Of a stretch of DNA of 64,000 nucleotides, positions 1 to 64,000 are shown one piece after another (within the stretch, counting starts at the first letter, position 1; every line of letters starts with the position of its first letter). The notes under the pieces were generated by a model. It searched no databases. It was not told the DNA's origin and worked only from the letters and a program-made list of their open reading frames with translations. A program made the translations under genes and the position numbers. The stretch comes from Methylopila sp. Yamaguchi (GTDB lineage: Bacteria > Pseudomonadota > Alphaproteobacteria > Rhizobiales > Methylopilaceae), in NCBI RefSeq assembly GCF_002897035.1, contig NZ_BAUX01000008.1, positions 1 through 64,000 of the forward strand, written 5' to 3'.

Positions 1-941
1 GCGGCGGGCCGCGCGGCGGCCGGTGCGGGCGCGGGGGGACGAGGGCGCGGCACCGGAACGGCGGCGGTCTGCTCGCGGGCGGGCGCCGGGGCGGACCCGT
101 CGTTCATGATGCCGTTGTCGAACTCGCCCGCGGGCACCTGGCCGGTCGCAGCCGCTTGGCCGATCGGGTCGTTCGCAGGCGCCGGGGCCGGCGGCTGATC
201 GAGCGCCGCCGTCGGCGCGCCGCCGAAGCCGCCGTCGGGACGGATCTCGACCGTCTTCACGCGGCGCGGCTCGTTGCCCATCGTGGAGGGCGGCGTCGGC
301 TCGGCCGCGGCGGGCCCGCCGGGCAGGATCACCCGGGCGCCGTCGGCCCGCGGCGTCGAGGTCGGCGAAGCCGGCAGCTCGACCGGCTGCTCCTCGCGCG
401 ACACGACCTTCGACTTCGCCGGCGCGGTAGCCTCGACGCGGTCGTAGATCTGCTTGTTCTGATGGGCGTCCTGGGGGGCCGGCGCGTCGGGCACGGTCTT
501 GACCGGATCAGTCTCGGCCTTGATCAGCGGGGGCTCGCCGCCGAGGCCGCCGTGGCTCATCATGCGGTAGGCGTAGACCCCGCCGCCGCTAAGCAGCGCG
601 ACGCCGAGCACGGCCGCGACGAGCACCATGCCGCTGCGCCCGGAGCGCACGCGGCGGTCGTCGTAGGATTCGTAATAGAGCGGGTTGCCGTCGGCGTCGT
701 AGCCGTAGGGCTCGTCCGGGTTCGGCGCGTAGGCGCGCGGATCGTACTCCTGCGGCTCGGCGTCGGCGTAGAGATCGCGCTGATCGTCGGCTGCGGGGTA
801 ATGATCGCCCGGCCGGAGGCCGAGGTCGGAGGCGCCGCGGCGCTGGCCGTCGTACTCGTTCATGACGCCCGTCCGATCATCGACGTAAGCCTGGCCGCGG
901 TCGTCACGATCGACGCCGCGCCGAACTGCCTGCTTCTGCAT
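1..941 (-). CDS. SPOR-type cell-envelope protein, partial (C-terminus outside window)
   Basis: The reading frame starts at the ATG at 941 and is still open at base 1, so the C-terminus is missing. The visible 313 residues are an acidic, Asp/Tyr-rich cytoplasmic stretch (about 1-100), one transmembrane helix (about 104-125, from GMVLVAAVLGVALL to YAYR) and a long Pro/Ala-rich linker. This is the layout of alphaproteobacterial SPOR-domain proteins, which bind denuded peptidoglycan at the division site through a C-terminal SPOR domain. That domain itself is not visible here. Lying just downstream of argS and dgt in the same direction, as it often does in Hyphomicrobiales, supports the call. A different membrane-anchored proline-rich protein is the alternative. 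Confidence 0.7.
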   Translation of the reverse strand, partial: MQKQAVRRGVDRDDRGQAYVDDRTGVMNEYDGQRRGASDLGLRPGDHYPAADDQRDLYADAEPQEYDPRAYAPNPDEPYGYDADGNPLYYESYDDRRVRSGRSGMVLVAAVLGVALLSGGGVYAYRMMSHGGLGGEPPLIKAETDPVKTVPDAPAPQDAHQNKQIYDRVEATAPAKSKVVSREEQPVELPASPTSTPRADGARVILPGGPAAAEPTPPSTMGNEPRRVKTVEIRPDGGFGGAPTAALDQPPAPAPANDPIGQAAATGQVPAGEFDNGIMNDGSAPAPAREQTAAVPVPRPRPPAPAPAAARPA

Positions 942-1014
942 TTGTCGGTCTCCGCAAGCCGCAAGGAACGACGCCCCAGACGGCCCCTTCTCAGAGTCCC
1001 AAGCTTCGGACCCT

Positions 1015-2751
1015 TCACCTCATCTCGTCGGGGGCCGCCACGCCGAGAATACCAAGGCCCGACGCCAGCACCAAGGCCAGCGCGCGGACCAGCGCCAGAC
1101 GAGCGCAGGTCAATAATGGATTGTTTTCCATAATGAACCGTAAATCAGGCGAGTCTTTGCCGCGGTTCCAATGGCCGTGCAGATCGCTCGCGAGATCGTG
1201 CAGGTAGAACGCGACCCGATGCGGCTGACGCGCCTGAGCCGCCTGCTCGACGACGCGCGGCCAGGCGGCGATCCGCTTCACGAGATCGAGTTCGCCGGGA
1301 TCGGTCAGAAGCGCGAGGTCGGGCGCGCCGTCGTGGCCGACGACCTCGGCGCCCTTGCGCAGGATGGATTGCGCCCGGGCGTGAGCGTACTGCACGTAGA
1401 ACACCGGGTTGTCGCGCGACTGCTCGGTGACCTTCGCGAAATCGAAGTCGAGCACCGCGTCATTCGAGCGGAACAGCATCATGAAGCGCACCGCGTCGCG
1501 GCCGACCTCGTCGACCACGTCGCGGAGGGTGACGAAATCGCCCGCCCGTTTCGACATGCGGACTGGCTCGCCGGCGCGGAACAGCCGCACGAGCTGGCAG
1601 AGCTCGACCGAGACCTTCGCCGTCCCGCCTGAGAGCGCGCGTCCCACCGCCTCGAGCCGCTTGACGTAGCCGCCGTGGTCGGCGCCCAGCACGAACACCA
1701 TCTCGCGGAAACCGCGCTCGAACTTCGAGCGGAAGTAGGCGACGTCCGCCGCGAAGTAGGTGTAGGAGCGGTCCGACTTCATCAGCGGACGGTCGACGTC
1801 GTCGCCGAAGGCGGTCGCGCGGAACAGCGTCTGCTCGCGCTCCTCCCAGTCGTCCGGCAGCTCGCCCTTCGGCGGCGCCAGCACGCCCTCATAGACCAGC
1901 CCCTGCCCTTTCAGCTCCTCGACCGTGCGCACGATCGGGCCGTCCGGCCCGTGCAGCGTGCGCTCGGAGAAGAACACGTCGTGGCGGATGTTCAACGCCG
2001 CGAGGTCGTCGCGGATCATCGCCATCATGGCGTCGATCGTGACGTCCTTGACCGTCGGCAGCCACTCCGCCTCCGGCTTGTCGAGCAGCGACGGCCCGAA
2101 CCGCTGCGCCAGCGTCTCGCCGACCGGCTTGAGGTAGTCGCCGGGGTAGAGCCCTTCGGGAACGGCGCCGATCTCTTCGCCCAACGCCTCGCGGTAGCGC
2201 AGGAAGGCGGAGCGGGCCAGCACGTCGACCTGCGCGCCGGCGTCGTTGATGTAGTACTCGCGGGTCACGTCCTCGCCGGCGAAGGCGAGTAGGCTCGCAA
2301 GGGAATCCCCGAACACCGCGCCCCGGCAGTGCCCGACGTGCATCGGCCCGGTGGGGTTCGCCGAGACGTACTCGACGTTGACCTTGGTCCCGCTCGCGGA
2401 GGACGGCTTGCCGTAGTCGAGGCCGGCGGCGAGCGCGGCGCCGAGGACGCCCTGGAGGTAGCCGGGCGTCAGCGTGAGATTGACGAAGCCCGGGCCCGCG
2501 ACGCTGGTCGCGGCCACGTCCGGCTCCTCGGCCAGCTTCGCCGCGATCTTCTCCGCGAGATCGCGCGGCTTGACCCCGAGCTCCTTCGACAGCGCGAGCG
2601 CGGCGTTGGTGGCGAGATCGCCGTGGCTCGGGTCGCGCGGCGGCTCCACCACCACCTTGGCGAGGTCGGGCACGCGCCCGATCGCGCCTTCGGCGGCGAG
2701 CGCTTCGAGGATCGAGCGCAGGCGCGCGGCGAAGTCGGCGAAAACGTTCAT
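1015..2751 (-). CDS. argS: arginine--tRNA ligase
   Basis: Cytoplasmic class Ia aminoacyl-tRNA synthetase that charges tRNA-Arg with arginine. The 578-residue product has an N-terminal additional domain (about 1-100), the HIGH-type signature in [15 protein letters not shown], a KMSKS-type loop written RMSKRAGDF, and the helical DALR anticodon-binding domain at the C-terminus, ending near [18 protein letters not shown]. The length is normal for the family. It is 33 bp downstream of dgt and 73 bp upstream of the SPOR-type gene, all on one strand, so they probably share a transcript. Confidence 0.97.
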
Positions 2752-2784
2752 GGGGATGCGGGGCCTCGTCGGAGAGGTCGGCGG

Positions 2785-4014
2785 CTAACGCAATTCCGGG
2801 GTCGCGTCAAACAGCCGGGCGTGTTCGGACAGGGCGTAACGGTCCGTCATGCCGGCGATGAAGTCCGCCACGAGCCGCGGGCGACGGCCGGGCGCGTCGG
2901 AGGCTTCGGCCCGCGCCCACTCCGGCGGCAGGGCCTTCGGGTCGGCGGCGTAGGCGCCGTAGAGATCGCTCACCACCTGCCGGGCGTCCGCCATCACGCG
3001 GTTCAGGTAGGGGTGGCGGTAGAGCTTGGCGAACATCAGCCGCTTCAGTTCGCGCTCGGCCTCCGCCATCGCGGGCGAGAACGCGATCAGCGGCCGACCT
3101 GCGGCGCGCACCGCATCGACGTCGCGGCCGACGAACGGCGCAAGCCGACGGGCGCCCTCCCCGATCGCGTCCTCCACCAGCCGGGTGATCACCCGGCGGA
3201 CGATCTCGTGGACCATACGGGCGTGATCGAGGCCGGGATGGCGGTCGCGCACCTCCGCCATGATCCCGGCCAGCAGCCTCGAGCCGGACAGGTCGTCGAG
3301 GGTGATCAGGCCCGCCCGCAGGCCGTCGTCGATGTCGTGGGCGTCGTAGGCGATGTCGTCGGCGATGGCGGCGGCCTGCGCCTCCGCCGTCGCGTGCGTG
3401 TCAAGGCCGAGATCATGCACCGCCGCGTATTCGACGAGCGCCGCCGGCAGCGGACGACCGGCGTAGGCGCCCACCGTTCGCCCCTCCCCGTCCAGCAGCG
3501 GCCCGTTGTGCTTCACCACGCCTTCCAGCGACTCGAAGGTGAGATTGAGGCCGTCGTAATCGGCGTACCGCTTCTCGAGTTTGGTCAAGGCGCGCAGCGA
3601 CTGGGCGTTGTGGTCGAAACCGCCATGCCCCGCCATGCAGGCGTCCAGCGCCTTTTCCCCGGCGTGGCCGAACGGGGGGTGGCCGATGTCGTGACTGAGC
3701 GCGATCGTCTCCGCGAGGTCCTCGTCGAGACCGAGCGCGCGGGCGATCGACCGCGCGATCTGCGCGACTTCGAGCGTGTGGGTGAGGCGCGTCCGGAAGT
3801 GGTCGCCCTCATGGTAGACGAAGACCTGCGTCTTGTGCTTCAGCCGCCGGAACGACGTCGAATGCAGCACCCGGTCGCGGTCGCGCTGGAAATCGGTGCG
3901 GGTCGGGCTCGCGGGCTCGTGGGTCAGCCGGCCGCGACCACGGGTGGGATCGGCGGCGTAGGACGCGCGCGGGCGCAGGATCCACGCCGTCACGTCGATC
4001 GCGGGGACATCCAT
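2785..4014 (-). CDS. dgt: deoxyguanosinetriphosphate triphosphohydrolase-like protein
   Basis: HD-superfamily dNTP triphosphohydrolase that cleaves dGTP-type substrates to nucleoside and tripolyphosphate, affecting nucleotide pools. HD-domain metal ligands are visible: RLTHTLEV, then LSHDIGHPPFGHAGE, and a later Asp. The N-terminus RTDFQRDRDRVLHSTSFRRL is typical of the family. The frame stays open upstream to 4614, but that extension runs antisense through erpA. I place the start at the ATG at 4014 because AAGGAG lies six bases before it; the ATG at 4029 (five residues longer) is possible but poorly spaced. The product is 409 residues. It is divergent from erpA and upstream of argS. Confidence 0.93.
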   Translation of the reverse strand: MDVPAIDVTAWILRPRASYAADPTRGRGRLTHEPASPTRTDFQRDRDRVLHSTSFRRLKHKTQVFVYHEGDHFRTRLTHTLEVAQIARSIARALGLDEDLAETIALSHDIGHPPFGHAGEKALDACMAGHGGFDHNAQSLRALTKLEKRYADYDGLNLTFESLEGVVKHNGPLLDGEGRTVGAYAGRPLPAALVEYAAVHDLGLDTHATAEAQAAAIADDIAYDAHDIDDGLRAGLITLDDLSGSRLLAGIMAEVRDRHPGLDHARMVHEIVRRVITRLVEDAIGEGARRLAPFVGRDVDAVRAAGRPLIAFSPAMAEAERELKRLMFAKLYRHPYLNRVMADARQVVSDLYGAYAADPKALPPEWARAEASDAPGRRPRLVADFIAGMTDRYALSEHARLFDATPELR

Positions 4015-4185
4015 GCCCTGCTCCTTCATGCGGCCTCCCACGCGGCGTTGCGCGTTGACCGTCCCGCCGCGCGTGCTTACCTCTTGCATGAAACCACGCG
4101 CAACACGTCGCGCGACGTTCGCCGCCCAGTCGGGCTTCCGCCTGATCCTGACGCGGCCCGCGCGACCAAGGCAGGCAGCCGGTCC

Positions 4186-4530
4186 ATGACCACAGACACG
4201 CTCGTCGCCCCCGTCTCGCTGACGGAACGCGCCGCAGGGCGCATCAACGAGATCCTGGCCGACGAAGCGCCGGGCTCGAAGCTCCGCGTCAGCGTGCTCG
4301 GCGGCGGCTGCTCGGGCTTCAGCTACGACTTCGGCTTCGACGTCACGGCCCAGGCGGACGACCTCGTCATAAGCCGGGACGGAGCGACCGTGCTGATCGA
4401 TCCCGTGTCTCTGCCCTATCTGGCGGGCTCCGAGATCGACTTCGTCGACGAACTCATCGGCGCCTCGTTCCAGATCCGCAACCCCAACGCCACCGCCTCC
4501 TGCGGTTGCGGAACCAGCTTCGCGATCTGA
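4186..4530 (+). CDS. erpA: A-type iron-sulfur cluster insertion protein
   Basis: HesB/IscA-family carrier that delivers iron-sulfur clusters to apoproteins in the cytoplasm. The 114-residue protein has the three conserved cysteines: C42 in GGGCSGF, and C106 and C108 in SCGCG near the C-terminus, with the spacing expected for ErpA/IscA. ErpA and IscA are hard to separate by sequence; the lone position outside an isc/suf operon and the dgt neighbour favour ErpA. It is divergent from dgt, with 171 bp between the starts. Confidence 0.9.
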   Translation: MTTDTLVAPVSLTERAAGRINEILADEAPGSKLRVSVLGGGCSGFSYDFGFDVTAQADDLVISRDGATVLIDPVSLPYLAGSEIDFVDELIGASFQIRNPNATASCGCGTSFAI

Positions 4531-4900
4531 GCGCGTCCGGAACGATCGGCTCATTTTTGGGCAGCAGGGGTCAGGCCCCGGCGGTCCGGACGCCAAACCG
4601 CGCAACGGCGCCACAGGACGGTCGGCTCAAGTTCCGCGATGAGCCGTCGATGGCGGCTCGCTGCAGCGCCGCGCAAACGGGCGCGGCGGTCCGTCGCAGC
4701 GCTTGATGCGCAGCGCGTCGCGCCTCAGTTTCCAACGACCGGTCACCCGTTCATTTTCGCTGCGAAACAATAGCGCACCCAAAGCGCACCTTTTGGTCTT
4801 GGCAATTGGGCTGTGGCACGCCAATTAGGATCGGTACGACGGTGAGCGCTTTCGCAAGCCGTCATGCAGCCCTCCTTTGGGCGTTTCCTCCCTAGACTTG
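4531..4900. other. intergenic region, no gene recognised
   Basis: This lies between erpA and the hairpin before xthA. The short open frames here (for example about 65 codons on the minus strand at 4627-4824) have no recognisable motif and no convincing ribosome binding site. Base composition falls below the flanking genes around 4720-4850, so promoters for xthA may lie here, but I cannot pick one with confidence. Confidence 0.4.
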
Positions 4901-4930
4901 GGCCGCTCGCTTGTCGGGCGGCCTTTTTTT
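4901..4930 (+). terminator. intrinsic terminator
   Basis: GGCCGC (4901-4906) pairs with GCGGCC (4918-4923), followed directly by seven Ts. It reads on the plus strand about 75 bp before xthA, so it most likely ends the erpA transcript, although it is 370 bp from the erpA stop. Confidence 0.7.
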
Positions 4931-5006
4931 CTGCCTGCGCCCTCGCGGCCCGCGCTCAAGACCGTTAGGTCTGACGCACGCGCCGCCCGCTCCGGAGGAC
5001 CGCCCC

Positions 5007-5792
5007 GTGCAGATCGCCACCTGGAACGTCAACTCGGTTAAGTCCCGGCTCGACCTGCTGCTGCGCTGGCTCGGCGAGGCGAAGCCCGACGTCGTGTGTC
5101 TGCAGGAGATCAAGTGCGTAGACGAGGCGTTCCCGCGGGCCGCGATCGAGGACGCCGGCTACCATGTCGCGGTGCACGGCCAGAAGACTTACAACGGCGT
5201 CGCCATCCTCTCCCGCTCCCCGCTTGAGGACGTCACGCCCCGGCTTCCCGGCGACGACGGCGACGACCACGCCCGCTTCATTGAGGCGGTGGTCTCGGCC
5301 CCCTCGGGCGCCGTGCGCGTCGCCGGCATCTATCTCCCGAACGGAAATCCGGCTCCGGGACCGAAATACGACTACAAGCTCGCCTGGATGGAGCGCCTGC
5401 GCGCCTACGCCGCAGATCGGCTCCTGTTGGAGGAGCCGCTGATCATAGCCGGCGACTACAACGTCATCCCCGCCCGCGCCGACGCCCGGCGTCCCGACGC
5501 CTGGGTGGAGGACGCGCTGTTCCGGCCGGACACCCGCGCCTCCTGGCGCAAACTGCTCTCGCTCGGCCTCACGGAGGCCTTCCGCGCCTGCGACGACGCC
5601 GAGGGGCTCTACAGTTTCTGGGACTATCAGGCCGGCGCCTGGCAGAAGAACGACGGCATCCGGATCGACCATCTGCTGCTTTCTCCGCAGGCCGCCGACC
5701 GGCTGGTCTCGACCCGGATCGACAAGCACGTGCGGGCTTGGGAACGTCCGTCGGATCATGTCCCGGTCGTTGCGGAATTTGCGTTCGTCTGA
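5007..5792 (+). CDS. xthA: exodeoxyribonuclease III
   Basis: Exonuclease/AP endonuclease of the EEP fold, acting in base excision repair. Motifs in order: TWNVNSVKSR at the N-terminus, LQEIK (metal-binding Glu), YNGVAILSR, GDYNVIP, and the catalytic SDHVPV near the C-terminus. A GTG start at 5007 fits, with GGAGG at 4994-4998 and the first motif at residue 4. The open frame upstream has no family similarity. The 261-residue product has the usual size. Confidence 0.95.
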   Translation: MQIATWNVNSVKSRLDLLLRWLGEAKPDVVCLQEIKCVDEAFPRAAIEDAGYHVAVHGQKTYNGVAILSRSPLEDVTPRLPGDDGDDHARFIEAVVSAPSGAVRVAGIYLPNGNPAPGPKYDYKLAWMERLRAYAADRLLLEEPLIIAGDYNVIPARADARRPDAWVEDALFRPDTRASWRKLLSLGLTEAFRACDDAEGLYSFWDYQAGAWQKNDGIRIDHLLLSPQAADRLVSTRIDKHVRAWERPSDHVPVVAEFAFV

Positions 5793-5899
5793 TGGCGCGA
5801 CGCGTGGCGGGACCCGCTTAGGTTTCAGAACATAAGCGTTGATTAAGCGCTGGCGGAGCACATTCGCCGCCTGCCCTCCAACGCTGTCCCGGTGGTCCC

Positions 5900-8056
5900 G
5901 TGTCTGTCCTCTCGACGCTGAAAGTGCGCCTGCCCGCCACCACCATCGGCCTCGCGCTGCTCAGCGCCGGCCTGATGGGCGCGCTCAGTTGGCACTCGGC
6001 GAAGCAGGGCCTGGTCGACGAGGCGAACCAGCGGCTGCGGTCTGCCGCCGTCGCCCGGAGCGAAAGCGTCGAGCTCCTGGCGGAGCGGGCCAAGGCGGAT
6101 TTCATCGCCGTGGCCGCGCATCCGCTCGTGCAGCAGAACTTCGGCGACATCGCGGAAAATCTGGACCCGAGCCGGCCGGACTTCGAGCAGCTGAAGACCG
6201 CCTTCCAGAGCGCGCCGGACGTCGCCGGGCGGGTCGCCGTCGACGGCGCCGAAACCAACACGACCTACGGCCGCCGCCACGCCAAGGTGCAGGAGGTCGC
6301 CCGCAAGCTGATCGCCCAGCCCGGCTACGCCGACCTGGTCTTCCTCAGCCCCGAAGGCCGCGTCGTCTACACCACCACCAAGGGCGCCGACTTCGGCGCG
6401 GCCGTGACGGACGCCTCGCTCGCCGGCACCGGCCTGGCGCGGCTCTACGACACGCTGAAGGCCGGCGCCGACGACGCCGTCGTCTATCAGGACTTTGCGG
6501 CCTACCCCGCCGGCGACGGTCCCTCCGCCTTCATCGGCCGCCCAATGACCAAGCGCGCGAACGTCGCGATGGGCTCGGCCCAGGCCTCGGAGCGCACCGG
6601 CTACGTGCTGATGCGGCTGTCGCCGGCTCTGTTCGACCAGACGCTGTCGAAGCGCGCGGGGCTCGGCGAAACCGGCGAGGCGCTCGCGATCGGTCCCGAC
6701 GGCGCGCTTCGCAGCAACCCGCCGCTCGCAGGGGAAGCGCACGCCGGCGACCCAGCCGCCCGGATCGGTCTCTCCGTCGAGGCCGCGAAGGACGCGGCGC
6801 CCTTCACCTTCGAGCGCGACGGCGTGGCCCGGATGGCGGTCGCCACCCCGATCGACGTGCTCGGCGCGCCCTGGACGATCGTCGCCGACCAGACGACCGA
6901 CGAGGCCGTCGCGGCGGCGACCGCGCTGACCCGGACGCTGGCGATCACCGCCGTCGCCGTGCTGGCCCTCACCGCCCTGCTCGGCATGATCCTCGCCCGC
7001 TCGATCGTCGGCCCGCTCGGCGCGCTGACGAGCGCGCTGAAGGCGCTCGCCGCTCGCCAGGAGCTCGCCGAGGTGCCCGGCAGCCGCCGGTCCGACGAGA
7101 TCGGCGACATCGCCCGCGCCGTCGTGACGATCCGCGACATGTCGCTCGAGGAGGCGGCCCAGCAGCTCAAGACCACCGAGGCCGCGCGCCTTCGCGAGGA
7201 GGAGGCCCGCCGGAAGATGCTGCGGGAGCTCGCCGACCGGTTCGAGCAGTCCGTCGGCGGCATCGTCTCGGACGTGACGCTGTCGATCGGCGGCCTGCAA
7301 TCGGCGGCCCAGACCATGCGCGCGACCGTGGACGGAACCTCGCAGCGCTCCGCCTCGGTCGCCTCCACCGCGGAGCAGACGGCGGGCAACGTCAACGCGG
7401 TCGCCGCGGCGGCCGAAGAGCTCGCCAAGACCATCCATGAGATCGCGGGCCGCGTGGAGCAGGCCGCGGCGATGTCCTCGCACGCCGTGGACGGGGCCTC
7501 GATGGCCGAGCGCACGATCTCCGAGCTCTCGAGCGCGGCGATGCGGATCGGCGACGTCGTCGACCTCGTGTCGCAGATCGCGAGCCAGACCAACCTGCTG
7601 GCGCTGAACGCCACCATCGAGGCGGCGCGCGCGGGCGAAGCGGGCCGCGGCTTCGCGGTCGTGGCCTCCGAGGTCAAGGAGCTCGCCAGTCAGACCACGC
7701 GCGCCACCGCCGAGATCGGCCAGCACGTCGCCCTCATCCGCCAGACGACCGGCGACGCGTCGCGCGCGATCCAGGAGATCGCCCGCCAGATCCAGGCGAT
7801 GAACGAGGTGTCGACCACGATCGCCTCGGCGGTCGAGGAGCAGAACGTCACGACGCAGGAGATCGTCCGCAGCATGGACCAGGCCTCGGCCGGGTCGCAG
7901 GCGATGACCTCCGACATCGCCCAGGTCGCGCGAACGGCGGGCGAGGCCGGGGCGGCGGCCGGCGACGTGGCGCAGGCCGCCGACGACCTGTCGCGTCAGT
8001 CGGACAGCCTCAGCCGCGAGGTGCGGCAGTTCCTCAGCAACGTGCGGGCCGCGTAG
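5900..8056 (+). CDS. methyl-accepting chemotaxis protein
   Basis: Transmembrane chemoreceptor that signals to CheA/CheW. It has a GTG start and 718 residues. A first membrane helix (about 12-31) is followed by a roughly 310-residue periplasmic sensor region with no clear ligand family, a second helix (about 344-366), a HAMP segment, and a long cytoplasmic coiled coil. The signalling hairpin tip is at about 559-595 (SQIASQTNLLALNATIEA and then GRGFAVVASEVKELA). The C-terminus ends QFLSNVRAA and lacks the pentapeptide tether for CheR/CheB, so adaptation enzymes would act without it. No che genes lie nearby, so it is an orphan receptor; the ligand cannot be told. Confidence 0.93.
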   Translation: MSVLSTLKVRLPATTIGLALLSAGLMGALSWHSAKQGLVDEANQRLRSAAVARSESVELLAERAKADFIAVAAHPLVQQNFGDIAENLDPSRPDFEQLKTAFQSAPDVAGRVAVDGAETNTTYGRRHAKVQEVARKLIAQPGYADLVFLSPEGRVVYTTTKGADFGAAVTDASLAGTGLARLYDTLKAGADDAVVYQDFAAYPAGDGPSAFIGRPMTKRANVAMGSAQASERTGYVLMRLSPALFDQTLSKRAGLGETGEALAIGPDGALRSNPPLAGEAHAGDPAARIGLSVEAAKDAAPFTFERDGVARMAVATPIDVLGAPWTIVADQTTDEAVAAATALTRTLAITAVAVLALTALLGMILARSIVGPLGALTSALKALAARQELAEVPGSRRSDEIGDIARAVVTIRDMSLEEAAQQLKTTEAARLREEEARRKMLRELADRFEQSVGGIVSDVTLSIGGLQSAAQTMRATVDGTSQRSASVASTAEQTAGNVNAVAAAAEELAKTIHEIAGRVEQAAAMSSHAVDGASMAERTISELSSAAMRIGDVVDLVSQIASQTNLLALNATIEAARAGEAGRGFAVVASEVKELASQTTRATAEIGQHVALIRQTTGDASRAIQEIARQIQAMNEVSTTIASAVEEQNVTTQEIVRSMDQASAGSQAMTSDIAQVARTAGEAGAAAGDVAQAADDLSRQSDSLSREVRQFLSNVRAA

Positions 8057-8158
8057 AGACACAAAACGACGCGCCGGCGCCTCCGCACCGCCGCGGCGGC
8101 GCGTCATATCCGAAGGCCGCGGTCCGCCGACCCACGCGCCCTTCGGAGCTTTCTCGCA

Positions 8159-8998
8159 GTGACACAGACCGACCGCCCGGCCTCTCGCCTGACGCGACGC
8201 GCGACCCTTGGCGCGTTTGCCGGCGCCCCCGCAGCCCTCGCCGCACGACCCGTCCGCGCGCAAGGCGCCGCGGCGCCGGTCGCGCCGGCGGGCGGCATGT
8301 GCGTCCTGCCCGTAGAGGCGGTCGAGGGGCCGTTCTACTTCGACCCCCAGCTCGACCGGAGCGACATCACCGAGGGGCGCCCCGGCGTGCCGCTCGAACT
8401 CACGTTGACGGTGATCGACGCCGCGACCTGCACGCCGCTTCCCGGCGCGCGCGTGGATATCTGGCACGCCGACGCCGCCGGCCTGTACTCGGGATATCCG
8501 AGCCAGGGGGGCGCCGTCGGGGTCTCTACGGAAGGCCAGACCTTCATGCGCGGCTCGCAGGTCACCGGCGCCGGCGGCCTCGCGAGCTTCCGCACGGTCT
8601 ATCCCGGCTGGTACCGCGGTCGGACGCCCCACATCCATGTGAAGCTGTTGCTGAGCGCCCGCGAGGTGCTGACCACGCAGCTCTACTTCCCGGACGCGCT
8701 CAGCGAGTACGTGTTCGAGCACGTCCCCGCCTACCGCGGTCGCGGCGCCGAGCGCGACACCGTCAACGCCACGGACGGCGTACTGAACTCGACCGAAAAC
8801 GGCCGCAAGACGTTTCTGAACCTGAGGGAGGAGATCGATCGGTACGTTGGCACGCTGACGATCGCCGCAGACCGCGCCGCGGTCGCCGCCCCCCGGCGTC
8901 GGGGACCGCCGCCGCCCCCATCCGGCGGCGCTCCCGGATCAGGCCAACGGCCGGAGGGACCGCTCGTGCCCGGACCAGTGGTCCGCGGCGGCGAATGA
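8159..8998 (+). CDS. Tat-exported intradiol ring-cleavage dioxygenase
   Basis: Non-haem Fe(III) dioxygenase of the catechol 1,2- / protocatechuate 3,4-dioxygenase fold. The GTG start gives a leader with a twin-arginine motif (LTRRATLGAFAG, then AARPVRAQ), so the protein is probably exported folded. The catalytic core shows DIWHADAAGLYSGY, YPGWYRGRTPHIHVK and TQLYF; the Tyr, Tyr, His and His iron ligands are in place. The C-terminal 50 residues are a Pro/Gly-rich tail. Exported members are common but poorly characterised, and no aromatic degradation cluster is present to name a substrate. It is convergent with exoR, with 30 bp between them. Confidence 0.88.
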   Translation: MTQTDRPASRLTRRATLGAFAGAPAALAARPVRAQGAAAPVAPAGGMCVLPVEAVEGPFYFDPQLDRSDITEGRPGVPLELTLTVIDAATCTPLPGARVDIWHADAAGLYSGYPSQGGAVGVSTEGQTFMRGSQVTGAGGLASFRTVYPGWYRGRTPHIHVKLLLSAREVLTTQLYFPDALSEYVFEHVPAYRGRGAERDTVNATDGVLNSTENGRKTFLNLREEIDRYVGTLTIAADRAAVAAPRRRGPPPPPSGGAPGSGQRPEGPLVPGPVVRGGE

Positions 8999-9028
8999 CG
9001 CGAGAGCGATCCGCCGCGGGGCTGACCG

Positions 9029-9829
9029 TCAGCCGCGGTCTTTCAGCCAGGCGTTGACGTAGCTGGCGGAGGAGGCGCGCTCGTCCTCGCTCGCGGCGCT
9101 CATCGCCTTGTCGTAGAGCTCGACGATCCACTGGTCCTGATCGCCCGCCGCCTCCTTGGCGAGCGTCAGCCACATCAGCCCGCGCGCCGCCTGGCGGGGC
9201 ACCTCCCCGCCGTTGAACAGCAGGTGGCCGAGCACGGCCTGCGCGTCGCGTTGGCCCTTGTTCGCGGCGAGGCCGAGCCAGCGGGCCGCCTGGCGCACGT
9301 CCTTCTTCACGCTCTGCCCGTCAAGGTACATGCGCGCCAGATTGTACTGCGCGTCGGGGTCGCCGAAGTACGAGGCGGCGTAGGAGAACATCTCCCGAGC
9401 CCGCTCCGGGTCCGCCGTGATCGGGCTGTTCGCGATGCCGTCGAGATAGTAGTTCCCAAGCGCCACGAAGGAGTTCGCCACGAACCGGGCTTGCACCGTG
9501 TCCGGCGCGTCGTCGGCGTGGGCGTTCGCGATCTGGCTGAAGTAGTCGAACGCCTTGACGTCGTCCCGCTCGACGCCGTCGCCCTCGGCGTACATGCGGC
9601 CGAGCTTCCACTGCGCCATGGCGTGGCCGCGGTTCGCCGCGTCGATCAGCGACGCGACGGCGCCGGCCTTGTCGCCGGCGATGTAGGCGCGCGCGCCGGT
9701 CTGGAACTGCTCGAACGGCGACGGCTGCTTCTTGGAGCTCGTGCCTTCGAAGGCGCGCGCGGCGGTCGAGCCGCCGAACAGCGCCAGCGCCGCGAAGGCC
9801 AGGCAGGGAAGGCGCTTACACGTCCGCAT
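9029..9829 (-). CDS. exoR: ExoR-like periplasmic Sel1-repeat regulator
   Basis: A 266-residue protein with an N-terminal signal peptide (cleavage near AARAF) followed by Sel1/TPR-like repeats such as [35 protein letters not shown] and [14 protein letters not shown]. Family, order of repeats and length match rhizobial ExoR, the periplasmic inhibitor of the ExoS/ChvG-ChvI two-component system that controls exopolysaccharide, motility and acid response. That role is inferred from the family; no chvG/chvI is in the window. Its ATG lies inside the end of ilvD (14-nt overlap), so translation is probably coupled to ilvD. Confidence 0.82.
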
Positions 9830-11540
9830 AGGCGCGCCGCTCGAACTTGGCGCCCGGATGGGTCACCGCTCCCTCGCGCGCGGGGCCGACGCCCTGCGCG
9901 TACTTCCAAAGCGCGCCTGACCCAAAGCCGTGGTCGCGCGGCGTCCACGCCTGGCGACGCGCGTCCAGCTCCTCGTCGGTCAGCGCCACGTCGAGCGTGC
10001 CCGCGACGGCGTCGATCGTAATGACGTCGCCGTCTCGCAGCAGGCCGATCGGCCCGCCCACGGCGGCTTCTGGGCCGACATGGCCGATGCAGAAGCCGCG
10101 GGTGGCGCCGGAGAAGCGGCCGTCGGTGATCAGCGCGACCTTGTCGCCCATGCCCTGGCCATAGAGGGCCGCGGTGGTCGACAGCATTTCGCGCATGCCC
10201 GGGCCGCCGCGCGGACCCTCATAGCGGATGACGAGGACCTCGCCTTCGCGGTAGCTCCTCTTCGTGACCGCCTCGTAGCACTCCTCCTCGCTGTCGAAGC
10301 AGCGCGCGGGTCCAGAGAAGGTCTGGTTGGCCATGCCCGCGACCTTCACGATCGCGCCGTCCGGAGCGAGGTTGCCCTTGAGGCCCACCACGCCGCCGGT
10401 CTTCGTCAGCGGCTTGTCGGCCGGCAGGATCACGTCCTGATCCGGGTTCCAGCGCACGGACGCCATGTTCTCGGCGATCGTGCGGCCGGTGACGGTGAGG
10501 CAGTCGCCATGCAGGAAGCCGTGGTCGAGCAGCGTCTTCATCAGCAGCGGCACGCCGCCGACCTCGAACAGGTCCTTGGCGACGTAGCGGCCGCCGGGCT
10601 TGAGGTCCGCGACGTAAGGCGTGCGCTTGAAGATCTCCGCGACGTCGAACAGATCGAATTCGATCCCCGCCTCGTGGGCGATCGCCGGAAGGTGCAGGGC
10701 CGCGTTGGTGGAGCCGCCCGAGGCTGCGACCACGGTCGCGGCGTTCTCAAGCGCCTTGCGGGTGACGATGTCGCGCGGGCGGATGTTACGGGCGATGAGC
10801 TCCATGACCATCTCGCCGGCCGTCATGCAGAACCGGTCGCGGATCTCGTAAGGAGCGGGTGCGCCGGCCGAGTAGGGCAGCGCGAGGCCGATGGCCTCGG
10901 ACACCGTCGCCATGGTGTTGGCGGTGAACTGCGCGCCGCAGGCGCCGGCGGAGGGACACGCGGCCTGCTCGATCTCGTCGAGGTCCTCGTCGGACATCGC
11001 GTTGACCGAGTGCTTGCCGACCGCCTCGAACACGTCCTGGATGGTGATCGGCTGGCCGCGGAAAGAGCCCGGAAGGATCGAGCCGCCGTAGATGAAGATG
11101 GACGGCACGTTGAGGCGGACCATCGCCATCATCATGCCGGGCAGAGACTTGTCGCAGCCGGCGAGGCCTACGAGGGCGTCGTAGCAGTGGCCGCGCATGG
11201 TGAGCTCGACGGAGTCCGCGATGACCTCTCGCGAGGCGAGCGAGGACTTCATGCCCTCGTGGCCCATGGCGATGCCGTCAGTGACGGTGATCGTGCAGAA
11301 CTCGCGCGGGGTGCCGTTGGCGGCGGCCACGCCCTTCTTCACCGCCTGCGCCTGCCGCATCAGCGAAATGTTGCAGGGCGCCGCCTCGTTCCAGCACGAG
11401 GCCACGCCGACCAGCGGCTGGTGGATCTGCCCCTTGGTCAGTCCCATCGCATAGAGATACGAGCGGTGTGGGGCCCGCGACGGACCTTCCGTGACATGCC
11501 GGCTCGGCAATCTCGACTTGTCGAAGACTTTGGCGTCCAT
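9816..11540 (-). CDS. ilvD: dihydroxy-acid dehydratase
   Basis: Fe-S enzyme of branched-chain amino-acid synthesis that converts 2,3-dihydroxy acids to 2-keto acids. The 574 residues carry the IlvD/EDD signatures: the first cysteines in [12 protein letters not shown] (C49, C56), [15 protein letters not shown], and [18 protein letters not shown], with [16 protein letters not shown] near the C-terminus. The cysteine set fits a cluster-binding dehydratase rather than a sugar-acid dehydratase, but related aldonic-acid dehydratases cannot be excluded from sequence alone. The stop overlaps the exoR start. Confidence 0.9.
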
Positions 11541-11825
11541 AGGTCCCGCTTATGCCCCGGCCGCGCGTCCTGAATATGGCGCGCGCATCGACGTTCCGAG
11601 GAAAGCGGATCCGACCATGCCGCATCGGGAAACAACCGATGCTAAACGACACCCGAACACACGCGGCCCGCTGACGGAACGTCCCGATCCCCCGATCGGC
11701 TCTACTCTAAAGACTGCAATCTGATCAGCAGGTTAAGCCAATGGGTGGCGGCGATTTGCGGCTAAATGGCGGCGAAGAAGGCGCCACGCCGCCCGGTTCG
11801 AGCGTCCGGACGGCCGGCGTGTCTT

Positions 11826-13112
11826 TCAGGAGACAGGGGCGAGCGTCGACCCCGCCGCGGCGAGCGTGGGCTCCACGCCCAGCACGCCGTCGAGCAGAGC
11901 CATCTGGCGCGTCAGGCAGACGCGAAGATCGTAGGTCGCAAGCGCCGTCTGGCGCGCGGCCCGGCGCATGGCGCCGAGGGTGTCTCGTTCGGCCAGCGTC
12001 CGCGCCACCGTTTCGGCCAGGCCGACGACGTCGAAGAAGTCGACGAGGCGGCCGTTCACGCCGTCGGTGATGGCCTCGCGCACCGGCGCGGTGTCGGAGC
12101 CGACGATAAGGCATCCCGCGGCCATCGCCTCGAGAAGCGACCACGAGAGCACGAAGGGATAGGTCAGGTAGACGTGGCAGGACGAGATCTGCAACAGCGC
12201 GAGGAAGTCCGGCTTCGGGATCTGCCCGAGGAAATGCACCCGGCTCATGTCGATCCGGCCGCGCACCTCCTCAAGATAGGTCTCCTTCCACGTCGTCCCT
12301 GCCGGCGCGGGGCGGCCGTAGGCGACGCCGTCGCCGCCCACGATCAGCACCTGGGCGTTCGGACGCCTCGCCATGATCTCGGGAAGCGCCCGCATGAAGA
12401 CGTGATAGCCGCGGTAGGGCTCGAGCTGCCGGTTGACGAAGGTGATCACCTCGTCCTTCGCGGTGAACGTCCGGTCGAGGCCGGCCGGACGAAGATGCGC
12501 CTCTGAATTCGGCGCAGCGGCGTCGACATCCACTCCATCGTGGGCGACCTGGATGCGATCCCACAAGAAGTCGGGATGCTGCCGCTTCTGCCACTCGGTC
12601 GGCGACAGGCCCATATCGGCGGCGGCGAGCGCCGTCAGCATGCCAGCGTTCTTGGTGCGGATGCGAGCCGCGGTCCGCAGCCCGCCGTCTGGAAACTCCG
12701 GATCGAACCCCACGTCGGCGTTGCGGTAGTTGTAGAAGAACTCGCTGTAAACGACCTGTTTGGCCGCCGGAAAGATGTCGCGGGCGAACAGCGTTTCGCC
12801 CCAGCCGGAGTGGCCCACGATCAGCGCGGGATCGCAGCCCGCCTCCTGGCGGAGCCGCTGCATCGCGGCCCCCGCGAGTTCGCCCCGCACCACGTCGGAG
12901 GTGAAGCGCTCGACCAGCGGGTGGCCGGGCTTCGGCGGGTCCTTAGGCAGGGCGTAGCGCGCGAGCGTCACGCCCGGGCGCGGACGCGCCGTGGGGCTGC
13001 CGACCGCGAAGACGCGAACGCCCGGCCGCTGCGCGAAGGCTTGCGCCATATGCACGAACTGGCCGGGGAAGTTGTTGTGAATGAACAGGACGTCCAACGC
13101 CCCTCCCCGCAT
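11826..13112 (-). CDS. glycosyltransferase, GT4-like (GT-B fold)
   Basis: Retaining GT-B transferase. The N-terminal half starts LDVLFIHNNFPGQF; the C-terminal half has FVNRQLEPYRGYHVFMRALP, then VHFLGQI and the nucleotide-sugar site FVLSWSLLEAMAAGCLIVGSD, in which the usual acidic pair is SWSLLEAM. I start at the ATG at 13112; the frame is open 21 codons further, and a TTG at 13097 preceded by GGGGAGGGG is also possible. The 428-residue protein lies 44 bp downstream of the glucan gene. The sugar donor and acceptor are unknown; surface polysaccharide synthesis is a reasonable inference. Confidence 0.8.
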   Translation of the reverse strand: MRGGALDVLFIHNNFPGQFVHMAQAFAQRPGVRVFAVGSPTARPRPGVTLARYALPKDPPKPGHPLVERFTSDVVRGELAGAAMQRLRQEAGCDPALIVGHSGWGETLFARDIFPAAKQVVYSEFFYNYRNADVGFDPEFPDGGLRTAARIRTKNAGMLTALAAADMGLSPTEWQKRQHPDFLWDRIQVAHDGVDVDAAAPNSEAHLRPAGLDRTFTAKDEVITFVNRQLEPYRGYHVFMRALPEIMARRPNAQVLIVGGDGVAYGRPAPAGTTWKETYLEEVRGRIDMSRVHFLGQIPKPDFLALLQISSCHVYLTYPFVLSWSLLEAMAAGCLIVGSDTAPVREAITDGVNGRLVDFFDVVGLAETVARTLAERDTLGAMRRAARQTALATYDLRVCLTRQMALLDGVLGVEPTLAAAGSTLAPVS

Positions 13113-13156
13113 GCTCGATCGCGATCGGGCGACCGCGGTCTTCGGACTAGAACCGC

Positions 13157-14737
13157 TCAGGCCGGCCGGGTCCACTGGAACACCCAGGTCTCGGTCAGCG
13201 TCTTGCCGCCGGCCTTGAGCACGCCGCGGATTTCGGCGCTCGCGCCCGGCTCCGGTATCTCATGGTCGAGGAACAGCCGGAAACCGCCGATCTCTCGGTT
13301 CGGCATCACGAAGGCGGCGTTGATCTTGCCGAGGCTTGCGCCGGTCTCGGTGACGACCTTGGTCGGATCGTCCAGCCAATAATCGAGGTCGCCCCCCGAG
13401 AAATCGACGATGAAGCGGCGGACGTGGTCGGGCCCCGGAGAGGGATCGCCCGAGGCCCGCGCCTCGGCGACGAAGGTGTGGATCGCGCGCGCCTGGGGCG
13501 ACACGCGCTCGGCGAGCTTCAGCGCGCGGATGCGGTAGGAGTAGCGCAGCGTCGAGCCCGCCGTCGCCGGCGCGTCCGGGACCCAATAGGCGACGATGTT
13601 GTCGGCGGTCTCGTTGTCGGTCGGCAGCTCCAACAGCTCCGCCCGCCCGGGCCCCCAGTCCCCGTTCGGCTCGATCATGTAGCTCGGGCGCAGGTCGTAG
13701 CGCACCTCGAGGTCCTGGTAGTGCTCGAACAGCCGGTCGCGCTGGAGCAAGCCGAATCCGCGCAGGTTGCCATCGCCGAAGCCCGTCTTCTGCAGCCGCT
13801 CGGGGTTCATCAGCGGCCGCCAGATCGCCTGCCCCGACCCGGTCTTCACCAGCAGGCCGTCGGAATCGTGCACCTCCGGGCGGTAGCCGCGGTAGTGCCG
13901 CCGATCGTTCTCGCCGTAGAAGTACATTGAGGTCAGCGGCGCGACGCCGAGCTTCTTGACGTCCGTCCGTGGAAACAGCGTAGAGCCGACGTCGACGGTG
14001 GTTTCGTCGCCCGGCGTCAGCACCATGCGGTAGGCCCCGGTGATCGAGGGGCTGTCGAGCAGCGCGTGCACGACGAGCGCGGTCGCGTCCGGCCTCGGCT
14101 CTTCGACCCAGAACTCGCGGAACGTCGGGAACTCCTCCGGCTCGGGCTCGCCGGTGGAAAGCGCGAGTCCCCGGGCCGAGATGCCGTAATGCTGGCCGGC
14201 GCCCAGCACGCGGAAGTAGCTCGCGCCCAGGAACACGCCGAGCTCGTCCATCACGGTCGGGCGGTTCAGCGGATAGAGCAGCCGGAGCCCGGCAAAGCCT
14301 GTGTCGATCGACAGCCTCTGGGACAGCTTGGTCTGGCCGAAATCGAACAGCGAGGCGTCGTAGGGAATCGGCGCCGGCACGCCTTCGCGCACCAGGTTCA
14401 CGGTCACGGGGTCTTTGTAGAGGAACCCGAGGTGGAACAGCTCCATCCGGAAGCCGCTCGGCGACTTGCCGAAGAACGCCTTCTCCCGCCGGAACCGGAT
14501 GTCGCGATAAGCGTCGAAGCTCATTTCGGCGAGGGCCTTCGGCAGCTCCGCCGTGCGCGCCTCGAACGGCGCGGACGCGAGCTTGCGCGCCCGATCGATG
14601 ACGACGCCGTGGTCGAAGGCGACGGGGCCGGGCGCCGGCGGGGGCGGCGCGTCAGCCGGTTGCGCGGCGAGCCCGGCCGGCACGAGTGCGGCCCCCGCGC
14701 CCAGCAGAACGACGGCGTCTCGGCGTGTCAGCGTCAA
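13157..14737 (-). CDS. mdoG: periplasmic glucan biosynthesis protein, MdoG/OpgD family
   Basis: Periplasmic protein for osmoregulated glucan backbone processing. The product has a twin-arginine leader (LTRRDAVVLLGAG ... LAAQPADA) and then the full MdoG domain: AFDHGVVIDRARKLA, FHLGFLYKDPV, VFLGASYFRVLG, HYGISARGLAL, EEFPTFREFWVEEP, IHTF-type and YWLDDPTK segments. A Tat leader is like OpgD rather than Sec-exported OpgG. I place the start at a TTG at 14737 just before the RR motif, with GGGGA upstream; the ATG at 14782 would add 15 residues. About 526 residues. No opgH is adjacent, so the glucosyltransferase must lie elsewhere. Confidence 0.88.
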   Translation of the reverse strand: MTLTRRDAVVLLGAGAALVPAGLAAQPADAPPPPAPGPVAFDHGVVIDRARKLASAPFEARTAELPKALAEMSFDAYRDIRFRREKAFFGKSPSGFRMELFHLGFLYKDPVTVNLVREGVPAPIPYDASLFDFGQTKLSQRLSIDTGFAGLRLLYPLNRPTVMDELGVFLGASYFRVLGAGQHYGISARGLALSTGEPEPEEFPTFREFWVEEPRPDATALVVHALLDSPSITGAYRMVLTPGDETTVDVGSTLFPRTDVKKLGVAPLTSMYFYGENDRRHYRGYRPEVHDSDGLLVKTGSGQAIWRPLMNPERLQKTGFGDGNLRGFGLLQRDRLFEHYQDLEVRYDLRPSYMIEPNGDWGPGRAELLELPTDNETADNIVAYWVPDAPATAGSTLRYSYRIRALKLAERVSPQARAIHTFVAEARASGDPSPGPDHVRRFIVDFSGGDLDYWLDDPTKVVTETGASLGKINAAFVMPNREIGGFRLFLDHEIPEPGASAEIRGVLKAGGKTLTETWVFQWTRPA

Positions 14738-14936
14738 TTGAATATGTCCCCATGAATCGCCCAGGGGGCTTACGTAGCGCATCCCCCGTTCAACGGAAGA
14801 CACGCAACCGCGTGAACGCGCGGGCTCGGGCATGCGCATGACCGAGCAGCCGCGAGCGCCGGCCGAAGCCCCGGTCGGCTGGGGTTCCGCCGCCATCCAA
14901 GGCCGACGGCGGCATCATCTACGACACGGCCCGGCC

Positions 14937-15881
14937 TCAGTACCCCCGCCGCCGGTCGACCGCATTGAGCGGCGGTTGGCCGGAACGGACCCGTCGGATG
15001 TTCTCCGCGATCTGCGTCGCGGCCGAGGCCGGCAGCGCGATCGAGGCGAGGTGCGGGGTGATCAGCACGTTGTCGAGGCGCCAGAGCGGGCTCGCCTCGG
15101 GCAGCGGCTCGGTCGCGAACACGTCGAGCGTGGCGTCGGAGATGACGCGCCGCGTCAGCGCGTCGACCAGCGCCGCCTCGTCCACCACTGGACCGCGCGA
15201 GACGTTGACGAATTTTGCGCCCTCCGGCAGCAGCGCCAAGCCCTCCGCATTCAGCAAGCCGCGGGTCTCGGGGGTCAGCGGCAGCATCACGACGAGGATC
15301 TCGCAGCCGCCGAGAAACGCGGGAAGCGCCTCCATGCCGGCCGTGCAGGCGACGCCCTCGATGGTCTTCGGCGAGCGCGACCAACCGCGCACGTTGAAGC
15401 CCTGGCGGGCGATCTCCGTCGCCGCGGCGGCGCCCAGTTCTCCCAGCCCCATCACGCCGACCCGGATCTCCTCCGCAGGGCGCGGATGCACATAGACCCA
15501 GCGGCCCTGGCGTTGCGCGCGCTCGAACACCGGAATGTCGCGAGCGTGCCGCAGCACCGCGAACAGCACGTACCCCGCCATCATCCGGGCCATCAGCGGA
15601 TCCGACAGACGGGTGATCGGCGCGTCCGGGAGGTCGTCGCGCGCCGTCAGCGCGTCGACGCCGGCGCCGAGGTTGATCACCAGCGCGAGATTGGGGAAGC
15701 GCGCGAAGAAGCCGCGCGGCGGGTTCCAGACCAGCGCATAGCGGACGCTCGCGAGATCCGAGACGTCGTCGGCGCGCCGCACGTCGAGGTCGGGCAGAAC
15801 CGCCGCGAGAGCCTGCCGCCAGGGCTCAAAGCCGTCGACGGCGCTATGGAAGACGAGGGTGTCAGGTTCGGTTCGGGACAT
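14937..15881 (-). CDS. ghrA: glyoxylate/hydroxypyruvate reductase A-type dehydrogenase
   Basis: Cytoplasmic NAD(P)H-dependent D-2-hydroxyacid dehydrogenase that reduces glyoxylate or hydroxypyruvate. The 314 residues contain the Rossmann GxGxxG (VGVMGLGELG), the catalytic Arg in VNVSRGPVVDEAALV, Glu in FATEPLP, and the catalytic His in ITPHLASIALP. The short N-terminal lobe and the sequence WVYVHPRPAEEIRVG fit GhrA rather than SerA. Substrate preference cannot be decided by sequence. Confidence 0.88.
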   Translation of the reverse strand: MSRTEPDTLVFHSAVDGFEPWRQALAAVLPDLDVRRADDVSDLASVRYALVWNPPRGFFARFPNLALVINLGAGVDALTARDDLPDAPITRLSDPLMARMMAGYVLFAVLRHARDIPVFERAQRQGRWVYVHPRPAEEIRVGVMGLGELGAAAATEIARQGFNVRGWSRSPKTIEGVACTAGMEALPAFLGGCEILVVMLPLTPETRGLLNAEGLALLPEGAKFVNVSRGPVVDEAALVDALTRRVISDATLDVFATEPLPEASPLWRLDNVLITPHLASIALPASAATQIAENIRRVRSGQPPLNAVDRRRGY

Positions 15882-15964
15882 GGCGGCACCATGCCAAGGC
15901 GCGCCGAGTCGGCCAAACCGTTTAACGTGATCGGCGTCAACCGCTCAGCGGCCGACCGAGCCGC

Positions 15965-16351
15965 TCAGCCCTCGCCGCCGACCAGGCGGGCGGCGAAGAA
16001 GCCAGCCACCGAGGCCGCGGCCGTCAGCGCGGTGCCCCAGGACAGGTCCACGAACGTCACGGTCGCCGGCCAGTCCTTCAGCGTCGCGAGGTTGGTGAAG
16101 TCATAGGTCGCGTAGCAGAAGAAGCCGAACAGCGCGCCCCAGAGCAGCGCGGTGGTCCAGGACCCCGCGACCAAGCCCGGCGTCACCGCAAACAGCACGA
16201 TACCGACGACATAGATCGCGTAGAAGCCGACGGCTGCGACCATGTTCGGCTCCGGCGCCAGCATCGCGCCGATCTGCGAGCGGTAGAACCCGCTCGCGAC
16301 ATAGCCGAGCCAGAGGAAGTCGGCGGCGAAGAACAGAAGAGCCGCGCCCAC
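15965..16351 (-). CDS. DUF2177 family membrane protein
   Basis: A 128-residue integral membrane protein with about four helices and the family signatures FFAADFLWLGYVASGFYR and CYATYDFTNLATLKDWP. Function of the family is unknown. The start is a GTG at 16351 without a clear ribosome binding site. The frame remains open upstream without an ATG or GTG, so the first helix may be a little longer. It is 58 bp downstream of the DUF192 gene and on the same strand. Confidence 0.82.
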   Translation of the reverse strand: MGAALLFFAADFLWLGYVASGFYRSQIGAMLAPEPNMVAAVGFYAIYVVGIVLFAVTPGLVAGSWTTALLWGALFGFFCYATYDFTNLATLKDWPATVTFVDLSWGTALTAAASVAGFFAARLVGGEG

Positions 16352-16409
16352 ATAGGCGGCGGCATAGGTGGCGGCGGAAAAGGTCAGCGGTCCGCTCCCT
16401 GGCGCGGCG

Positions 16410-16868
16410 TCACCGCGCCATGGACGCGCTCGACACCTTGTCCCCGGGCTTGAGCCCGATCCGCGCCGCAGAGCCTGCGAGAAGCTCCACGACGTAGCGC
16501 ACGTCGCCGCCCGACTCGATGATGCGGGTCGAAAGCGGCTCCGTGTCGGCTTCTACGCGCAGGACCGCGCCATCGGATCGCACGAACACCATGTCGAGCG
16601 ACACGTAGGTGTTCTGCATCCACATGCTGACGCTTTGCGGGCGGCCGAAGTCGAAGATCATGCCGCGGTCGGGCGCGAGCGAGCGCCGGTACATCAGCCC
16701 GACCTCGCGCTCCTGCTCCGAGCGCGCGACCTCGACCTGGAAGCTGTGGACGCCGGTCGCCGTCTCGATCGTGAGCGGCTCGAGCTTCGCCGCCGCATGC
16801 ACCGGCGGCGCGGCGACGAGCGCGACGAGAAGACCAAAGGCGGCGAGAAACGTGCGGGCGAGCGTCAT
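16410..16868 (-). CDS. DUF192 family exported protein
   Basis: Small secreted protein of unknown function. The ATG at 16868 begins a clean signal peptide (MTLARTFLAAFGLLVALVAA, cut near VHAAA); the 15 upstream codons lack signal character. The mature part carries DUF192 motifs: VEVARSEQEREVGLMYRRSL, GMIFDFGRPQSVSMWMQNTY, SLDMVFV and a C-terminal AGSAARIGLKPGDKV. About 152 residues. It follows the cold-shock gene on the same strand. Confidence 0.85.
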   Translation of the reverse strand: MTLARTFLAAFGLLVALVAAPPVHAAAKLEPLTIETATGVHSFQVEVARSEQEREVGLMYRRSLAPDRGMIFDFGRPQSVSMWMQNTYVSLDMVFVRSDGAVLRVEADTEPLSTRIIESGGDVRYVVELLAGSAARIGLKPGDKVSSASMAR

Positions 16869-16968
16869 GGCCCGGTTGTCGTGCCGCGCCCGTCCGCCGT
16901 CAATGGGACGCATTGGAGGCGCCGAGCGACGCCGGCGATGAAAGCGTAAAGGGATCGTCAGGCCGCGC

Positions 16969-17568
16969 TCAGTGCGAGGCGGGACCGCCGCCGGGCCCGT
17001 GCGGCCCTTCCGGACGAACTTCGGCGGCCATCATGCCCTTTGGGCCGGGGCCGAAGCGGACATAGACCTTTTGACCCGGACGAAGCTCCATCAGGCCGTA
17101 GCGGCGGAGCGTCTCCATGTGGACGAAGATGTCCGGGGAGCCGTCGTTGCGGGTGAGGAAGCCGAAACCCCGCAGGCGGTTGAACCACTTCACCTCGACC
17201 AGCTCGAGCCCGCTGGTCGGCGTCACGTTCACGTGCGTGCGGGCGGCCGGCAGTTCGCCGGGGTGGAGCGCGGTGCTGTCGTCGATCGACAGCACGCGGA
17301 ACGCCTGGACGCCCTTGGCGCGGCGGTGCGCCTCGCACACCACGCGCGCGCCTTCGTTCGCGGTCTGGAACCCGTCGCGGCGCATGCAGGTGACGTGGAG
17401 CAAAACGTCTGGGCCGCCGTCGTCCGGCACGATGAAGCCGTAGCCCTTGCCGACGTCGAACCACTTGATGACGCCGGACACTTCGTACAGGTCGACCGGC
17501 GCCTGCTCGACAGCGCCCGAGACTTCCTGATCGTCCGGAGCTTCGCCCCGCGGCCTGTCAGCACTCAT
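16969..17568 (-). CDS. two-domain cold-shock protein
   Basis: A 199-residue RNA/DNA-binding protein with two cold-shock domains, typical of Hyphomicrobiales rather than the single-domain CspA. Domain 1 (about 30-95) has [18 protein letters not shown] and DVLLHVT; domain 2 (about 120-185) has [17 protein letters not shown] and [13 protein letters not shown]. Both RNP1 (KGYGFI, RGFGFL) and RNP2 (VLLHV, IFVHM) motifs are intact. The N-terminus is acidic and the C-terminus Gly/Pro-rich. It probably acts as an RNA chaperone in stress. Confidence 0.92.
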
Positions 17569-17677
17569 ACGACCCGCCCGCTAGGAACCCAACGCGACAC
17601 TCTGCGACCCGCTGCCGAGTCGTATCCCCTCGCACGATAGCACCGCGATCCGCGGGGCAAAGCGAAAAATGGCCCAA

Positions 17678-18478
17678 TCAAGGCGCGGGTGTCGCCGGAG
17701 CGTGACCGTGCCTAACAGATTGCGCCTCCGCATAGGGCGCAAAGATCTCCACCAGGTCGTCCCTCAGCACGAGGTCGGCGAAGCCGTCGAGATCGGTCGG
17801 CTCTCGGTTGGCGATCACCAGCGGCGCTCCGGCGCGCTTGGCCATGCGGGGAAGCAGCGCGGCGGGATAGACCACCAGCGACGAGCCGAGCGCCAGAAAC
17901 AGATCGCAGTCGGCAGTGGCGCGTTCGGCGGCGCGCATCGCCTCCTGCGGCATGGCTTGGCCGAAGGAGATCGTCGCCGATTTCACCAAGCCGTCGCAGG
18001 CCGGGCAGCGCGGCGCCCGGCCCGTGGCCTCAAAGGCCGGACGGATGTCGGCCAGCTCGCGTCGTAGTCCGCAGTCGAGGCACGTGGCGTAGGTTCCGTT
18101 GCCGTGCAGCTCGATCAGCTTGTCGTCGGGCACCCCGGATACGCGGTGAAGGTCGTCGATGTTCTGCGTCACCACGCAGGCGATCGTTCCCTGCGCCACG
18201 AGCCGGGCGATGGCATGGTGGACGGGGTTCGGAGCCGCGCCGCGGGTCGCGTCGTCCATCACGAACTTCCGCCGCCACGCCTCGCGCCGCATCTCGGGCG
18301 ACGCCACGAAGGCGCCGAAGTCGATCGGCCGGTTCTGCGACCACAGCCCGCCGGGGCTGCGGAAATCAGGAATGCCGGAGGCGGTGGAGACGCCGGCGCC
18401 GGTGAAGGCGACCGCCGCCCGCGCGCCATCGATGAGCTCCCTCAGCCGATCGGCCTTGCGGACGTCGTCGCGCCCCAT
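17678..18478 (-). CDS. cobB: Sir2-family NAD-dependent protein deacylase
   Basis: Cytoplasmic sirtuin that removes acyl groups from lysines using NAD. The 266 residues show [15 protein letters not shown] (NAD pocket), TQNIDDLH, the catalytic His in ELHGNG, the zinc cysteines CLDCG and CPACDG, and FGQAMP and [11 protein letters not shown]. The Ala/Ala at the equivalent of the CobB acyl-specificity site cannot be judged reliably. It is divergent from the glyoxalase gene, with 49 bp between starts. Confidence 0.93.
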
Positions 18479-18527
18479 AGCTTACGCGCCGGCGCGGCCG
18501 CTCACGGCCGGATCGAGGAGACGCTGC

Positions 18528-18947
18528 ATGAAATACCTGCACACCATGGTCCGCGTGACCGACATAGACGCTTCGCTGGACTTCTATTGCGCCAAGCTCG
18601 GACTGGAGGAAATCCGGCGCAAGGACGACGAAAAGGGCCGCTACACGCTGATCTTCCTCGCGCCTCCCGGCCAGCCGGAGGCCCAGGTCGAGCTCACCTA
18701 CAACTGGGATCCGGAGGCCTATGGGGAAGGCCGCAACTTCGGCCACCTCGCCTACGAGGTCGACGACATCTACGCGCTCTGCGCCAAGCTGCAGGCGGCC
18801 GGCGTCACCATCAACCGCCCGCCCCGCGACGGCCGCATGGCCTTCGTCCGCTCGCCGGACAACATCTCGATCGAGCTTCTGCAGAAGGGCGGCGCGCTTG
18901 AGCCGGCCGAGCCGTGGGCCTCGATGCCGAACACCGGCAAGTGGTGA
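18528..18947 (+). CDS. gloA: lactoylglutathione lyase (glyoxalase I)
   Basis: Metalloenzyme of the vicinal-oxygen-chelate fold that converts the methylglyoxal-glutathione hemithioacetal to lactoylglutathione. The 139 residues carry the N-terminal metal ligand in [22 protein letters not shown], the second ligand in [12 protein letters not shown], and [12 protein letters not shown] with the last Glu. GAGGAG lies eight bases before the ATG, which fixes the start. Confidence 0.93.
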
Positions 18948-18953
18948 GCGATC

Positions 18954-18979
18954 GCGGTCCCGGCGCAAGCCGGGGCCGC
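18954..18979. terminator. strong hairpin between convergent genes, possible terminator
   Basis: An 11-bp GC stem (GCGGTCCCGGC with GCCGGGGCCGC, one G-U pair) closes a GCAA loop between the converging gloA and PhyH-family genes. There is no T-run on either side, so it is an imperfect terminator candidate, or a REP-like palindrome. Confidence 0.45.
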
Positions 18980-18992
18980 GCGACCGGCCTCG

Positions 18993-20039
18993 TCAGCCCT
19001 CGCCCGTCGCGACCGGCGTCGCGGCGGTGATCCGGCCGGCTTTGCGCCAGGGACTGCGGCCGAGGCCGAAACGCTCGAGCACGTCGAGCGCCCCCCAGAA
19101 CAGCGGCGCCTGGCGGTGCTTCAGCGGCGCGAGCGCCCAGGGGTCGACGCCGACGAACGGCAGGAACGGGTTGCGGCGGGCGTAGGCCCAGATCTCGATG
19201 CGAACGGAGGGACGCGCGCTCGCGCCGCGGGCGTGGAAACCGCTGGTGTCGGCCGCGACCAGCGTGTTGGCGGGGACCGCGAACTTCTGCGGCTCCGGCA
19301 GCCGCATGCGCTTGAGATCGCCGGCCTTGAGGCGGAACGAGCCGCGCGCCGAGAGACGGTCGAGCCGCGAGGCCTCCACGCTCATGCGCTTCTCCCAGGC
19401 GAGGCGTCGGGGGGTGTGGCGGTGCGAGCCTGGCACGTAGACGAAGGGCCCGGCGTCCTCCGCCACGTCCTGAAGGAACAGCCAGGCCTTGAGGCTCGGG
19501 TGGAAGCAGTCGGCGTGCAGCGCCGTCTGCGGATCGGTGGCGGCGTCGTCGACCTGGGCGAACACCGTCTGAACATAGACGATCGGCTCCACGTCGAAGC
19601 TGGCGACGTAGCGGATCAGGCCCTGAAACTCGGGCAGGCGGACCATCTCGGCGCAGGCGGGCATGGCGGCCAGAGCGTCCGGATCGAGCGCGATCCGGCG
19701 CGTGACGGCGTCGCCCTGCTTCATCTCTCGGGCCGGCGCGACATAGGCCTCCACCTCCGCGCGCACCCGTCGGAACAGCGACGGCGGCAGGAAATCCCGT
19801 TTCAGGACGAAGCCGTCGCGGGCGAAGGCGGCTCGGTCCTCCGGCGCGACGCGGTCCTGCAGGTGCAGCCGGCGGCGGTCCGCCATGCGCTGGGCGAGCG
19901 CGCAGCGCCAAGCGTGCAGACCCTTTCGGTTCAGCCGTTCGCTCCCCAGAATGCCGTTGTCGCAGAAAGACTTGGCGGACGTGAAAATCTGCGCCGCCCA
20001 CATCGGCGCCAAAAGCCACCGAACGCCTGTCACAGCCAT
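18993..20039 (-). CDS. phytanoyl-CoA dioxygenase (PhyH) family protein
   Basis: Predicted Fe(II)/2-oxoglutarate oxygenase. The 348 residues include the iron-binding HxD (ALHADCFHPS), PFVYVPGSHRHTPRRL, and the distal His in SGFHARGASARPSVRIEIW, where an Arg follows for 2-oxoglutarate. The ATG at 20039 (MAVTGVRW) is chosen over an upstream in-frame ATG because the intervening stretch has no family similarity. The substrate is unknown; no biosynthetic partners are adjacent. A perfect 17-bp palindrome lies 85 bp upstream. Confidence 0.82.
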   Translation of the reverse strand: MAVTGVRWLLAPMWAAQIFTSAKSFCDNGILGSERLNRKGLHAWRCALAQRMADRRRLHLQDRVAPEDRAAFARDGFVLKRDFLPPSLFRRVRAEVEAYVAPAREMKQGDAVTRRIALDPDALAAMPACAEMVRLPEFQGLIRYVASFDVEPIVYVQTVFAQVDDAATDPQTALHADCFHPSLKAWLFLQDVAEDAGPFVYVPGSHRHTPRRLAWEKRMSVEASRLDRLSARGSFRLKAGDLKRMRLPEPQKFAVPANTLVAADTSGFHARGASARPSVRIEIWAYARRNPFLPFVGVDPWALAPLKHRQAPLFWGALDVLERFGLGRSPWRKAGRITAATPVATGEG

Positions 20040-20123
20040 CGCCTTCACCTTCGTCGCGGATCTCGCGTGGACCAAAGCGTCATTCGCGGGGCGAGGCAAT
20101 CTGCGAGCCCACAATTAGCGGTA

Positions 20124-20140
20124 TGCGTCATTATGACGCA
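20124..20140. promoter_or_regulatory. 17-bp perfect palindrome, operator-like
   Basis: TGCGTCAT-T-ATGACGCA, eight bases each side of one central base, in AT-richer DNA 85 bp upstream of the PhyH-family start. It looks like a binding site for a homodimeric repressor; no regulator gene is adjacent. Confidence 0.5.
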
Positions 20141-20558
20141 CACCCAGGATCATCAATTGCGGAGCCGCAATCGTCCGGCGCCCTCGACGCCCAAAGTTCG
20201 CCGTATTTCATGGAGGCGCGCGAGCGCACCCAAGACTCGGCAAAGTCGAATCACTGCGGCCGAGCCTCTCAGTCCTTGATGATCGCCGGTCACACAACCT
20301 CTCAGCGAAGTGCGTCGCCGGTGGAACGGCGGCCTTTAGTGGATCCGCGCCGCGCTTCATTGTGAGACGACGCCGTCGTCCCGCAACGGCACACGTTATG
20401 GCCAAATAGCGCGCACAGTGGAGCCAAGACGTCGTGGTTAACGCGGAGGCTTGCGCAGGTCCTGCGGCAATCGCCCTCTTCAAATAGGTAAACAGACCGT
20501 TAATATCGGTAGCAGGCGCGGCAGTACATCTTTGGGTTGCGCAGCGTGGAGTTTGACG
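20141..20558. other. intergenic region upstream of the RpfF-like gene
   Basis: A stretch of lower GC and no recognisable gene; short frames lack motifs. Just before the RpfF-like gene, TTCAAA and TAATAT spaced 16 bp (about 20479-20506) could be a sigma-70-type promoter. I see no hairpin terminator in it. Confidence 0.4.
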
Positions 20559-21557
20559 ATGGCGACATCGATCGGCGTTCCCGGTTATCGGCCGTTCTTC
20601 GGCCTTGAGTTGGCGCGGGCTCGGCTTAACGCCATGACCTCCGCCGTGAAGGGCCCGCAGGCCGCTCCGACGAGCGCGGGGTTCGGCTCCGACAGCTACG
20701 ACGAAATCGAGGTCGAGTACGACGCCTCCCTGTCGACCTGCTGGTGCTGGATGAATCCAGCCGAGGCGCCCAGCTTCACTCCCGGCCTGCTGCGAGACAT
20801 TTCCGCCCACCAGCGCGCGATCCGCGAGGCCTTCACGACGCGTCGGCCGGACGCCCCGGCCCCGCTGAAGCAGTGGGTGCTCGCGTCCCGCCTGTCCGGC
20901 ATCTTCAACCTCGGTGGCGATCTCGAACGCTTCGCCGGCTGGATCCGCGCCCGCGACCACGAGGCGCTGACCGCCTACGCCCACGCCTGCATCGACGTGC
21001 TGCACGAAAACGCCGTCGCCTTCGACAAGCCGGTCGTGACGGTCGCGCTGGTGCAGGGCGACGCGCTCGGCGGCGGCTTCGAGGCCGCGCTGTCCTGCGA
21101 CGTGATCGTCGCCGAGCGCGGCGTGAAGTTCGGCCTGCCGGAAATCCTGTTCAACCTGTTTCCGGGCATGGGCGCCTACAGCCTGCTCGCGCGCCGCATC
21201 GGCGCGGCCCAGGCCGAGCGCATGATCATGAGCGGAAAGCTCTACACCGCCGAAGAGCTTCACGCGCTCGGCGTCGTTCAGGTCTTGGCGGAGCCGGGCG
21301 ACGGCGTCGCGGAAACCCACAGGCTGCTCACGCGCAATCTGCGCCGCCACAACGGGCTCTCGGCGATCTACCGCGCCGGCCGCCGCGTGACCCCCGTGCC
21401 CTACGAGGAGCTGCGCGACGTGACGGAGCTCTGGGTCGAGACCGCGCTCAACCTGTCGGACTCCGACCTGCGCAAGATGGAGCGGCTGACGACCGCTCAG
21501 GACAAGCGCGTGCAGGCGTCGCTCGAAATCGAAGCGGCGCGCGCGGCGGCGGAGTGA
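20559..21557 (+). CDS. RpfF-like crotonase, putative DSF signal synthase
   Basis: Crotonase-fold protein of 332 residues closely resembling RpfF, which makes cis-2-unsaturated fatty-acid (DSF) quorum signals from acyl-ACP by dehydratase and thioesterase steps. Matching features: WCWMNPAEAPSFTPGLL, the IFNLGGDLERF segment, AYAHACIDV, VQGDALGGGFEAALSCDVI with E175, and FGLPEILFNLFPGMGA with E195. These two glutamates are 20 residues apart, as in Xanthomonas RpfF (E141, E161). About 55 residues are extra at the N-terminus. The ATG at 20559 is the start; upstream codons are low-complexity. No rpfC/rpfG/rpfR sensor is nearby. Plain enoyl-CoA hydratase is less likely. Confidence 0.82.
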   Translation: MATSIGVPGYRPFFGLELARARLNAMTSAVKGPQAAPTSAGFGSDSYDEIEVEYDASLSTCWCWMNPAEAPSFTPGLLRDISAHQRAIREAFTTRRPDAPAPLKQWVLASRLSGIFNLGGDLERFAGWIRARDHEALTAYAHACIDVLHENAVAFDKPVVTVALVQGDALGGGFEAALSCDVIVAERGVKFGLPEILFNLFPGMGAYSLLARRIGAAQAERMIMSGKLYTAEELHALGVVQVLAEPGDGVAETHRLLTRNLRRHNGLSAIYRAGRRVTPVPYEELRDVTELWVETALNLSDSDLRKMERLTTAQDKRVQASLEIEAARAAAE

Positions 21558-21613
21558 CGTCGGCGGTTCCTCCCCGGGCTTGAGCTCGGGCGGCGGCTGG
21601 GCCACGTTCGCCT

Positions 21614-21637
21614 CCCCCGCCCCGCCCCGCCCCGCCC
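21614..21637. repeat. tandem CCCCG repeat, G-quadruplex-forming on minus strand
   Basis: About four and a half copies of a 5-bp CCCCG unit directly before the epimerase gene; the minus strand has five runs of three to five Gs separated by single Cs. It ends 13 bp before the start codon, beside the weak Shine-Dalgarno AAAGG. Confidence 0.75.
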
Positions 21638-21650
21638 AAAGGTTCGCCTG

Positions 21651-22640
21651 ATGCCCGTGACGCTCGAGGCCCGCATCGAACGCTGGCCGATCGCCGGCTC
21701 CTTCGCGATCGCGCGCGGCGCCGTTACCGAGGTGGTCACCGTCGTCGTCGAGTTGACCGACGGCCGAAATCGCGGCCGCGGCGAGTGCCGCCCCTACTCC
21801 CGCTACGGGGAGACCGCCGACGGCGTGAAGATCGAGATCGAGGGCCTCGGCCCGGAGATTGCGGCGGGTCTCGACCGGGCCGCACTGCAGGCGCGGCTCC
21901 CCGCCGGCGCCGCGCGCAACGCGCTTGACTGCGCCTTTTGGGACCTCGAGGCGAAGCGCGCCGGCGCGACGGTGGCTGCGCTCGCGGGGCTGCCGGAGCC
22001 CGCGCCGCTGATCACCGCCTACACGCTGAGCCTTGGGACGCCCGAGAGCATGCGCGCCGCGGCCGAGACGGCGGCGGCCCGTCCGCTGCTGAAGGTGAAG
22101 CTCGGCGGCGCCGACGATCTTGATCCCGCCCGCATCGCCGCCGTGCGCGCTGGCGCGCCGAACGCTGAGCTGATCGTGGACGCCAACGAAGGTTGGACCG
22201 GCGCCGCGCTCTCCCGCAACCTCGCCGCCTGCGCAGAGGCCCGCGTGACGCTGGTGGAGCAGCCGCTTCCGGCGGCGGACGACGCCCTGCTGGCGAACAT
22301 CGAGCGGCCCATCCCGGTCTGCGCCGACGAGAGCGCCCACGACCGCGCGAGCCTGGCGCATCTCATCGGCCGCTACGACGCGATCAACGTCAAGCTCGAC
22401 AAGACCGGCGGCCTCACCGAGGCGCTGGCGCTGGCGTCGGACGCGCGGGACGCGGGGCTCACGCTCATGGTCGGCTGCATGCTGGCGTCCTCGCTCGCCA
22501 TGGCGCCGGCGGTGCTGGTCGCGCAGGGCGCGGCGGTCGTCGATCTCGACGGTCCGCTGCTGCTCGCCCGCGACCGCGAGCACGGCCTGATCTACGAGGG
22601 CAGCCTGTTGCGGCCTCCCTCGCCCGCGCTCTGGGGATGA
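21651..22640 (+). CDS. dgcA: dipeptide epimerase / N-acetyl-D-glutamate racemase (enolase superfamily)
   Basis: Enolase-superfamily racemase of the muconate-lactonizing group, with the L-Ala-D/L-Glu epimerase pattern. The 329 residues show LLKVKLGG (catalytic KxK), LIVDANEGW, VEQPLP and CADES (the metal ligands Asp, Glu, Asp), and NVKLDKTGGL with the second catalytic Lys. Such enzymes recycle murein peptides; close alphaproteobacterial relatives are annotated as the N-acetyl-D-Glu racemase DgcA. Its usual partner DgcN is not seen here. The G-rich repeat sits just upstream. Confidence 0.85.
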   Translation: MPVTLEARIERWPIAGSFAIARGAVTEVVTVVVELTDGRNRGRGECRPYSRYGETADGVKIEIEGLGPEIAAGLDRAALQARLPAGAARNALDCAFWDLEAKRAGATVAALAGLPEPAPLITAYTLSLGTPESMRAAAETAAARPLLKVKLGGADDLDPARIAAVRAGAPNAELIVDANEGWTGAALSRNLAACAEARVTLVEQPLPAADDALLANIERPIPVCADESAHDRASLAHLIGRYDAINVKLDKTGGLTEALALASDARDAGLTLMVGCMLASSLAMAPAVLVAQGAAVVDLDGPLLLARDREHGLIYEGSLLRPPSPALWG

Positions 22641-22750
22641 CGCGCCCGGAACGATCGGAGGCGGCTCACAAATCGGGCGAATCCCTGTAAGGCTCAAACG
22701 TTGCGCGGCGTTCGGGACCCCTCCCGCCCGGCGCAGCGGAGCCCAGTGCG

Positions 22751-23557
22751 ATGAACCCTCCCTCCCCGCTCACCCTCGACGACTACGAGTCGATCGAGCA
22801 GGCGGTCATGGAGACGGAGCGCGGCCGCTGGTTCCTGGCGGAGTTCGCCCGGCGCAACCGAGCCGCAGACACCGGAGTCATCCTCGAGGCGCTCGGCCGG
22901 CTCGAGGGTCGGCTCGCCGAGACGCGCGTCCTGCCCCCGCCGCCGCCGGAGCCTGAACCGCCGATCGAGCGCATCGCGCCGACCCTCGCGAAGCTCGCGG
23001 ACGCGGCCTCGCGGCTGCGGTCGGCTCTCGATGCGCCGGCCGAGGCGGAGGAGCGCGTGGAGTTGGCGGTCAGCCGCATCGCGACGCTCGAGCGCGCCAT
23101 CGCCGCCGTGCGAAATGTCGCGGCCGGCGTCGTCCAGGCGCCCGAGCCTTCGCCGGAGACGCCGGCCCTGGCCGCCCTGGAGGTCGCTCCCGAGCCTGTC
23201 CACACGCCGCTTCCGGGACCGACCTTCTCTCCGGCGCCGAAATCACTCGACGTCCCGAAGCCCGAGCCGGTTTCTTCTCCCGAGCCCGTCCGCACGACGC
23301 CCGCCGACGACGTCGCCGCAACGCGGGAGGCGAAGCGCGAGGCGCGCATCCGCGCCGCACAGGCCCGCATGCAGGCCCGGGCGCAGCGCGCCGCCCCCCT
23401 GCTCCCACCCCGCGCCCCTCAACCTGCGATTCCGCCGGCGTGGTCGCGCGCCGCCGAGGAGCGCGTAAGCCCGCCCCGCCCGCTCGCACCCGGCCCGCTG
23501 TCCCGCGCGCTGCTGGAAAGCCTGTCGGACGTCGAGAAGGCGCTGCTGTTCGCCTGA
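22751..23557 (+). CDS. conserved hypothetical protein with Pro/Ala-rich central region
   Basis: Not assigned to a family I can name. The 268 residues have an ordered N-terminus (LDDYESIEQAVMETERGRWF, then LAEFARRNRAADT), a predicted helical stretch (about 75-130), a long disordered Pro/Glu/Ala region, a basic helix (EAKREARIRAAQARMQAR) and a short C-terminal helix ending LSDVEKALLFA. Order at both ends with a flexible centre suggests a scaffold or adaptor protein. It has an ATG start, with no clear operon partner. Confidence 0.6.
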   Translation: MNPPSPLTLDDYESIEQAVMETERGRWFLAEFARRNRAADTGVILEALGRLEGRLAETRVLPPPPPEPEPPIERIAPTLAKLADAASRLRSALDAPAEAEERVELAVSRIATLERAIAAVRNVAAGVVQAPEPSPETPALAALEVAPEPVHTPLPGPTFSPAPKSLDVPKPEPVSSPEPVRTTPADDVAATREAKREARIRAAQARMQARAQRAAPLLPPRAPQPAIPPAWSRAAEERVSPPRPLAPGPLSRALLESLSDVEKALLFA

Positions 23558-23605
23558 GGGCGTCAAGGGCGCCGGACCGCGGCAAGCGGGGGCGCTTCCC
23601 GTGGC

Positions 23606-24634
23606 CTAGGCCGCCCGATCCGGCGTCGTCCGCGCGATGACCTCGCGGACGTTGGCGACGAACAGCGCCGTCGCCTCCTTCCAGCCCTGCGTCAGCGCGA
23701 AGGCGCGGGCCCGCTCGGGCGGGATCTCGAGCGCCGCCAGCGCCGCGGCCCGCAGGTCTTCGTCCAGCGCCCCCGCGCCGGAGCCTTCGAGGATGTCGAG
23801 CGGGCCGGTGACGGGGAAGGCCGCGACCGGCACCCCGGAGGCGAGCGCTTCCAGCACTACGATGCCGAAGGTGTCGGTCAGGCTCGGGAACACGAACACG
23901 TCGGACGACGCGTAGGCCTCGGCGAGCGCGCCGCCCTCCAGCGTGCCGGTGAAATGCGCGTCCGGAAACTTTGCTTCGAGCTCGGCGCGGGACGGGCCGT
24001 CGCCGACCACCACCTTCGAGCCAGGCAGGTGGAGCGACAGAAAGCCCTCGATGTTCTTCTCCGTCGCGACGCGCCCGACATAGAGAAAGATCGGCCTGGG
24101 CAGGTCGAAGGCGCGGGCCTCGGGGTTCGGGCGGAAGCGGTCGGCGTCGACGCCGCGCGTCCAGTGCATCAGACGCTCGAACCCGCGGGCGGCGAGCTCC
24201 CTCCGGAGCGAGGCGGTGGCCACCATGACCCCCGCGCCGGCGTTGTGGAAGCGGCGGAGCCAGGCGTAGGTCCAGCGCTCCGGGATCGGCGCGCGGCTGC
24301 GGACGTACTCCGGGAAGCGGGTGTGATAGCTCGTGGTGAAGGGGCGGCCGACCTTGAGGCAGGCCCGCCGGGCGGCGATGCCAAGCGGCCCCTCGGTCGA
24401 AATGTGGACGTGATCGACGTTCGCCGCGGCGATCATCTTCGCGACGGCCCCTGCGCGGGCGAGCGCCAGCCGGATTTCCGGATAGGTCGGCATCGGCAGC
24501 GTGCGGAAGCGCTCAGGCGTCAACAACTCGATCTCGACGCCAAAGGCCGGCGCCTGCTCGATCAGGTGCTCAATGGTCCGCACGACCCCGTTGACCTGGG
24601 GCCGCCATGCGTCGGTGACGACAAGAACGCGCAT
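23606..24634 (-). CDS. GT-B glycosyltransferase, GT4 family
   Basis: A 342-residue retaining glycosyltransferase. The N-terminus VLVVTDAWRPQVNGVVRTIE and the stretch DHVHISTEGPLGIAARRA, SYHTRFPEYVR, then FLYVGRVATEKNIEGFL and DTFGIVVLEALASGVPVAAF match the GDP-mannose / sulfoquinovose-type GT4 group. The EX7E-like site is FGIVVLEAL. It lies 34 bp downstream of a metallophosphoesterase of the UDP-diacylglucosamine pyrophosphatase family on the same strand, so the pair may work together on a glycolipid. Donor and acceptor are not known. Confidence 0.85.
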   Translation of the reverse strand: MRVLVVTDAWRPQVNGVVRTIEHLIEQAPAFGVEIELLTPERFRTLPMPTYPEIRLALARAGAVAKMIAAANVDHVHISTEGPLGIAARRACLKVGRPFTTSYHTRFPEYVRSRAPIPERWTYAWLRRFHNAGAGVMVATASLRRELAARGFERLMHWTRGVDADRFRPNPEARAFDLPRPIFLYVGRVATEKNIEGFLSLHLPGSKVVVGDGPSRAELEAKFPDAHFTGTLEGGALAEAYASSDVFVFPSLTDTFGIVVLEALASGVPVAAFPVTGPLDILEGSGAGALDEDLRAAALAALEIPPERARAFALTQGWKEATALFVANVREVIARTTPDRAA

Positions 24635-24668
24635 GAACGAAGCAGCGCTCCTACGCGCGGACCGAGTG

Positions 24669-25481
24669 CTAAGCGGCGGCGCGGATGCCGCGCGCGGCGG
24701 TTTCGACGACCGGAGCCTGAACCGCGGGGCGGTTCTCGGTCCACCGGATCAGCTCGAAGCTGCCATCGTAATTCTCAGCCACAGCGGTGCAGCTTTCAAC
24801 CCAATCGCCGGTGTTGACGTAGGCGACGCCGTTGATGTCGCGCATGGCGGCGTGGTGGATGTGCCCGCAGATGACGCCGTCCACCTCCTGCTTGTGCGCC
24901 TCGGCCGACAAGGTCTCCTCGAACTGGCCGATGAAGTTGACCGCGTTCTTCACCTTCAGCTTCGCCCAGGCCGACAGCGACCAGTAGGGGAAGCCGAGCT
25001 TGCGCCGGACCATGTTGAGGTAGGTGTTGACGGTCAGGGCGGTCTCGTAGGCCCAGTCGCCGAGGAAGGCGAGCCACTTCGCGTGCCGCACCACCACGTC
25101 GAAGAAATCGCCGTGGATGACGAGGTAGCGCTTGCCCGTGGCGGTCTCGTGGATCGCGGTCTCCATCACCTCGATGCCGCCGAAATGCGAGCCGTAGTAG
25201 GTCCGTAGGAATTCGTCGTGGTTGCCGGGCAGGTAGATGATGCGCGCGCCCTTGCGGCCCTTGCGCAGCAGCTTCTGTACGACGTCGTTGTGGGACTGCG
25301 GCCAGTACCAGCTCTGTTTGAGACGCCAGCCGTCGACGATGTCGCCGACAAGGTAGATCACGTCGGCGTCGTGGTCCCGCAGGAAGTCGAGCAAAAGCTC
25401 CGCCTGGCATCCTTTGGTCCCGAGGTGGACGTCGGAGATAAACAACGCCCTGAAGCGCCGACCTTCTTCCGATTCCGACAC
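24669..25481 (-). CDS. metallophosphoesterase, UDP-2,3-diacylglucosamine diphosphatase-like
   Basis: Calcineurin-type phosphoesterase of 270 residues with all metal-site blocks: FISDVHLGT, LVGDIVDGW, YLPGNHDEFLR, LVIHGDFFD and VICGHIHHAAM. It resembles the LpxH-like YbbF group, and the canonical LpxH/LpxI of lipid A synthesis is not identifiable here. The start is a GTG at 25481, with GGAGGG about ten bases upstream. Its pairing with the GT4 gene suggests envelope lipid metabolism. Confidence 0.85.
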   Translation of the reverse strand: MSESEEGRRFRALFISDVHLGTKGCQAELLLDFLRDHDADVIYLVGDIVDGWRLKQSWYWPQSHNDVVQKLLRKGRKGARIIYLPGNHDEFLRTYYGSHFGGIEVMETAIHETATGKRYLVIHGDFFDVVVRHAKWLAFLGDWAYETALTVNTYLNMVRRKLGFPYWSLSAWAKLKVKNAVNFIGQFEETLSAEAHKQEVDGVICGHIHHAAMRDINGVAYVNTGDWVESCTAVAENYDGSFELIRWTENRPAVQAPVVETAARGIRAAA

Positions 25482-25737
25482 TGAGCGGCCCTCCGAGCCG
25501 TTGCCTAATCCTCGTTCTAGTCACGATTCGTCTCACGCATATGACGCGATCACGCGCGCGTGGGCGTTACAACGACGTCGATCCGCCTCCGTAGATGGGG
25601 CGCTCCCGCAGGCCGGCCAGAATGGCGGGGTCGGTCGCCCCATGATCTTGAAGCGGGCCGCGCCCGTCGCCACGTAGATCCTCAGCCTGATACCGCCGCG
25701 ACACTCGTTCCACGTGCGGCCTGCCGGAGACCGAAGC

Positions 25738-26229
25738 ATGACCTCGAACCCCTATGCGGACGACGCCAGCGCCGCCGCCATTCCCGGCGTGCCGCACCGC
25801 TGGAACGCCCTGACGATCGCGCTTACCGCGATCGGCTTCATCGTGTTCTGGCCGCTCGGCCTCGCCATGGTGGTCTACGTGATCTGGGGCGAGAAGATCG
25901 CGGCCTTCGCGCGGGGGCCGAAGAACCCGTTCCGCTCCAACAACGGCTTCTCCGGCGCGAACGACACGTTTTCGCGCGCGGCGGAGGACTTCACCCGCAA
26001 CATGCGCAGCGAATTCGGCTTCGGCCGGAAATCGCGGGAGACCGGCAACGCCGCCTTCGACGCCTGGCGCGCCGCCGAGCTGAAGCGCATCGAGGACGAG
26101 CGTCGCAAGCTTGACGAGACCACTGCGGCCTTCGAGGCGCATCTGCGGGCTGAGCGCGGCGGCGTCGACGACGTGCGCCAGCGTGAGGAGTTCGACCGCT
26201 TCATGCGTGGCCGCGGCGCAGGCTTCTGA
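25738..26229 (+). CDS. DUF2852 family membrane-anchored protein
   Basis: A 163-residue protein of unknown function. One hydrophobic segment (about 24-50, ALTIALTAIGFIVFWPLGLA then MVVYVIWGEKI) is followed by a Gly/Asn/Phe-rich linker and a charged helix (FDAWRAAELKRIEDERRKL then DETTAAFEAHLR) that could form a coiled coil. The ATG at 25738 is preferred over one eight codons upstream. An intrinsic terminator follows. Confidence 0.85.
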   Translation: MTSNPYADDASAAAIPGVPHRWNALTIALTAIGFIVFWPLGLAMVVYVIWGEKIAAFARGPKNPFRSNNGFSGANDTFSRAAEDFTRNMRSEFGFGRKSRETGNAAFDAWRAAELKRIEDERRKLDETTAAFEAHLRAERGGVDDVRQREEFDRFMRGRGAGF

Positions 26230-26249
26230 GCGCTTAGGCCGAGACAGTG

Positions 26250-26279
26250 AAAAGGGCGGCTTCGGCCGCCCTTTTTATT
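26250..26279. terminator. bidirectional intrinsic terminator
   Basis: GGGCGGC-TTCG-GCCGCCC with TTTTTATTT after it on the plus strand and four Ts after it on the minus strand. It ends the DUF2852 transcript and can also serve the convergent short-chain dehydrogenase gene. Confidence 0.88.
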
Positions 26280-26365
26280 TGGCTGGGGACCTACGCGACC
26301 TGATCTCCCTCCCCCTTTCAGGAGAACAACCCGCGTCGGGTCATGAGCGCAAAACCGTGCCGCCC

Positions 26366-27163
26366 TCACTCCTCCACGTCTTGCAGCGCCTCGGCGATGC
26401 GGCGGGTGACGCCGCGGGGGACAAGGCGCGTCATCAGGGCGCTCACCTTCGACATCCCGCCGGGGATCACGATCGCCTGACGCTTCTGGAAGCCGTCGAA
26501 GCCCGCCTTGGCCACCGCCTCGGCCGAGACGACGCCGACCTTGAACAGCCGCGTGCCGCCGAGATCGGCGACGGAGGAGAATTCCGTCGGCACCGGGCCG
26601 GGGCACAGCGCCGTCACCGTGACTCCCTTCGCACGCGCCTCCTCGTGGAGAGCTTCCGACAGCGACAGCAGATAGGCCTTGGTGGCGTAGTAGACCGCCA
26701 TGTTGGGCCCGGCCTGGAAGGCTGCGAGCGAGGCGACGTTGAGGATCCCGCCGCGCCCCCTCGCCAGCATCCCGCGGAGGAATAGGCCCGCCAAAGCCGT
26801 GGGGGCGGTGACGTTGACCGCGATCATCTCGAGCTGACGGTCGAGCGGAAGCTTGGCGAAGGTCCCCCGCAACCCGAATCCCGCGTTGTTCACCAGCACG
26901 TCCACCACGTGGCCGGCGCGGCCGACGGCGAGCGCGAGCTCCTTCGCGCCATCGGGGGCCGCGAGGTCGGCCGCGACCGCGTGCGCGCTGATCCCATGGC
27001 GGGCGGACAGTTCGTCCCCCAGCGCCTTGAGCCTGTCTTCACGCCGGGCGACCAGCACCAGATCGTCGCCGTTGGCGCCGAACAGCCGCGCCAGCTCCAC
27101 GCCTATCCCTGACGAGGCGCCGGTGACGAGAACGGTACGGCGGGCGGTCGAAGGCGTGGTCAT
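26366..27163 (-). CDS. short-chain dehydrogenase/reductase (classical SDR)
   Basis: A 265-residue NAD(P)-dependent oxidoreductase. The nucleotide fold is seen in VLVTGASSGIGVELARLF, then DVLVNNAGFG; the catalytic motif is YYATKAYL (Tyr and Lys) with the preceding Ser in LNVASLAAF. The start is the ATG at 27163, with CGGAGA upstream; the 38 upstream codons are not SDR-like and overlap the carB leader. The sequence resembles the DltE/YqjQ-type group, substrate unknown. Confidence 0.88.
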   Translation of the reverse strand: MTTPSTARRTVLVTGASSGIGVELARLFGANGDDLVLVARREDRLKALGDELSARHGISAHAVAADLAAPDGAKELALAVGRAGHVVDVLVNNAGFGLRGTFAKLPLDRQLEMIAVNVTAPTALAGLFLRGMLARGRGGILNVASLAAFQAGPNMAVYYATKAYLLSLSEALHEEARAKGVTVTALCPGPVPTEFSSVADLGGTRLFKVGVVSAEAVAKAGFDGFQKRQAIVIPGGMSKVSALMTRLVPRGVTRRIAEALQDVEE

Positions 27164-27348
27164 TGGGCCGTTTCTCCGGGATGATGCGGCGCGCGAGGGG
27201 CGATCAAGCGACATGACGCCTTCCCTGCCCCGCCGGGACTGTGTATTGGACGCGCTCAGCCACGCAATCGCCCCCACGAGCCACGCGCCCTAAAACGCGG
27301 GGACCCCCGTCCCACGCGCGCACGCCGCGGACCCGGAAAGCCTGCCCC

Positions 27349-30690
<3,342 letters not shown>

Positions 30691-30800
30691 GCCCTCCGCT
30701 CGGAACGTCGCGCCGGCCGGCGACGCTCCCGAAGTCCGAAGCCTCGTCCCCTGGAGCTCTCCACGGGGCGGGGCGTCGCTTTGTTTTGAGAGAGACGGAA

Positions 30801-31274
30801 ATGGACAAGATCCCGATGACCGCCGCAGGCCACGTTGCGCTTGAGGCGGAGCTCAAACACCGAGCGTCCAGCGAGCGCCCGCGGATCATCGCGGCGATCG
30901 CGGAGGCGCGCTCGCACGGCGACCTGTCCGAGAACGCCGAATATCATGCCGCCAAGGAGCAGCAGAGCCTCAACGAGGGCCGTATTGCGGAACTGGAGAG
31001 CATGATCGCGCGCGCCGAGATCATCGACCCGACGAAGCTCAAGGGCGACACCATCACGTTCGGCGCGACGGTGACGCTCATCGACGAGGACACCGACGAG
31101 GAGAAGGTCTACCAGATCGTCGGCGAGCCGGAGTCGGACGTGAAGAACGGCCGGGTCTCGATCGGGTCCCCGATCGCCCGCGCGCTCGTCGGCAAGAAGG
31201 TCGGCGACACGGTCGAGGTCGTGACGCCCGGCGGCGGCAAGAGCTACGAAGTTCTGAAGGTCCGTTTCGCCTGA
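30801..31274 (+). CDS. greA: transcription elongation factor GreA
   Basis: A 157-residue RNA polymerase factor that stimulates cleavage of backtracked transcripts. The N-terminal coiled coil bears the acidic tip [17 protein letters not shown], and the C-terminal FKBP-like domain ends [18 protein letters not shown] then PGG. The ATG at 30801 follows AGAGAGA; the start five codons upstream is less likely. A terminator follows. Confidence 0.96.
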
Positions 31275-31309
31275 CGACTCCAGGCGCGGCGTAGGTCCGA
31301 GCAAACGGA

Positions 31310-31342
31310 AACGGCCCGCTCTTGAGCGGGCCGTTGTGTTTT
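31310..31342 (+). terminator. intrinsic terminator of greA
   Basis: An 11-bp stem AACGGCCCGCT / AGCGGGCCGTT with loop CTTG, followed by GTGTTTTT, 35 bp after the greA stop. Confidence 0.92.
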
Positions 31343-31379
31343 TGCGCGGCGCCTCTCGGCGCGGTCGACGTCGCGGCTC

Positions 31380-31550
31380 TCAGAAAATAACGAACCAGGC
31401 GATCGCCATCGCGACTAAGGCCCCGAGCGTGCCGACGACGACGACGACGGGCATGCCCTTCGGCGCGTCCGTTCCCTGCTTTGCTTCGACGGGCGTCACC
31501 TTTTCCGTGACGGCGCCGGGCGGCGGGGTGTGGGTCTGAGCGGTGGTCAT
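31380..31550 (-). CDS. small single-pass membrane protein, 56 residues
   Basis: A small gene supported by an ATG at 31550 with ACGGAGA about ten bases upstream. The product has a Pro/Thr-rich N-terminus (MTTAQTHTPPPGAVTEKVTP), a short polar stretch, and one C-terminal transmembrane helix with a valine run (GMPVVVVVGTLGALVAMA then IAWFVIF). Function unknown. It lies between the greA terminator and the Lrp gene, reading toward greA. Confidence 0.7.
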   Translation of the reverse strand: MTTAQTHTPPPGAVTEKVTPVEAKQGTDAPKGMPVVVVVGTLGALVAMAIAWFVIF

Positions 31551-31679
31551 GTCGCGGCGTCTCCGTAAGGATTGCGGCCCGCAAGCCGAGCCTTCCCAAT
31601 CACAACGGCTGAAACGCCGAACCGATCCCTAAAAAGATCGCGAGCGCGAGATTGGCGGAGGAGAGGCGACGGCTCTGCG

Positions 31680-32153
31680 TCAGACGCCGCCGTCGAACGG
31701 CGCGGTCGCCTCGTTCTTGACTTGACCGAGCGCCAGAGCCGTCTTCACCGACTTTACGTTCTTCGCCGCGGTCAACTCGATCACGAAGTTCTGGAAGCTG
31801 GTGAGGTCCCGGGCGACGCACTTCAACATGAAGTCGACCTCGCCCGAAAGCATGTGGCACTCGCGGACCGTCGACCAGTCGCGCACCCGCGCCTCAAATT
31901 CGGCACGGTCCGCTTCAGAGTTGCCGGCGAGTTGGACCATCGCGAACGCCGTCACCTCAAAACCGAGCTTGCGCTCGTCGAGCAGCGCGCGGTAGCCGCG
32001 GATGGCGTCGGCCTCCTCAAGCGCGCGCACACGCCTCAGGCAGGGCGGCGCGGAGATGCCAACGCGCCGGGCCAACTCCACGTTGGTCATCCGGCCGTCC
32101 GCCTGCAATTCGCTCATGATCTTGAGATCGATGGCGTCGAAACGTCCACGCAT
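31680..32153 (-). CDS. Lrp/AsnC family transcriptional regulator
   Basis: A 157-residue feast/famine regulator. An N-terminal helix-turn-helix (DAIDLKIMSELQADGRMTNV then ELARRVGISAPPCLRRVRAL) is followed by the RAM ligand-binding domain with VRECHMLSGEVDFMLKCVAR. The effector is likely an amino acid but cannot be named. It lies downstream of the predicted AbcR-like RNA and its terminator. Confidence 0.92.
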   Translation of the reverse strand: MRGRFDAIDLKIMSELQADGRMTNVELARRVGISAPPCLRRVRALEEADAIRGYRALLDERKLGFEVTAFAMVQLAGNSEADRAEFEARVRDWSTVRECHMLSGEVDFMLKCVARDLTSFQNFVIELTAAKNVKSVKTALALGQVKNEATAPFDGGV

Positions 32154-32273
32154 GCAGCGGGCATCCGAATGGTGCGATGCAACAATGCACCGGTGTAGTC
32201 GGGCGCCCTTCTGAACTCAAGAGCGCAGCCGGCGCAAGAGCGAACACCGCGGCGGAGGTACGTGGCGCGGGAT

Positions 32274-32303
32274 AAAAAAAGCCGGACCTCGATGAGATCC
32301 GGC
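32274..32303 (-). terminator. intrinsic terminator of the predicted sRNA
   Basis: On the minus strand GCCGGATCTC-ATC-GAGGTCCGGC (ten pairs, one G-U) is followed by seven Ts. It separates the sRNA or lsrB transcript from the Lrp gene. Confidence 0.9.
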
Positions 32304-32430
32304 GGAAAGTTTGGGACCGGCCGCGAGGGGACGCGCGCCGAATCCTGAGGGGAACAGCCAATTGCGGCCGCGCAGGAGGAGGTCGCGCGACCAGATCGCA
32401 GTCAGCATGCGAGGAAAATGCGGGGCGCAG
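32274..32430 (-). ncRNA. predicted AbcR-like trans-acting sRNA (anti-Shine-Dalgarno)
   Basis: No coding frame is convincing between lsrB and the Lrp gene, yet the minus strand ends in a strong terminator (32303-32274). The RNA would carry several C-rich anti-Shine-Dalgarno patches: CCTCCTCCT at 32382-32374 in the loop of a CGCGC/GCGCG stem, TTCCCCTC near 32352, and GTCCCCTC near 32332. In Sinorhizobium, Agrobacterium and Brucella the AbcR sRNAs sit beside lsrB/vtlR and silence ABC transporter mRNAs through such motifs; here position and motifs match. The 5' end is uncertain (about 32415-32475), so the length is 140-200 nt. Confidence 0.6.
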
Positions 32431-32454
32431 CCCTGCGGAACAACGCATGGAACG

Positions 32455-32469
32455 GCATAACCGCTATGC
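32455..32469. promoter_or_regulatory. inverted repeat upstream of the sRNA, LysR-type box candidate
   Basis: GCATA-N5-TATGC, with arms of five and centre ACCGC. It lies about 40-50 bp before the likely sRNA start. LysR-type regulators bind such short interrupted palindromes, and the lsrB/vtlR-like gene is next door. Confidence 0.45.
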
Positions 32470-32649
32470 ATTTGCTGATAAACTAGGCGCCAAGCATGTG
32501 CAAAAAGGTCAATAACTGTGCACGTCGATCGATAGGTGCGATCTATCGCCTTTTTTCGTCAAGCCATTCAATGACATGCAGCCTCGTCCACCGCGATTGC
32601 CCCTATTTCTGATCTCCGCACCGCCGGCCGCCTGGGGCCGAGAGCTGCG

Positions 32650-33540
32650 TCAATAAGACCAGCGCTGCGCCTTCGCGAGCAGGAAGTCGCGGAACACGTT
32701 GATGCGCGCGACGTTCTTCAGCTCCTCCGGATAGACGAAGTAGGCGTCGAGCGTCGGCATCTCGGCGTCGCCCAAGACGCGGACCAGCTGCGATTCGGGT
32801 TCGACGAAATAGTCGGGCAGCACCGCGAGGCCGATGCCGCGTTCGCACGCCTGCTTGATCGCCGCGACGCTGTTGATGACGAGGCTGGCAGGCCGCGGGC
32901 TCTTGGGGCTGCGGTTGGCGGTGAGCAGCCAGTTGATGCTCTGCAGGAACGGCGGCACCGGGCCTCCGAACTCGATCAGCCGGTGGCTGTCGAGGTCCGC
33001 GACGCTCGTCGGCCGGCCGTGGCGCTTGAGATATTCGGTCGAAGCGCAGACGTGGTAGTGCACCGTGAACAGGCGCCGCTGGATCAGGTCGGGCTGCGTC
33101 GGCTGACGCAGCCGGATCGCGACGTCCGCCTCGCGCATCGACAGGTCGAGCTCGTCGTCCGTCAGGATGAGATGGAGCTGGATGTCGGGATAGAGCTCCA
33201 TGAACTCCCCGAGCTTCGAGCTCAACCAGCCGGTGCCCAGGCCCAGCGTGGTGGTGACGCGAAGGACGCCGTTCGGCCGCTCACGGCTGTCGGTCAGGAT
33301 GGAGCGCGCGGCTTCGAGCTTCGAGAAGACGTCCTGGGTGGTGCGGAACAGCATCTCGCCCTGCTCCGTCAGGATCAGGCCGCGCGCGTGTCGATGGAAC
33401 AGCGGGACCTTCAGCTCGTGCTCTAGCGCGGAGACTTGGCGACTGACGGCGGACTGACTGAGGCCCATGACCTCGCCGGCGCGCGTGAAGCTGCCTGCGT
33501 CGGCGGCCGCGTGGAAGATCCGCAGCTTGTCCCAGTCCAT
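32650..33540 (-). CDS. lsrB: LysR-type regulator, LsrB/VtlR orthologue candidate
   Basis: A 296-residue LysR protein starting MDWDKLRIFHAAADAGSF, then LSQSAVSRQVSALE and FHRHARGLILTEQG. These stretches, and the end NVFRDFLLAKAQRW, are characteristic of the LsrB (Sinorhizobium) / VtlR (Brucella, Agrobacterium) subgroup. Those regulators control AbcR sRNAs, small DUF1127 proteins and oxidative stress or symbiosis genes. Cysteines at 165 and 232 could be redox-active, as reported for LsrB, but the equivalence is not proven. The ATG at 33540 is preferred over one 10 codons upstream. trxB is upstream and the predicted sRNA downstream. Confidence 0.85.
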   Translation of the reverse strand: MDWDKLRIFHAAADAGSFTRAGEVMGLSQSAVSRQVSALEHELKVPLFHRHARGLILTEQGEMLFRTTQDVFSKLEAARSILTDSRERPNGVLRVTTTLGLGTGWLSSKLGEFMELYPDIQLHLILTDDELDLSMREADVAIRLRQPTQPDLIQRRLFTVHYHVCASTEYLKRHGRPTSVADLDSHRLIEFGGPVPPFLQSINWLLTANRSPKSPRPASLVINSVAAIKQACERGIGLAVLPDYFVEPESQLVRVLGDAEMPTLDAYFVYPEELKNVARINVFRDFLLAKAQRWSY

Positions 33541-33633
33541 CCGTTCCCCCTCATAGGCCGGACCGACCATGGCGGCCGCCCTCCCCTTGCCCTGTCGGCG
33601 CGCGGCGTCCGCCGCGTCAGCCCAATCGTCGTC

Positions 33634-34602
33634 TCACGCGGCCTGCCGCGCCGCGTCTTCGGCCGCGAGGAAGCGCTCGGCGTCGAGCGCGGCCATGCAG
33701 CCCATGCCGGCCGCGGTCACGGCCTGTCGGTAGGTCTCGTCGGCGACGTCGCCCGCGGCGAACACGCCAGGAATGTTGGTGAAGGACGTGCCTGGCTTGA
33801 CCGCGAGATAGCCGGAGGGCCGGGTGTCGACCTGTCCCCGGAACAGCTCGGTCGCCGGCGCGTGGCCGATCGCCACGAACACGCCGTCGCAGGCGAGTTC
33901 GCTGTGCTGGCCCGTCCGCGTGTCGACAAGCTTCACCCCGTGCACCTTCGGAGGCGTCCCGCCCCCGAGGATCTCGGCGATGGCGGCGTTCCACACCACC
34001 TCGACCTTCGGATGCGCGAACAGCCGGTCCTGGAGGATCCGTTCCGCGCGGAAGCCTTCGCGGCGGTGGACGACCGTGACCTTGGAGGCGAAGTTGGTCA
34101 GGAACAGCGCCTCCTCGACGGCCGTGTTGCCGCCGCCGACCACCACGACCTCCTTGTTGCGGAAGAAGAAGCCGTCGCAAGTCGCGCAGGCGGAGACCCC
34201 GTAGCCCTTGAAATGCTCTTCGCTGTCGAGGCCGAGCCACTTGGCCTGTGCGCCCGTCGCGATCACAAGCGCGTCGCAGGTGATGGTCCCGGCGGACTCG
34301 GTCTCCAGCACGAAGGGCCGGCGCGACAGGTCGACCTTCGCGACATGGTCGAACAGGGTCTTGGTCCCCATCCGCTCAGCCTGGATCTGCATCTGCTCCA
34401 TCAGCCAGGGACCCTGGATGGGCTCGGCGAAGCCCGGGTAGTTCTCGACGTCGGTCGTGATGGTGAGCTGCCCCCCCGGCTGAAGGCCGGAGATGACCAG
34501 GGGCTCCAGCATCGCGCGGGCCGCATAGACCGCGGCGGTCCAGCCGGCCGGGCCGGACCCGAGGATGACGAGGCGATGGTGGCGGGCGGGAGCTGAGCTC
34601 AT
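33634..34602 (-). CDS. trxB: thioredoxin-disulfide reductase
   Basis: A 322-residue FAD/NADPH flavoenzyme that reduces thioredoxin in the cytoplasm. It shows the FAD motif ILGSGPAGWTAAVYAARA, the redox-active CATC in GVSACATCDGFFF, the NADPH motif VVVGGGNTAVEEALFL, and the C-terminal FAD motif PGVFAAGDVAD. Its ATG overlaps the stop of the ELM1-like gene (ATGA), so the two are translationally coupled. It precedes lsrB on the same strand, as in Sinorhizobium. Confidence 0.95.
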   Translation of the reverse strand: MSSAPARHHRLVILGSGPAGWTAAVYAARAMLEPLVISGLQPGGQLTITTDVENYPGFAEPIQGPWLMEQMQIQAERMGTKTLFDHVAKVDLSRRPFVLETESAGTITCDALVIATGAQAKWLGLDSEEHFKGYGVSACATCDGFFFRNKEVVVVGGGNTAVEEALFLTNFASKVTVVHRREGFRAERILQDRLFAHPKVEVVWNAAIAEILGGGTPPKVHGVKLVDTRTGQHSELACDGVFVAIGHAPATELFRGQVDTRPSGYLAVKPGTSFTNIPGVFAAGDVADETYRQAVTAAGMGCMAALDAERFLAAEDAARQAA

Positions 34603-35612
34603 TTCGGTCGTCCGTTCGTTTCGCGCGCGGCGACCGGGGCCTTCCGGTCGACGTCACGCCGCAGGATGTCGCGCGTCGCGGCCAGCGCCTGGATCGCCCG
34701 GGCGATCTGGGGCGTCGAGTCCAGCGGCGGATAGGAGTAGCGCTCCAGCCGGCCGGAGAACGGCCGGATCACGCCGAGCGCCGTCAACCGATCCAGGAAC
34801 GCGCGCGTCTTCCGTCGTCCGCCCGAGGGCTCGAACACCAGCACCGGGCGGCCCGTCGCCGCCGCCTCTCCCACCATATTGGTGGAATCCGCGGTCACCA
34901 CGAGCGCTTCGGCCTGCGCAAGCAACGAAATGTAGGGGTTATCCCCTGTTCCATCCCAGAAGTAGTGGGCAAGCCGTTCAACCGCCAGAGCGAGCGGCTG
35001 CGGCGTGCGCCGAGAGGCCGTCGCCATCAGCACCGCGCCGTCGTTCTTCAGGCGGGTCAGCCCCGCGACCAGACGGTCGATGTCCTCGGCCGAAAATCGG
35101 TGGTGGCGGGTGTCGCCGCCGAGCAGCACGGCGACGCGCCGGCCGGGGACGTCGGGGCCCACCAGCGGCGGCGCGCCGCGGGCGGCGGCGAGCCGCACCG
35201 CGTTTACCCGGTGCGGGCTTGTGGTCGAGACCACCACGTTCGGCCCCCGCAGCCGGTCATGCTCGGGGACCCAGACAACGTCCGCGACGCCTGCTCCAGC
35301 GCGCGCGTCACGCAGAAAGACGGTGAGCACCTTGCCGCCTGAGGCTGTCTTGATCCGCCTGAGGTAGGGAGCGGCGCGCCGGCCCGCCGCGATCACCACG
35401 TCAGGCCAGCCCTCGCCCGGCTTGGGAGCGATCGGGCTTCCCATCCGGTCGGGCGCGTCGCGCGGGTCGATCGGTCCCCAGGGAGCAAGCCAGACCCACG
35501 GGCGTCGCGGCGCGATACGCCGGCGTTCGATACGGTCGGCGACCGCCTCCGCCACGCCGAGGCAGGGCTGCTCGTCGCCCGCCTTACCGTCGGTCAGGAC
35601 CCATGCGCGCAT
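34599..35612 (-). CDS. mitochondrial fission ELM1-like protein
   Basis: A 337-residue member of the ELM1/DUF1022 family, with a predicted GT-B-like fold; bacterial members are uncharacterised. Motifs include VLTDGKAGDEQPCLGVAEA at the start, VAVLLGGDTRHHRF, NPYISLLAQAEALVVTADS and NMVGEAAATGRPVLVFEP. The latter resembles a nucleotide-sugar site. The ATG at 35612 is chosen because the family motif begins at residue 3. It overlaps trxB by 4 nt and is 59 bp downstream of msrP. Confidence 0.85.
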   Translation of the reverse strand: MRAWVLTDGKAGDEQPCLGVAEAVADRIERRRIAPRRPWVWLAPWGPIDPRDAPDRMGSPIAPKPGEGWPDVVIAAGRRAAPYLRRIKTASGGKVLTVFLRDARAGAGVADVVWVPEHDRLRGPNVVVSTTSPHRVNAVRLAAARGAPPLVGPDVPGRRVAVLLGGDTRHHRFSAEDIDRLVAGLTRLKNDGAVLMATASRRTPQPLALAVERLAHYFWDGTGDNPYISLLAQAEALVVTADSTNMVGEAAATGRPVLVFEPSGGRRKTRAFLDRLTALGVIRPFSGRLERYSYPPLDSTPQIARAIQALAATRDILRRDVDRKAPVAARETNGRPK

Positions 35613-35671
35613 AGCATGACTGTGCGGCGTGACGCGCGGAGACGCAAGCGACCGCGGCGCCGCAGCGGGCC

Positions 35672-36664
35672 TCACATGAACAGTTTTTCGCCCTCGAGAC
35701 CCTTGTACAGCCCCGCGACCTGCTCCGCGTAGCCGTTGTAGAGCAGCGTCGGGCGGGTTTCGTCACCGCCCAGCACCCGCTCGCGGGCCTGGCTCCAGCG
35801 GGGATGCGAGACCTGCGGGTTCACGTTGGCCCAGAAGCCGTACTCGCTCGGTCCCGCCGCCGCCCACAGCGTCTTCGGGCGGGTCTCGGTGAACTCCACG
35901 CTGACGATCGACTTCACCGACTTGAAGCCATACTTCCACGGGACGGCCAGCCGGATCGGCGCGCCCATCTGCTTCGCGAGCGGCTTGCCGTAGGCGCCGG
36001 TTGCGAGGAAGGCGAGCTCGTTCGTCGCCTCCGCCATCGTCAGGCCCTCGACATAGGGCCATTCGTACAGCGGCGAGCGCTGCCCGCTCGCGACCTTCGG
36101 GTTCAGGAAGGTCGTCATCTTCACGTATTTCGCGGAGCCGAGCGGCTTCGCCCAGGCGACGAAGTCCTTCATCGGGATCCCGCTCCACGGCAGCGCCATG
36201 CCCCAGGCTTCGACGCAGCGATGCCGGTAGAACCGCTCCTCGAGCGGAAGCGCCTTCAGCAGGTCGTCGATCCCGATCTCGCGCGGCCGCTCGACCAGCC
36301 CGCCGATCTTGAGCGTCCAGGGCCGCAACGGCAGCTTCTGCGCCTCGTCGGCGATGTATTTGCTCGTCCCGAACTCGTAGAAGTTGTTGTAGTTCAGATT
36401 GACGTCCTCCGGCGTCACCGCGCGATCGAGCGCATAGCCGTCGTTGCGCTTGAACGGATAGAGCCCGGCGCTGGGGTCGACCTCCGGCGGAGCCGGCTTC
36501 TCGTCCGATCCGAACAGCCATCCGGCCTTCGCCGACCCTGCGCCGAACGCCGCGGCCGCGCCGCCGACAGCTCCCGCCACCAACGCTCTGCGGCTCAGGA
36601 CCAGACGCTCAGGCGTCAGCTCGCTCTCGCGAAGGGTCCAGCTCGGCGTGCGCTTGATCAACAT
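35672..36664 (-). CDS. msrP: periplasmic protein-methionine-sulfoxide reductase, catalytic subunit
   Basis: A 330-residue molybdopterin enzyme that repairs oxidised methionines in envelope proteins. A Tat leader (LSRRALVAGAVGGAAAA, SAKAG) precedes the sulfite-oxidase fold, with the molybdenum-ligating Cys in YRHRCVEAWGMALPWSG and MGAPIRLAVPWKYGFKSVKS. The membrane haem partner MsrQ, which normally supplies electrons and is often next door, is not in the window. Confidence 0.93.
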   Translation of the reverse strand: MLIKRTPSWTLRESELTPERLVLSRRALVAGAVGGAAAAFGAGSAKAGWLFGSDEKPAPPEVDPSAGLYPFKRNDGYALDRAVTPEDVNLNYNNFYEFGTSKYIADEAQKLPLRPWTLKIGGLVERPREIGIDDLLKALPLEERFYRHRCVEAWGMALPWSGIPMKDFVAWAKPLGSAKYVKMTTFLNPKVASGQRSPLYEWPYVEGLTMAEATNELAFLATGAYGKPLAKQMGAPIRLAVPWKYGFKSVKSIVSVEFTETRPKTLWAAAGPSEYGFWANVNPQVSHPRWSQARERVLGGDETRPTLLYNGYAEQVAGLYKGLEGEKLFM

Positions 36665-36704
36665 GGCGGCCTCGGCTTCGTCAGTGGCGTCCGTCAGGCT
36701 ACGA

Positions 36705-36737
36705 ACGAAAACGGCCGGGCGTTACCGCCCGACCGTC
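36705..36737 (-). terminator. intrinsic terminator of the DUF992 gene
   Basis: On the minus strand an 11-bp stem (ACGGTCGGGCG / CGCCCGGCCGT, one G-U pair) with loop GTAA is followed by TTTTCGTT, 30 bp after the stop of the DUF992 gene and before msrP. Confidence 0.8.
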
Positions 36738-36766
36738 AGTATGGTCTCACAAGGTCGCGAGAGGAA

Positions 36767-37288
36767 TCACACCGGATCGAGGGTGAGAGCGGCGTAGCCC
36801 GCCGACACCGCGAGGCCGGTCTGGCCTTCGAGGCTCAGCGGCTGCAGCGACACCGTCGTTCCCGAACCGCCGACGAGCAGATTAGCGCCGCCGCCGATCA
36901 GCGCCGCCGCGCTCGCGGTCGCGCCGCGGTACTTGCCCGCGAGATCGCCCGGTCCGATGTCGTTGGAGTGAGAAATCACTGCCCACTTCAGGACGCTCGG
37001 GCCGGTGGCGCCCACATCCACGCCCACCGTCGAGATGTGGCCGAGGTAGGCGTCGACGGGGTGGCGGGCCCCGATCGGCTTGTAGTCGCAGGCGAGTTCA
37101 GTGTCGGATCCGAGGATCCAGCCGATGCCGCCGGGCGAGCGGCAGCTCAGCGTGCCCACCTGCACGCCGGACTCAACGGGACGCTTGCTGACGACGACGG
37201 ACGGATGACCGAGGTCGGCGGCGGACGCCGCAGCGCCAGTGGCGACGAGCGCGGCGGCTGCGAGAGTGGCTTTGAGCCGGATCGACAT
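36767..37288 (-). CDS. DUF992 family exported protein
   Basis: A 173-residue secreted protein of unknown function. The signal peptide starts at the ATG at 37288 (MSIRLKATLAAAALVATGAA, cut near ASAAD). The mature part has GVQVGTLSCRSPGGIGWILG, ELACDYKP, and the Gly/Ala-rich AGKYRGATASAAALIGGGAN, then LEGQTGLAVSAG. This family is common in Hyphomicrobiales envelopes. The two conserved cysteines could form a disulfide. The 24 upstream codons are rejected because they precede the signal peptide. Confidence 0.87.
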   Translation of the reverse strand: MSIRLKATLAAAALVATGAAASAADLGHPSVVVSKRPVESGVQVGTLSCRSPGGIGWILGSDTELACDYKPIGARHPVDAYLGHISTVGVDVGATGPSVLKWAVISHSNDIGPGDLAGKYRGATASAAALIGGGANLLVGGSGTTVSLQPLSLEGQTGLAVSAGYAALTLDPV

Positions 37289-37406
37289 GACGTTTCTCCA
37301 GAACGAGCGGTCCCCACCGCCTAACGCCGCAGCCCAGGCTATGGTTTCTGTCCGCGACACGGCCTTTTACGCAGGGCCCGACGCCGCCCTGCGCGAGACC
37401 CCGGCC

Positions 37407-38702
<1,296 letters not shown>

Positions 38703-38769
38703 TTAGGCGCGTCACGCTCTCTCCGCTTGATCCCATCTCGCCGTCTCGTGAGATTTCCCCGACGTCCGG

Positions 38770-38794
38770 GGAACCATCCCCGCTCAAGGGCGTT
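38770..38794 (+). promoter_or_regulatory. EcfG-type general stress promoter
   Basis: GGAAC at 38770-38774 and CGTT at 38791-38794, exactly 16 bp apart, is the consensus for the alphaproteobacterial general stress sigma factor EcfG. Transcription would start near 38800, with the terminator 50-80 bp further. Confidence 0.7.
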
Positions 38795-38800
38795 TTCGGG

Positions 38801-38881
38801 CTGTGAACCCTCTACTGCGGCCGAGCTTCCAACCCGGCTGAACGCATGAAACGCCGCCCGCGCCCCGGGCGGCGTTTTTTT
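38801..38881 (+). ncRNA. predicted EcfG-dependent sRNA, about 80 nt
   Basis: There is no plus-strand gene upstream, yet a full promoter (EcfG type) and an intrinsic terminator enclose about 80 nt. The RNA would fold a 6-bp hairpin (CGGCCG with CGGCTG) whose 11-nt loop holds CTTCC, followed by the GC-rich terminator hairpin. No ORF of any size fits. Caulobacter GsrN is a known stress-sigma-controlled sRNA with C-rich loops, but no sequence relation is claimed. Confidence 0.6.
38851..38881 (+). terminator. intrinsic terminator of the predicted stress sRNA
   Basis: A 10-bp stem ACGCCGCCCG / CGGGCGGCGT with a 5-nt loop followed by seven Ts. It lies 52 bp before the TPP aptamer, so it is not the riboswitch's expression platform. 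Confidence 0.92.
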
Positions 38882-38932
38882 GACCCTCGCTCCCGTTGCG
38901 CGGCCCGGAGGGCTCGGCTAACGCTGTCATCT

Positions 38933-39027
38933 CATCTCCATGGGGCGCCCAGACCGGGCTGAGACGGCGGCGACGCCGGACCCATCGAACCTGATCCGGC
39001 TCATACCGGCGGAGGGATTGCGAGATG
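38933..39027 (+). promoter_or_regulatory. TPP riboswitch (THI element)
   Basis: The conserved core is present in order: GGGGCGCC (38942), GGCTGAGA (about 38957), ACCC, GAACCTGATC (38987) and ATACCGGCGGAGGGA. GGAGGG at 39011-39016, part of the conserved 3' strand, is also the ribosome binding site nine bases before the ATG at 39025. CATCTC upstream can pair with GAGATG that includes that start codon. The likely effect is that thiamine pyrophosphate stabilises the aptamer and blocks translation. Confidence 0.95.
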
Positions 39028-39849
39028 GCGGACGCCGCAGATCGGCTCGTCGCCCCCTTGTCCGACACGACCGCGAAGCCCAGACGCGCCCTCATGGCGT
39101 TTGGGCGGCTCGCTGCGACGCTCGGCGTCCTGATCGCCGCCTGGCAGGCCTTCGTCACGCTGTCGGGCGCGCCGCCGTTCCTGCTGCCGCCGCCGGCCCG
39201 CGTCGGCGCCGCGCTGATTGCGCAGTCGGGTTTCCTCGCACGCCAGACGCTGACCACGCTGACCGAGATTGTCGGCGGCCTCGCGATCGGGGTGGCCGTC
39301 GGGGCCGTCACGGCGCTCGCCATCGCGGCGCTCCCCGCGCTTCGCCGTTGGCTGCTGCCGCCGTTGATTGTGGCGCAGGCCGTGCCGGTGTTCGCGATCG
39401 CTCCGCTGCTGGTGCTGTGGCTGGGATTTGGTCTGGGATCGAAGCTCGCGATGGCGGCGCTGATCGTGTTCTTTCCCGTCACTTCCGCCTTCTACGACGG
39501 CCTGCGCCGGGCCGACCCCAACCTCATCGACATCGCCCGTCTCTACGGCGCCTCGCCGCTGAAGGTCCTGCTGCTGATCCGCCTACCCTCGGCGCTGCCG
39601 GCCTTCGGCACGGGGCTGAAGCTCGCCGCCGCGGCCGCCCCCATCGGGGCCGTGGTGGGCGAATGGGTCGGCGCGTCGTCCGGCCTCGGCTTCGTAATGA
39701 TCCACGCCAATGCGCGGATGCAGACCGACCTGCTGTTCGCCGCCCTCATCATTCTCGCCGTGGTCGCCGCCGGCCTCTGGTTCGCGGTCGACTGGGCGCT
39801 CGCGCGCCTCATCCATTGGTCGCCGGAGCATGGCCGCCGCGACTCCTGA
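39025..39849 (+). CDS. thiX: ABC transporter permease, thiamine precursor uptake (ThiX-like)
   Basis: A 274-residue permease of the SsuC/TauC/ThiX class with about six helices and the EAA-type loop DGLRRADPNLIDIARLYGAS. TPP riboswitch control and the ThiY-like gene 24 bp on suggest uptake of a thiamine pyrimidine precursor such as formylaminopyrimidine. Specificity is inferred from regulation. The start at 39025 is fixed by the riboswitch-embedded ribosome binding site. Confidence 0.85.
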   Translation: MADAADRLVAPLSDTTAKPRRALMAFGRLAATLGVLIAAWQAFVTLSGAPPFLLPPPARVGAALIAQSGFLARQTLTTLTEIVGGLAIGVAVGAVTALAIAALPALRRWLLPPLIVAQAVPVFAIAPLLVLWLGFGLGSKLAMAALIVFFPVTSAFYDGLRRADPNLIDIARLYGASPLKVLLLIRLPSALPAFGTGLKLAAAAAPIGAVVGEWVGASSGLGFVMIHANARMQTDLLFAALIILAVVAAGLWFAVDWALARLIHWSPEHGRRDS

Positions 39850-39873
39850 CCTCCGACACCGAGCCCATCCACG

Positions 39874-40809
39874 ATGATCCGCTTCGCCCTCGCCTTCGCC
39901 GCCCTCCTGATCGCGGCGAGCCCGTCGACCGCCGCCGAGAAGCTGGTGGTGCTGCTCGACTGGTACGTGAATCCAGATCACGCGCCGCTGGTCGTCGCCA
40001 AGGAGGGCGGCTTCTTCGCCCGCCACGGCCTTGACGTTGAGCTGATCGCGCCCGCCGACCCCAGCCAGCCGCCGCGGCTCGTCGCCGCCAAGCAGGGCGA
40101 CGTGGCGGTGACCTACCAGCCGGAGCTGCACCAGCAGGTGGCCGCGGGCCTGCCGCTCGTCCGATTCGCGACGCTCATCGACACCCCGCTCAACACCCTC
40201 ATCGCGCTGAAGGACGGGCCGGTGAAGGAGCTCAAGGACCTGAAGGGCAAGAAGATCGGCTACTCCGTCACCGGCTTCGAGGACACGCTGCTGCTCGCCA
40301 TGATGGAGACCGCGGGCCTGACGCGCGACGACGTGGAACTGATCAACGTCAACTTCGCGCTCACCCAATCCCTGATGGCGAAGCGGGTCGACGCCGTCGT
40401 CGGCGGCTACCGCAACTTCGAGGCCACGCAGATCCGGCTGGCCGGCGGCGAGGCGCGAGTGTTCTTCCCCGAGGAGAACGGCGTGCCGACGTACGACGAG
40501 CTGGTGTTCGTCGCCCACAAGGACGCGATCGGCGACGACCGCCTGAAGCGCTTCGTGGCGGCGATCGAGGAGGCCACGACCTTCCTGCTGAACCACGACG
40601 CGGAGGCCTTCGCGCTCTACCTGAAGGGCCATCCCGACCTCAACGACGAGTTGAACACGCGCGCCTGGGCCGATACGCGGCCGCGCTTCGCCAAGAACCC
40701 CGGCCTGCTGGACGCCCGCCGCTACGAGCGTTTCGCGGAGTTCCTCAAGGCCAAGGGCATGATCAAGGAGACGCCGGCTGTCGGGACCTACGCAGTCGAC
40801 GTTCGTTAG
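39874..40809 (+). CDS. thiY: ABC transporter substrate-binding protein, THI5/ThiY-like
   Basis: A 311-residue periplasmic binding protein with a signal peptide (MIRFALAFAALLIAASPSTA, then AEKL). The mature N-terminus LVVLLDWYVNPDHAPLVVAK and KQGDVAVTYQPELHQQVA, then DLKGKKIGYSVTGFEDTL match the NMT1/THI5-like pyrimidine-binding family (ThiY). It is the last gene of the operon. The ATPase ThiZ expected to complete the transporter does not follow; moeA converges 16 bp away. Confidence 0.87.
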   Translation: MIRFALAFAALLIAASPSTAAEKLVVLLDWYVNPDHAPLVVAKEGGFFARHGLDVELIAPADPSQPPRLVAAKQGDVAVTYQPELHQQVAAGLPLVRFATLIDTPLNTLIALKDGPVKELKDLKGKKIGYSVTGFEDTLLLAMMETAGLTRDDVELINVNFALTQSLMAKRVDAVVGGYRNFEATQIRLAGGEARVFFPEENGVPTYDELVFVAHKDAIGDDRLKRFVAAIEEATTFLLNHDAEAFALYLKGHPDLNDELNTRAWADTRPRFAKNPGLLDARRYERFAEFLKAKGMIKETPAVGTYAVDVR

Positions 40810-40825
40810 CGGCAGGACGCGTCCG

Positions 40826-42073
40826 TCACACCTCCAGCGCGGCGCGAAACGGCAAAAATCCGATCGCGTCGCCGGGCTTCACCTCGTCGTGGCCGGCTGG
40901 GATGACGGCGAGCCCGTCGGCGGCGATCAGCGGGGCGAGGCGTGCGGAACCTCCGCGGCCAAGTTTCTCGACCCGCGGCAGGCCCGACGGATCGGTCCCG
41001 ACCAACGCGGCCGGGGCGAACTCGGTGCGGCCGCCGGGGCCCTTCTGGCCAAAGGCCGCGACCGCGGACAGCGGCGCCAGAGGACGGGGCTCCAGGCCTG
41101 CGAGCCGCTCCAGCACCACGCGTCCGATCAGCATCTGTCCGACCAGAGCCGCGAACGGATTTCCGGGAAGGCCCACGAGCGCCGCGCCGCCGACGCGGCC
41201 GGCGACGATCGGCTTGCCCGGCTTCAGCGCGACTTTCGCCAGCCCGAGCTGACCGCCCGCGGCGGCGACGGCGGCGGCGAGGTGGTCCTCCTCCCCGACC
41301 GAGGTCGCGCCGCTGGTGACCAGCGCGTCGCAGCGTCGGCCCGCCTCGATCAGCAGACGCGTGAGCTCCGCCGGATCGTCCGGCGCGATGCCGTAGTCGA
41401 TCACCTCGTGCGCCGGCGTCGACAGGATGCCGAGAAGCATCGGGCGGTTGGCGTCGTGGATTCGGCCGGGCGTGAGCGAGCGGCCGTGCTCGACCAGCTC
41501 GTCGCCGGTGGAGAGCAGACCGATCACCACCTTGCGCCGCACGGCGACCCGCTCCACACCGGAGGCGGCCAGGATGGCGAGGTGGCGCGCGTCGATCAGC
41601 GCGCCGGCGGGAACCAGCAGATCGCCCACGCTGACGTCTTCGCCGCGGCGGCGGATGTTGGCGCCACGCTCGACCGCGGTCCGGAGCGCCACGACGTCGC
41701 CGTCGCGGGTCACGCGCTCCTGCATCACCACGGCGATCGCTCCCGGCGGCATCGGCGCGCCGGTGAAGATGCGGACCGCCTCGCCGGGCTTGAGCGTCTC
41801 GCGGGCGCCCGCGGAGCCGGCCGCAAGCCGGCCGCGGAGAACGTGCCGCAGCCCGAGGTCGGCCAGCGCGTACCCGTCCATGGCGGAGTGATCGAACGGC
41901 GGCAGCGGCGTCGGGCTCATCGTCGGCTCGGCGGTCACCCGTCCGCGCAGCTCCGCGAAGGGCAGCGTCTCGACGCCGACCGGCCCCGCGACCAGCGCCG
42001 CGACGGTCGCCCGCGCCGCCTCGACCGAGAGCAGGCCGGGGTCGGCGCAGAGATCGAGCGTTGTGACCGTCAC
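40826..42073 (-). CDS. moeA: molybdopterin molybdenumtransferase
   Basis: A 415-residue enzyme that inserts molybdenum into adenylated molybdopterin, the last common step of Moco synthesis. Motifs: PLPPFDHSAMDGYAL, the RGEDV region (NIRRRGEDVSVGDLL), LLSTGDELVE, TSGATSVGEEDHL and VGLPGNPFAALV. The GTG start at 42073 overlaps the selD stop (GTGA), so translation is coupled to selD; the longer frame upstream is shadow. Moco is needed by the formate dehydrogenase encoded in this island. Confidence 0.92.
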   Translation of the reverse strand: MTVTTLDLCADPGLLSVEAARATVAALVAGPVGVETLPFAELRGRVTAEPTMSPTPLPPFDHSAMDGYALADLGLRHVLRGRLAAGSAGARETLKPGEAVRIFTGAPMPPGAIAVVMQERVTRDGDVVALRTAVERGANIRRRGEDVSVGDLLVPAGALIDARHLAILAASGVERVAVRRKVVIGLLSTGDELVEHGRSLTPGRIHDANRPMLLGILSTPAHEVIDYGIAPDDPAELTRLLIEAGRRCDALVTSGATSVGEEDHLAAAVAAAGGQLGLAKVALKPGKPIVAGRVGGAALVGLPGNPFAALVGQMLIGRVVLERLAGLEPRPLAPLSAVAAFGQKGPGGRTEFAPAALVGTDPSGLPRVEKLGRGGSARLAPLIAADGLAVIPAGHDEVKPGDAIGFLPFRAALEV

Positions 42074-44307
42074 GCCGCCGAGCCCGTCACGAGGCGGATG
42101 TCCGGCCCGCCGTCGCGCGCGACGATCCGGCCGATGACGGCGGCTCCGGTCGCGCCCGCGGCGTGGAGCGCGGCGACGCAAGGCCCCGCCTGATCTTCGG
42201 CCACGGCGGCCAGCAGCCCGCCCGAGGTCTGGGGATCGAACAGCAGCGCCTTCAGCCAGGCGGGAACGCCCTCCCCGCCGCCGATGCGCGGCAGGTTCGC
42301 GAGAGTCTGCGGCAGCGCGGTCGAGGCGAAGCCCCGCGCCGCCAGCTCCGCCGCCTCCGGCAGCAGAGGCAGCGCCGCGGGGTCGATCTCGGCCGCGACC
42401 CCGCGGCTCGCGTCGAGCATCTCCGCGAGGTGACCGACGAGGCCGAAGCCCGTCACGTCGGTCATGGCGCGGCCACGGTGGGTCCGCAGCACCTCGACGT
42501 CCGCGGCCAGGGGGCGGGCCATCTCGGCCCAGGCCGCCGCCATCGCCGCCGCGGGCGCCTGGGCCCTCATGTCGGCCGCGATCAGCACGCCGACGCCGAG
42601 CGGCTTGGTGAGCACGAGCCGCACGCCCGGCGTCAGACCGCCCTTGCGGCGGCCGTCGCCCTCCGCCAGCCCGCCGGTCACCGCGAGACCGAACGCCGGA
42701 TCCGCGGCTTCGCCGGTGTGTCCGCCAATGATGGAGACGCCGAGCGGGTCGAGCGCCGCGCGCGCTCCCGCCATCATCTGGTAGAGCGCCTCGGCCTGCT
42801 GGGCGGGCGCGTCCGGCGGAAGGGCGGCGATGGCGAGCGCGTAGGACGGCCGCCCTCCCATGGCGAACACGTCGCCGATCGCGTGGACCGCCGCGATCTT
42901 CCCGAACAGGAAGGGATCGTCGACGGGCGCCTTGAAGAGGTCGACGGTCTGGAGCTCCAGCGCGCCGTCGCTCCGCCGGATCACCGCCGCGTCGTCGCCG
43001 ACGCCGAGGATTACCTCTTCAGACGCGACGCCCGGTCCCAGCCGCCGCAGCGCCGCTGCCAGCGGAGCGGGGCCGAGCTTCGCGGCGCAGCCCCCGCACC
43101 GCATCGCCGGATCGTCGGAGACGGGCGCCGGCCCCCGCACGCCGTCCATCGCCGGCGGGTCGCGGTACATCGCGATCCAGCGACGGTCGATCCAGTCCTT
43201 GAGAGTCCAGGCCCAGCGGCCGGCGGCGGCGTAGCCGTTGCGGGTCGCGACCGCCGTGCCGTCCCCGCGGCCGATGAGCGAGAGGTGATCGGCCTGCGCC
43301 GCCAGCGGCTTGAGCCGCTTTCCTCGCGCGGCGCGTCGGAGGTTCGCGGCGAGCGCCGGCCCCTGGCGCACGGCGTAGACGCCGGCCTTCGGCCTCGGCT
43401 GGCCGAGAACGCCCGCGCAGTCGCCGACCGCGAACACGCGGTCGTCCGCCGGGCTCGTCAACGCCGGCGTCACCGCGATGAAGCCGCTCGCATCCTCCGG
43501 CAGTCCAAGCGCGGCGGTGATCGGGTGCGGCGCGGCGGCGGTCGCCATGAACACGGCGTCGGCCGGGAGACGCCGGCCGTCGTCCAGCGCGACCTCGCGC
43601 TCCTCGATCGCGGCGAGCCGCGCGGTCTCGTCGAGCGTCACCTGGGCCTGCGTCAACGCCTCGCGCAACAACGCCGCGACCTTGCCGGGATAGCCCGGCA
43701 GCAGCGCGCCGCCGGCGAGGAGCGTGACATTGAAGGCGTGCGGGTCGAGCCCCGCCGCCTCCGCGTCGCGCCGAAGCCGGCGGGCGAGCGCCAGCGCGAG
43801 TTCCGTCCCCGCCGCGCCGCCGCCCGCCACCACCACGGACCTTGGGCCGTCTGGCCGCAGCGCGGCCAGCCGGAACGCCTCGAACCGCGCGAGGAAGGTC
43901 GCGATCGGCTTCACCGCGATCGCCCGCTCGGCGCCCGCGACGCCTTCGAGCCGGGGGGCGATGCCGACGTCAAACGACACGAAGTCGTAGGCGATCGGGG
44001 GCCGCCTTTCGAGCAGCAATCGGCGCTCCGCCCGGTCGAGTCCCGTCGCCGCGGCGCCGATCAGCCGCGCGCCGGTGGCGCGGGCGAGCCGCACCAGATC
44101 GATCATGATGTCGTCGGGCTGGTAGACCCCGGCGATCAGGCCGGGCAGCATGCCGGAATAGGGCGTGGTGAGCTCCTTGGCGACGAGCGTCAGCCGCACG
44201 CCTTTTTCCGGCCGCATGGCGAAGGCGCGCAGCACGTGGACGTGCGCGTGGCCGCCCCCGACCAGCACGATGTCGGTCGTGATCGGCCCGGGCGCCGCCC
44301 TCTTCAT
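42070..44307 (-). CDS. selD: NADH-dehydrogenase-like / selenide, water dikinase fusion
   Basis: A 745-residue fusion. Residues about 1-390 are a pyridine-nucleotide-disulfide oxidoreductase: VLVGGGHAHVHVLRAFAM, YSGMLPGLIAG, SVVVAGGGAAGTELALALAR and a C-terminal FAD segment VFAVGDCAGV. Residues about 400-745 are SelD, which makes selenophosphate from selenide and ATP: MRCGGCAAKLG (402-412) holds the catalytic Cys region with Lys410, then VGDDAAVI, HAIGDVFAMG, GGHTGE and TDVTGFGLVGHL. Here Cys is used, not Sec. The ATG at 44307 overlaps the preceding stop (ATGA). Such fusions occur in other bacteria; the flavoprotein may reduce selenium compounds. Confidence 0.93.
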   Translation of the reverse strand: MKRAAPGPITTDIVLVGGGHAHVHVLRAFAMRPEKGVRLTLVAKELTTPYSGMLPGLIAGVYQPDDIMIDLVRLARATGARLIGAAATGLDRAERRLLLERRPPIAYDFVSFDVGIAPRLEGVAGAERAIAVKPIATFLARFEAFRLAALRPDGPRSVVVAGGGAAGTELALALARRLRRDAEAAGLDPHAFNVTLLAGGALLPGYPGKVAALLREALTQAQVTLDETARLAAIEEREVALDDGRRLPADAVFMATAAAPHPITAALGLPEDASGFIAVTPALTSPADDRVFAVGDCAGVLGQPRPKAGVYAVRQGPALAANLRRAARGKRLKPLAAQADHLSLIGRGDGTAVATRNGYAAAGRWAWTLKDWIDRRWIAMYRDPPAMDGVRGPAPVSDDPAMRCGGCAAKLGPAPLAAALRRLGPGVASEEVILGVGDDAAVIRRSDGALELQTVDLFKAPVDDPFLFGKIAAVHAIGDVFAMGGRPSYALAIAALPPDAPAQQAEALYQMMAGARAALDPLGVSIIGGHTGEAADPAFGLAVTGGLAEGDGRRKGGLTPGVRLVLTKPLGVGVLIAADMRAQAPAAAMAAAWAEMARPLAADVEVLRTHRGRAMTDVTGFGLVGHLAEMLDASRGVAAEIDPAALPLLPEAAELAARGFASTALPQTLANLPRIGGGEGVPAWLKALLFDPQTSGGLLAAVAEDQAGPCVAALHAAGATGAAVIGRIVARDGGPDIRLVTGSAA

Positions 44308-44690
44308 GCCCCCGCCCCTTCTTCGTCGATCCGCATGCGCCGCCCCCGCCTGTCGAAGAAGGCGCCCTCGTTCAGCGCCAGCCGGTCGTCGTCGATCATC
44401 TGCTCCACGCGCCGCAGTTCGATCCGTGCGAGCGGATCCTCGATGGGGCCGCCGTCGGACGACGTCGCCGTAAAGAACACGGCCCCGTCCCAGGCGCCCG
44501 GCGCGGAGGCGAACAGCTTGCGAAGCTGCCGCCACGCCACGTCGTCGCCGATGACATGCAGAAAGGTCGAGGCGACGGGCTTTGCGTCGGCGTCGGTGAT
44601 CTCCACCAGCACGATCAGCGCGGTGAAGGCGCCGGTCTCGGCGAAGGCGGCCTTCACCCAGGCGTCGAAGTCGAGGCCCTTAAAGGCCAT
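44304..44690 (-). CDS. unrecognised protein in the selenium operon, 128 residues
   Basis: I do not recognise the family. It begins MAFKGLDFDAWVKAAFAETG, has a hydrophobic beta-rich stretch (AFTALIVLVEITDADAKPVA), the motif STFLHVIGDDVAWRQLRKLF, and an acidic tail. No signal peptide, membrane helix or cysteine is visible. The ATG at 44690 is preferred because GGAG lies six bases before it. The stop overlaps the selD start by 4 nt. Its position suggests a selenium- or formate-related role, but that is inference. Confidence 0.72.
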   Translation of the reverse strand: MAFKGLDFDAWVKAAFAETGAFTALIVLVEITDADAKPVASTFLHVIGDDVAWRQLRKLFASAPGAWDGAVFFTATSSDGGPIEDPLARIELRRVEQMIDDDRLALNEGAFFDRRGRRMRIDEEGAGA

Positions 44691-44764
44691 GGGCAACTCC
44701 GACCGCAGCGCCTCGATCCGATGACCCTGCGGTCGCCGATCGCGCCGGAAGCCGCAAGTGCGAC

Positions 44765-45232
44765 TCAGAAATCGACAAGCGGCGTCTCCGGCATGTAGCG
44801 GTCGAACAGCTCGGCGAAGGCCAGACCCCGCGCACGTTCGTACCAGGCTTCGAAGGCTTCAAGCGCCTGCAGCGTCGCAGCCCCCGCCTCCTCCGCCGGC
44901 AGCGCGCCCGTGCGGGCGTCGTGGATCGCGTCCGCCAGCGCCGTCAGGGCGTCCAGCACCGGCTTGCGGGCCTCGTCGATCTCCTCCCACTCGAGCTCGG
45001 CCGCCGCGGCCGCGCGCTGCGCGACGTGCGACGCCTCGCGGTCCGGCGCCGCGGCGTCGGCCTCGACGAGCGCCCGGAGAAAGCCGTAGCGGCGAAACGC
45101 GCGGCGCCGGGCGACCTCGCGACGCTCGATCTCCTCCGCCACGCTCGCGCGGAACCGCTTCTCCTCGGCGTCAGCCGCAAGCGCCGTTCGCTCGAGCGCG
45201 ACGAGGGCGTAAGGCCGATCCACACCGGTCAT
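44765..45232 (-). CDS. unrecognised helical protein next to tRNA-Sec, 155 residues
   Basis: No family is recognised. The sequence is almost wholly predicted helix and rich in Ala, Glu and Arg (FRASVAEEIERREVARRRAF, then YGFLRALVEADAAAPDREA, and IDEARKPVLDALTALADAI). A tryptophan/tyrosine pair (AFEAWYERA) lies near the C-terminus. No cysteines, signal or membrane helix. The ATG is at 45232, 22 bp after the end of tRNA-Sec in the transcription direction, so it is probably on the selB-tRNA-Sec transcript. A 4-helix bundle is plausible. Confidence 0.65.
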   Translation of the reverse strand: MTGVDRPYALVALERTALAADAEEKRFRASVAEEIERREVARRRAFRRYGFLRALVEADAAAPDREASHVAQRAAAAAELEWEEIDEARKPVLDALTALADAIHDARTGALPAEEAGAATLQALEAFEAWYERARGLAFAELFDRYMPETPLVDF

Positions 45233-45254
45233 CGACGAGGCCTCTCATGCGGAT

Positions 45255-45350
45255 TGGTGGAAGAGAGTGGGAGTCGAACCCACCGGAGACCGGCTGACGG
45301 CCCCCTCCGGCTTTGAAGGCCGGCCGCCCCACCGGGGACGCTTCTCCTCC
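45255..45350 (-). tRNA. selC: tRNA-Sec (anticodon UCA)
   Basis: A 96-nt tRNA including encoded CCA. The 8-bp acceptor stem is GGAGGAGA with TCTCTTCC (one G-U), the anticodon loop is CTTCAAA between CCGGC and GCCGG giving UCA, the T-arm is GTGGG-TTCGACT-CCCAC, and the variable arm is long. These are the marks of bacterial selenocysteine tRNA, which decodes UGA through SelB. The discriminator base is A. Its 5' end is nine bases after the selB stop. Confidence 0.95.
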
Positions 45351-45359
45351 GTGACGCGT

Positions 45360-47315
45360 TCACGCTTCGCTCTGCTCCGTCACGTCCTTGCGGCGGAACA
45401 GGTCGCGGCGGCGGCGGTTTATGCGCCGCTCGTCGCCGCGGCGGATGGTGACGCCGTGACGGTCGAAGAACTCGAGAATCTGTATGGCGACCTTGCGCCC
45501 GTTGTCGAGCCTGTCGCGAAGACGTGCGGCGGTGACGACGCCCGCCGGGTCCTCGGCCGCCGCCGTCTCCGCCACGTCGACCAACTCGGCGGTCGTCTCG
45601 CGCAGGAAGAAGTGGTCATGCGCGATCTCGTCCACGCGGCCGAGCCGGCCGACGAGCTTGAGCACCCGGCGCACGTCCGCCTCGTCCTCTCCAAGCTCCG
45701 CGCCAAGGTCGCGCACCCGCGGCGGGCGAAACCGCAGGTCGCCGGCGAGCCGCGGGGCGATCGCCTCCCACAGCTCCTCGTCCACGGGCGCGAGCCGGAC
45801 GACGTGGCCCGGCAGCCGCGTCCAGGCGCCCTCCACCGCCACCTCGCCCGCGCGCTGAAGCGCGGCGAGCGCGGCGAGGAACGCCGGCGCCGGCAGCCGC
45901 GGCTCGGCGGCGAGGCGCAGCCGCTCCGCCCCCATGCCCTGCAGATCGGGATTGTCAGCATGGTAGGCGCCGAGCGTCTCGGCGACTGAAGCCGCGAAGG
46001 CGCGCCAGGTCTCGCCTCCGACGGCGACCACGCGCCCCTTGCCCGCAGGGAGGCGCATGAGGCCAAGCCGCGCGACGACGGCCGCCATCTCCGCGTCGGG
46101 CGCGTTGCGGTCGCGCATGAAGGCGTCGAGGTCGACCGCGTGCGGCGGCGCGGCGAGCAGGGCGGCGAGCGCGCGGCCATGGTCGTCGTGGGCGAGCGCC
46201 TCCAGTTGCGCGGCCCGCTCAGGGGAGCGTCGCCGCCGCGACGGCCCACGCAGGTCCAGGATGCGCCCGCCGGCGATGGTGCGGGCGCCGCCGACGTCGC
46301 GCAGCACGAAGCGATCGCGAGCGACCGCGGCGAGCGGGCGGTCCAGGACCAGCTGCGCGCGCGCCGTCGCGCCCGGCGGAATGGCGTCGCCGTCGATCGG
46401 CACCACGCGGGCGGCGATCTCGGCGGCGCCGTGATGCAGTCGCGCCGGGCTCCAGGCCGCGAGCGGCCGCGGCTCGGTCGCAAGCAGGGTCAGCTCCACG
46501 TCGAGACGATCGGTCGGCGCGTGCAGCTCCGCCGCCTGGACGACGTCGCCGCGGGAGATCGCGTCCTTGGTCACGCCAGGGCCGGCGAGATTGAGCGCGC
46601 AGCGCTCGCCGGGCCGCCCTTCGTCCGCCGGCTGGTTCTGCGCGTGGATCGCGCGCACCCGCGCCTCCAGCCCCTGGGGCGAGACGATCACCGCGTCGCC
46701 CACCCGCACGACTCCGTCGCGCACGGCGCCGGTCACCACCGTGCCGGCGCCCGACAACGTGAAGCTGCGGTCGACCGACATGCGGAATCGGCCCGCGGCG
46801 GGCCGCTTGGGCGTCTCCACGCGCGCCGCGTCCAGCAATGCGAGGAGCGGCGCGATCCCCTCGCCCGTCACGGTGGAGACCGGGACGACGGGCGCGCCGT
46901 CGAGCCTGGTGCCCGACAGGAGCGCGGCGACCTCGATCTCGGCCTCGAGCCGCCGGTCGTCGTCGACGAGATCGACCTTGGTCAGTGCGACGGCGCCCCT
47001 GGACACCCCGAGCATGTCGACGATGGCGAGGTGCTCGCGGGTCTGCGGCATCGGTCCGTCGTCCGCCGCCACCACCAGCAGCACGAAGTCGATCCCGCTG
47101 GCGCCGGCCAGCATGTTGCGGACGAAGCGCTCATGGCCGGGAACGTCCACGAAGCCAAGCGTCGCGCCGTCCGGCCGCGGCAGATAGGCGAAGCCGAGGT
47201 CGATGGAGATGCCGCGGGCCTTCTCCTCCTTCAGCCGGTCGGTGTCGACGCCGGTCAGCGCCCGCACCAGCGCCGACTTGCCGTGGTCGATGTGCCCAGC
47301 CGCTCCGACGATCAC
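45360..47315 (-). CDS. selB: selenocysteine-specific elongation factor
   Basis: A 651-residue GTPase that carries Sec-tRNA-Sec to ribosomes at UGA codons followed by a SECIS hairpin. The EF-Tu-like part shows [18 protein letters not shown], the IDLGFAYL segment, [13 protein letters not shown] and TKVDLV; the C-terminal half has winged-helix RNA-binding domains ending in a basic tail ([15 protein letters not shown]). The GTG start at 47315 overlaps the preceding stop (GTGA). tRNA-Sec follows directly. Confidence 0.95.
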
Positions 47316-48112
47316 CGCGAAGGCGCGTCCATGGGCGCGCGGGCGGAAGCCTCGGCCTGGCGGGCCTCGTCGTCGGTCAGGGCGCCGCGGACCGCACCAA
47401 GGAAGGGCGCCGCCAGCGCGCTGCCGCCGGCTTCGGCCCTGAGCAGCCACCCGAGCGCCGCCGCATCGTCCTTCGCCACGCCCTGCCCCAGGTGCAGCGC
47501 GGCCCCCAGCATCGCCTGCCCGTCGGCGTCGCCCCGCCGGGCGGCCTCAGCCCACCAGCTGGCGGCCTCCGTCTTGTTGCGCTCCATCCCGAGCGCGTTG
47601 TTCGCCATCAGGCCGAGCCGCGTCATGGCGCTCGCGACGCCGTTCTCGGCGGCGGCCAGCGCCCAGTGGCGCGCCCCGGCCAGATCCTGCGCGGCGCCCT
47701 GGCCCTCTAGCAGCATCCAGCTCAGCATGTCCTGGGCTGCGGGATCGTCCTGCTCCGCAGCCTGACGGTAGAGGGCGAGCGCCGCGGCGTCGTCCTGAGG
47801 GACGCCCTCGCCCTTGAAATGAAGGGCCGCCAGATTGCGCCGACCGACGGCGTCGCCCGCGCGCGCGGCCTTTGCGAACCACTCCGCCGCCGTCGCCGGA
47901 TCGCGCGCCACGCCCAGCCCTTCCGCGTAGCAGGCGCCGAGATTGCTCTGCGCCCGCGCCACGCCCTCGTCCGCCAGCACGCGCCACAGGGCGACGGCCG
48001 CGCCGTGATCGTCGGCCTGCGCGGCCTCGAACGCCTGCGACAGGCGCTCCTCGACGGACTTCCGCGGCGCCGGCGGGGTAAAGCGGGCCTTCAGGCGATC
48101 GATCCAGCTCAT
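47312..48112 (-). CDS. Sel1-repeat protein embedded between selA and selB
   Basis: A 266-residue cytoplasmic protein with about six Sel1/TPR-like repeats: [77 protein letters not shown] and [20 protein letters not shown]. No signal peptide. The start overlaps the selA stop (ATGA) and the stop overlaps the selB start (GTGA), so all three are translated in a chain. The repeats suggest a protein-binding adaptor. Whether it assists Sec synthesis or SelB is unknown. Confidence 0.88.
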
Positions 48113-49533
48113 GCGGCGGCTCCAACCCGCGCCGAGGCGAGCTCCGCCAGCATGGCGTCGAAAACGACCTCGTCGTCGAGCCCGCGCAGGTCGAAGATCA
48201 GGCGATCCTCCGCGATGCGGCCGATCACGGGGACCGAAAGCCCGCGAAACGCCGCCGCGAGCTCGGCCAGCGCGGAGCCGGCCCGCTTGCCCTCGATCGC
48301 GGACACCGCGAGACCGCCGCTCGGGATCGCCGCCAGCGGCAGCGCGCCCGAGCCGATCTGGCTCTCGGCGTCGACGACGCCGACAGCGAACGCGGGGCCT
48401 GCGGCCTCCCCCAGCGCGGGCGCGAACCGCGCCGCGAGGGCCTTCAGCGCATCGGCCGGCCGCGCGAGCAAGGCGAGCGTGGGCAGGCGCTGCGCGAGGC
48501 GGTCGGGATCGCGGTAGAGCTTCAGCGTGGCCTCGAGCGCAGCGAGCCGAAGCTTGTCCAGCCTCAGCGCGCGCTTCAGGTGATTCTTCGCGAGCCGCTT
48601 CACGAGATCCGCCCGTCCGACGACGAGGCCCGCCTGCGGGCCGCCGAGCAGCTTGTCGCCGGAGAAGGTGACGAGGTCGGCGCCGTCCGCCACCGCCTCT
48701 TGAACGGTGCGCTCGCGCTGCAGGCCATAGGCCGAGAGATCGACCAGCACGCCGGAGCCGAGGTCGTCGACAAGCGGCAGACCGCGCTCGCGCGCCAGAG
48801 GCGCGAGTTCCTTCGCGGCGACCTCCTTGGTGAAGCCCTCCACCCGGTAGTTCGAGGGATGGACCTTCATCAGAAGGGCGGTCTCGGGACCGATCGCCTC
48901 CGCGTAGTCGGCGAGATGGGTGCGGTTGGTGGTTCCGACCTCCACCAGCCGGCAGCCCGCGCGCGCCATGATGGAGGGCATGCGGAAGGAGCCGCCGATT
49001 TCGATCAGTTCCCCGCGAGACACGATCGTCTCGCGGCCCTCGCTCAGCGAGTTCAGGGTCAGCAGCACGGCGGCGGCGTTGTTGTTGACGGCGACGGCGT
49101 CCTCCGCCCCGGTCAGCTCGCGCAGCAGGCCCCGCACATGGTCGTCGCGCTCGCCGCGCCGGCCTGTGGCGACGTCGAACTCGAGCGCGGTCGGCGAGCG
49201 CATGGCGGCGGTGACGGCGGCGATCGCCTCTTCGCTCAGCAGCGCACGCCCGAGATTGGTGTGCAGCACCGTGCCGGTGAGGTTCAGCACGCGCCGCTGG
49301 CTGGGCGCGTCGTCCGCCTCCAGCCGCGCCGTCGCGACGATCGCGATCCGCTCCACGGACACGTCCACCGCCGCGCCCGCGAGCCAGGCGGACCGCGCCG
49401 CGGCGAGGCTCGCGCGGACTGCGGCCACCGTCGCCACCCGACCGTAGCGCTCGATCGCGACGGCCGCCTGCGGCGCCGCGAGAACGCGGTCGACGGCGGG
49501 GAACGGCGGGCGGGCGGCGGGGCTGTCGTCCAT
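48109..49533 (-). CDS. selA: L-seryl-tRNA(Sec) selenium transferase
   Basis: A 474-residue PLP enzyme that converts Ser-tRNA-Sec to Sec-tRNA-Sec using selenophosphate. Motifs in order: QRRVLNLTGTVLHTNLGRAL, VNNNAAAVLLTLN, LIEIGGSFRMPSIM, KVHPSNYRVEGFT, and the PLP lysine in TFSGDKLLGGPQAGL. Length is normal. It follows fdhE by 27 bp. Confidence 0.95.
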   Translation of the reverse strand: MDDSPAARPPFPAVDRVLAAPQAAVAIERYGRVATVAAVRASLAAARSAWLAGAAVDVSVERIAIVATARLEADDAPSQRRVLNLTGTVLHTNLGRALLSEEAIAAVTAAMRSPTALEFDVATGRRGERDDHVRGLLRELTGAEDAVAVNNNAAAVLLTLNSLSEGRETIVSRGELIEIGGSFRMPSIMARAGCRLVEVGTTNRTHLADYAEAIGPETALLMKVHPSNYRVEGFTKEVAAKELAPLARERGLPLVDDLGSGVLVDLSAYGLQRERTVQEAVADGADLVTFSGDKLLGGPQAGLVVGRADLVKRLAKNHLKRALRLDKLRLAALEATLKLYRDPDRLAQRLPTLALLARPADALKALAARFAPALGEAAGPAFAVGVVDAESQIGSGALPLAAIPSGGLAVSAIEGKRAGSALAELAAAFRGLSVPVIGRIAEDRLIFDLRGLDDEVVFDAMLAELASARVGAAA

Positions 49534-49560
49534 GCGGTCGGCGCGTCCTGACGGAATCGA

Positions 49561-50535
49561 TCAGTACCCCAGAAGATAGGGGTTGAACGCCGCCCGCGCC
49601 CAGCCCGCTTCCCGGACCTTGAGGTCCAGGCCCAGCGTGGCGACGTCGTCCGCCACCGGATCCATGGCGGGATCGAGATGGTGATGGAAGATCTTTAGAT
49701 AGAGGCCGCAGGTGTCGCAGCATTCGGCCTTGGCGGTCGCCTCGTCCTTGCGCGCCCGTCCGGCCGGGGCCTCGCTCGGCGAGTCAGCCAGCGTCTCGCC
49801 GTCCTCGGACAGCGCGTGGTACGAGATCTTGTCGGTGGCGTCGCAGGCCACGCATTTGATGCGGACGTGGTTCCAGAGCGTGCCGCAGAGGCTGCAGGCG
49901 ACGTAGCGCGCGCCGTGGGCGCTCGACCAGCCCACCACGAGGCTCGCGACCGGCGGGCCGCCACAGGCCGGACAGGCGCCGACGCCGACCGGCTGCAGCC
50001 GAGCGACCTCCAGCTGGGAGGCGAGCCGCGCGAAATGCACCTGCAGCGCGGCGGCCGCGAAGACGTGTTCGGCCAGCGTCTCGAGCGACGTCGCGGTCTC
50101 GATGACGTCCACCAACAGGCGCTCACGGAACGCCCGGTCGCCTTCGGCGATGCGCCGGCGGGCATCCGACGCCTGCTCCGGCATGGGCAGGTCGGCGACC
50201 GCAGCGACCAGCCGCTCCAGCGTCGCATGCGCCGCCTCGTCCAGGTCGAAACGTGCGCGGTCGATCGGCGGCATGCCGAATTCGAAGGCCCGGTCGAGCG
50301 CGTCTTTCTGGGGCAGCTTCGGCTCCGGCAGATCGCTCAAGATGTGATGCTGCGCGCGCGCGAGCCCGCTGAGAAAGCGCAGGTAGGCCTCGAGCGGATG
50401 GCCGGAGGCCAAGGCCTGGAAACGCGCGGCGCGGTCTGCGAACAGCCGCGCCGGATCAGGAGCGACCGCGAAGTCGGGCTTGGCGACCGCGCCAACGTCG
50501 ATCGGCGTCGGTTCGATAGAGGCGGGACCGGCCAT
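49561..50535 (-). CDS. fdhE: formate dehydrogenase accessory protein FdhE
   Basis: A 324-residue redox/maturation protein for membrane formate dehydrogenase. The C-terminal half is rubredoxin-like, with paired cysteines GACPACGGPP, CSLCGTLWNHVRIKCVACDA and ECCDTCGLYLKIFHHHLD. The ATG at 50535 is chosen since the upstream 47 codons are low-complexity and run through the divergent region. It heads the minus-strand fdhE-selA-sel1-selB-tRNA-Sec run. Confidence 0.92.
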   Translation of the reverse strand: MAGPASIEPTPIDVGAVAKPDFAVAPDPARLFADRAARFQALASGHPLEAYLRFLSGLARAQHHILSDLPEPKLPQKDALDRAFEFGMPPIDRARFDLDEAAHATLERLVAAVADLPMPEQASDARRRIAEGDRAFRERLLVDVIETATSLETLAEHVFAAAALQVHFARLASQLEVARLQPVGVGACPACGGPPVASLVVGWSSAHGARYVACSLCGTLWNHVRIKCVACDATDKISYHALSEDGETLADSPSEAPAGRARKDEATAKAECCDTCGLYLKIFHHHLDPAMDPVADDVATLGLDLKVREAGWARAAFNPYLLGY

Positions 50536-50732
50536 GGGACACTCCGAAACGCAGGCGAGAGAGGATGCTAGCACGCGGCGGCGGCGCGGACGCGGCGACC
50601 GGGCCGGGAGGCGTCTTCCGCGGCCGATCTCGCGACCGGCGCTTGAAAGCAGGCCAGAGCCGGGACGCTGGATCACCGGAAGCGTGCGCCGCGCACGGGT
50701 CAGCCATGCTTAGACGAAGGTTTAATGCCGCG

Positions 50733-50755
50733 GGTTGGTATGCCAAATACCAGCC
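50733..50755. promoter_or_regulatory. inverted repeat upstream of a small gene, LysR-type box candidate
   Basis: GGTTGGTAT-GCCAA-ATACCAGCC, nine-base arms with one mismatch and a 5-bp centre, 47 bp before the 47-residue gene. Its inner part GGTAT-N5-ATACC has the same arm/spacer geometry as the box near the predicted AbcR-like RNA. Confidence 0.45.
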
Positions 50756-50802
50756 ATCGAGTTTCAAGGACGCGGCAAACGTCCCAACCCGAGGTGCAGA
50801 CC

Positions 50803-50946
50803 ATGACCGCCATTCTCGTCGATACGTTCTCCGGCTCCGCCTTCGGCGGCTTCTTCTCCCGCTTCCTCAGCGAGTTCGAGGCCTTCTTCGAAGAGCAGGG
50901 CCGCGCGCTTTATCACGCTCATCGCGACTATCCGTTCGGTCTCTGA
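50803..50946 (+). CDS. small protein of 47 residues, unknown function
   Basis: The product starts MTAILVDTFSG and continues FGGFFSRFLSEFEAFFEEQ, ending RALYHAHRDYPFGL. It is rich in Phe and acidic residues, with an amphipathic helix in the middle and a basic/aromatic end. The ATG at 50803 has GAGGTG about ten bases upstream. It is divergent from fdhE and convergent with fdoI, with two hairpins after it. Its size recalls the small VtlR-controlled proteins of rhizobia, but there is no sequence match to DUF1127. Confidence 0.62.
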   Translation: MTAILVDTFSGSAFGGFFSRFLSEFEAFFEEQGRALYHAHRDYPFGL

Positions 50947-50962
50947 GCCGAACGTTCCGAAC

Positions 50963-51023
50963 GCCGCTCGCTGTCGAGCGGCTTGAAGGCTTGAGCGGCC
51001 GGATCTCAGCGAGATCCGGCCGC
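50963..51023. terminator. tandem hairpins between small gene and fdoI
   Basis: GCCGCTCG-CTGT-CGAGCGGC (50963-50982) and GCGGCCGGATCTC-AGC-GAGATCCGGCCGC (50995-51023). Both are perfect stems, of 8 and 13 bp. T-runs are weak (TTCGCGTTT), so termination is likely but not certain; it could serve both converging genes. Confidence 0.7.
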
Positions 51024-51051
51024 TTCGCGTTTCGTCCACCGAGCGCCCGGC

Positions 51052-51717
51052 TCAGTCGTGGCTTTGGCCCTTGGCCTCCTGACGCAACCACTTGCGGTGG
51101 TGACGCCAAGCCCAGCCGCCGGTGACGCGGCCTTCGGTCATGCCGCGGATCGAGCCCTTGACCCAAATGCCGGCGTAGACGTGGACGATGATCAGCAGGA
51201 TCGCCGCGATCGCCGCAAGCGAGTGCACCAGCGCCGCGAGGCGGTTCGTGCCGATGCTGACGACCCCGTGGAAGTACTCGTCCCAGATCACGAGGCCGGT
51301 GGCGAACAGCACGACGATCAGCAACGCCGTGCCCCAGAACACCATCTTCTGGCCGGCGTTGTACTTGCCGAGCTCCGGAAGGCGCTCCTCGTCGCCCTTC
51401 ACCACGTCGCCGATCTGCGACACCCACTGGGTGTCGTCGCGGTTCCAGAGGTTATGGCTCCAGAACCGCACGAACAGGATGGCGAAGCTCGCGATCAGCA
51501 CCACGCCCAGCCAGGGGTGGAACGCCCGTGTGTTCGCTCCGCCTCCAAACAGCTCGGTGAGGAAGAACAGGCTGGGGTGGAACAGCGCCAACCCGCTCAG
51601 GGCGAGCAAAGTGAAGGTGGCGGCGGTGATCCAGTGGTTGACGCGGGCGGAGGCCCCGTAGCGCCGGACCTCCGTCCGCTCCACCATGATGGGACGACGT
51701 TCGATCTCGACGGCCAT
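51052..51717 (-). CDS. fdoI: formate dehydrogenase cytochrome b subunit (gamma)
   Basis: A 221-residue membrane subunit of the periplasmic respiratory formate dehydrogenase that passes electrons to quinone through haem b. It has four predicted helices (about 25-50, 68-85, 120-145, 160-185), with candidate haem histidines in ARVNHWITA, RAFHPWLGVVL, AALVHSLAAI and LIIVHVYAG. Its ATG overlaps the fdxH stop by one base. Confidence 0.92.
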   Translation of the reverse strand: MAVEIERRPIMVERTEVRRYGASARVNHWITAATFTLLALSGLALFHPSLFFLTELFGGGANTRAFHPWLGVVLIASFAILFVRFWSHNLWNRDDTQWVSQIGDVVKGDEERLPELGKYNAGQKMVFWGTALLIVVLFATGLVIWDEYFHGVVSIGTNRLAALVHSLAAIAAILLIIVHVYAGIWVKGSIRGMTEGRVTGGWAWRHHRKWLRQEAKGQSHD

Positions 51718-52655
51718 CAGAGCGTCCTCGTCTCAGGCGTCGGGTCGGACCGAGCGCCCTCCTCCGCAAGATCCGCGGCGTTCTCCTCGTCCGTTTCCGA
51801 CACCCGGTTCGGCCCCACCACCGTGTGGTGGAAGAACGCGCCGACGGCCGCGAAGGCCAACGCGCCGAGAGCGAGGATCTTGCCCGTGCCCTTCCAGGCC
51901 GAGACCAGCGGGCTGATCTGCGGATCCTTCGGCAGGCCGGCGTAGATCTCCGGCTTGTCGAGGTGGTGCAGCACGTACATCACGTGCGTGCCGCCGACGC
52001 CGGCCGGATCGTAGAGCCCCGCGTTGGCGAAGCCGCGGGACTTGAGGTCCGTGATGCGGCGGTCCGCCTGCTCCTTCATGTCGTCCTTGGTGCCGAACAT
52101 GATGGCCGCTGTCGGACAGGCCTTGGCGCAGGCCGGCCCCTGACCGACCGCGACGCGGTCGGAGCACAGCGTGCACTTATAGGCCTTGCGGTCGACCTGG
52201 CTGATGCGCGGGATGTTGAAGGGGCAGCCCTTCACGCAATAGGCGCAGCCGATGCAGTTTTCCGACACGAAATCGACGATGCCGTTCGTGTACTGGACGA
52301 TCGCCCCCGGCGAGGGGCAGGCCTTGAGGCACCCGGGATCGGCGCAGTGCATGCAGCCATCCTTGCGGATCAGCCACTCGAAGTTGCCGGTGTCCGGGTT
52401 GTCCCATTCGCTGAAGCGCATCAGCGTCCAGCTGTTCGCCGTCAGGTCGTGCGGGTTGTCGTAGACCCCCGTGTTGACGCCCACCTCCTCGCGCAGGTTG
52501 TTCCACTCGAGGCAGGCGGACTGGCAGGCCTTGCAGCCGATGCATTTCGACACGTCGATCAGCTTCGCGACCTCGAGCCCCGTCGACCTTACGGCCGGCG
52601 GGGTCGAGGTGGAGGCGGAGCGCCGCTTGATGTCGAGGGACTGATACGAAGCCAT
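51717..52655 (-). CDS. fdxH: formate dehydrogenase iron-sulfur subunit (beta)
   Basis: A 312-residue electron-transfer subunit with four [4Fe-4S] sites: [14 protein letters not shown], the [14 protein letters not shown] motif, [14 protein letters not shown] and the [16 protein letters not shown] pair. A C-terminal membrane anchor helix (about 255-280, [20 protein letters not shown]) inserts in the inner membrane. GGGAGGG precedes the ATG. It lies between fdhA and fdoI in one operon. Confidence 0.95.
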
Positions 52656-52670
52656 GGTGTCAGCCCTCCC

Positions 52671-55600
52671 TTACGCCGACGCCGGAGCCGAGGTCGGCTC
52701 GATGTTGACCAGGAACGCCTTGTACTCGGGCGTCTCGATGTTGGCGTCGCCGACGAAGGGGGTAAGCGAGTTCGGGTTGTAGCCCTTCTTGGTCTTGCCC
52801 ATGAAGCCCCAGTGCTGAGGGATGCCCACCACGTGGACCGGCCGCCCGTCGACCATCAGCGGCTTGATGCGCTTGGTGACGACCGCCTTGGCCTTGATCG
52901 ACCCGCGGTTCGACCACACCCGCACCCAGCCGCCCTTCTCGATGCCCTTCTCCTTGGCGAGCTGCTCCGAGATCTCGACGAAGAACTCGGGCTGCAGCAC
53001 CGCGTTGACCCAGACGTGCTTGGTCCACTGATGGAAGTGCTCGGTCAGGCGATAGCTGGTCGCGACGTAGGGGAACTTGTCGGCGTTCCCCAGCGCCTCG
53101 AGGTCGGCCTTGAAGATGCGCGCGGCGGGATTGCCACGGATCTTCGGCGCGATGGCGTTCGCCACCGGCGCCTCGAAGGGCTCGTAGTGCGACGGGAACG
53201 GCCCGTCGCGCATCATGCCGCGGGAGAACAGCCGCGCCACGCCCTCGGGGTTCATGATGAAGGGTCCGACCGACTGCTCCGGCTTCACGGTCGGGCCGTA
53301 GTCCGGCACGTCGTAGCCGCCCCAGCGCTCGCCGGTCCACCAGACCAGCTTGCGCGACGGATCCCAAGGCTTGCCGGAGACGTCCGACGAGGCGCGGTTG
53401 TAGAGGATCCGCCGGTTGAGCGGCCAGGCCCAGGCCCATTTGGGCGCGAGGCCCGTGTCGCCGGGGTCGGAGGTGTCCCGCCGGGACATCTGGTTGCCGG
53501 CCTCGGTGTAGCAGCCCGAGTAGATCCAGCAGAACGAGGCGGTGGAGCCGTCGTCCTTCATCTGCGCGAAGCTGTCGAGCAGCTTGCCCTTCGCCACCAG
53601 CACCTTGGTGGGGTCGTTCGGATCGGTCACGTCGGCGAGCGCCGTGCCGTTCATCTCGCGCGCGAGCTCCTCGGCCGCCGGCTCCTCCGGTTGGCCGTAA
53701 GGCCAGCGCAGGTTGACGATCGGGTCCGGGAAGGCGCCGCCCTCGTTGAGATAGAGCTCCTTCAGCCGCAGGTGCAAGCCGGCCATGATCCAGGTGTCGG
53801 CCTTGGCCTCGCCGGGAGGCGACACCGCCGCGTTGTGCCACTGCAGCCAGCGGCCGGAGTTCACGATCGAACCCTCGTCCTCGGCGAAGCAGCTGGTCGG
53901 CAGCTGGAACACCTCGGTCTGGATGTCCGCCGTTTTCACGTCGTTGAACTCGCCGTGGTTCTCCCAGAACCGCGAGGTCTCGGTGTCGAGCGGGTCCATC
54001 GTCACCAGGAACTTCAGCTTGGCGAGGCCCGAGGTGATCTTCGCCCGGTTGGGGAAGGTCATCAGCGGGTTGAACCCCTGGCAGAAGTAGCCGGTGATCT
54101 TGCCCTGGTTCATGAGCTCGAACGTGCGCAGCACGTCGTAGGTCACGTCGAGCTTGGGCAACCAGTCGAAGGCCCAGTTGTTCTCCGCCGTCGCCTTGTC
54201 GCCCCACATGGATTTCTGGAACGAGACGAAGAACTTCTTGTAGTTCTGCCAGAAGCTGGTCTGGCCAGGGCGCAGCGGCTTGAAGCCGCGCGTCGACATG
54301 TAGGCGTTGAAGTCGGGCTCCTTCTCCGTCGGCAGGTTCATGTAGCCGGGGAGCGAGTTCGACAGCAGGCCGAGGTCGGTGAGACCCTGGATGTTGGAGT
54401 GGCCGCGAAGGGCGTTCATGCCGCCGCCGCGCACGCCGATGTTGCCCATCAGCAGCTGGATCATCGCCATGCCGCGGATGTTCTGCGCGCCCTTGGAGTG
54501 CTGGGTCCAGCCGAGCGCGTACATCGACGTCATGGTCTTCGTCGGCGTCGAGCACTCGGACATCATCTCGGCCACCTTCAGGAACTTGTCCTTCGGGGAG
54601 CCGCAGATCTTCTCCACCATCTCAGGCGTGTAGACCGCGAAATGCTGCTTCATCAGCTGGAAGACGCAGCGCGGGTCCTGCAGGGTCGGGTCGACCTTAG
54701 CGTAGCCCTGCTCGTCCATCTGGTAGTCCCAGGACGAGCGGTCGTAGTCGCGCTTCTCTTCGTTGTAGCCCGTGAACAGGCCGTCCGACCACGCGAACTC
54801 CGGCTTCACCAGGAAGGAGGCGTTGGTGAAGGCCTTGACGTACTCGTGCTGGATCTTGTCGTTCTGAAGCAGGTAATTGATGACGCCGCCGAGGAAGGCG
54901 ATGTCGGTGCCGGGCCGGATCGGGCAATAGAAGTCGGCGACCGAGGCGGTCCGCGTGAAGCGCGGATCGACGACGATCAGCTTGGCGCCGCGGTTGGCCT
55001 TGGCCTCAGTGACCCATTTGAAGCCGCACGGATGCGCTTCCGCCGCGTTGCCGCCCATGACGACCACGAGGTCCGTGTGCTTGATGTCGCCCCATGCGTT
55101 CGTCATGGCGCCGCGACCGAATGTTGGGGCGAGACTCGCCACCGTCGGTCCGTGTCAGACGCGCGCCTGGTTGTCGAAGGGCAGGACGCCGAGGGAGCGG
55201 ATGACCTTGTAGGTCAGCGTTCCCGTCTCATTGGTCGTGGCCGAGGCCGCCAGGAACCCGACCGAGGTCCAGCGGTTGACGGTGACGCCGTCCTTGCTGG
55301 TGGTCTGGAAGTTCTTGTCGCGGTCGTCCTTCATCAGGCGCGCGATGCGGTCGAGCGCGAAGTCCCAGGTCACCCGCTCGAACTTGTCGGAGCCGGGCTT
55401 CCGGTGCATCGGGTACTTCAGCCGCGTGTCCGCATGCACGAAGTCCAGAAGCGCCGCGCCCTTGGGGCAGAGCGTGCCACGGTTCGTCGGATGATCCGGA
55501 TCGCCCTCGACGTGCAGAAGCGAGGCGTGTGTGTTCTTGGACCTGTCGCCGAGGCTGTACAGGATGACGCCGCAGGCCACGGAGCAGTAGGGGCAGATGT

Positions 55601-55754
55601 TGCGGGTCTCGGTGGTGCGGGCCAGCTTGAACGGCCGCACCGCTTGCGCCATGGCCTGTTCGGCGCCGCCGAACCCCATAGCCCCGAGAGTGGTCCCGGC
55701 AACGCCCGCGCCCGCCGTCCGTAGGAACTGGCGCCGCGAAAGTTCGCCGATCAT
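52671..55754 (-). CDS. fdhA: selenocysteine-containing formate dehydrogenase, catalytic subunit
   Basis: A 1027-residue periplasmic molybdenum enzyme oxidising formate, FdnG/FdoG type. The frame contains one TGA at 55157-55155 (residue 200), in the context NQARV-U-HGPTVASLAPTFGRGAM, where FdnG carries its molybdenum-ligating Sec; so it is read through, not broken. A Tat leader (LSRRQFLRTAGAGVAG) precedes the [4Fe-4S] motif (C54, C57, C61, C96). AGGAGGGAGG is upstream of the ATG. All Sec machinery is in this window. Confidence 0.96.
55116..55157 (-). promoter_or_regulatory. Sec UGA codon with SECIS-like hairpin in fdhA
   Basis: Right after the TGA, a lower stem ACCGA/TCGGT and an upper stem GGCGA/TCGCC with loop GTC form a hairpin about 6-40 nt downstream. 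The position and bulged U resemble bacterial SECIS elements bound by SelB. Confidence 0.85.
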
Positions 55755-55837
55755 CTGGGAAGCGTCCTCCCTCCTGAGCCGACCGCCCTCCAGCCGCCGG
55801 CGAAATCAAAGCCGGACGTTCCGCCGGCTATGCCGGC

Positions 55838-55867
55838 TATTTAGGATTTGAATAGGTCGAATGTCAA
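55838..55867 (-). promoter_or_regulatory. sigma-70-type promoter of the fdh operon
   Basis: On the minus strand TTGACA (55867-55862), 18-bp spacer, TAAATA (55843-55838), about 85 bp before the fdhA ATG. The region is AT-richer than its surroundings. A tandem GCCGGCTAT pair follows the -10. Confidence 0.55.
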
Positions 55868-56011
55868 ACGCCGCCCAACGGGAAGCGCGAGGAAAAGCCC
55901 TTTGTTTGTAGTTGGTTATATCGGCGGTTGCCGACGTGCGCGAAGCTGTGACAGGAATTTCGCCCCACGCTGCAATGCACCAGGCAACCACCCCTACGAA
56001 GACCCTCAGCC

Positions 56012-56260
56012 GTGACCGAACCCACGACGCTCGATCTCAGGGGGCTCCGCTGTCCGCTTCCCGTGCTGCGATTGCGGAAGGCGCTGCTCGGCAGCACCGC
56101 GGGGACGACGATCGTGGTCCTGACCGATGACCCGCTGGCCGCTCTCGACGTGCCCAACTTTCTCCGGGAAAACGGCGACGAACTGCTCTCGAACGATCCC
56201 GACGCCGGCGGCCGGCGGTTCGTCGTCCGGCGCGGACCCGGACCGGAGACAACCGGCTGA
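56012..56260 (+). CDS. tusA: TusA-family sulfur carrier protein
   Basis: An 82-residue cytoplasmic protein with the TusA active-site motif LDLRGLRCPLPVLRLRKAL (catalytic Cys) and IVVLTDDPLAALDVPNFL. It accepts persulfide sulfur. It starts with GTG at 56012. It is divergent from fdhA, which suggests sulfur delivery to Moco-containing formate dehydrogenase; this is inference, since TusA proteins also act in tRNA thiolation. Confidence 0.85.
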   Translation: MTEPTTLDLRGLRCPLPVLRLRKALLGSTAGTTIVVLTDDPLAALDVPNFLRENGDELLSNDPDAGGRRFVVRRGPGPETTG

Positions 56261-56506
56261 CGACATCGGTTCGCATGCGCCTGACCGACTCCCTGCGCCT
56301 GCATTTCCTCAACGGGCCTCGGCGGCCGACGCCGCTGAGGGTCTGCTGAGGGTCTGCTCGTTCGTCGTGCCGGCGTTTTTTGACCTGATCGAGCCGGTCG
56401 CCCCGCCGGACCGGGCCTCCGGCCCCGGGTTCACCGGCCGGCGGAGCGCCGCGCTCCCGCCCGCCCTCTTCGCGGTCCCACCCTCAGCCCGAACTGCGAA
56501 ACCCGC

Positions 56507-56535
56507 TTGAAAGCGAAGCGCCCCCCAACTAGTGT
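56507..56535 (+). promoter_or_regulatory. promoter of tRNA-Lys
   Basis: TTGAAA and TAGTGT with a 17-bp spacer end 26 bp before the tRNA-Lys gene. The sequence between the TusA gene and this promoter shows no other gene; a 12-bp direct repeat GAGGGTCTGCT(G/C) lies near 56337. Confidence 0.6.
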
Positions 56536-56560
56536 CCGCGCCGCGCCGCATGCCGGTCGC

Positions 56561-56636
<76 letters not shown>

Positions 56637-56757
56637 CCACTCGGGCATCGGACCTCGGCGTCGCCGGGACCCCTCTCCCGCCCATTGTTCGTCAGGACAT
56701 CGCGCGGGCTCTCGCCGCCGTGAACCCTTGCGCGTCCTTACGACGCGCCGCGGGCGG

Positions 56758-58341
56758 CTACGCCTGGGAGCCGCCGAAAAGGAAGTCTCCGGCCTCTACC
56801 GCGGGCGCGCCGCGCAGCGTGGCGAGGAGGACCGCGTTCGCCGAGCCTGAGCCGTCAGAATCGAAGAAGAGTTTTCCGGTGTCGAGATCATAGACAAACA
56901 ACGTGCCGGCCTCTGTCGCCCTCCCCGTCGTGTTGATCTCGACCGAGGACGCGCTTCCTCTCCAAAGGGAGATGGCGTCTTCGCCGGATTCAAAATCTGA
57001 AATCACGTCAGCGCCGTCGCCTGCGCGCGTAAACACGAACGTATCCGCGCCGGCGCCTCCGATCAGCACGTCCCTGCCGCCGGCCCCTCGGAGAACATCG
57101 TCGCCCGCGCCACCGACCAGCCGATTGCCCGCTGCATCGCCGCTCAAGTGATCCGAATAAGCTGACCCAACCACGTTCTCGAAGCCGCGAACGCCACCCG
57201 TCCCCTGGGCCTTCCCAGCGGCGAGATCCACGCTGACCCCGCGGGAGAACGCGGCATAGCTCAACACGTCGATGTCGTCGCCGCCGTCTACGAGGCCGGT
57301 CGTGCGGGAGCCGTCGCGGATGTTGAAGACGTCGTCGCCGGCGCCGAAGGCGATGGCGACGCCGGCGCCCCCGTGGATATGCCCGCCGTTCGTCACCGTG
57401 TCGTCCGAGCCGGAGGTCAGTTCGAGACCGAAGCTCGACCGGCCCCAAATTACTCCGTCGTTCACCAGGCGAAGGCCCAGACCCGCGTCGCCGGAACTCC
57501 GGACGCCAACGTCGCCGCCTACGATCCGACCTTCGGAATGGTTTTCGATCGATCCCGCGCCGGTGTCGACGCCGACTGAATCTGAGCCGGCGCCGGCACG
57601 GATGTCACCGTCGTTGACGATGGTCACGCCGAACTCCGACGACGCGCTTTGGTAGACGACGACGCCCCGGCTTACGCCGAACCGGTCCGCCAGTCCCACG
57701 ATCTCGCCGCTGTTCTCAATCCGTCCGAGCACTTCTTCGCCGGCGACGCCGGCCCCGCCGAGGCCAACGATCCTAGCGCCGTCCTCGTTGTTGATCACCA
57801 AGCCGGCCGGCGTCGCTCCGTTCGGTAGGCTCGACCGCAAAATGCCGTAGCCGTCACCTGCGATCCGCGCGCCGGGGCCGCGGTTGATGATCAAACCGAA
57901 ACTGTCAGCGTCGACTTCGACCCCCGCCGCGAAGCTCGCAGTCGCGCTCTGACCGCCGATGATGGTCCCGGAGTTTGAAAGCTCGAACTGGGCGCGCAAA
58001 TAAATCGCGTCGGTTTCCGCCGACCAAATCGCCCCTGCGTTTGCGATCGAAACGCGCAGCTGCGGCGAACCATCGACGTCGATCGCGTTTCCCTCGACCG
58101 ACGACAGCGAACCTGATGCGAGGTTGTTGACGCTCAGCGAACCCGCTTCGGCGCCGAACGTGTCGATGGCCGCGGCCTGGCCCCGGATGACGCCGCTGTT
58201 GAGCACCGACCCGCCGCCGTCGGCCGCCACCGCCGCCGTCCTTGAAAGAACGACGAGCCGGCCCTCGACCTCCAGGGTATCTCCAGCCAAAGCCACCGAC
58301 GACGTCCGTGTCGATCCGGCGGGAACCAGAACGTCAGCCAT
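56758..58341 (-). CDS. RTX (hemolysin-type calcium-binding) secreted protein with beta-solenoid repeats
   Basis: A 527-residue extracellular protein. Residues about 40-340 hold about ten short repeats of the form N-(S/D/N)-G-x-I ([53 protein letters not shown]), which suggest a beta-solenoid. RTX nonapeptides follow ([32 protein letters not shown] then AGADTFVF), and the C-terminus has the type I secretion signal style [13 protein letters not shown]. Calcium likely folds it outside the cell. Start ATG 58341 with GGAG eight bases before. The export genes lie in the same locus. Confidence 0.88.
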
Positions 58342-58413
58342 GCAAGTCACTCCGAGACGGTGGAATCCTCCTCGAAGTTTCGAGCCGAGGCAAGACCGGC
58401 GACATGATGTATA

Positions 58414-58599
58414 TTACATCGGCGGCTCGACCATCGGCGGCTCGGGCGGCGAGATCGGCTCATCGTCGATCGAGGGGTCGATCGAGGGGTCGGGGTTCGG
58501 CACGATGTCCGGATCCTGGACCGGGACCTCGTCGGGGATCGGCGGGCGCACCGGCTCGCCGGGCATGGGCGGGTTCGGGACGTTCGGGCCTGCGGGCAT
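58414..58599 (-). CDS. small proline-rich acidic protein, 61 residues
   Basis: Proline is about a third of the residues, with acidic repeats (PDPSIDPSIDDEP; PEPPMVEPPM at the end). AGGAGG seven bases before the ATG is a near-perfect ribosome binding site, which supports a real gene. A 12-bp tandem duplication (58466-58489) encodes the repeated PSID unit. No signal or membrane segment is seen. It lies between the AI-2E transporter gene and the RTX gene on one strand. Confidence 0.7.
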   Translation of the reverse strand: MPAGPNVPNPPMPGEPVRPPIPDEVPVQDPDIVPNPDPSIDPSIDDEPISPPEPPMVEPPM

Positions 58600-58656
58600 G
58601 ATGTCCTCCTGTAAACGGTACCTCCGGACAACCCGCCGCGACCGGCTTCGTTCCGA

Positions 58657-59877
58657 TCACTCGGCCGGCGCCGGGCGTCCGACGACGCCGCGGCCGCGCC
58701 TCGAACGGCGGCGCACAATGCGGTATCTGCGCACCGCGCGGCGGTCGGCCTCCTCCTTCAGCGCCACCTGCGGCAGCAGCAGGTGCTTCATCAGGACCAG
58801 CGCGATCACCAGCAGCGGCACGGCGAGGAAGGCGCCGACGGGGCCCCACAGCCACAGCCAGAAGGCCAGCGCCAGCAGGACCAGCAGCGGGTTGATGGTG
58901 AAGCGGTGGCCGAGAACCATCGGGGTCAGGATGTTGCCTTCGATGAAGGTCAGCAGCACGAAGGCGAGAGGCGGCGCCGCGGCGGCGAGCGTCGTGTCGA
59001 AGGTCACCAGGCTGACGCCCGCGAGGATCAGCGTCAGCAGCGCGGGGCCGAGGAAGGGCGCGTAGTTCAGCACGAAGGCGAGGGCGCCCCAGAGCGAGGG
59101 GCTCGGCAGGCTTAGCGCCCACATCAGCAGGGTGGTGGCGATCCCGAGCGCGAAGTTGATGACGGTGATGGTGACGAGATAGTCCGAGACCCGGGCTTCG
59201 ACGTCCCGCATCACGCGGCCCGCCGTCAGCCGCGCCTTGCGGCCGAGGCAGAGGCCCAGCAGCCCCTGGCGGATCTGGGTGCGCGTCGCGAGGTAGAAGA
59301 ACAGCGTGCACAGGAACAGGGCGGCCTGGCCGATCAGGGCCGGGGCGGACAGCGCGGCGCTGGACAGCAACCCGGCGTGTTCCAGCACGACCTTGGGCGT
59401 CTGCTTGTCGCCCATGTTGGCGACCTTCTCCAGCGACTCCGAGACCTGCTGGATCTGGAGGAAGGTCGCGCGGAACTCGATGACCTTGAGCTGCAACGCG
59501 CGCCACAGCTCCGGCGCGCGGTCGATCCAGGATTGCAGCGGCAGCGAGAAGGCGTAGGCCGAGAGATAGACGAGCGCGATCAGCAGCAGCACCACCACGA
59601 GGGCGGCGAGCGTCGCCGGGACGCCCTTCCTCTCGATGCGGCCGATGCCCGGCCCGAGCAGCAGCCCGAGAATGACCGCCAGTGTCATCGGCATCAGGAT
59701 TTCAGCGGCGAATTTGAGCGCGGTCGACAGCACGACGACAAACAGGCCGATCATGCTGACCTTGGCGCCGGAGTCGAGCAGACGGCCGATGGACGCGCCG
59801 CGCCGCTGCGCGAGCGTCAGCCTCTCGCTGCCGGCCGTAACCGTGAGCGGCTGCGAAACCTCGTCGGAGATGGCCAA
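58657..59877 (-). CDS. AI-2E family transporter (PerM/TqsA type)
   Basis: A 406-residue inner-membrane protein with about eight helices, the conserved IGLFVVVLSTALKFAAEILM start, FAYNSYL-like YLVTITVINFALGIATTL, and VLNYAPFLGPALLTLILAG then FIEGNILTPMVLGHRFTINP. Family members include autoinducer-2 exporters and Na+/H+ antiporter-like proteins; the substrate is unknown. The start is a TTG with GAAGGTG upstream. A basic cytoplasmic tail ends the protein. Confidence 0.88.
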   Translation of the reverse strand: MAISDEVSQPLTVTAGSERLTLAQRRGASIGRLLDSGAKVSMIGLFVVVLSTALKFAAEILMPMTLAVILGLLLGPGIGRIERKGVPATLAALVVVLLLIALVYLSAYAFSLPLQSWIDRAPELWRALQLKVIEFRATFLQIQQVSESLEKVANMGDKQTPKVVLEHAGLLSSAALSAPALIGQAALFLCTLFFYLATRTQIRQGLLGLCLGRKARLTAGRVMRDVEARVSDYLVTITVINFALGIATTLLMWALSLPSPSLWGALAFVLNYAPFLGPALLTLILAGVSLVTFDTTLAAAAPPLAFVLLTFIEGNILTPMVLGHRFTINPLLVLLALAFWLWLWGPVGAFLAVPLLVIALVLMKHLLLPQVALKEEADRRAVRRYRIVRRRSRRGRGVVGRPAPAE

Positions 59878-60144
59878 CGGTTGTCACCTTCCGCCTGCCC
59901 GAAGACAGGCTCATTGCCCCAGACAGGGCAAACCGCCAAGGGCTGTCGGAGGTTCCGCGAACGCGAAGGGAAACCAAGATCTCGGAGACGGAGGCGGCGA
60001 CGAAATCGACGCGGGGGCGAGCTAACGCGCCCGTGGAGGCGCCGGAGGAAAGACCTCACGGCCGACGCGCCCCCGGCGGACGCGCAAACTACGCGGACCT
60101 GAGCGACTATCTGCTCGCGGCGACATGCGCGCGTCCGCGCATGA

Positions 60145-61458
60145 TCACTGCTCGCGGAAGCTGCGGCGGAACGAATGCACGATAGGGTCGAGGAAATACT
60201 CCGCCGCAACCCGCTTCTTCGCCTCGACATAGGCCTCGACCGGCGTGCCGGGCTTGAGGTCCTCGGGGCGCGCATAGGCGAGGAAAGCGCTGCGGTCGAC
60301 GGTGACCTTGGCGGTGTAATAGGTCTCGCGCGTCTGGGGGTCGGTCATGATGTCGGCGGCGACCTGAAGCACCTGGCCTGGGATCATCGGCATGTCACGC
60401 TGGGCGAAGGTAAGGAACGACACCCGCGCCGGCATGCCGGCCTCGATGTTGCGGATTTCCTGCGGCGTGACCTTGCCTTCGATCACCAGATCGCCCTCGG
60501 TCGGGACGATCTCGAGGATCTCCGTGCCCGGCCGCACCACGCCACCGACCGTCTTGGCCTGCAGGTTGAGCACGAAGCCGGTCTCGGGCGCGGACACCGA
60601 GGTGCGCGTGAGGATGTCGCTCGTCGCCGACACGCGGGCCTCGAGGCTCGCGATCTCCGAGCGCGCCTTCGCAAGGTCGGTCGAGGTCTCGTTAAGGTGC
60701 TGCGTGACGACGTTGCGGAGCGTCACCTGCTTCTCGATGATCTCGGCCTCGGCCCGGCGGATGTCGGCGTTGAAGGCCGCGACGTCGGTGTCGAGCTCGG
60801 AACGCCGGCGCTGGAGAGCCAACATCTGCGGCTTCCGGGCGAGGCCCTTGTCGAACAGGCCTTGCGTATCGGCGATCTCGACGTCGATCAGGTCGCGTTG
60901 GGCGAGCGTGCCGCCAATGCGGTCCTTGTTGCCGTCGATCTGCGCCTGCAGCTTCCCGATCTGCGCCTTCAGCAGCTCCAGCCGCTCCGCCTGGTCGCGC
61001 CGGGTGGTCTCGAACAGCGCGCGCTGGCCTTCGATGAAGGCCGGCAGCGTCGGATCGCTGGGGTCGGCCTGGAAGGCGGCGGAAAAATCGATGCTCTCGG
61101 CGTTGGTCAGCTGGGCCGCGAGCCTTGCCGCCTCCGCCTGGCGGCGCGACAGCGTGTTGCGGAACTGCCCGTAGGCGGCCTGCGCCTGCGCGCGCTCCAG
61201 CGTCAGCAGGGGCTGGCCCCGCTTCACGAGGTCGCCTTCCTTCACGAGGATCTCGGCGACGATGCCGCCCTCAAGATGCTGCACGACCTTTCGGCTGGCC
61301 TCGGGACCCACGACGCCGCGCACCACGGCGCCGGCCGCGAGCGGCGCGGTCGTCGCCCACACCGCGAAGCCGCCCATGAAGCCGAACACCACGACGCAGC
61401 CCGCGAAGGTGACGCCGCGAAGCCGGGCGGAGAGTTTCGGCGAACGCGCCTCGCTCAT
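60145..61458 (-). CDS. type I secretion membrane fusion protein (HlyD family)
   Basis: A 437-residue periplasmic adaptor linking the exporter to an outer-membrane channel. One N-terminal membrane helix (about 18-38), a lipoyl-like half (RKVVQHLEGGIVAEILVKEG, DLVKRGQPLL), a long coiled coil (about 95-290, LSRRQAEAARLAAQLTNAES and similar), then TVGGVVRPGTEILEIVPTEG. The ATG at 61458 overlaps the ABC gene stop (ATGA). Confidence 0.93.
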   Translation of the reverse strand: MSEARSPKLSARLRGVTFAGCVVVFGFMGGFAVWATTAPLAAGAVVRGVVGPEASRKVVQHLEGGIVAEILVKEGDLVKRGQPLLTLERAQAQAAYGQFRNTLSRRQAEAARLAAQLTNAESIDFSAAFQADPSDPTLPAFIEGQRALFETTRRDQAERLELLKAQIGKLQAQIDGNKDRIGGTLAQRDLIDVEIADTQGLFDKGLARKPQMLALQRRRSELDTDVAAFNADIRRAEAEIIEKQVTLRNVVTQHLNETSTDLAKARSEIASLEARVSATSDILTRTSVSAPETGFVLNLQAKTVGGVVRPGTEILEIVPTEGDLVIEGKVTPQEIRNIEAGMPARVSFLTFAQRDMPMIPGQVLQVAADIMTDPQTRETYYTAKVTVDRSAFLAYARPEDLKPGTPVEAYVEAKKRVAAEYFLDPIVHSFRRSFREQ

Positions 61459-63203
61459 CGTCCCGCTCCCGCCACGGCCGGCCGCGGCTCGTTCGGCACC
61501 GGCGCCATCAGTTCGCGCAGCACTTCGGTCGGCGGACCGAGCCGCGAGATCTGGCCGTTCTGCATGACCGCGACGCGGTCCGCGAGCTGGGCGAGCGCCG
61601 GCTTGTGGGTGACGAGCACCACGGTGACGCCGCGCTGCTTCAGCGCCGCCATGCAGGTGACGAGCGCGCGTTCGCCCTCCCCGTCGAGGCTGGCGTTGGG
61701 TTCGTCGAGCACGACGATGCGGACGTCGCCATAGACCGCGCGGGCGAGCGCGACGCGCTGGCGCTGGCCCCCGGAGAGCGGCGCGCCGCCGTTCACGAGC
61801 ACGGTGTCGTAGCCCTGCGGCAGCGCCTGGATCAGGGCGTGGCAGCCGGCGAGCTTCGCCGCGTCCACCACCTTGGCGTCGTCGGGCTCGTCGAAGCGGG
61901 CGATGATGTCGCGGACCCGGCCCGAGAACAGCTCGGTGCCCTGCGCGAGATAGCCCACGTAGCGGCGGCGCTGATCGTCGCGCCAATGCATGATGTCGCC
62001 GCCGTCGAGCCGCACCGAGCCGCGGTGGGCCGCCCGCGACCCCACCATCGCGCGGCACAGCGTGCTCTTGCCGGAGCCGGACGGGCCGATGAAAGCGAGC
62101 GTCTCGCCCGGCGCCACGTTGAGCGAAACGCCCGCGATGATCGCGCGCTCAGCGCCCGGTGCCATCACAGTGACGCCGGCGAGCGTCAGCCGGCCCTCGG
62201 GCTGAGGCAGCGCGATCGGCTCCTCGACGATGGCCTCGGAGGCGTTCAGCAGCTCCGAGATGCGCTTCCACGCCGCGCTCGCCTGCTGGAGGCCGCGCCA
62301 TGCGGCGATCGACTGGTCGAGCGGGGCAAGGGCGCGCGACAGCAGGATCGAGCTCGCGATCATGCCGCCGGGGGTGATGTGGCCGCCGAGGGAGAGCCAG
62401 GCGCCAAGCGCGAGCGTCGCGATCTGGGCGACGACGCGCAGGAACTTGCCCGCGCCGATCATCACCGTGCCGGTGTCGGTCGCTTCCGCCAGCAGCGCCG
62501 TCGAGGCGCTGTTCGCGCGGCTGGCGCGCTCGGCGAGCGGCCGGCCGAGGCCCATGGCGGAGACGGTGTCGACGTTGCGCGCGGCTTCCGCCAGCACGCG
62601 CTGCGCTTCCTGATGCCCCTGCGCGACCTTCTCGGTCGCCGGCTTGGTCACCCGGTCGTTGACGAGCGCGAGCGCGACGATCAGGACCGAGAACACGAGG
62701 CCCAGAAGGCCGAGGTAGGGATGGATGATGGTGCAGCCGAGCAGGAACAGCGGCATCCACGGCGTGTCGCAGAGCGAAGGCAGCGTCGGCCCCGACAGGA
62801 ACGAGCGCACCGCCCGCAGGTCGTTGAACGGGGTGCCCTCGTAGGCGCCGGAGGAGGACTTCACGAGCCCCCGCTCGGCGCCCATGGCCGCGGCGAACAC
62901 CGGCTCGAACAGCGTGTCCTCGATCCACTCGCCGATGCGGGCGAGCGTCCGCAGACGCAGCGACTCCAGCGCCGCGTAGACCGCGATCGACGCCGCCGCG
63001 ATCAGCGTGATGTAGATCAGCGTCTCCACCACGCCGCTGCGCAGGACGCGGTCGTAAACCTGCATCATGTAGAGCGAGGGGACGAGCAGCAGCAGGTTGA
63101 TGGCGACGCTGAAGAAGGCGAGCAGCCCGAGCGCGGCGCGGATCTCCGTCCTCACGCGCGTCAGAGCGACCGCGCCCGATCCCTTGCCTTCGATCCGCTT
63201 CAT
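61455..63203 (-). CDS. type I secretion ABC transporter (PrtD family)
   Basis: A 582-residue half transporter with six predicted helices in the N-terminal membrane domain and a nucleotide-binding domain: Walker A FIGPSGSGKSTLCRAM, Q-loop YLAQGTELFSG, signature LSGGQRQRVALARAVYG and Walker B IVVLDEPNASLDGEG, with VTHKP switch His. It lacks the C39 peptidase domain, as PrtD/HasD exporters of RTX proteins do. The ATG at 63203 is chosen because GAGGGG lies six bases before it. Confidence 0.94.
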   Translation of the reverse strand: MKRIEGKGSGAVALTRVRTEIRAALGLLAFFSVAINLLLLVPSLYMMQVYDRVLRSGVVETLIYITLIAAASIAVYAALESLRLRTLARIGEWIEDTLFEPVFAAAMGAERGLVKSSSGAYEGTPFNDLRAVRSFLSGPTLPSLCDTPWMPLFLLGCTIIHPYLGLLGLVFSVLIVALALVNDRVTKPATEKVAQGHQEAQRVLAEAARNVDTVSAMGLGRPLAERASRANSASTALLAEATDTGTVMIGAGKFLRVVAQIATLALGAWLSLGGHITPGGMIASSILLSRALAPLDQSIAAWRGLQQASAAWKRISELLNASEAIVEEPIALPQPEGRLTLAGVTVMAPGAERAIIAGVSLNVAPGETLAFIGPSGSGKSTLCRAMVGSRAAHRGSVRLDGGDIMHWRDDQRRRYVGYLAQGTELFSGRVRDIIARFDEPDDAKVVDAAKLAGCHALIQALPQGYDTVLVNGGAPLSGGQRQRVALARAVYGDVRIVVLDEPNASLDGEGERALVTCMAALKQRGVTVVLVTHKPALAQLADRVAVMQNGQISRLGPPTEVLRELMAPVPNEPRPAVAGAGR

Positions 63204-63353
63204 CAAAGTCCCCTCAAACCGACGCGACGGCGAGTTGTGGCCAAACGATCACCTCGGGACAAGTTAGTAGGATCCCGGCGCCTTACGATCCATGAACCTA
63301 GCCGGAGAAGATAACGAACTGGATATTAGTGGAATAACGAACCCGGCGCGATT

Positions 63354-64000
63354 TTACGAACCCCTGTCGCCGTCCGCCCAGCCCTTGGACGTTTCCAACG
63401 CGTAGTCGGCGAAACGCCCTTCGGCGATCGCTGCGCGGGCGCCCGCCATCAGGCGTTGGTAATAGGCGACGTTCGCCCAGGTCAGCAGCATCATTCCGAG
63501 GATTTCGCCGGCCTTCACGAGGTGGTGGAGGTAGGCCCGCGAGTAGTCCCGCGCAGCGGGGCAGTCGCTTTCAGGGTCGAGCGGCCTGGGATCGTCGGCG
63601 TGGCGGGCGTTCTTGAGGTTGATGCGGCCGAAGCGGGTGTAGGCCAGGCCGTGGCGTCCCGCACGCGTCGGCATCACGCAGTCGAACATGTCGACGCCGC
63701 GCGCGACCGACTTCAGCAGGTCGTCCGGCGAGCCCACGCCCATCAGATATCGCGGGCGGTCCGCCGGCAGCTCGGGCGTGGTCTCCTCCAGCATGGCGAG
63801 CATGGTCGCCTGCGGCTCGCCGACTGCAAGGCCGCCGATCGCGTAGCCGTCGAACCCGATGCCGACCAGCGCGCGCGCAGATTGCCTCCGCAGCTCCGCC
63901 ACGTCCCCGCCCTGCACGATGCCGAACAGCGCCCTGCCCTCCGGCGCGCCGAAGGCCGCTTTTGAGCGCTCGCCCCAGGCGATCGACAGCCGCATGGCGC
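63354..64000 (-). CDS. tgt: queuine tRNA-ribosyltransferase, partial (N-terminus outside window)
   Basis: The C-terminal 215 residues of Tgt, which swaps guanine for preQ1/queuine in tRNA wobble positions. Visible are FGIVQGGDVAELRRQSARAL, YAIGGLAVGEP, PRYLMGVGSPDDLL, GVDMFDCVMPTRAGRHGLAYT and RDYSRAYLHHLVKAGE. The zinc-binding stretch reads ESDCPAARDYSRAY, with only one of the three usual cysteines. The gene starts beyond base 64000. Confidence 0.93.
   Translation of the reverse strand, partial: AMRLSIAWGERSKAAFGAPEGRALFGIVQGGDVAELRRQSARALVGIGFDGYAIGGLAVGEPQATMLAMLEETTPELPADRPRYLMGVGSPDDLLKSVARGVDMFDCVMPTRAGRHGLAYTRFGRINLKNARHADDPRPLDPESDCPAARDYSRAYLHHLVKAGEILGMMLLTWANVAYYQRLMAGARAAIAEGRFADYALETSKGWADGDRGS

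Follow-up and report, generated by a model that had tools for sequence, protein, structure and literature searches.

An EcfG-type promoter and terminator unit between aatA and a TPP riboswitch in Methylopila, a candidate stress-dependent small RNA

Does the DNA between aatA and a TPP riboswitch in Methylopila sp. Yamaguchi hold a gene of its own for a small RNA of the general stress response, and if so, through which part would such an RNA act? In the 64,000-nucleotide stretch that we analysed (the window), an earlier note had read an EcfG-consensus promoter followed by a near-perfect intrinsic terminator. Both readings hold: GGAAC-N16-CGTT stands at 38770-38794 and matches the EcfG1 motif of Rhizobium etli (PMC3892343), and the terminator, with a 12-bp stem and seven Ts, occupies 38849-38881 (Table 1). 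We consider it reasonably probable that this unit is an independent gene for a trans-acting sRNA of about 80 nt, which would depend on sigma-EcfG and whose 5' end would pair with Shine-Dalgarno regions.

The unit and its conservation in the genus

Table 1. Coordinates of the unit and of its neighbours in the window
Feature	Position	Strand	Remarks
-35 box GGAAC, EcfG-type promoter	38770..38774	+	5/5 invariant in G000, G007, G010
-10 box CGTT, spacing N16	38791..38794	+	4/4 invariant; spacer 9/16
5' tail UGUGAACCCUCUA with the AACCCUC word (38806-38812)	38802..38814	+	13/13 invariant; predicted unpaired; putative seed
Small hairpin CGGCCG-11 nt-CGGCUG, CUUCC in the loop	38818..38840	+	predicted fold
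Intrinsic terminator, 12-bp stem and T7	38849..38881	+	arms invariant in three orthologues
Candidate sRNA, about 80 nt	38802..38881	+	start placed by promoter spacing
Sigma-70-like TTGCGC-N17-TAACGC	38896..38924	+	by eye; outside the sRNA, 3' of the terminator, before the TPP riboswitch
aatA, class I aminotransferase gene	starts 38609	-	Pfam
TPP riboswitch	38931-39034	+	
Two transporter genes, BPD_transp_1 and NMT1	3' of the TPP riboswitch	+	Pfam
moeA	ends 40826	-	2 kb from the unit

The terminator arms lie at 38849-38860 and 38866-38877 around a 5-nt loop, with the T7 run at 38875-38881. For the RNA from 38802 to 38881 a fold of -33.7 kcal/mol is predicted (z -2.96 vs shuffles). The small hairpin is the minimum-energy fold in two close congeners (G007 and G010) and meets a competing fold in the window's own genome (G000); in G010 a G-U pair has become G-C with the pairing kept. 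An alignment of eight sequences shows changes on both sides, with the pairing kept, at two of the nine consensus pairs of the terminator. For this RNA Rfam 15 gave no match at or above a gathering cut-off, whether the window or 38640-38930 was searched, the best score being 19.2 bits (RNAI, cut-off 47).

We compared the locus among 13 genomes of the genus, including that of the window. The order aatA, unit and TPP riboswitch occurs in three of them (G000, G007 and G010). In the alignment of these three, the -35 and -10 boxes are invariant in 9/9 columns and their spacer in 9/16 (56%); the DNA from aatA to the -35 box is invariant in 108 of 176 columns (61%) and the discriminator in 3 of 7. The RNA itself is kept in 13/13 columns of the 5' tail, in 22/24 of the hairpin region and in 32/34 of the terminator, where both misses concern the length of the T-tract and the arms are invariant. 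The TPP aptamer is invariant in 103 of 104 columns. The stretch from the terminator to the riboswitch does not drift and equals the RNA in conservation (14/15 and 26/29 columns), so that only the contrasts of the boxes with their spacer and of the RNA with the upstream DNA are telling.

Similar units were found at a second place. A BLAST match to the terminator in G005 (E 1e-8) led to a unit of GGAAC-N17-CGTT, about 80 nt and a terminator, which sits between the 3' ends of opgH/mdoH (NCBIfam) and moeA. Units at opgH-moeA are present in G002, G003, G004, G005 and G006, with GAAAC as the -35 box in G003, so that 8 of the 13 genomes have a unit at either place (three at aatA-thi, five at opgH-moeA). 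In G000, G007 and G010 opgH is located elsewhere and no unit lies behind it, and in G001, G008, G009, G011 and G012 the DNA that we read near aatA, moeA and opgH showed no unit. A 21-nt terminator core, loop included, is common to G000, G007, G010, G005 and G004, and the bodies of the Hansschlegelia units are strongly divergent. An RNA model built from five Methylopila units (R1) did not recover two known Hansschlegelia units, those of G002 and G003, so that their homology is judged by position, promoter, terminator and one short word.

Promoter plus terminator is a rare combination. We searched the 39 loci of aatA, moeA and opgH in the 13 genomes for G(G/A)AAC-N15,18-GTT followed within 230 nt by a terminator-like hairpin, and the combination occurred at the eight units only; the remaining GGAAC..GTT matches by aatA or moeA in these loci had no terminator behind them. 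In named genomes we took the 80 best-matching opgH loci, 558,762 bases in all; GGAAC-N16,18-GTT with a terminator occurred in four of them, each time immediately behind opgH. The unit L153 is absent from this count because its -35 box is GAAAC and the pattern demanded GGAAC.

Beyond the genus, R1 was searched with stricter filters in 249 genomes of the order, a sample that includes nine genus genomes. Among the matches listed, five were strong (82-131 bits), all of them building sequences of the model, and the next reached 36.9 bits. Of 25 weak loci that we inspected (L290-L314), four had a GGAAC..GTT match in register. L290, L291 and L294 were rejected as relatives, as all three resemble the end of the coding region of a single conserved gene, and many other weak loci resemble gene ends with a terminator. 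L297, from another genome of the order (G218), was rejected too: it is an EcfG-type unit of GGAAC-N16-CGTT, a CCCCCC stretch and a terminator, and its C-run RNA is unrelated in sequence. A pattern search with GGAAC-N15,18-GTT-N8,22-CCCTC proved too loose to be useful, matching 232 of the 249 genomes among the matches listed, with no clear excess by eye over its reversed control across the order; in the nine sampled genus genomes there were 41 matches vs 22 for the reversed pattern.

Within the limits of the sampled order, we thus found the unit in this genus alone. The earlier note had named a lack of conservation of promoter and terminator across relatives as a refutation, and this did not come about: both are conserved in two close relatives, with a similar unit in five more genomes. 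The literature found on Methylopila and sRNA contained no title on such an RNA.

The 5' end and the proposed mode of action

In all eight units a word of the form A(A/U)C2-4U(C/U) begins 8-12 nt past the GTT of the -10 box, and 8/8 have A(A/U)CC..U, predicted to be unpaired, past the expected start. At 7-13 nt the word occurs in 1 of 92 other EcfG-like sites, with a background of 0.5%; these counts are generous because the word was defined after inspection of the eight sequences, and three of these belong to close relatives. Its mean unpaired probability is predicted to be 0.70-0.97 across the eight units. The CTTCC loop is not common to all of them, and CUUCC has become CCUCC in G010. An RNA of about 80 nt with CTTCC in its loop had been proposed in the earlier note. 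The loop does lie in a predicted hairpin, but the best-kept part is the 5' tail, and the unpaired 5' end, rather than the loop, is likely to be the active part.

Such a 5' end, common to the units, rich in C and U and predicted to be unpaired, points to pairing at Shine-Dalgarno regions and, mostly, to repression. Under stress, PhyR would take NepR off sigma-EcfG, as in the established pathway, and EcfG would initiate transcription at GGAAC-N16-CGTT; the strong intrinsic terminator would stop the RNA ahead of the thiamine riboswitch. With its unpaired 5' end (GUGAACCCUCUA) the RNA would then pair with the purine-rich Shine-Dalgarno regions of target mRNAs, the pairing would mostly repress translation, and Hfq would probably take part. 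This design is like that of the RybB- and MicA-type sigma-E sRNAs of enterobacteria, which combine an ECF-sigma promoter, a length of about 80 nt, a 5'-terminal seed and an intrinsic terminator, although the sigma factor and the bacteria are different ones and we claim no relation in sequence.

Searches for targets gave no enrichment. The seed complement RGAGGGTTC occurs 27, 29 and 24 times in G000, G007 and G010 vs 32, 27 and 19 times for the reversed word, the RNA's own complement being counted, and AGAGGGTT near ATG occurs 1, 0 and 1 times vs 2, 2 and 0 in the controls. Among 79 seed-complement places in the three genomes (80 less the window RNA's own complement), two sites are in Shine-Dalgarno position in all three: L368/L381/L405, at a gene which we take to be DUF2076-like, and L338/L379/L407. 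These two sites prove nothing because GGAGG itself is the Shine-Dalgarno consensus.

The lack of target enrichment would also suit a real EcfG-dependent sRNA that has no 5' seed and acts instead through its CUUCC loop or by titrating an RNA-binding protein, be it Hfq or a different one. The good conservation of the hairpin region in the three close orthologues would suit such an RNA as well, but the loop is not kept in all eight units whereas the 5' word is, and we regard this explanation as rather unlikely.

The promoter, its regulator and known EcfG-driven RNAs

A nepR gene above the Pfam cut-off is present in 13/13 genus genomes; that of G000 lies below the NCBIfam NepR cut-off (27.1 vs 100). 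Next to it in G000 comes an ECF sigma gene, in which Sigma70_r2 and r4 were found and which we name EcfG because of its place beside nepR. In G000 phyR is unconfirmed, the sequence there being a 73-aa fragment without a Pfam match. Together with the conservation of the unit and the units at a second place, nepR and the adjacent ECF sigma gene lend support, at the level of sequence, to the earlier proposal of an sRNA that is driven by EcfG and has a terminator of its own. Upstream of nepR in G000 there is a match to GGAAC-N16-CGTT (L099 1413-1437), part of a palindrome, which was discarded as an internal promoter control because G007 and G010 have AGAAC. A different word, CGTTAGC, occurs at most 350 nt before nepR in 10 of the 13 genomes, and CGTTAGCGGA in six.

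The unit might also be transcribed from a promoter of another ECF sigma factor, or of sigma-70, and stand outside the general stress response. GGAAC-type -35 boxes are common to several ECF groups. Against this, GGAAC-N16-CGTT is exactly the motif described for EcfG1 in R. etli, where it drives the ncRNA ReC64 directly (PMC3892343), and it is close to the M. extorquens motif GAAC-N16,17-C/GGTT (PMC4814048); moreover, a consensus scan of 37500-40500 found no sigma-70-type promoter. We therefore consider another sigma factor improbable.

EcfG-driven sRNAs as such are already known, in the form of ReC64, GsrN and predicted cases in S. meliloti, where sigma-E2 motifs were predicted before 23 sRNAs and array evidence was reported in eight regions that hold sRNA genes (PMC3616915). 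ReC64 has the same promoter motif as our unit and is located downstream of phyR-tcrY (PMC3892343). GsrN of Caulobacter, which is sigma-T-dependent and the nearest worked-out example, and the GsrN-like RNAs of Rhizobiaceae likewise combine an EcfG-type promoter, a short transcription unit of its own and an exposed C-rich word near the 5' end (PMC5869019). However, the 5' loop of GsrN carries six tandem Cs, whereas in the Methylopila unit the C-rich word has three consecutive Cs and belongs to a tail predicted to be unpaired. GsrN candidates outside Caulobacteraceae were sought beside the ecfG/phyR locus, to which C. crescentus itself is the exception (PMC5869019). The Methylopila unit has no such proximity to an ecfG-nepR-phyR locus: in G007 it lies at C1:517,710 and nepR at C1:2,330,876, about 1.8 Mb apart on one contig, and in G000 the two are on separate contigs (the unit on C8, nepR on C5 and a weaker nepR on C16). 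Compared by features and not by sequence, the unit thus differs from GsrN in both respects, the tandem-C loop and the linkage to the stress locus.

The genome has a second EcfG-type RNA unit (L253, C11:37895-38037, - strand, GGAACC-N15-CGTT), which faces a presumably hisG-like gene at its 3' end. In G000 three hairpins are predicted for it, the last being a terminator. Counting its relatives (L315-L326, E up to 0.001), it occurs in 12 of the 13 genus genomes, G006 being the one without; by eye, all 12/12 retain this form of the promoter together with two CCCCCGA stretches, the fold being predicted for G000 only. Rfam gave sub-threshold matches only (BjrC80, 17.4 vs 80). This RNA is the better GsrN-like candidate of the genome, and a genus-wide one.

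More tentatively, and with somewhat less than even confidence, we suggest that the eight units represent a family of sRNAs at the level of the genus, which would serve the general stress response and carry an anti-Shine-Dalgarno seed at the 5' terminus, whose mechanism would be RybB-like and not GsrN-like and which would work alongside the second, GsrN-like EcfG RNA in the same cells. The sRNA would have come to lie beside other genes (five species have it at opgH-moeA, three at aatA-thi near moeA); promoter, seed and terminator would have been kept and the body would have diverged. EcfG-driven sRNAs are known in a few alphaproteobacteria, and in the literature cited here a target has been worked out only for GsrN. 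If true, one methylotroph genus would have two EcfG-type sRNA units, one with a 5'-end seed and the other with tandem-C stretches, and the post-transcriptional layer of its general stress response would be divided between them, which could be tested by single deletions.

Thiamine genes, chance and other elements of the window

The unit ends 50 nt upstream of the TPP aptamer and the intervening DNA is conserved, so it might be a leader or attenuator of the TPP-thi operon, from which EcfG-driven transcription would read through into the thiamine transporter genes under stress. Such a role is very unlikely because the unit and the aptamer are separated by the strong terminator and by a promoter-like sequence, distinct and conserved; furthermore, five congeners have the similar unit at opgH-moeA instead. 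The promoter-like sequence, TTGCGC-N17-TAACGC, was missed by the consensus promoter scan, and 26 of the 29 columns of 38897-38925 are invariant.

By itself the promoter motif is not rare. The window holds two matches to GGAAC-N16-CGTT vs 1.24 expected, at least two occurred in 35 of 100 shuffles, and genome-wide there are 94 matches to the EcfG-like pattern vs 51 for the reversed pattern. The unit of promoter and terminator is rare: a terminator-like hairpin lies within 230 nt of only 4 of 93 distinct EcfG-like sites in the genome, two of them convincing by eye and two weak. The earlier note had also stated that no ORF lies here on this strand. Mechanical + strand ORFs of 53 aa (38688-38849) and 56 aa (38636-38806) do overlap the unit, but coding is unlikely because the overlapping stretch has indels of varying length among orthologues and a 12-codon GTG frame within the RNA has, by eye, lost its stop in G010. 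With the boxes conserved against their spacer and units at a second place in addition, it is highly improbable that the promoter match stands next to a terminator by chance, however common the pattern alone may be, or that the unit is a short coding gene.

Other RNA elements were noted in the window. A tRNA-Sec gene (45259-45350, - strand) lies directly behind the stop codon of a gene at 45360-47450 (- strand), which we take to be selB. For Methylopila a new stop codon before selC has been reported, and the position of the tRNA-Sec fits this (PMC8124441). A SECIS_3 element at 55102-55160 (- strand, 82.9 bits) fits the selenocysteine genes of the window, and an MmgR sRNA of the suhB family was found at 4862-4938 (+ strand, 71.2 bits).
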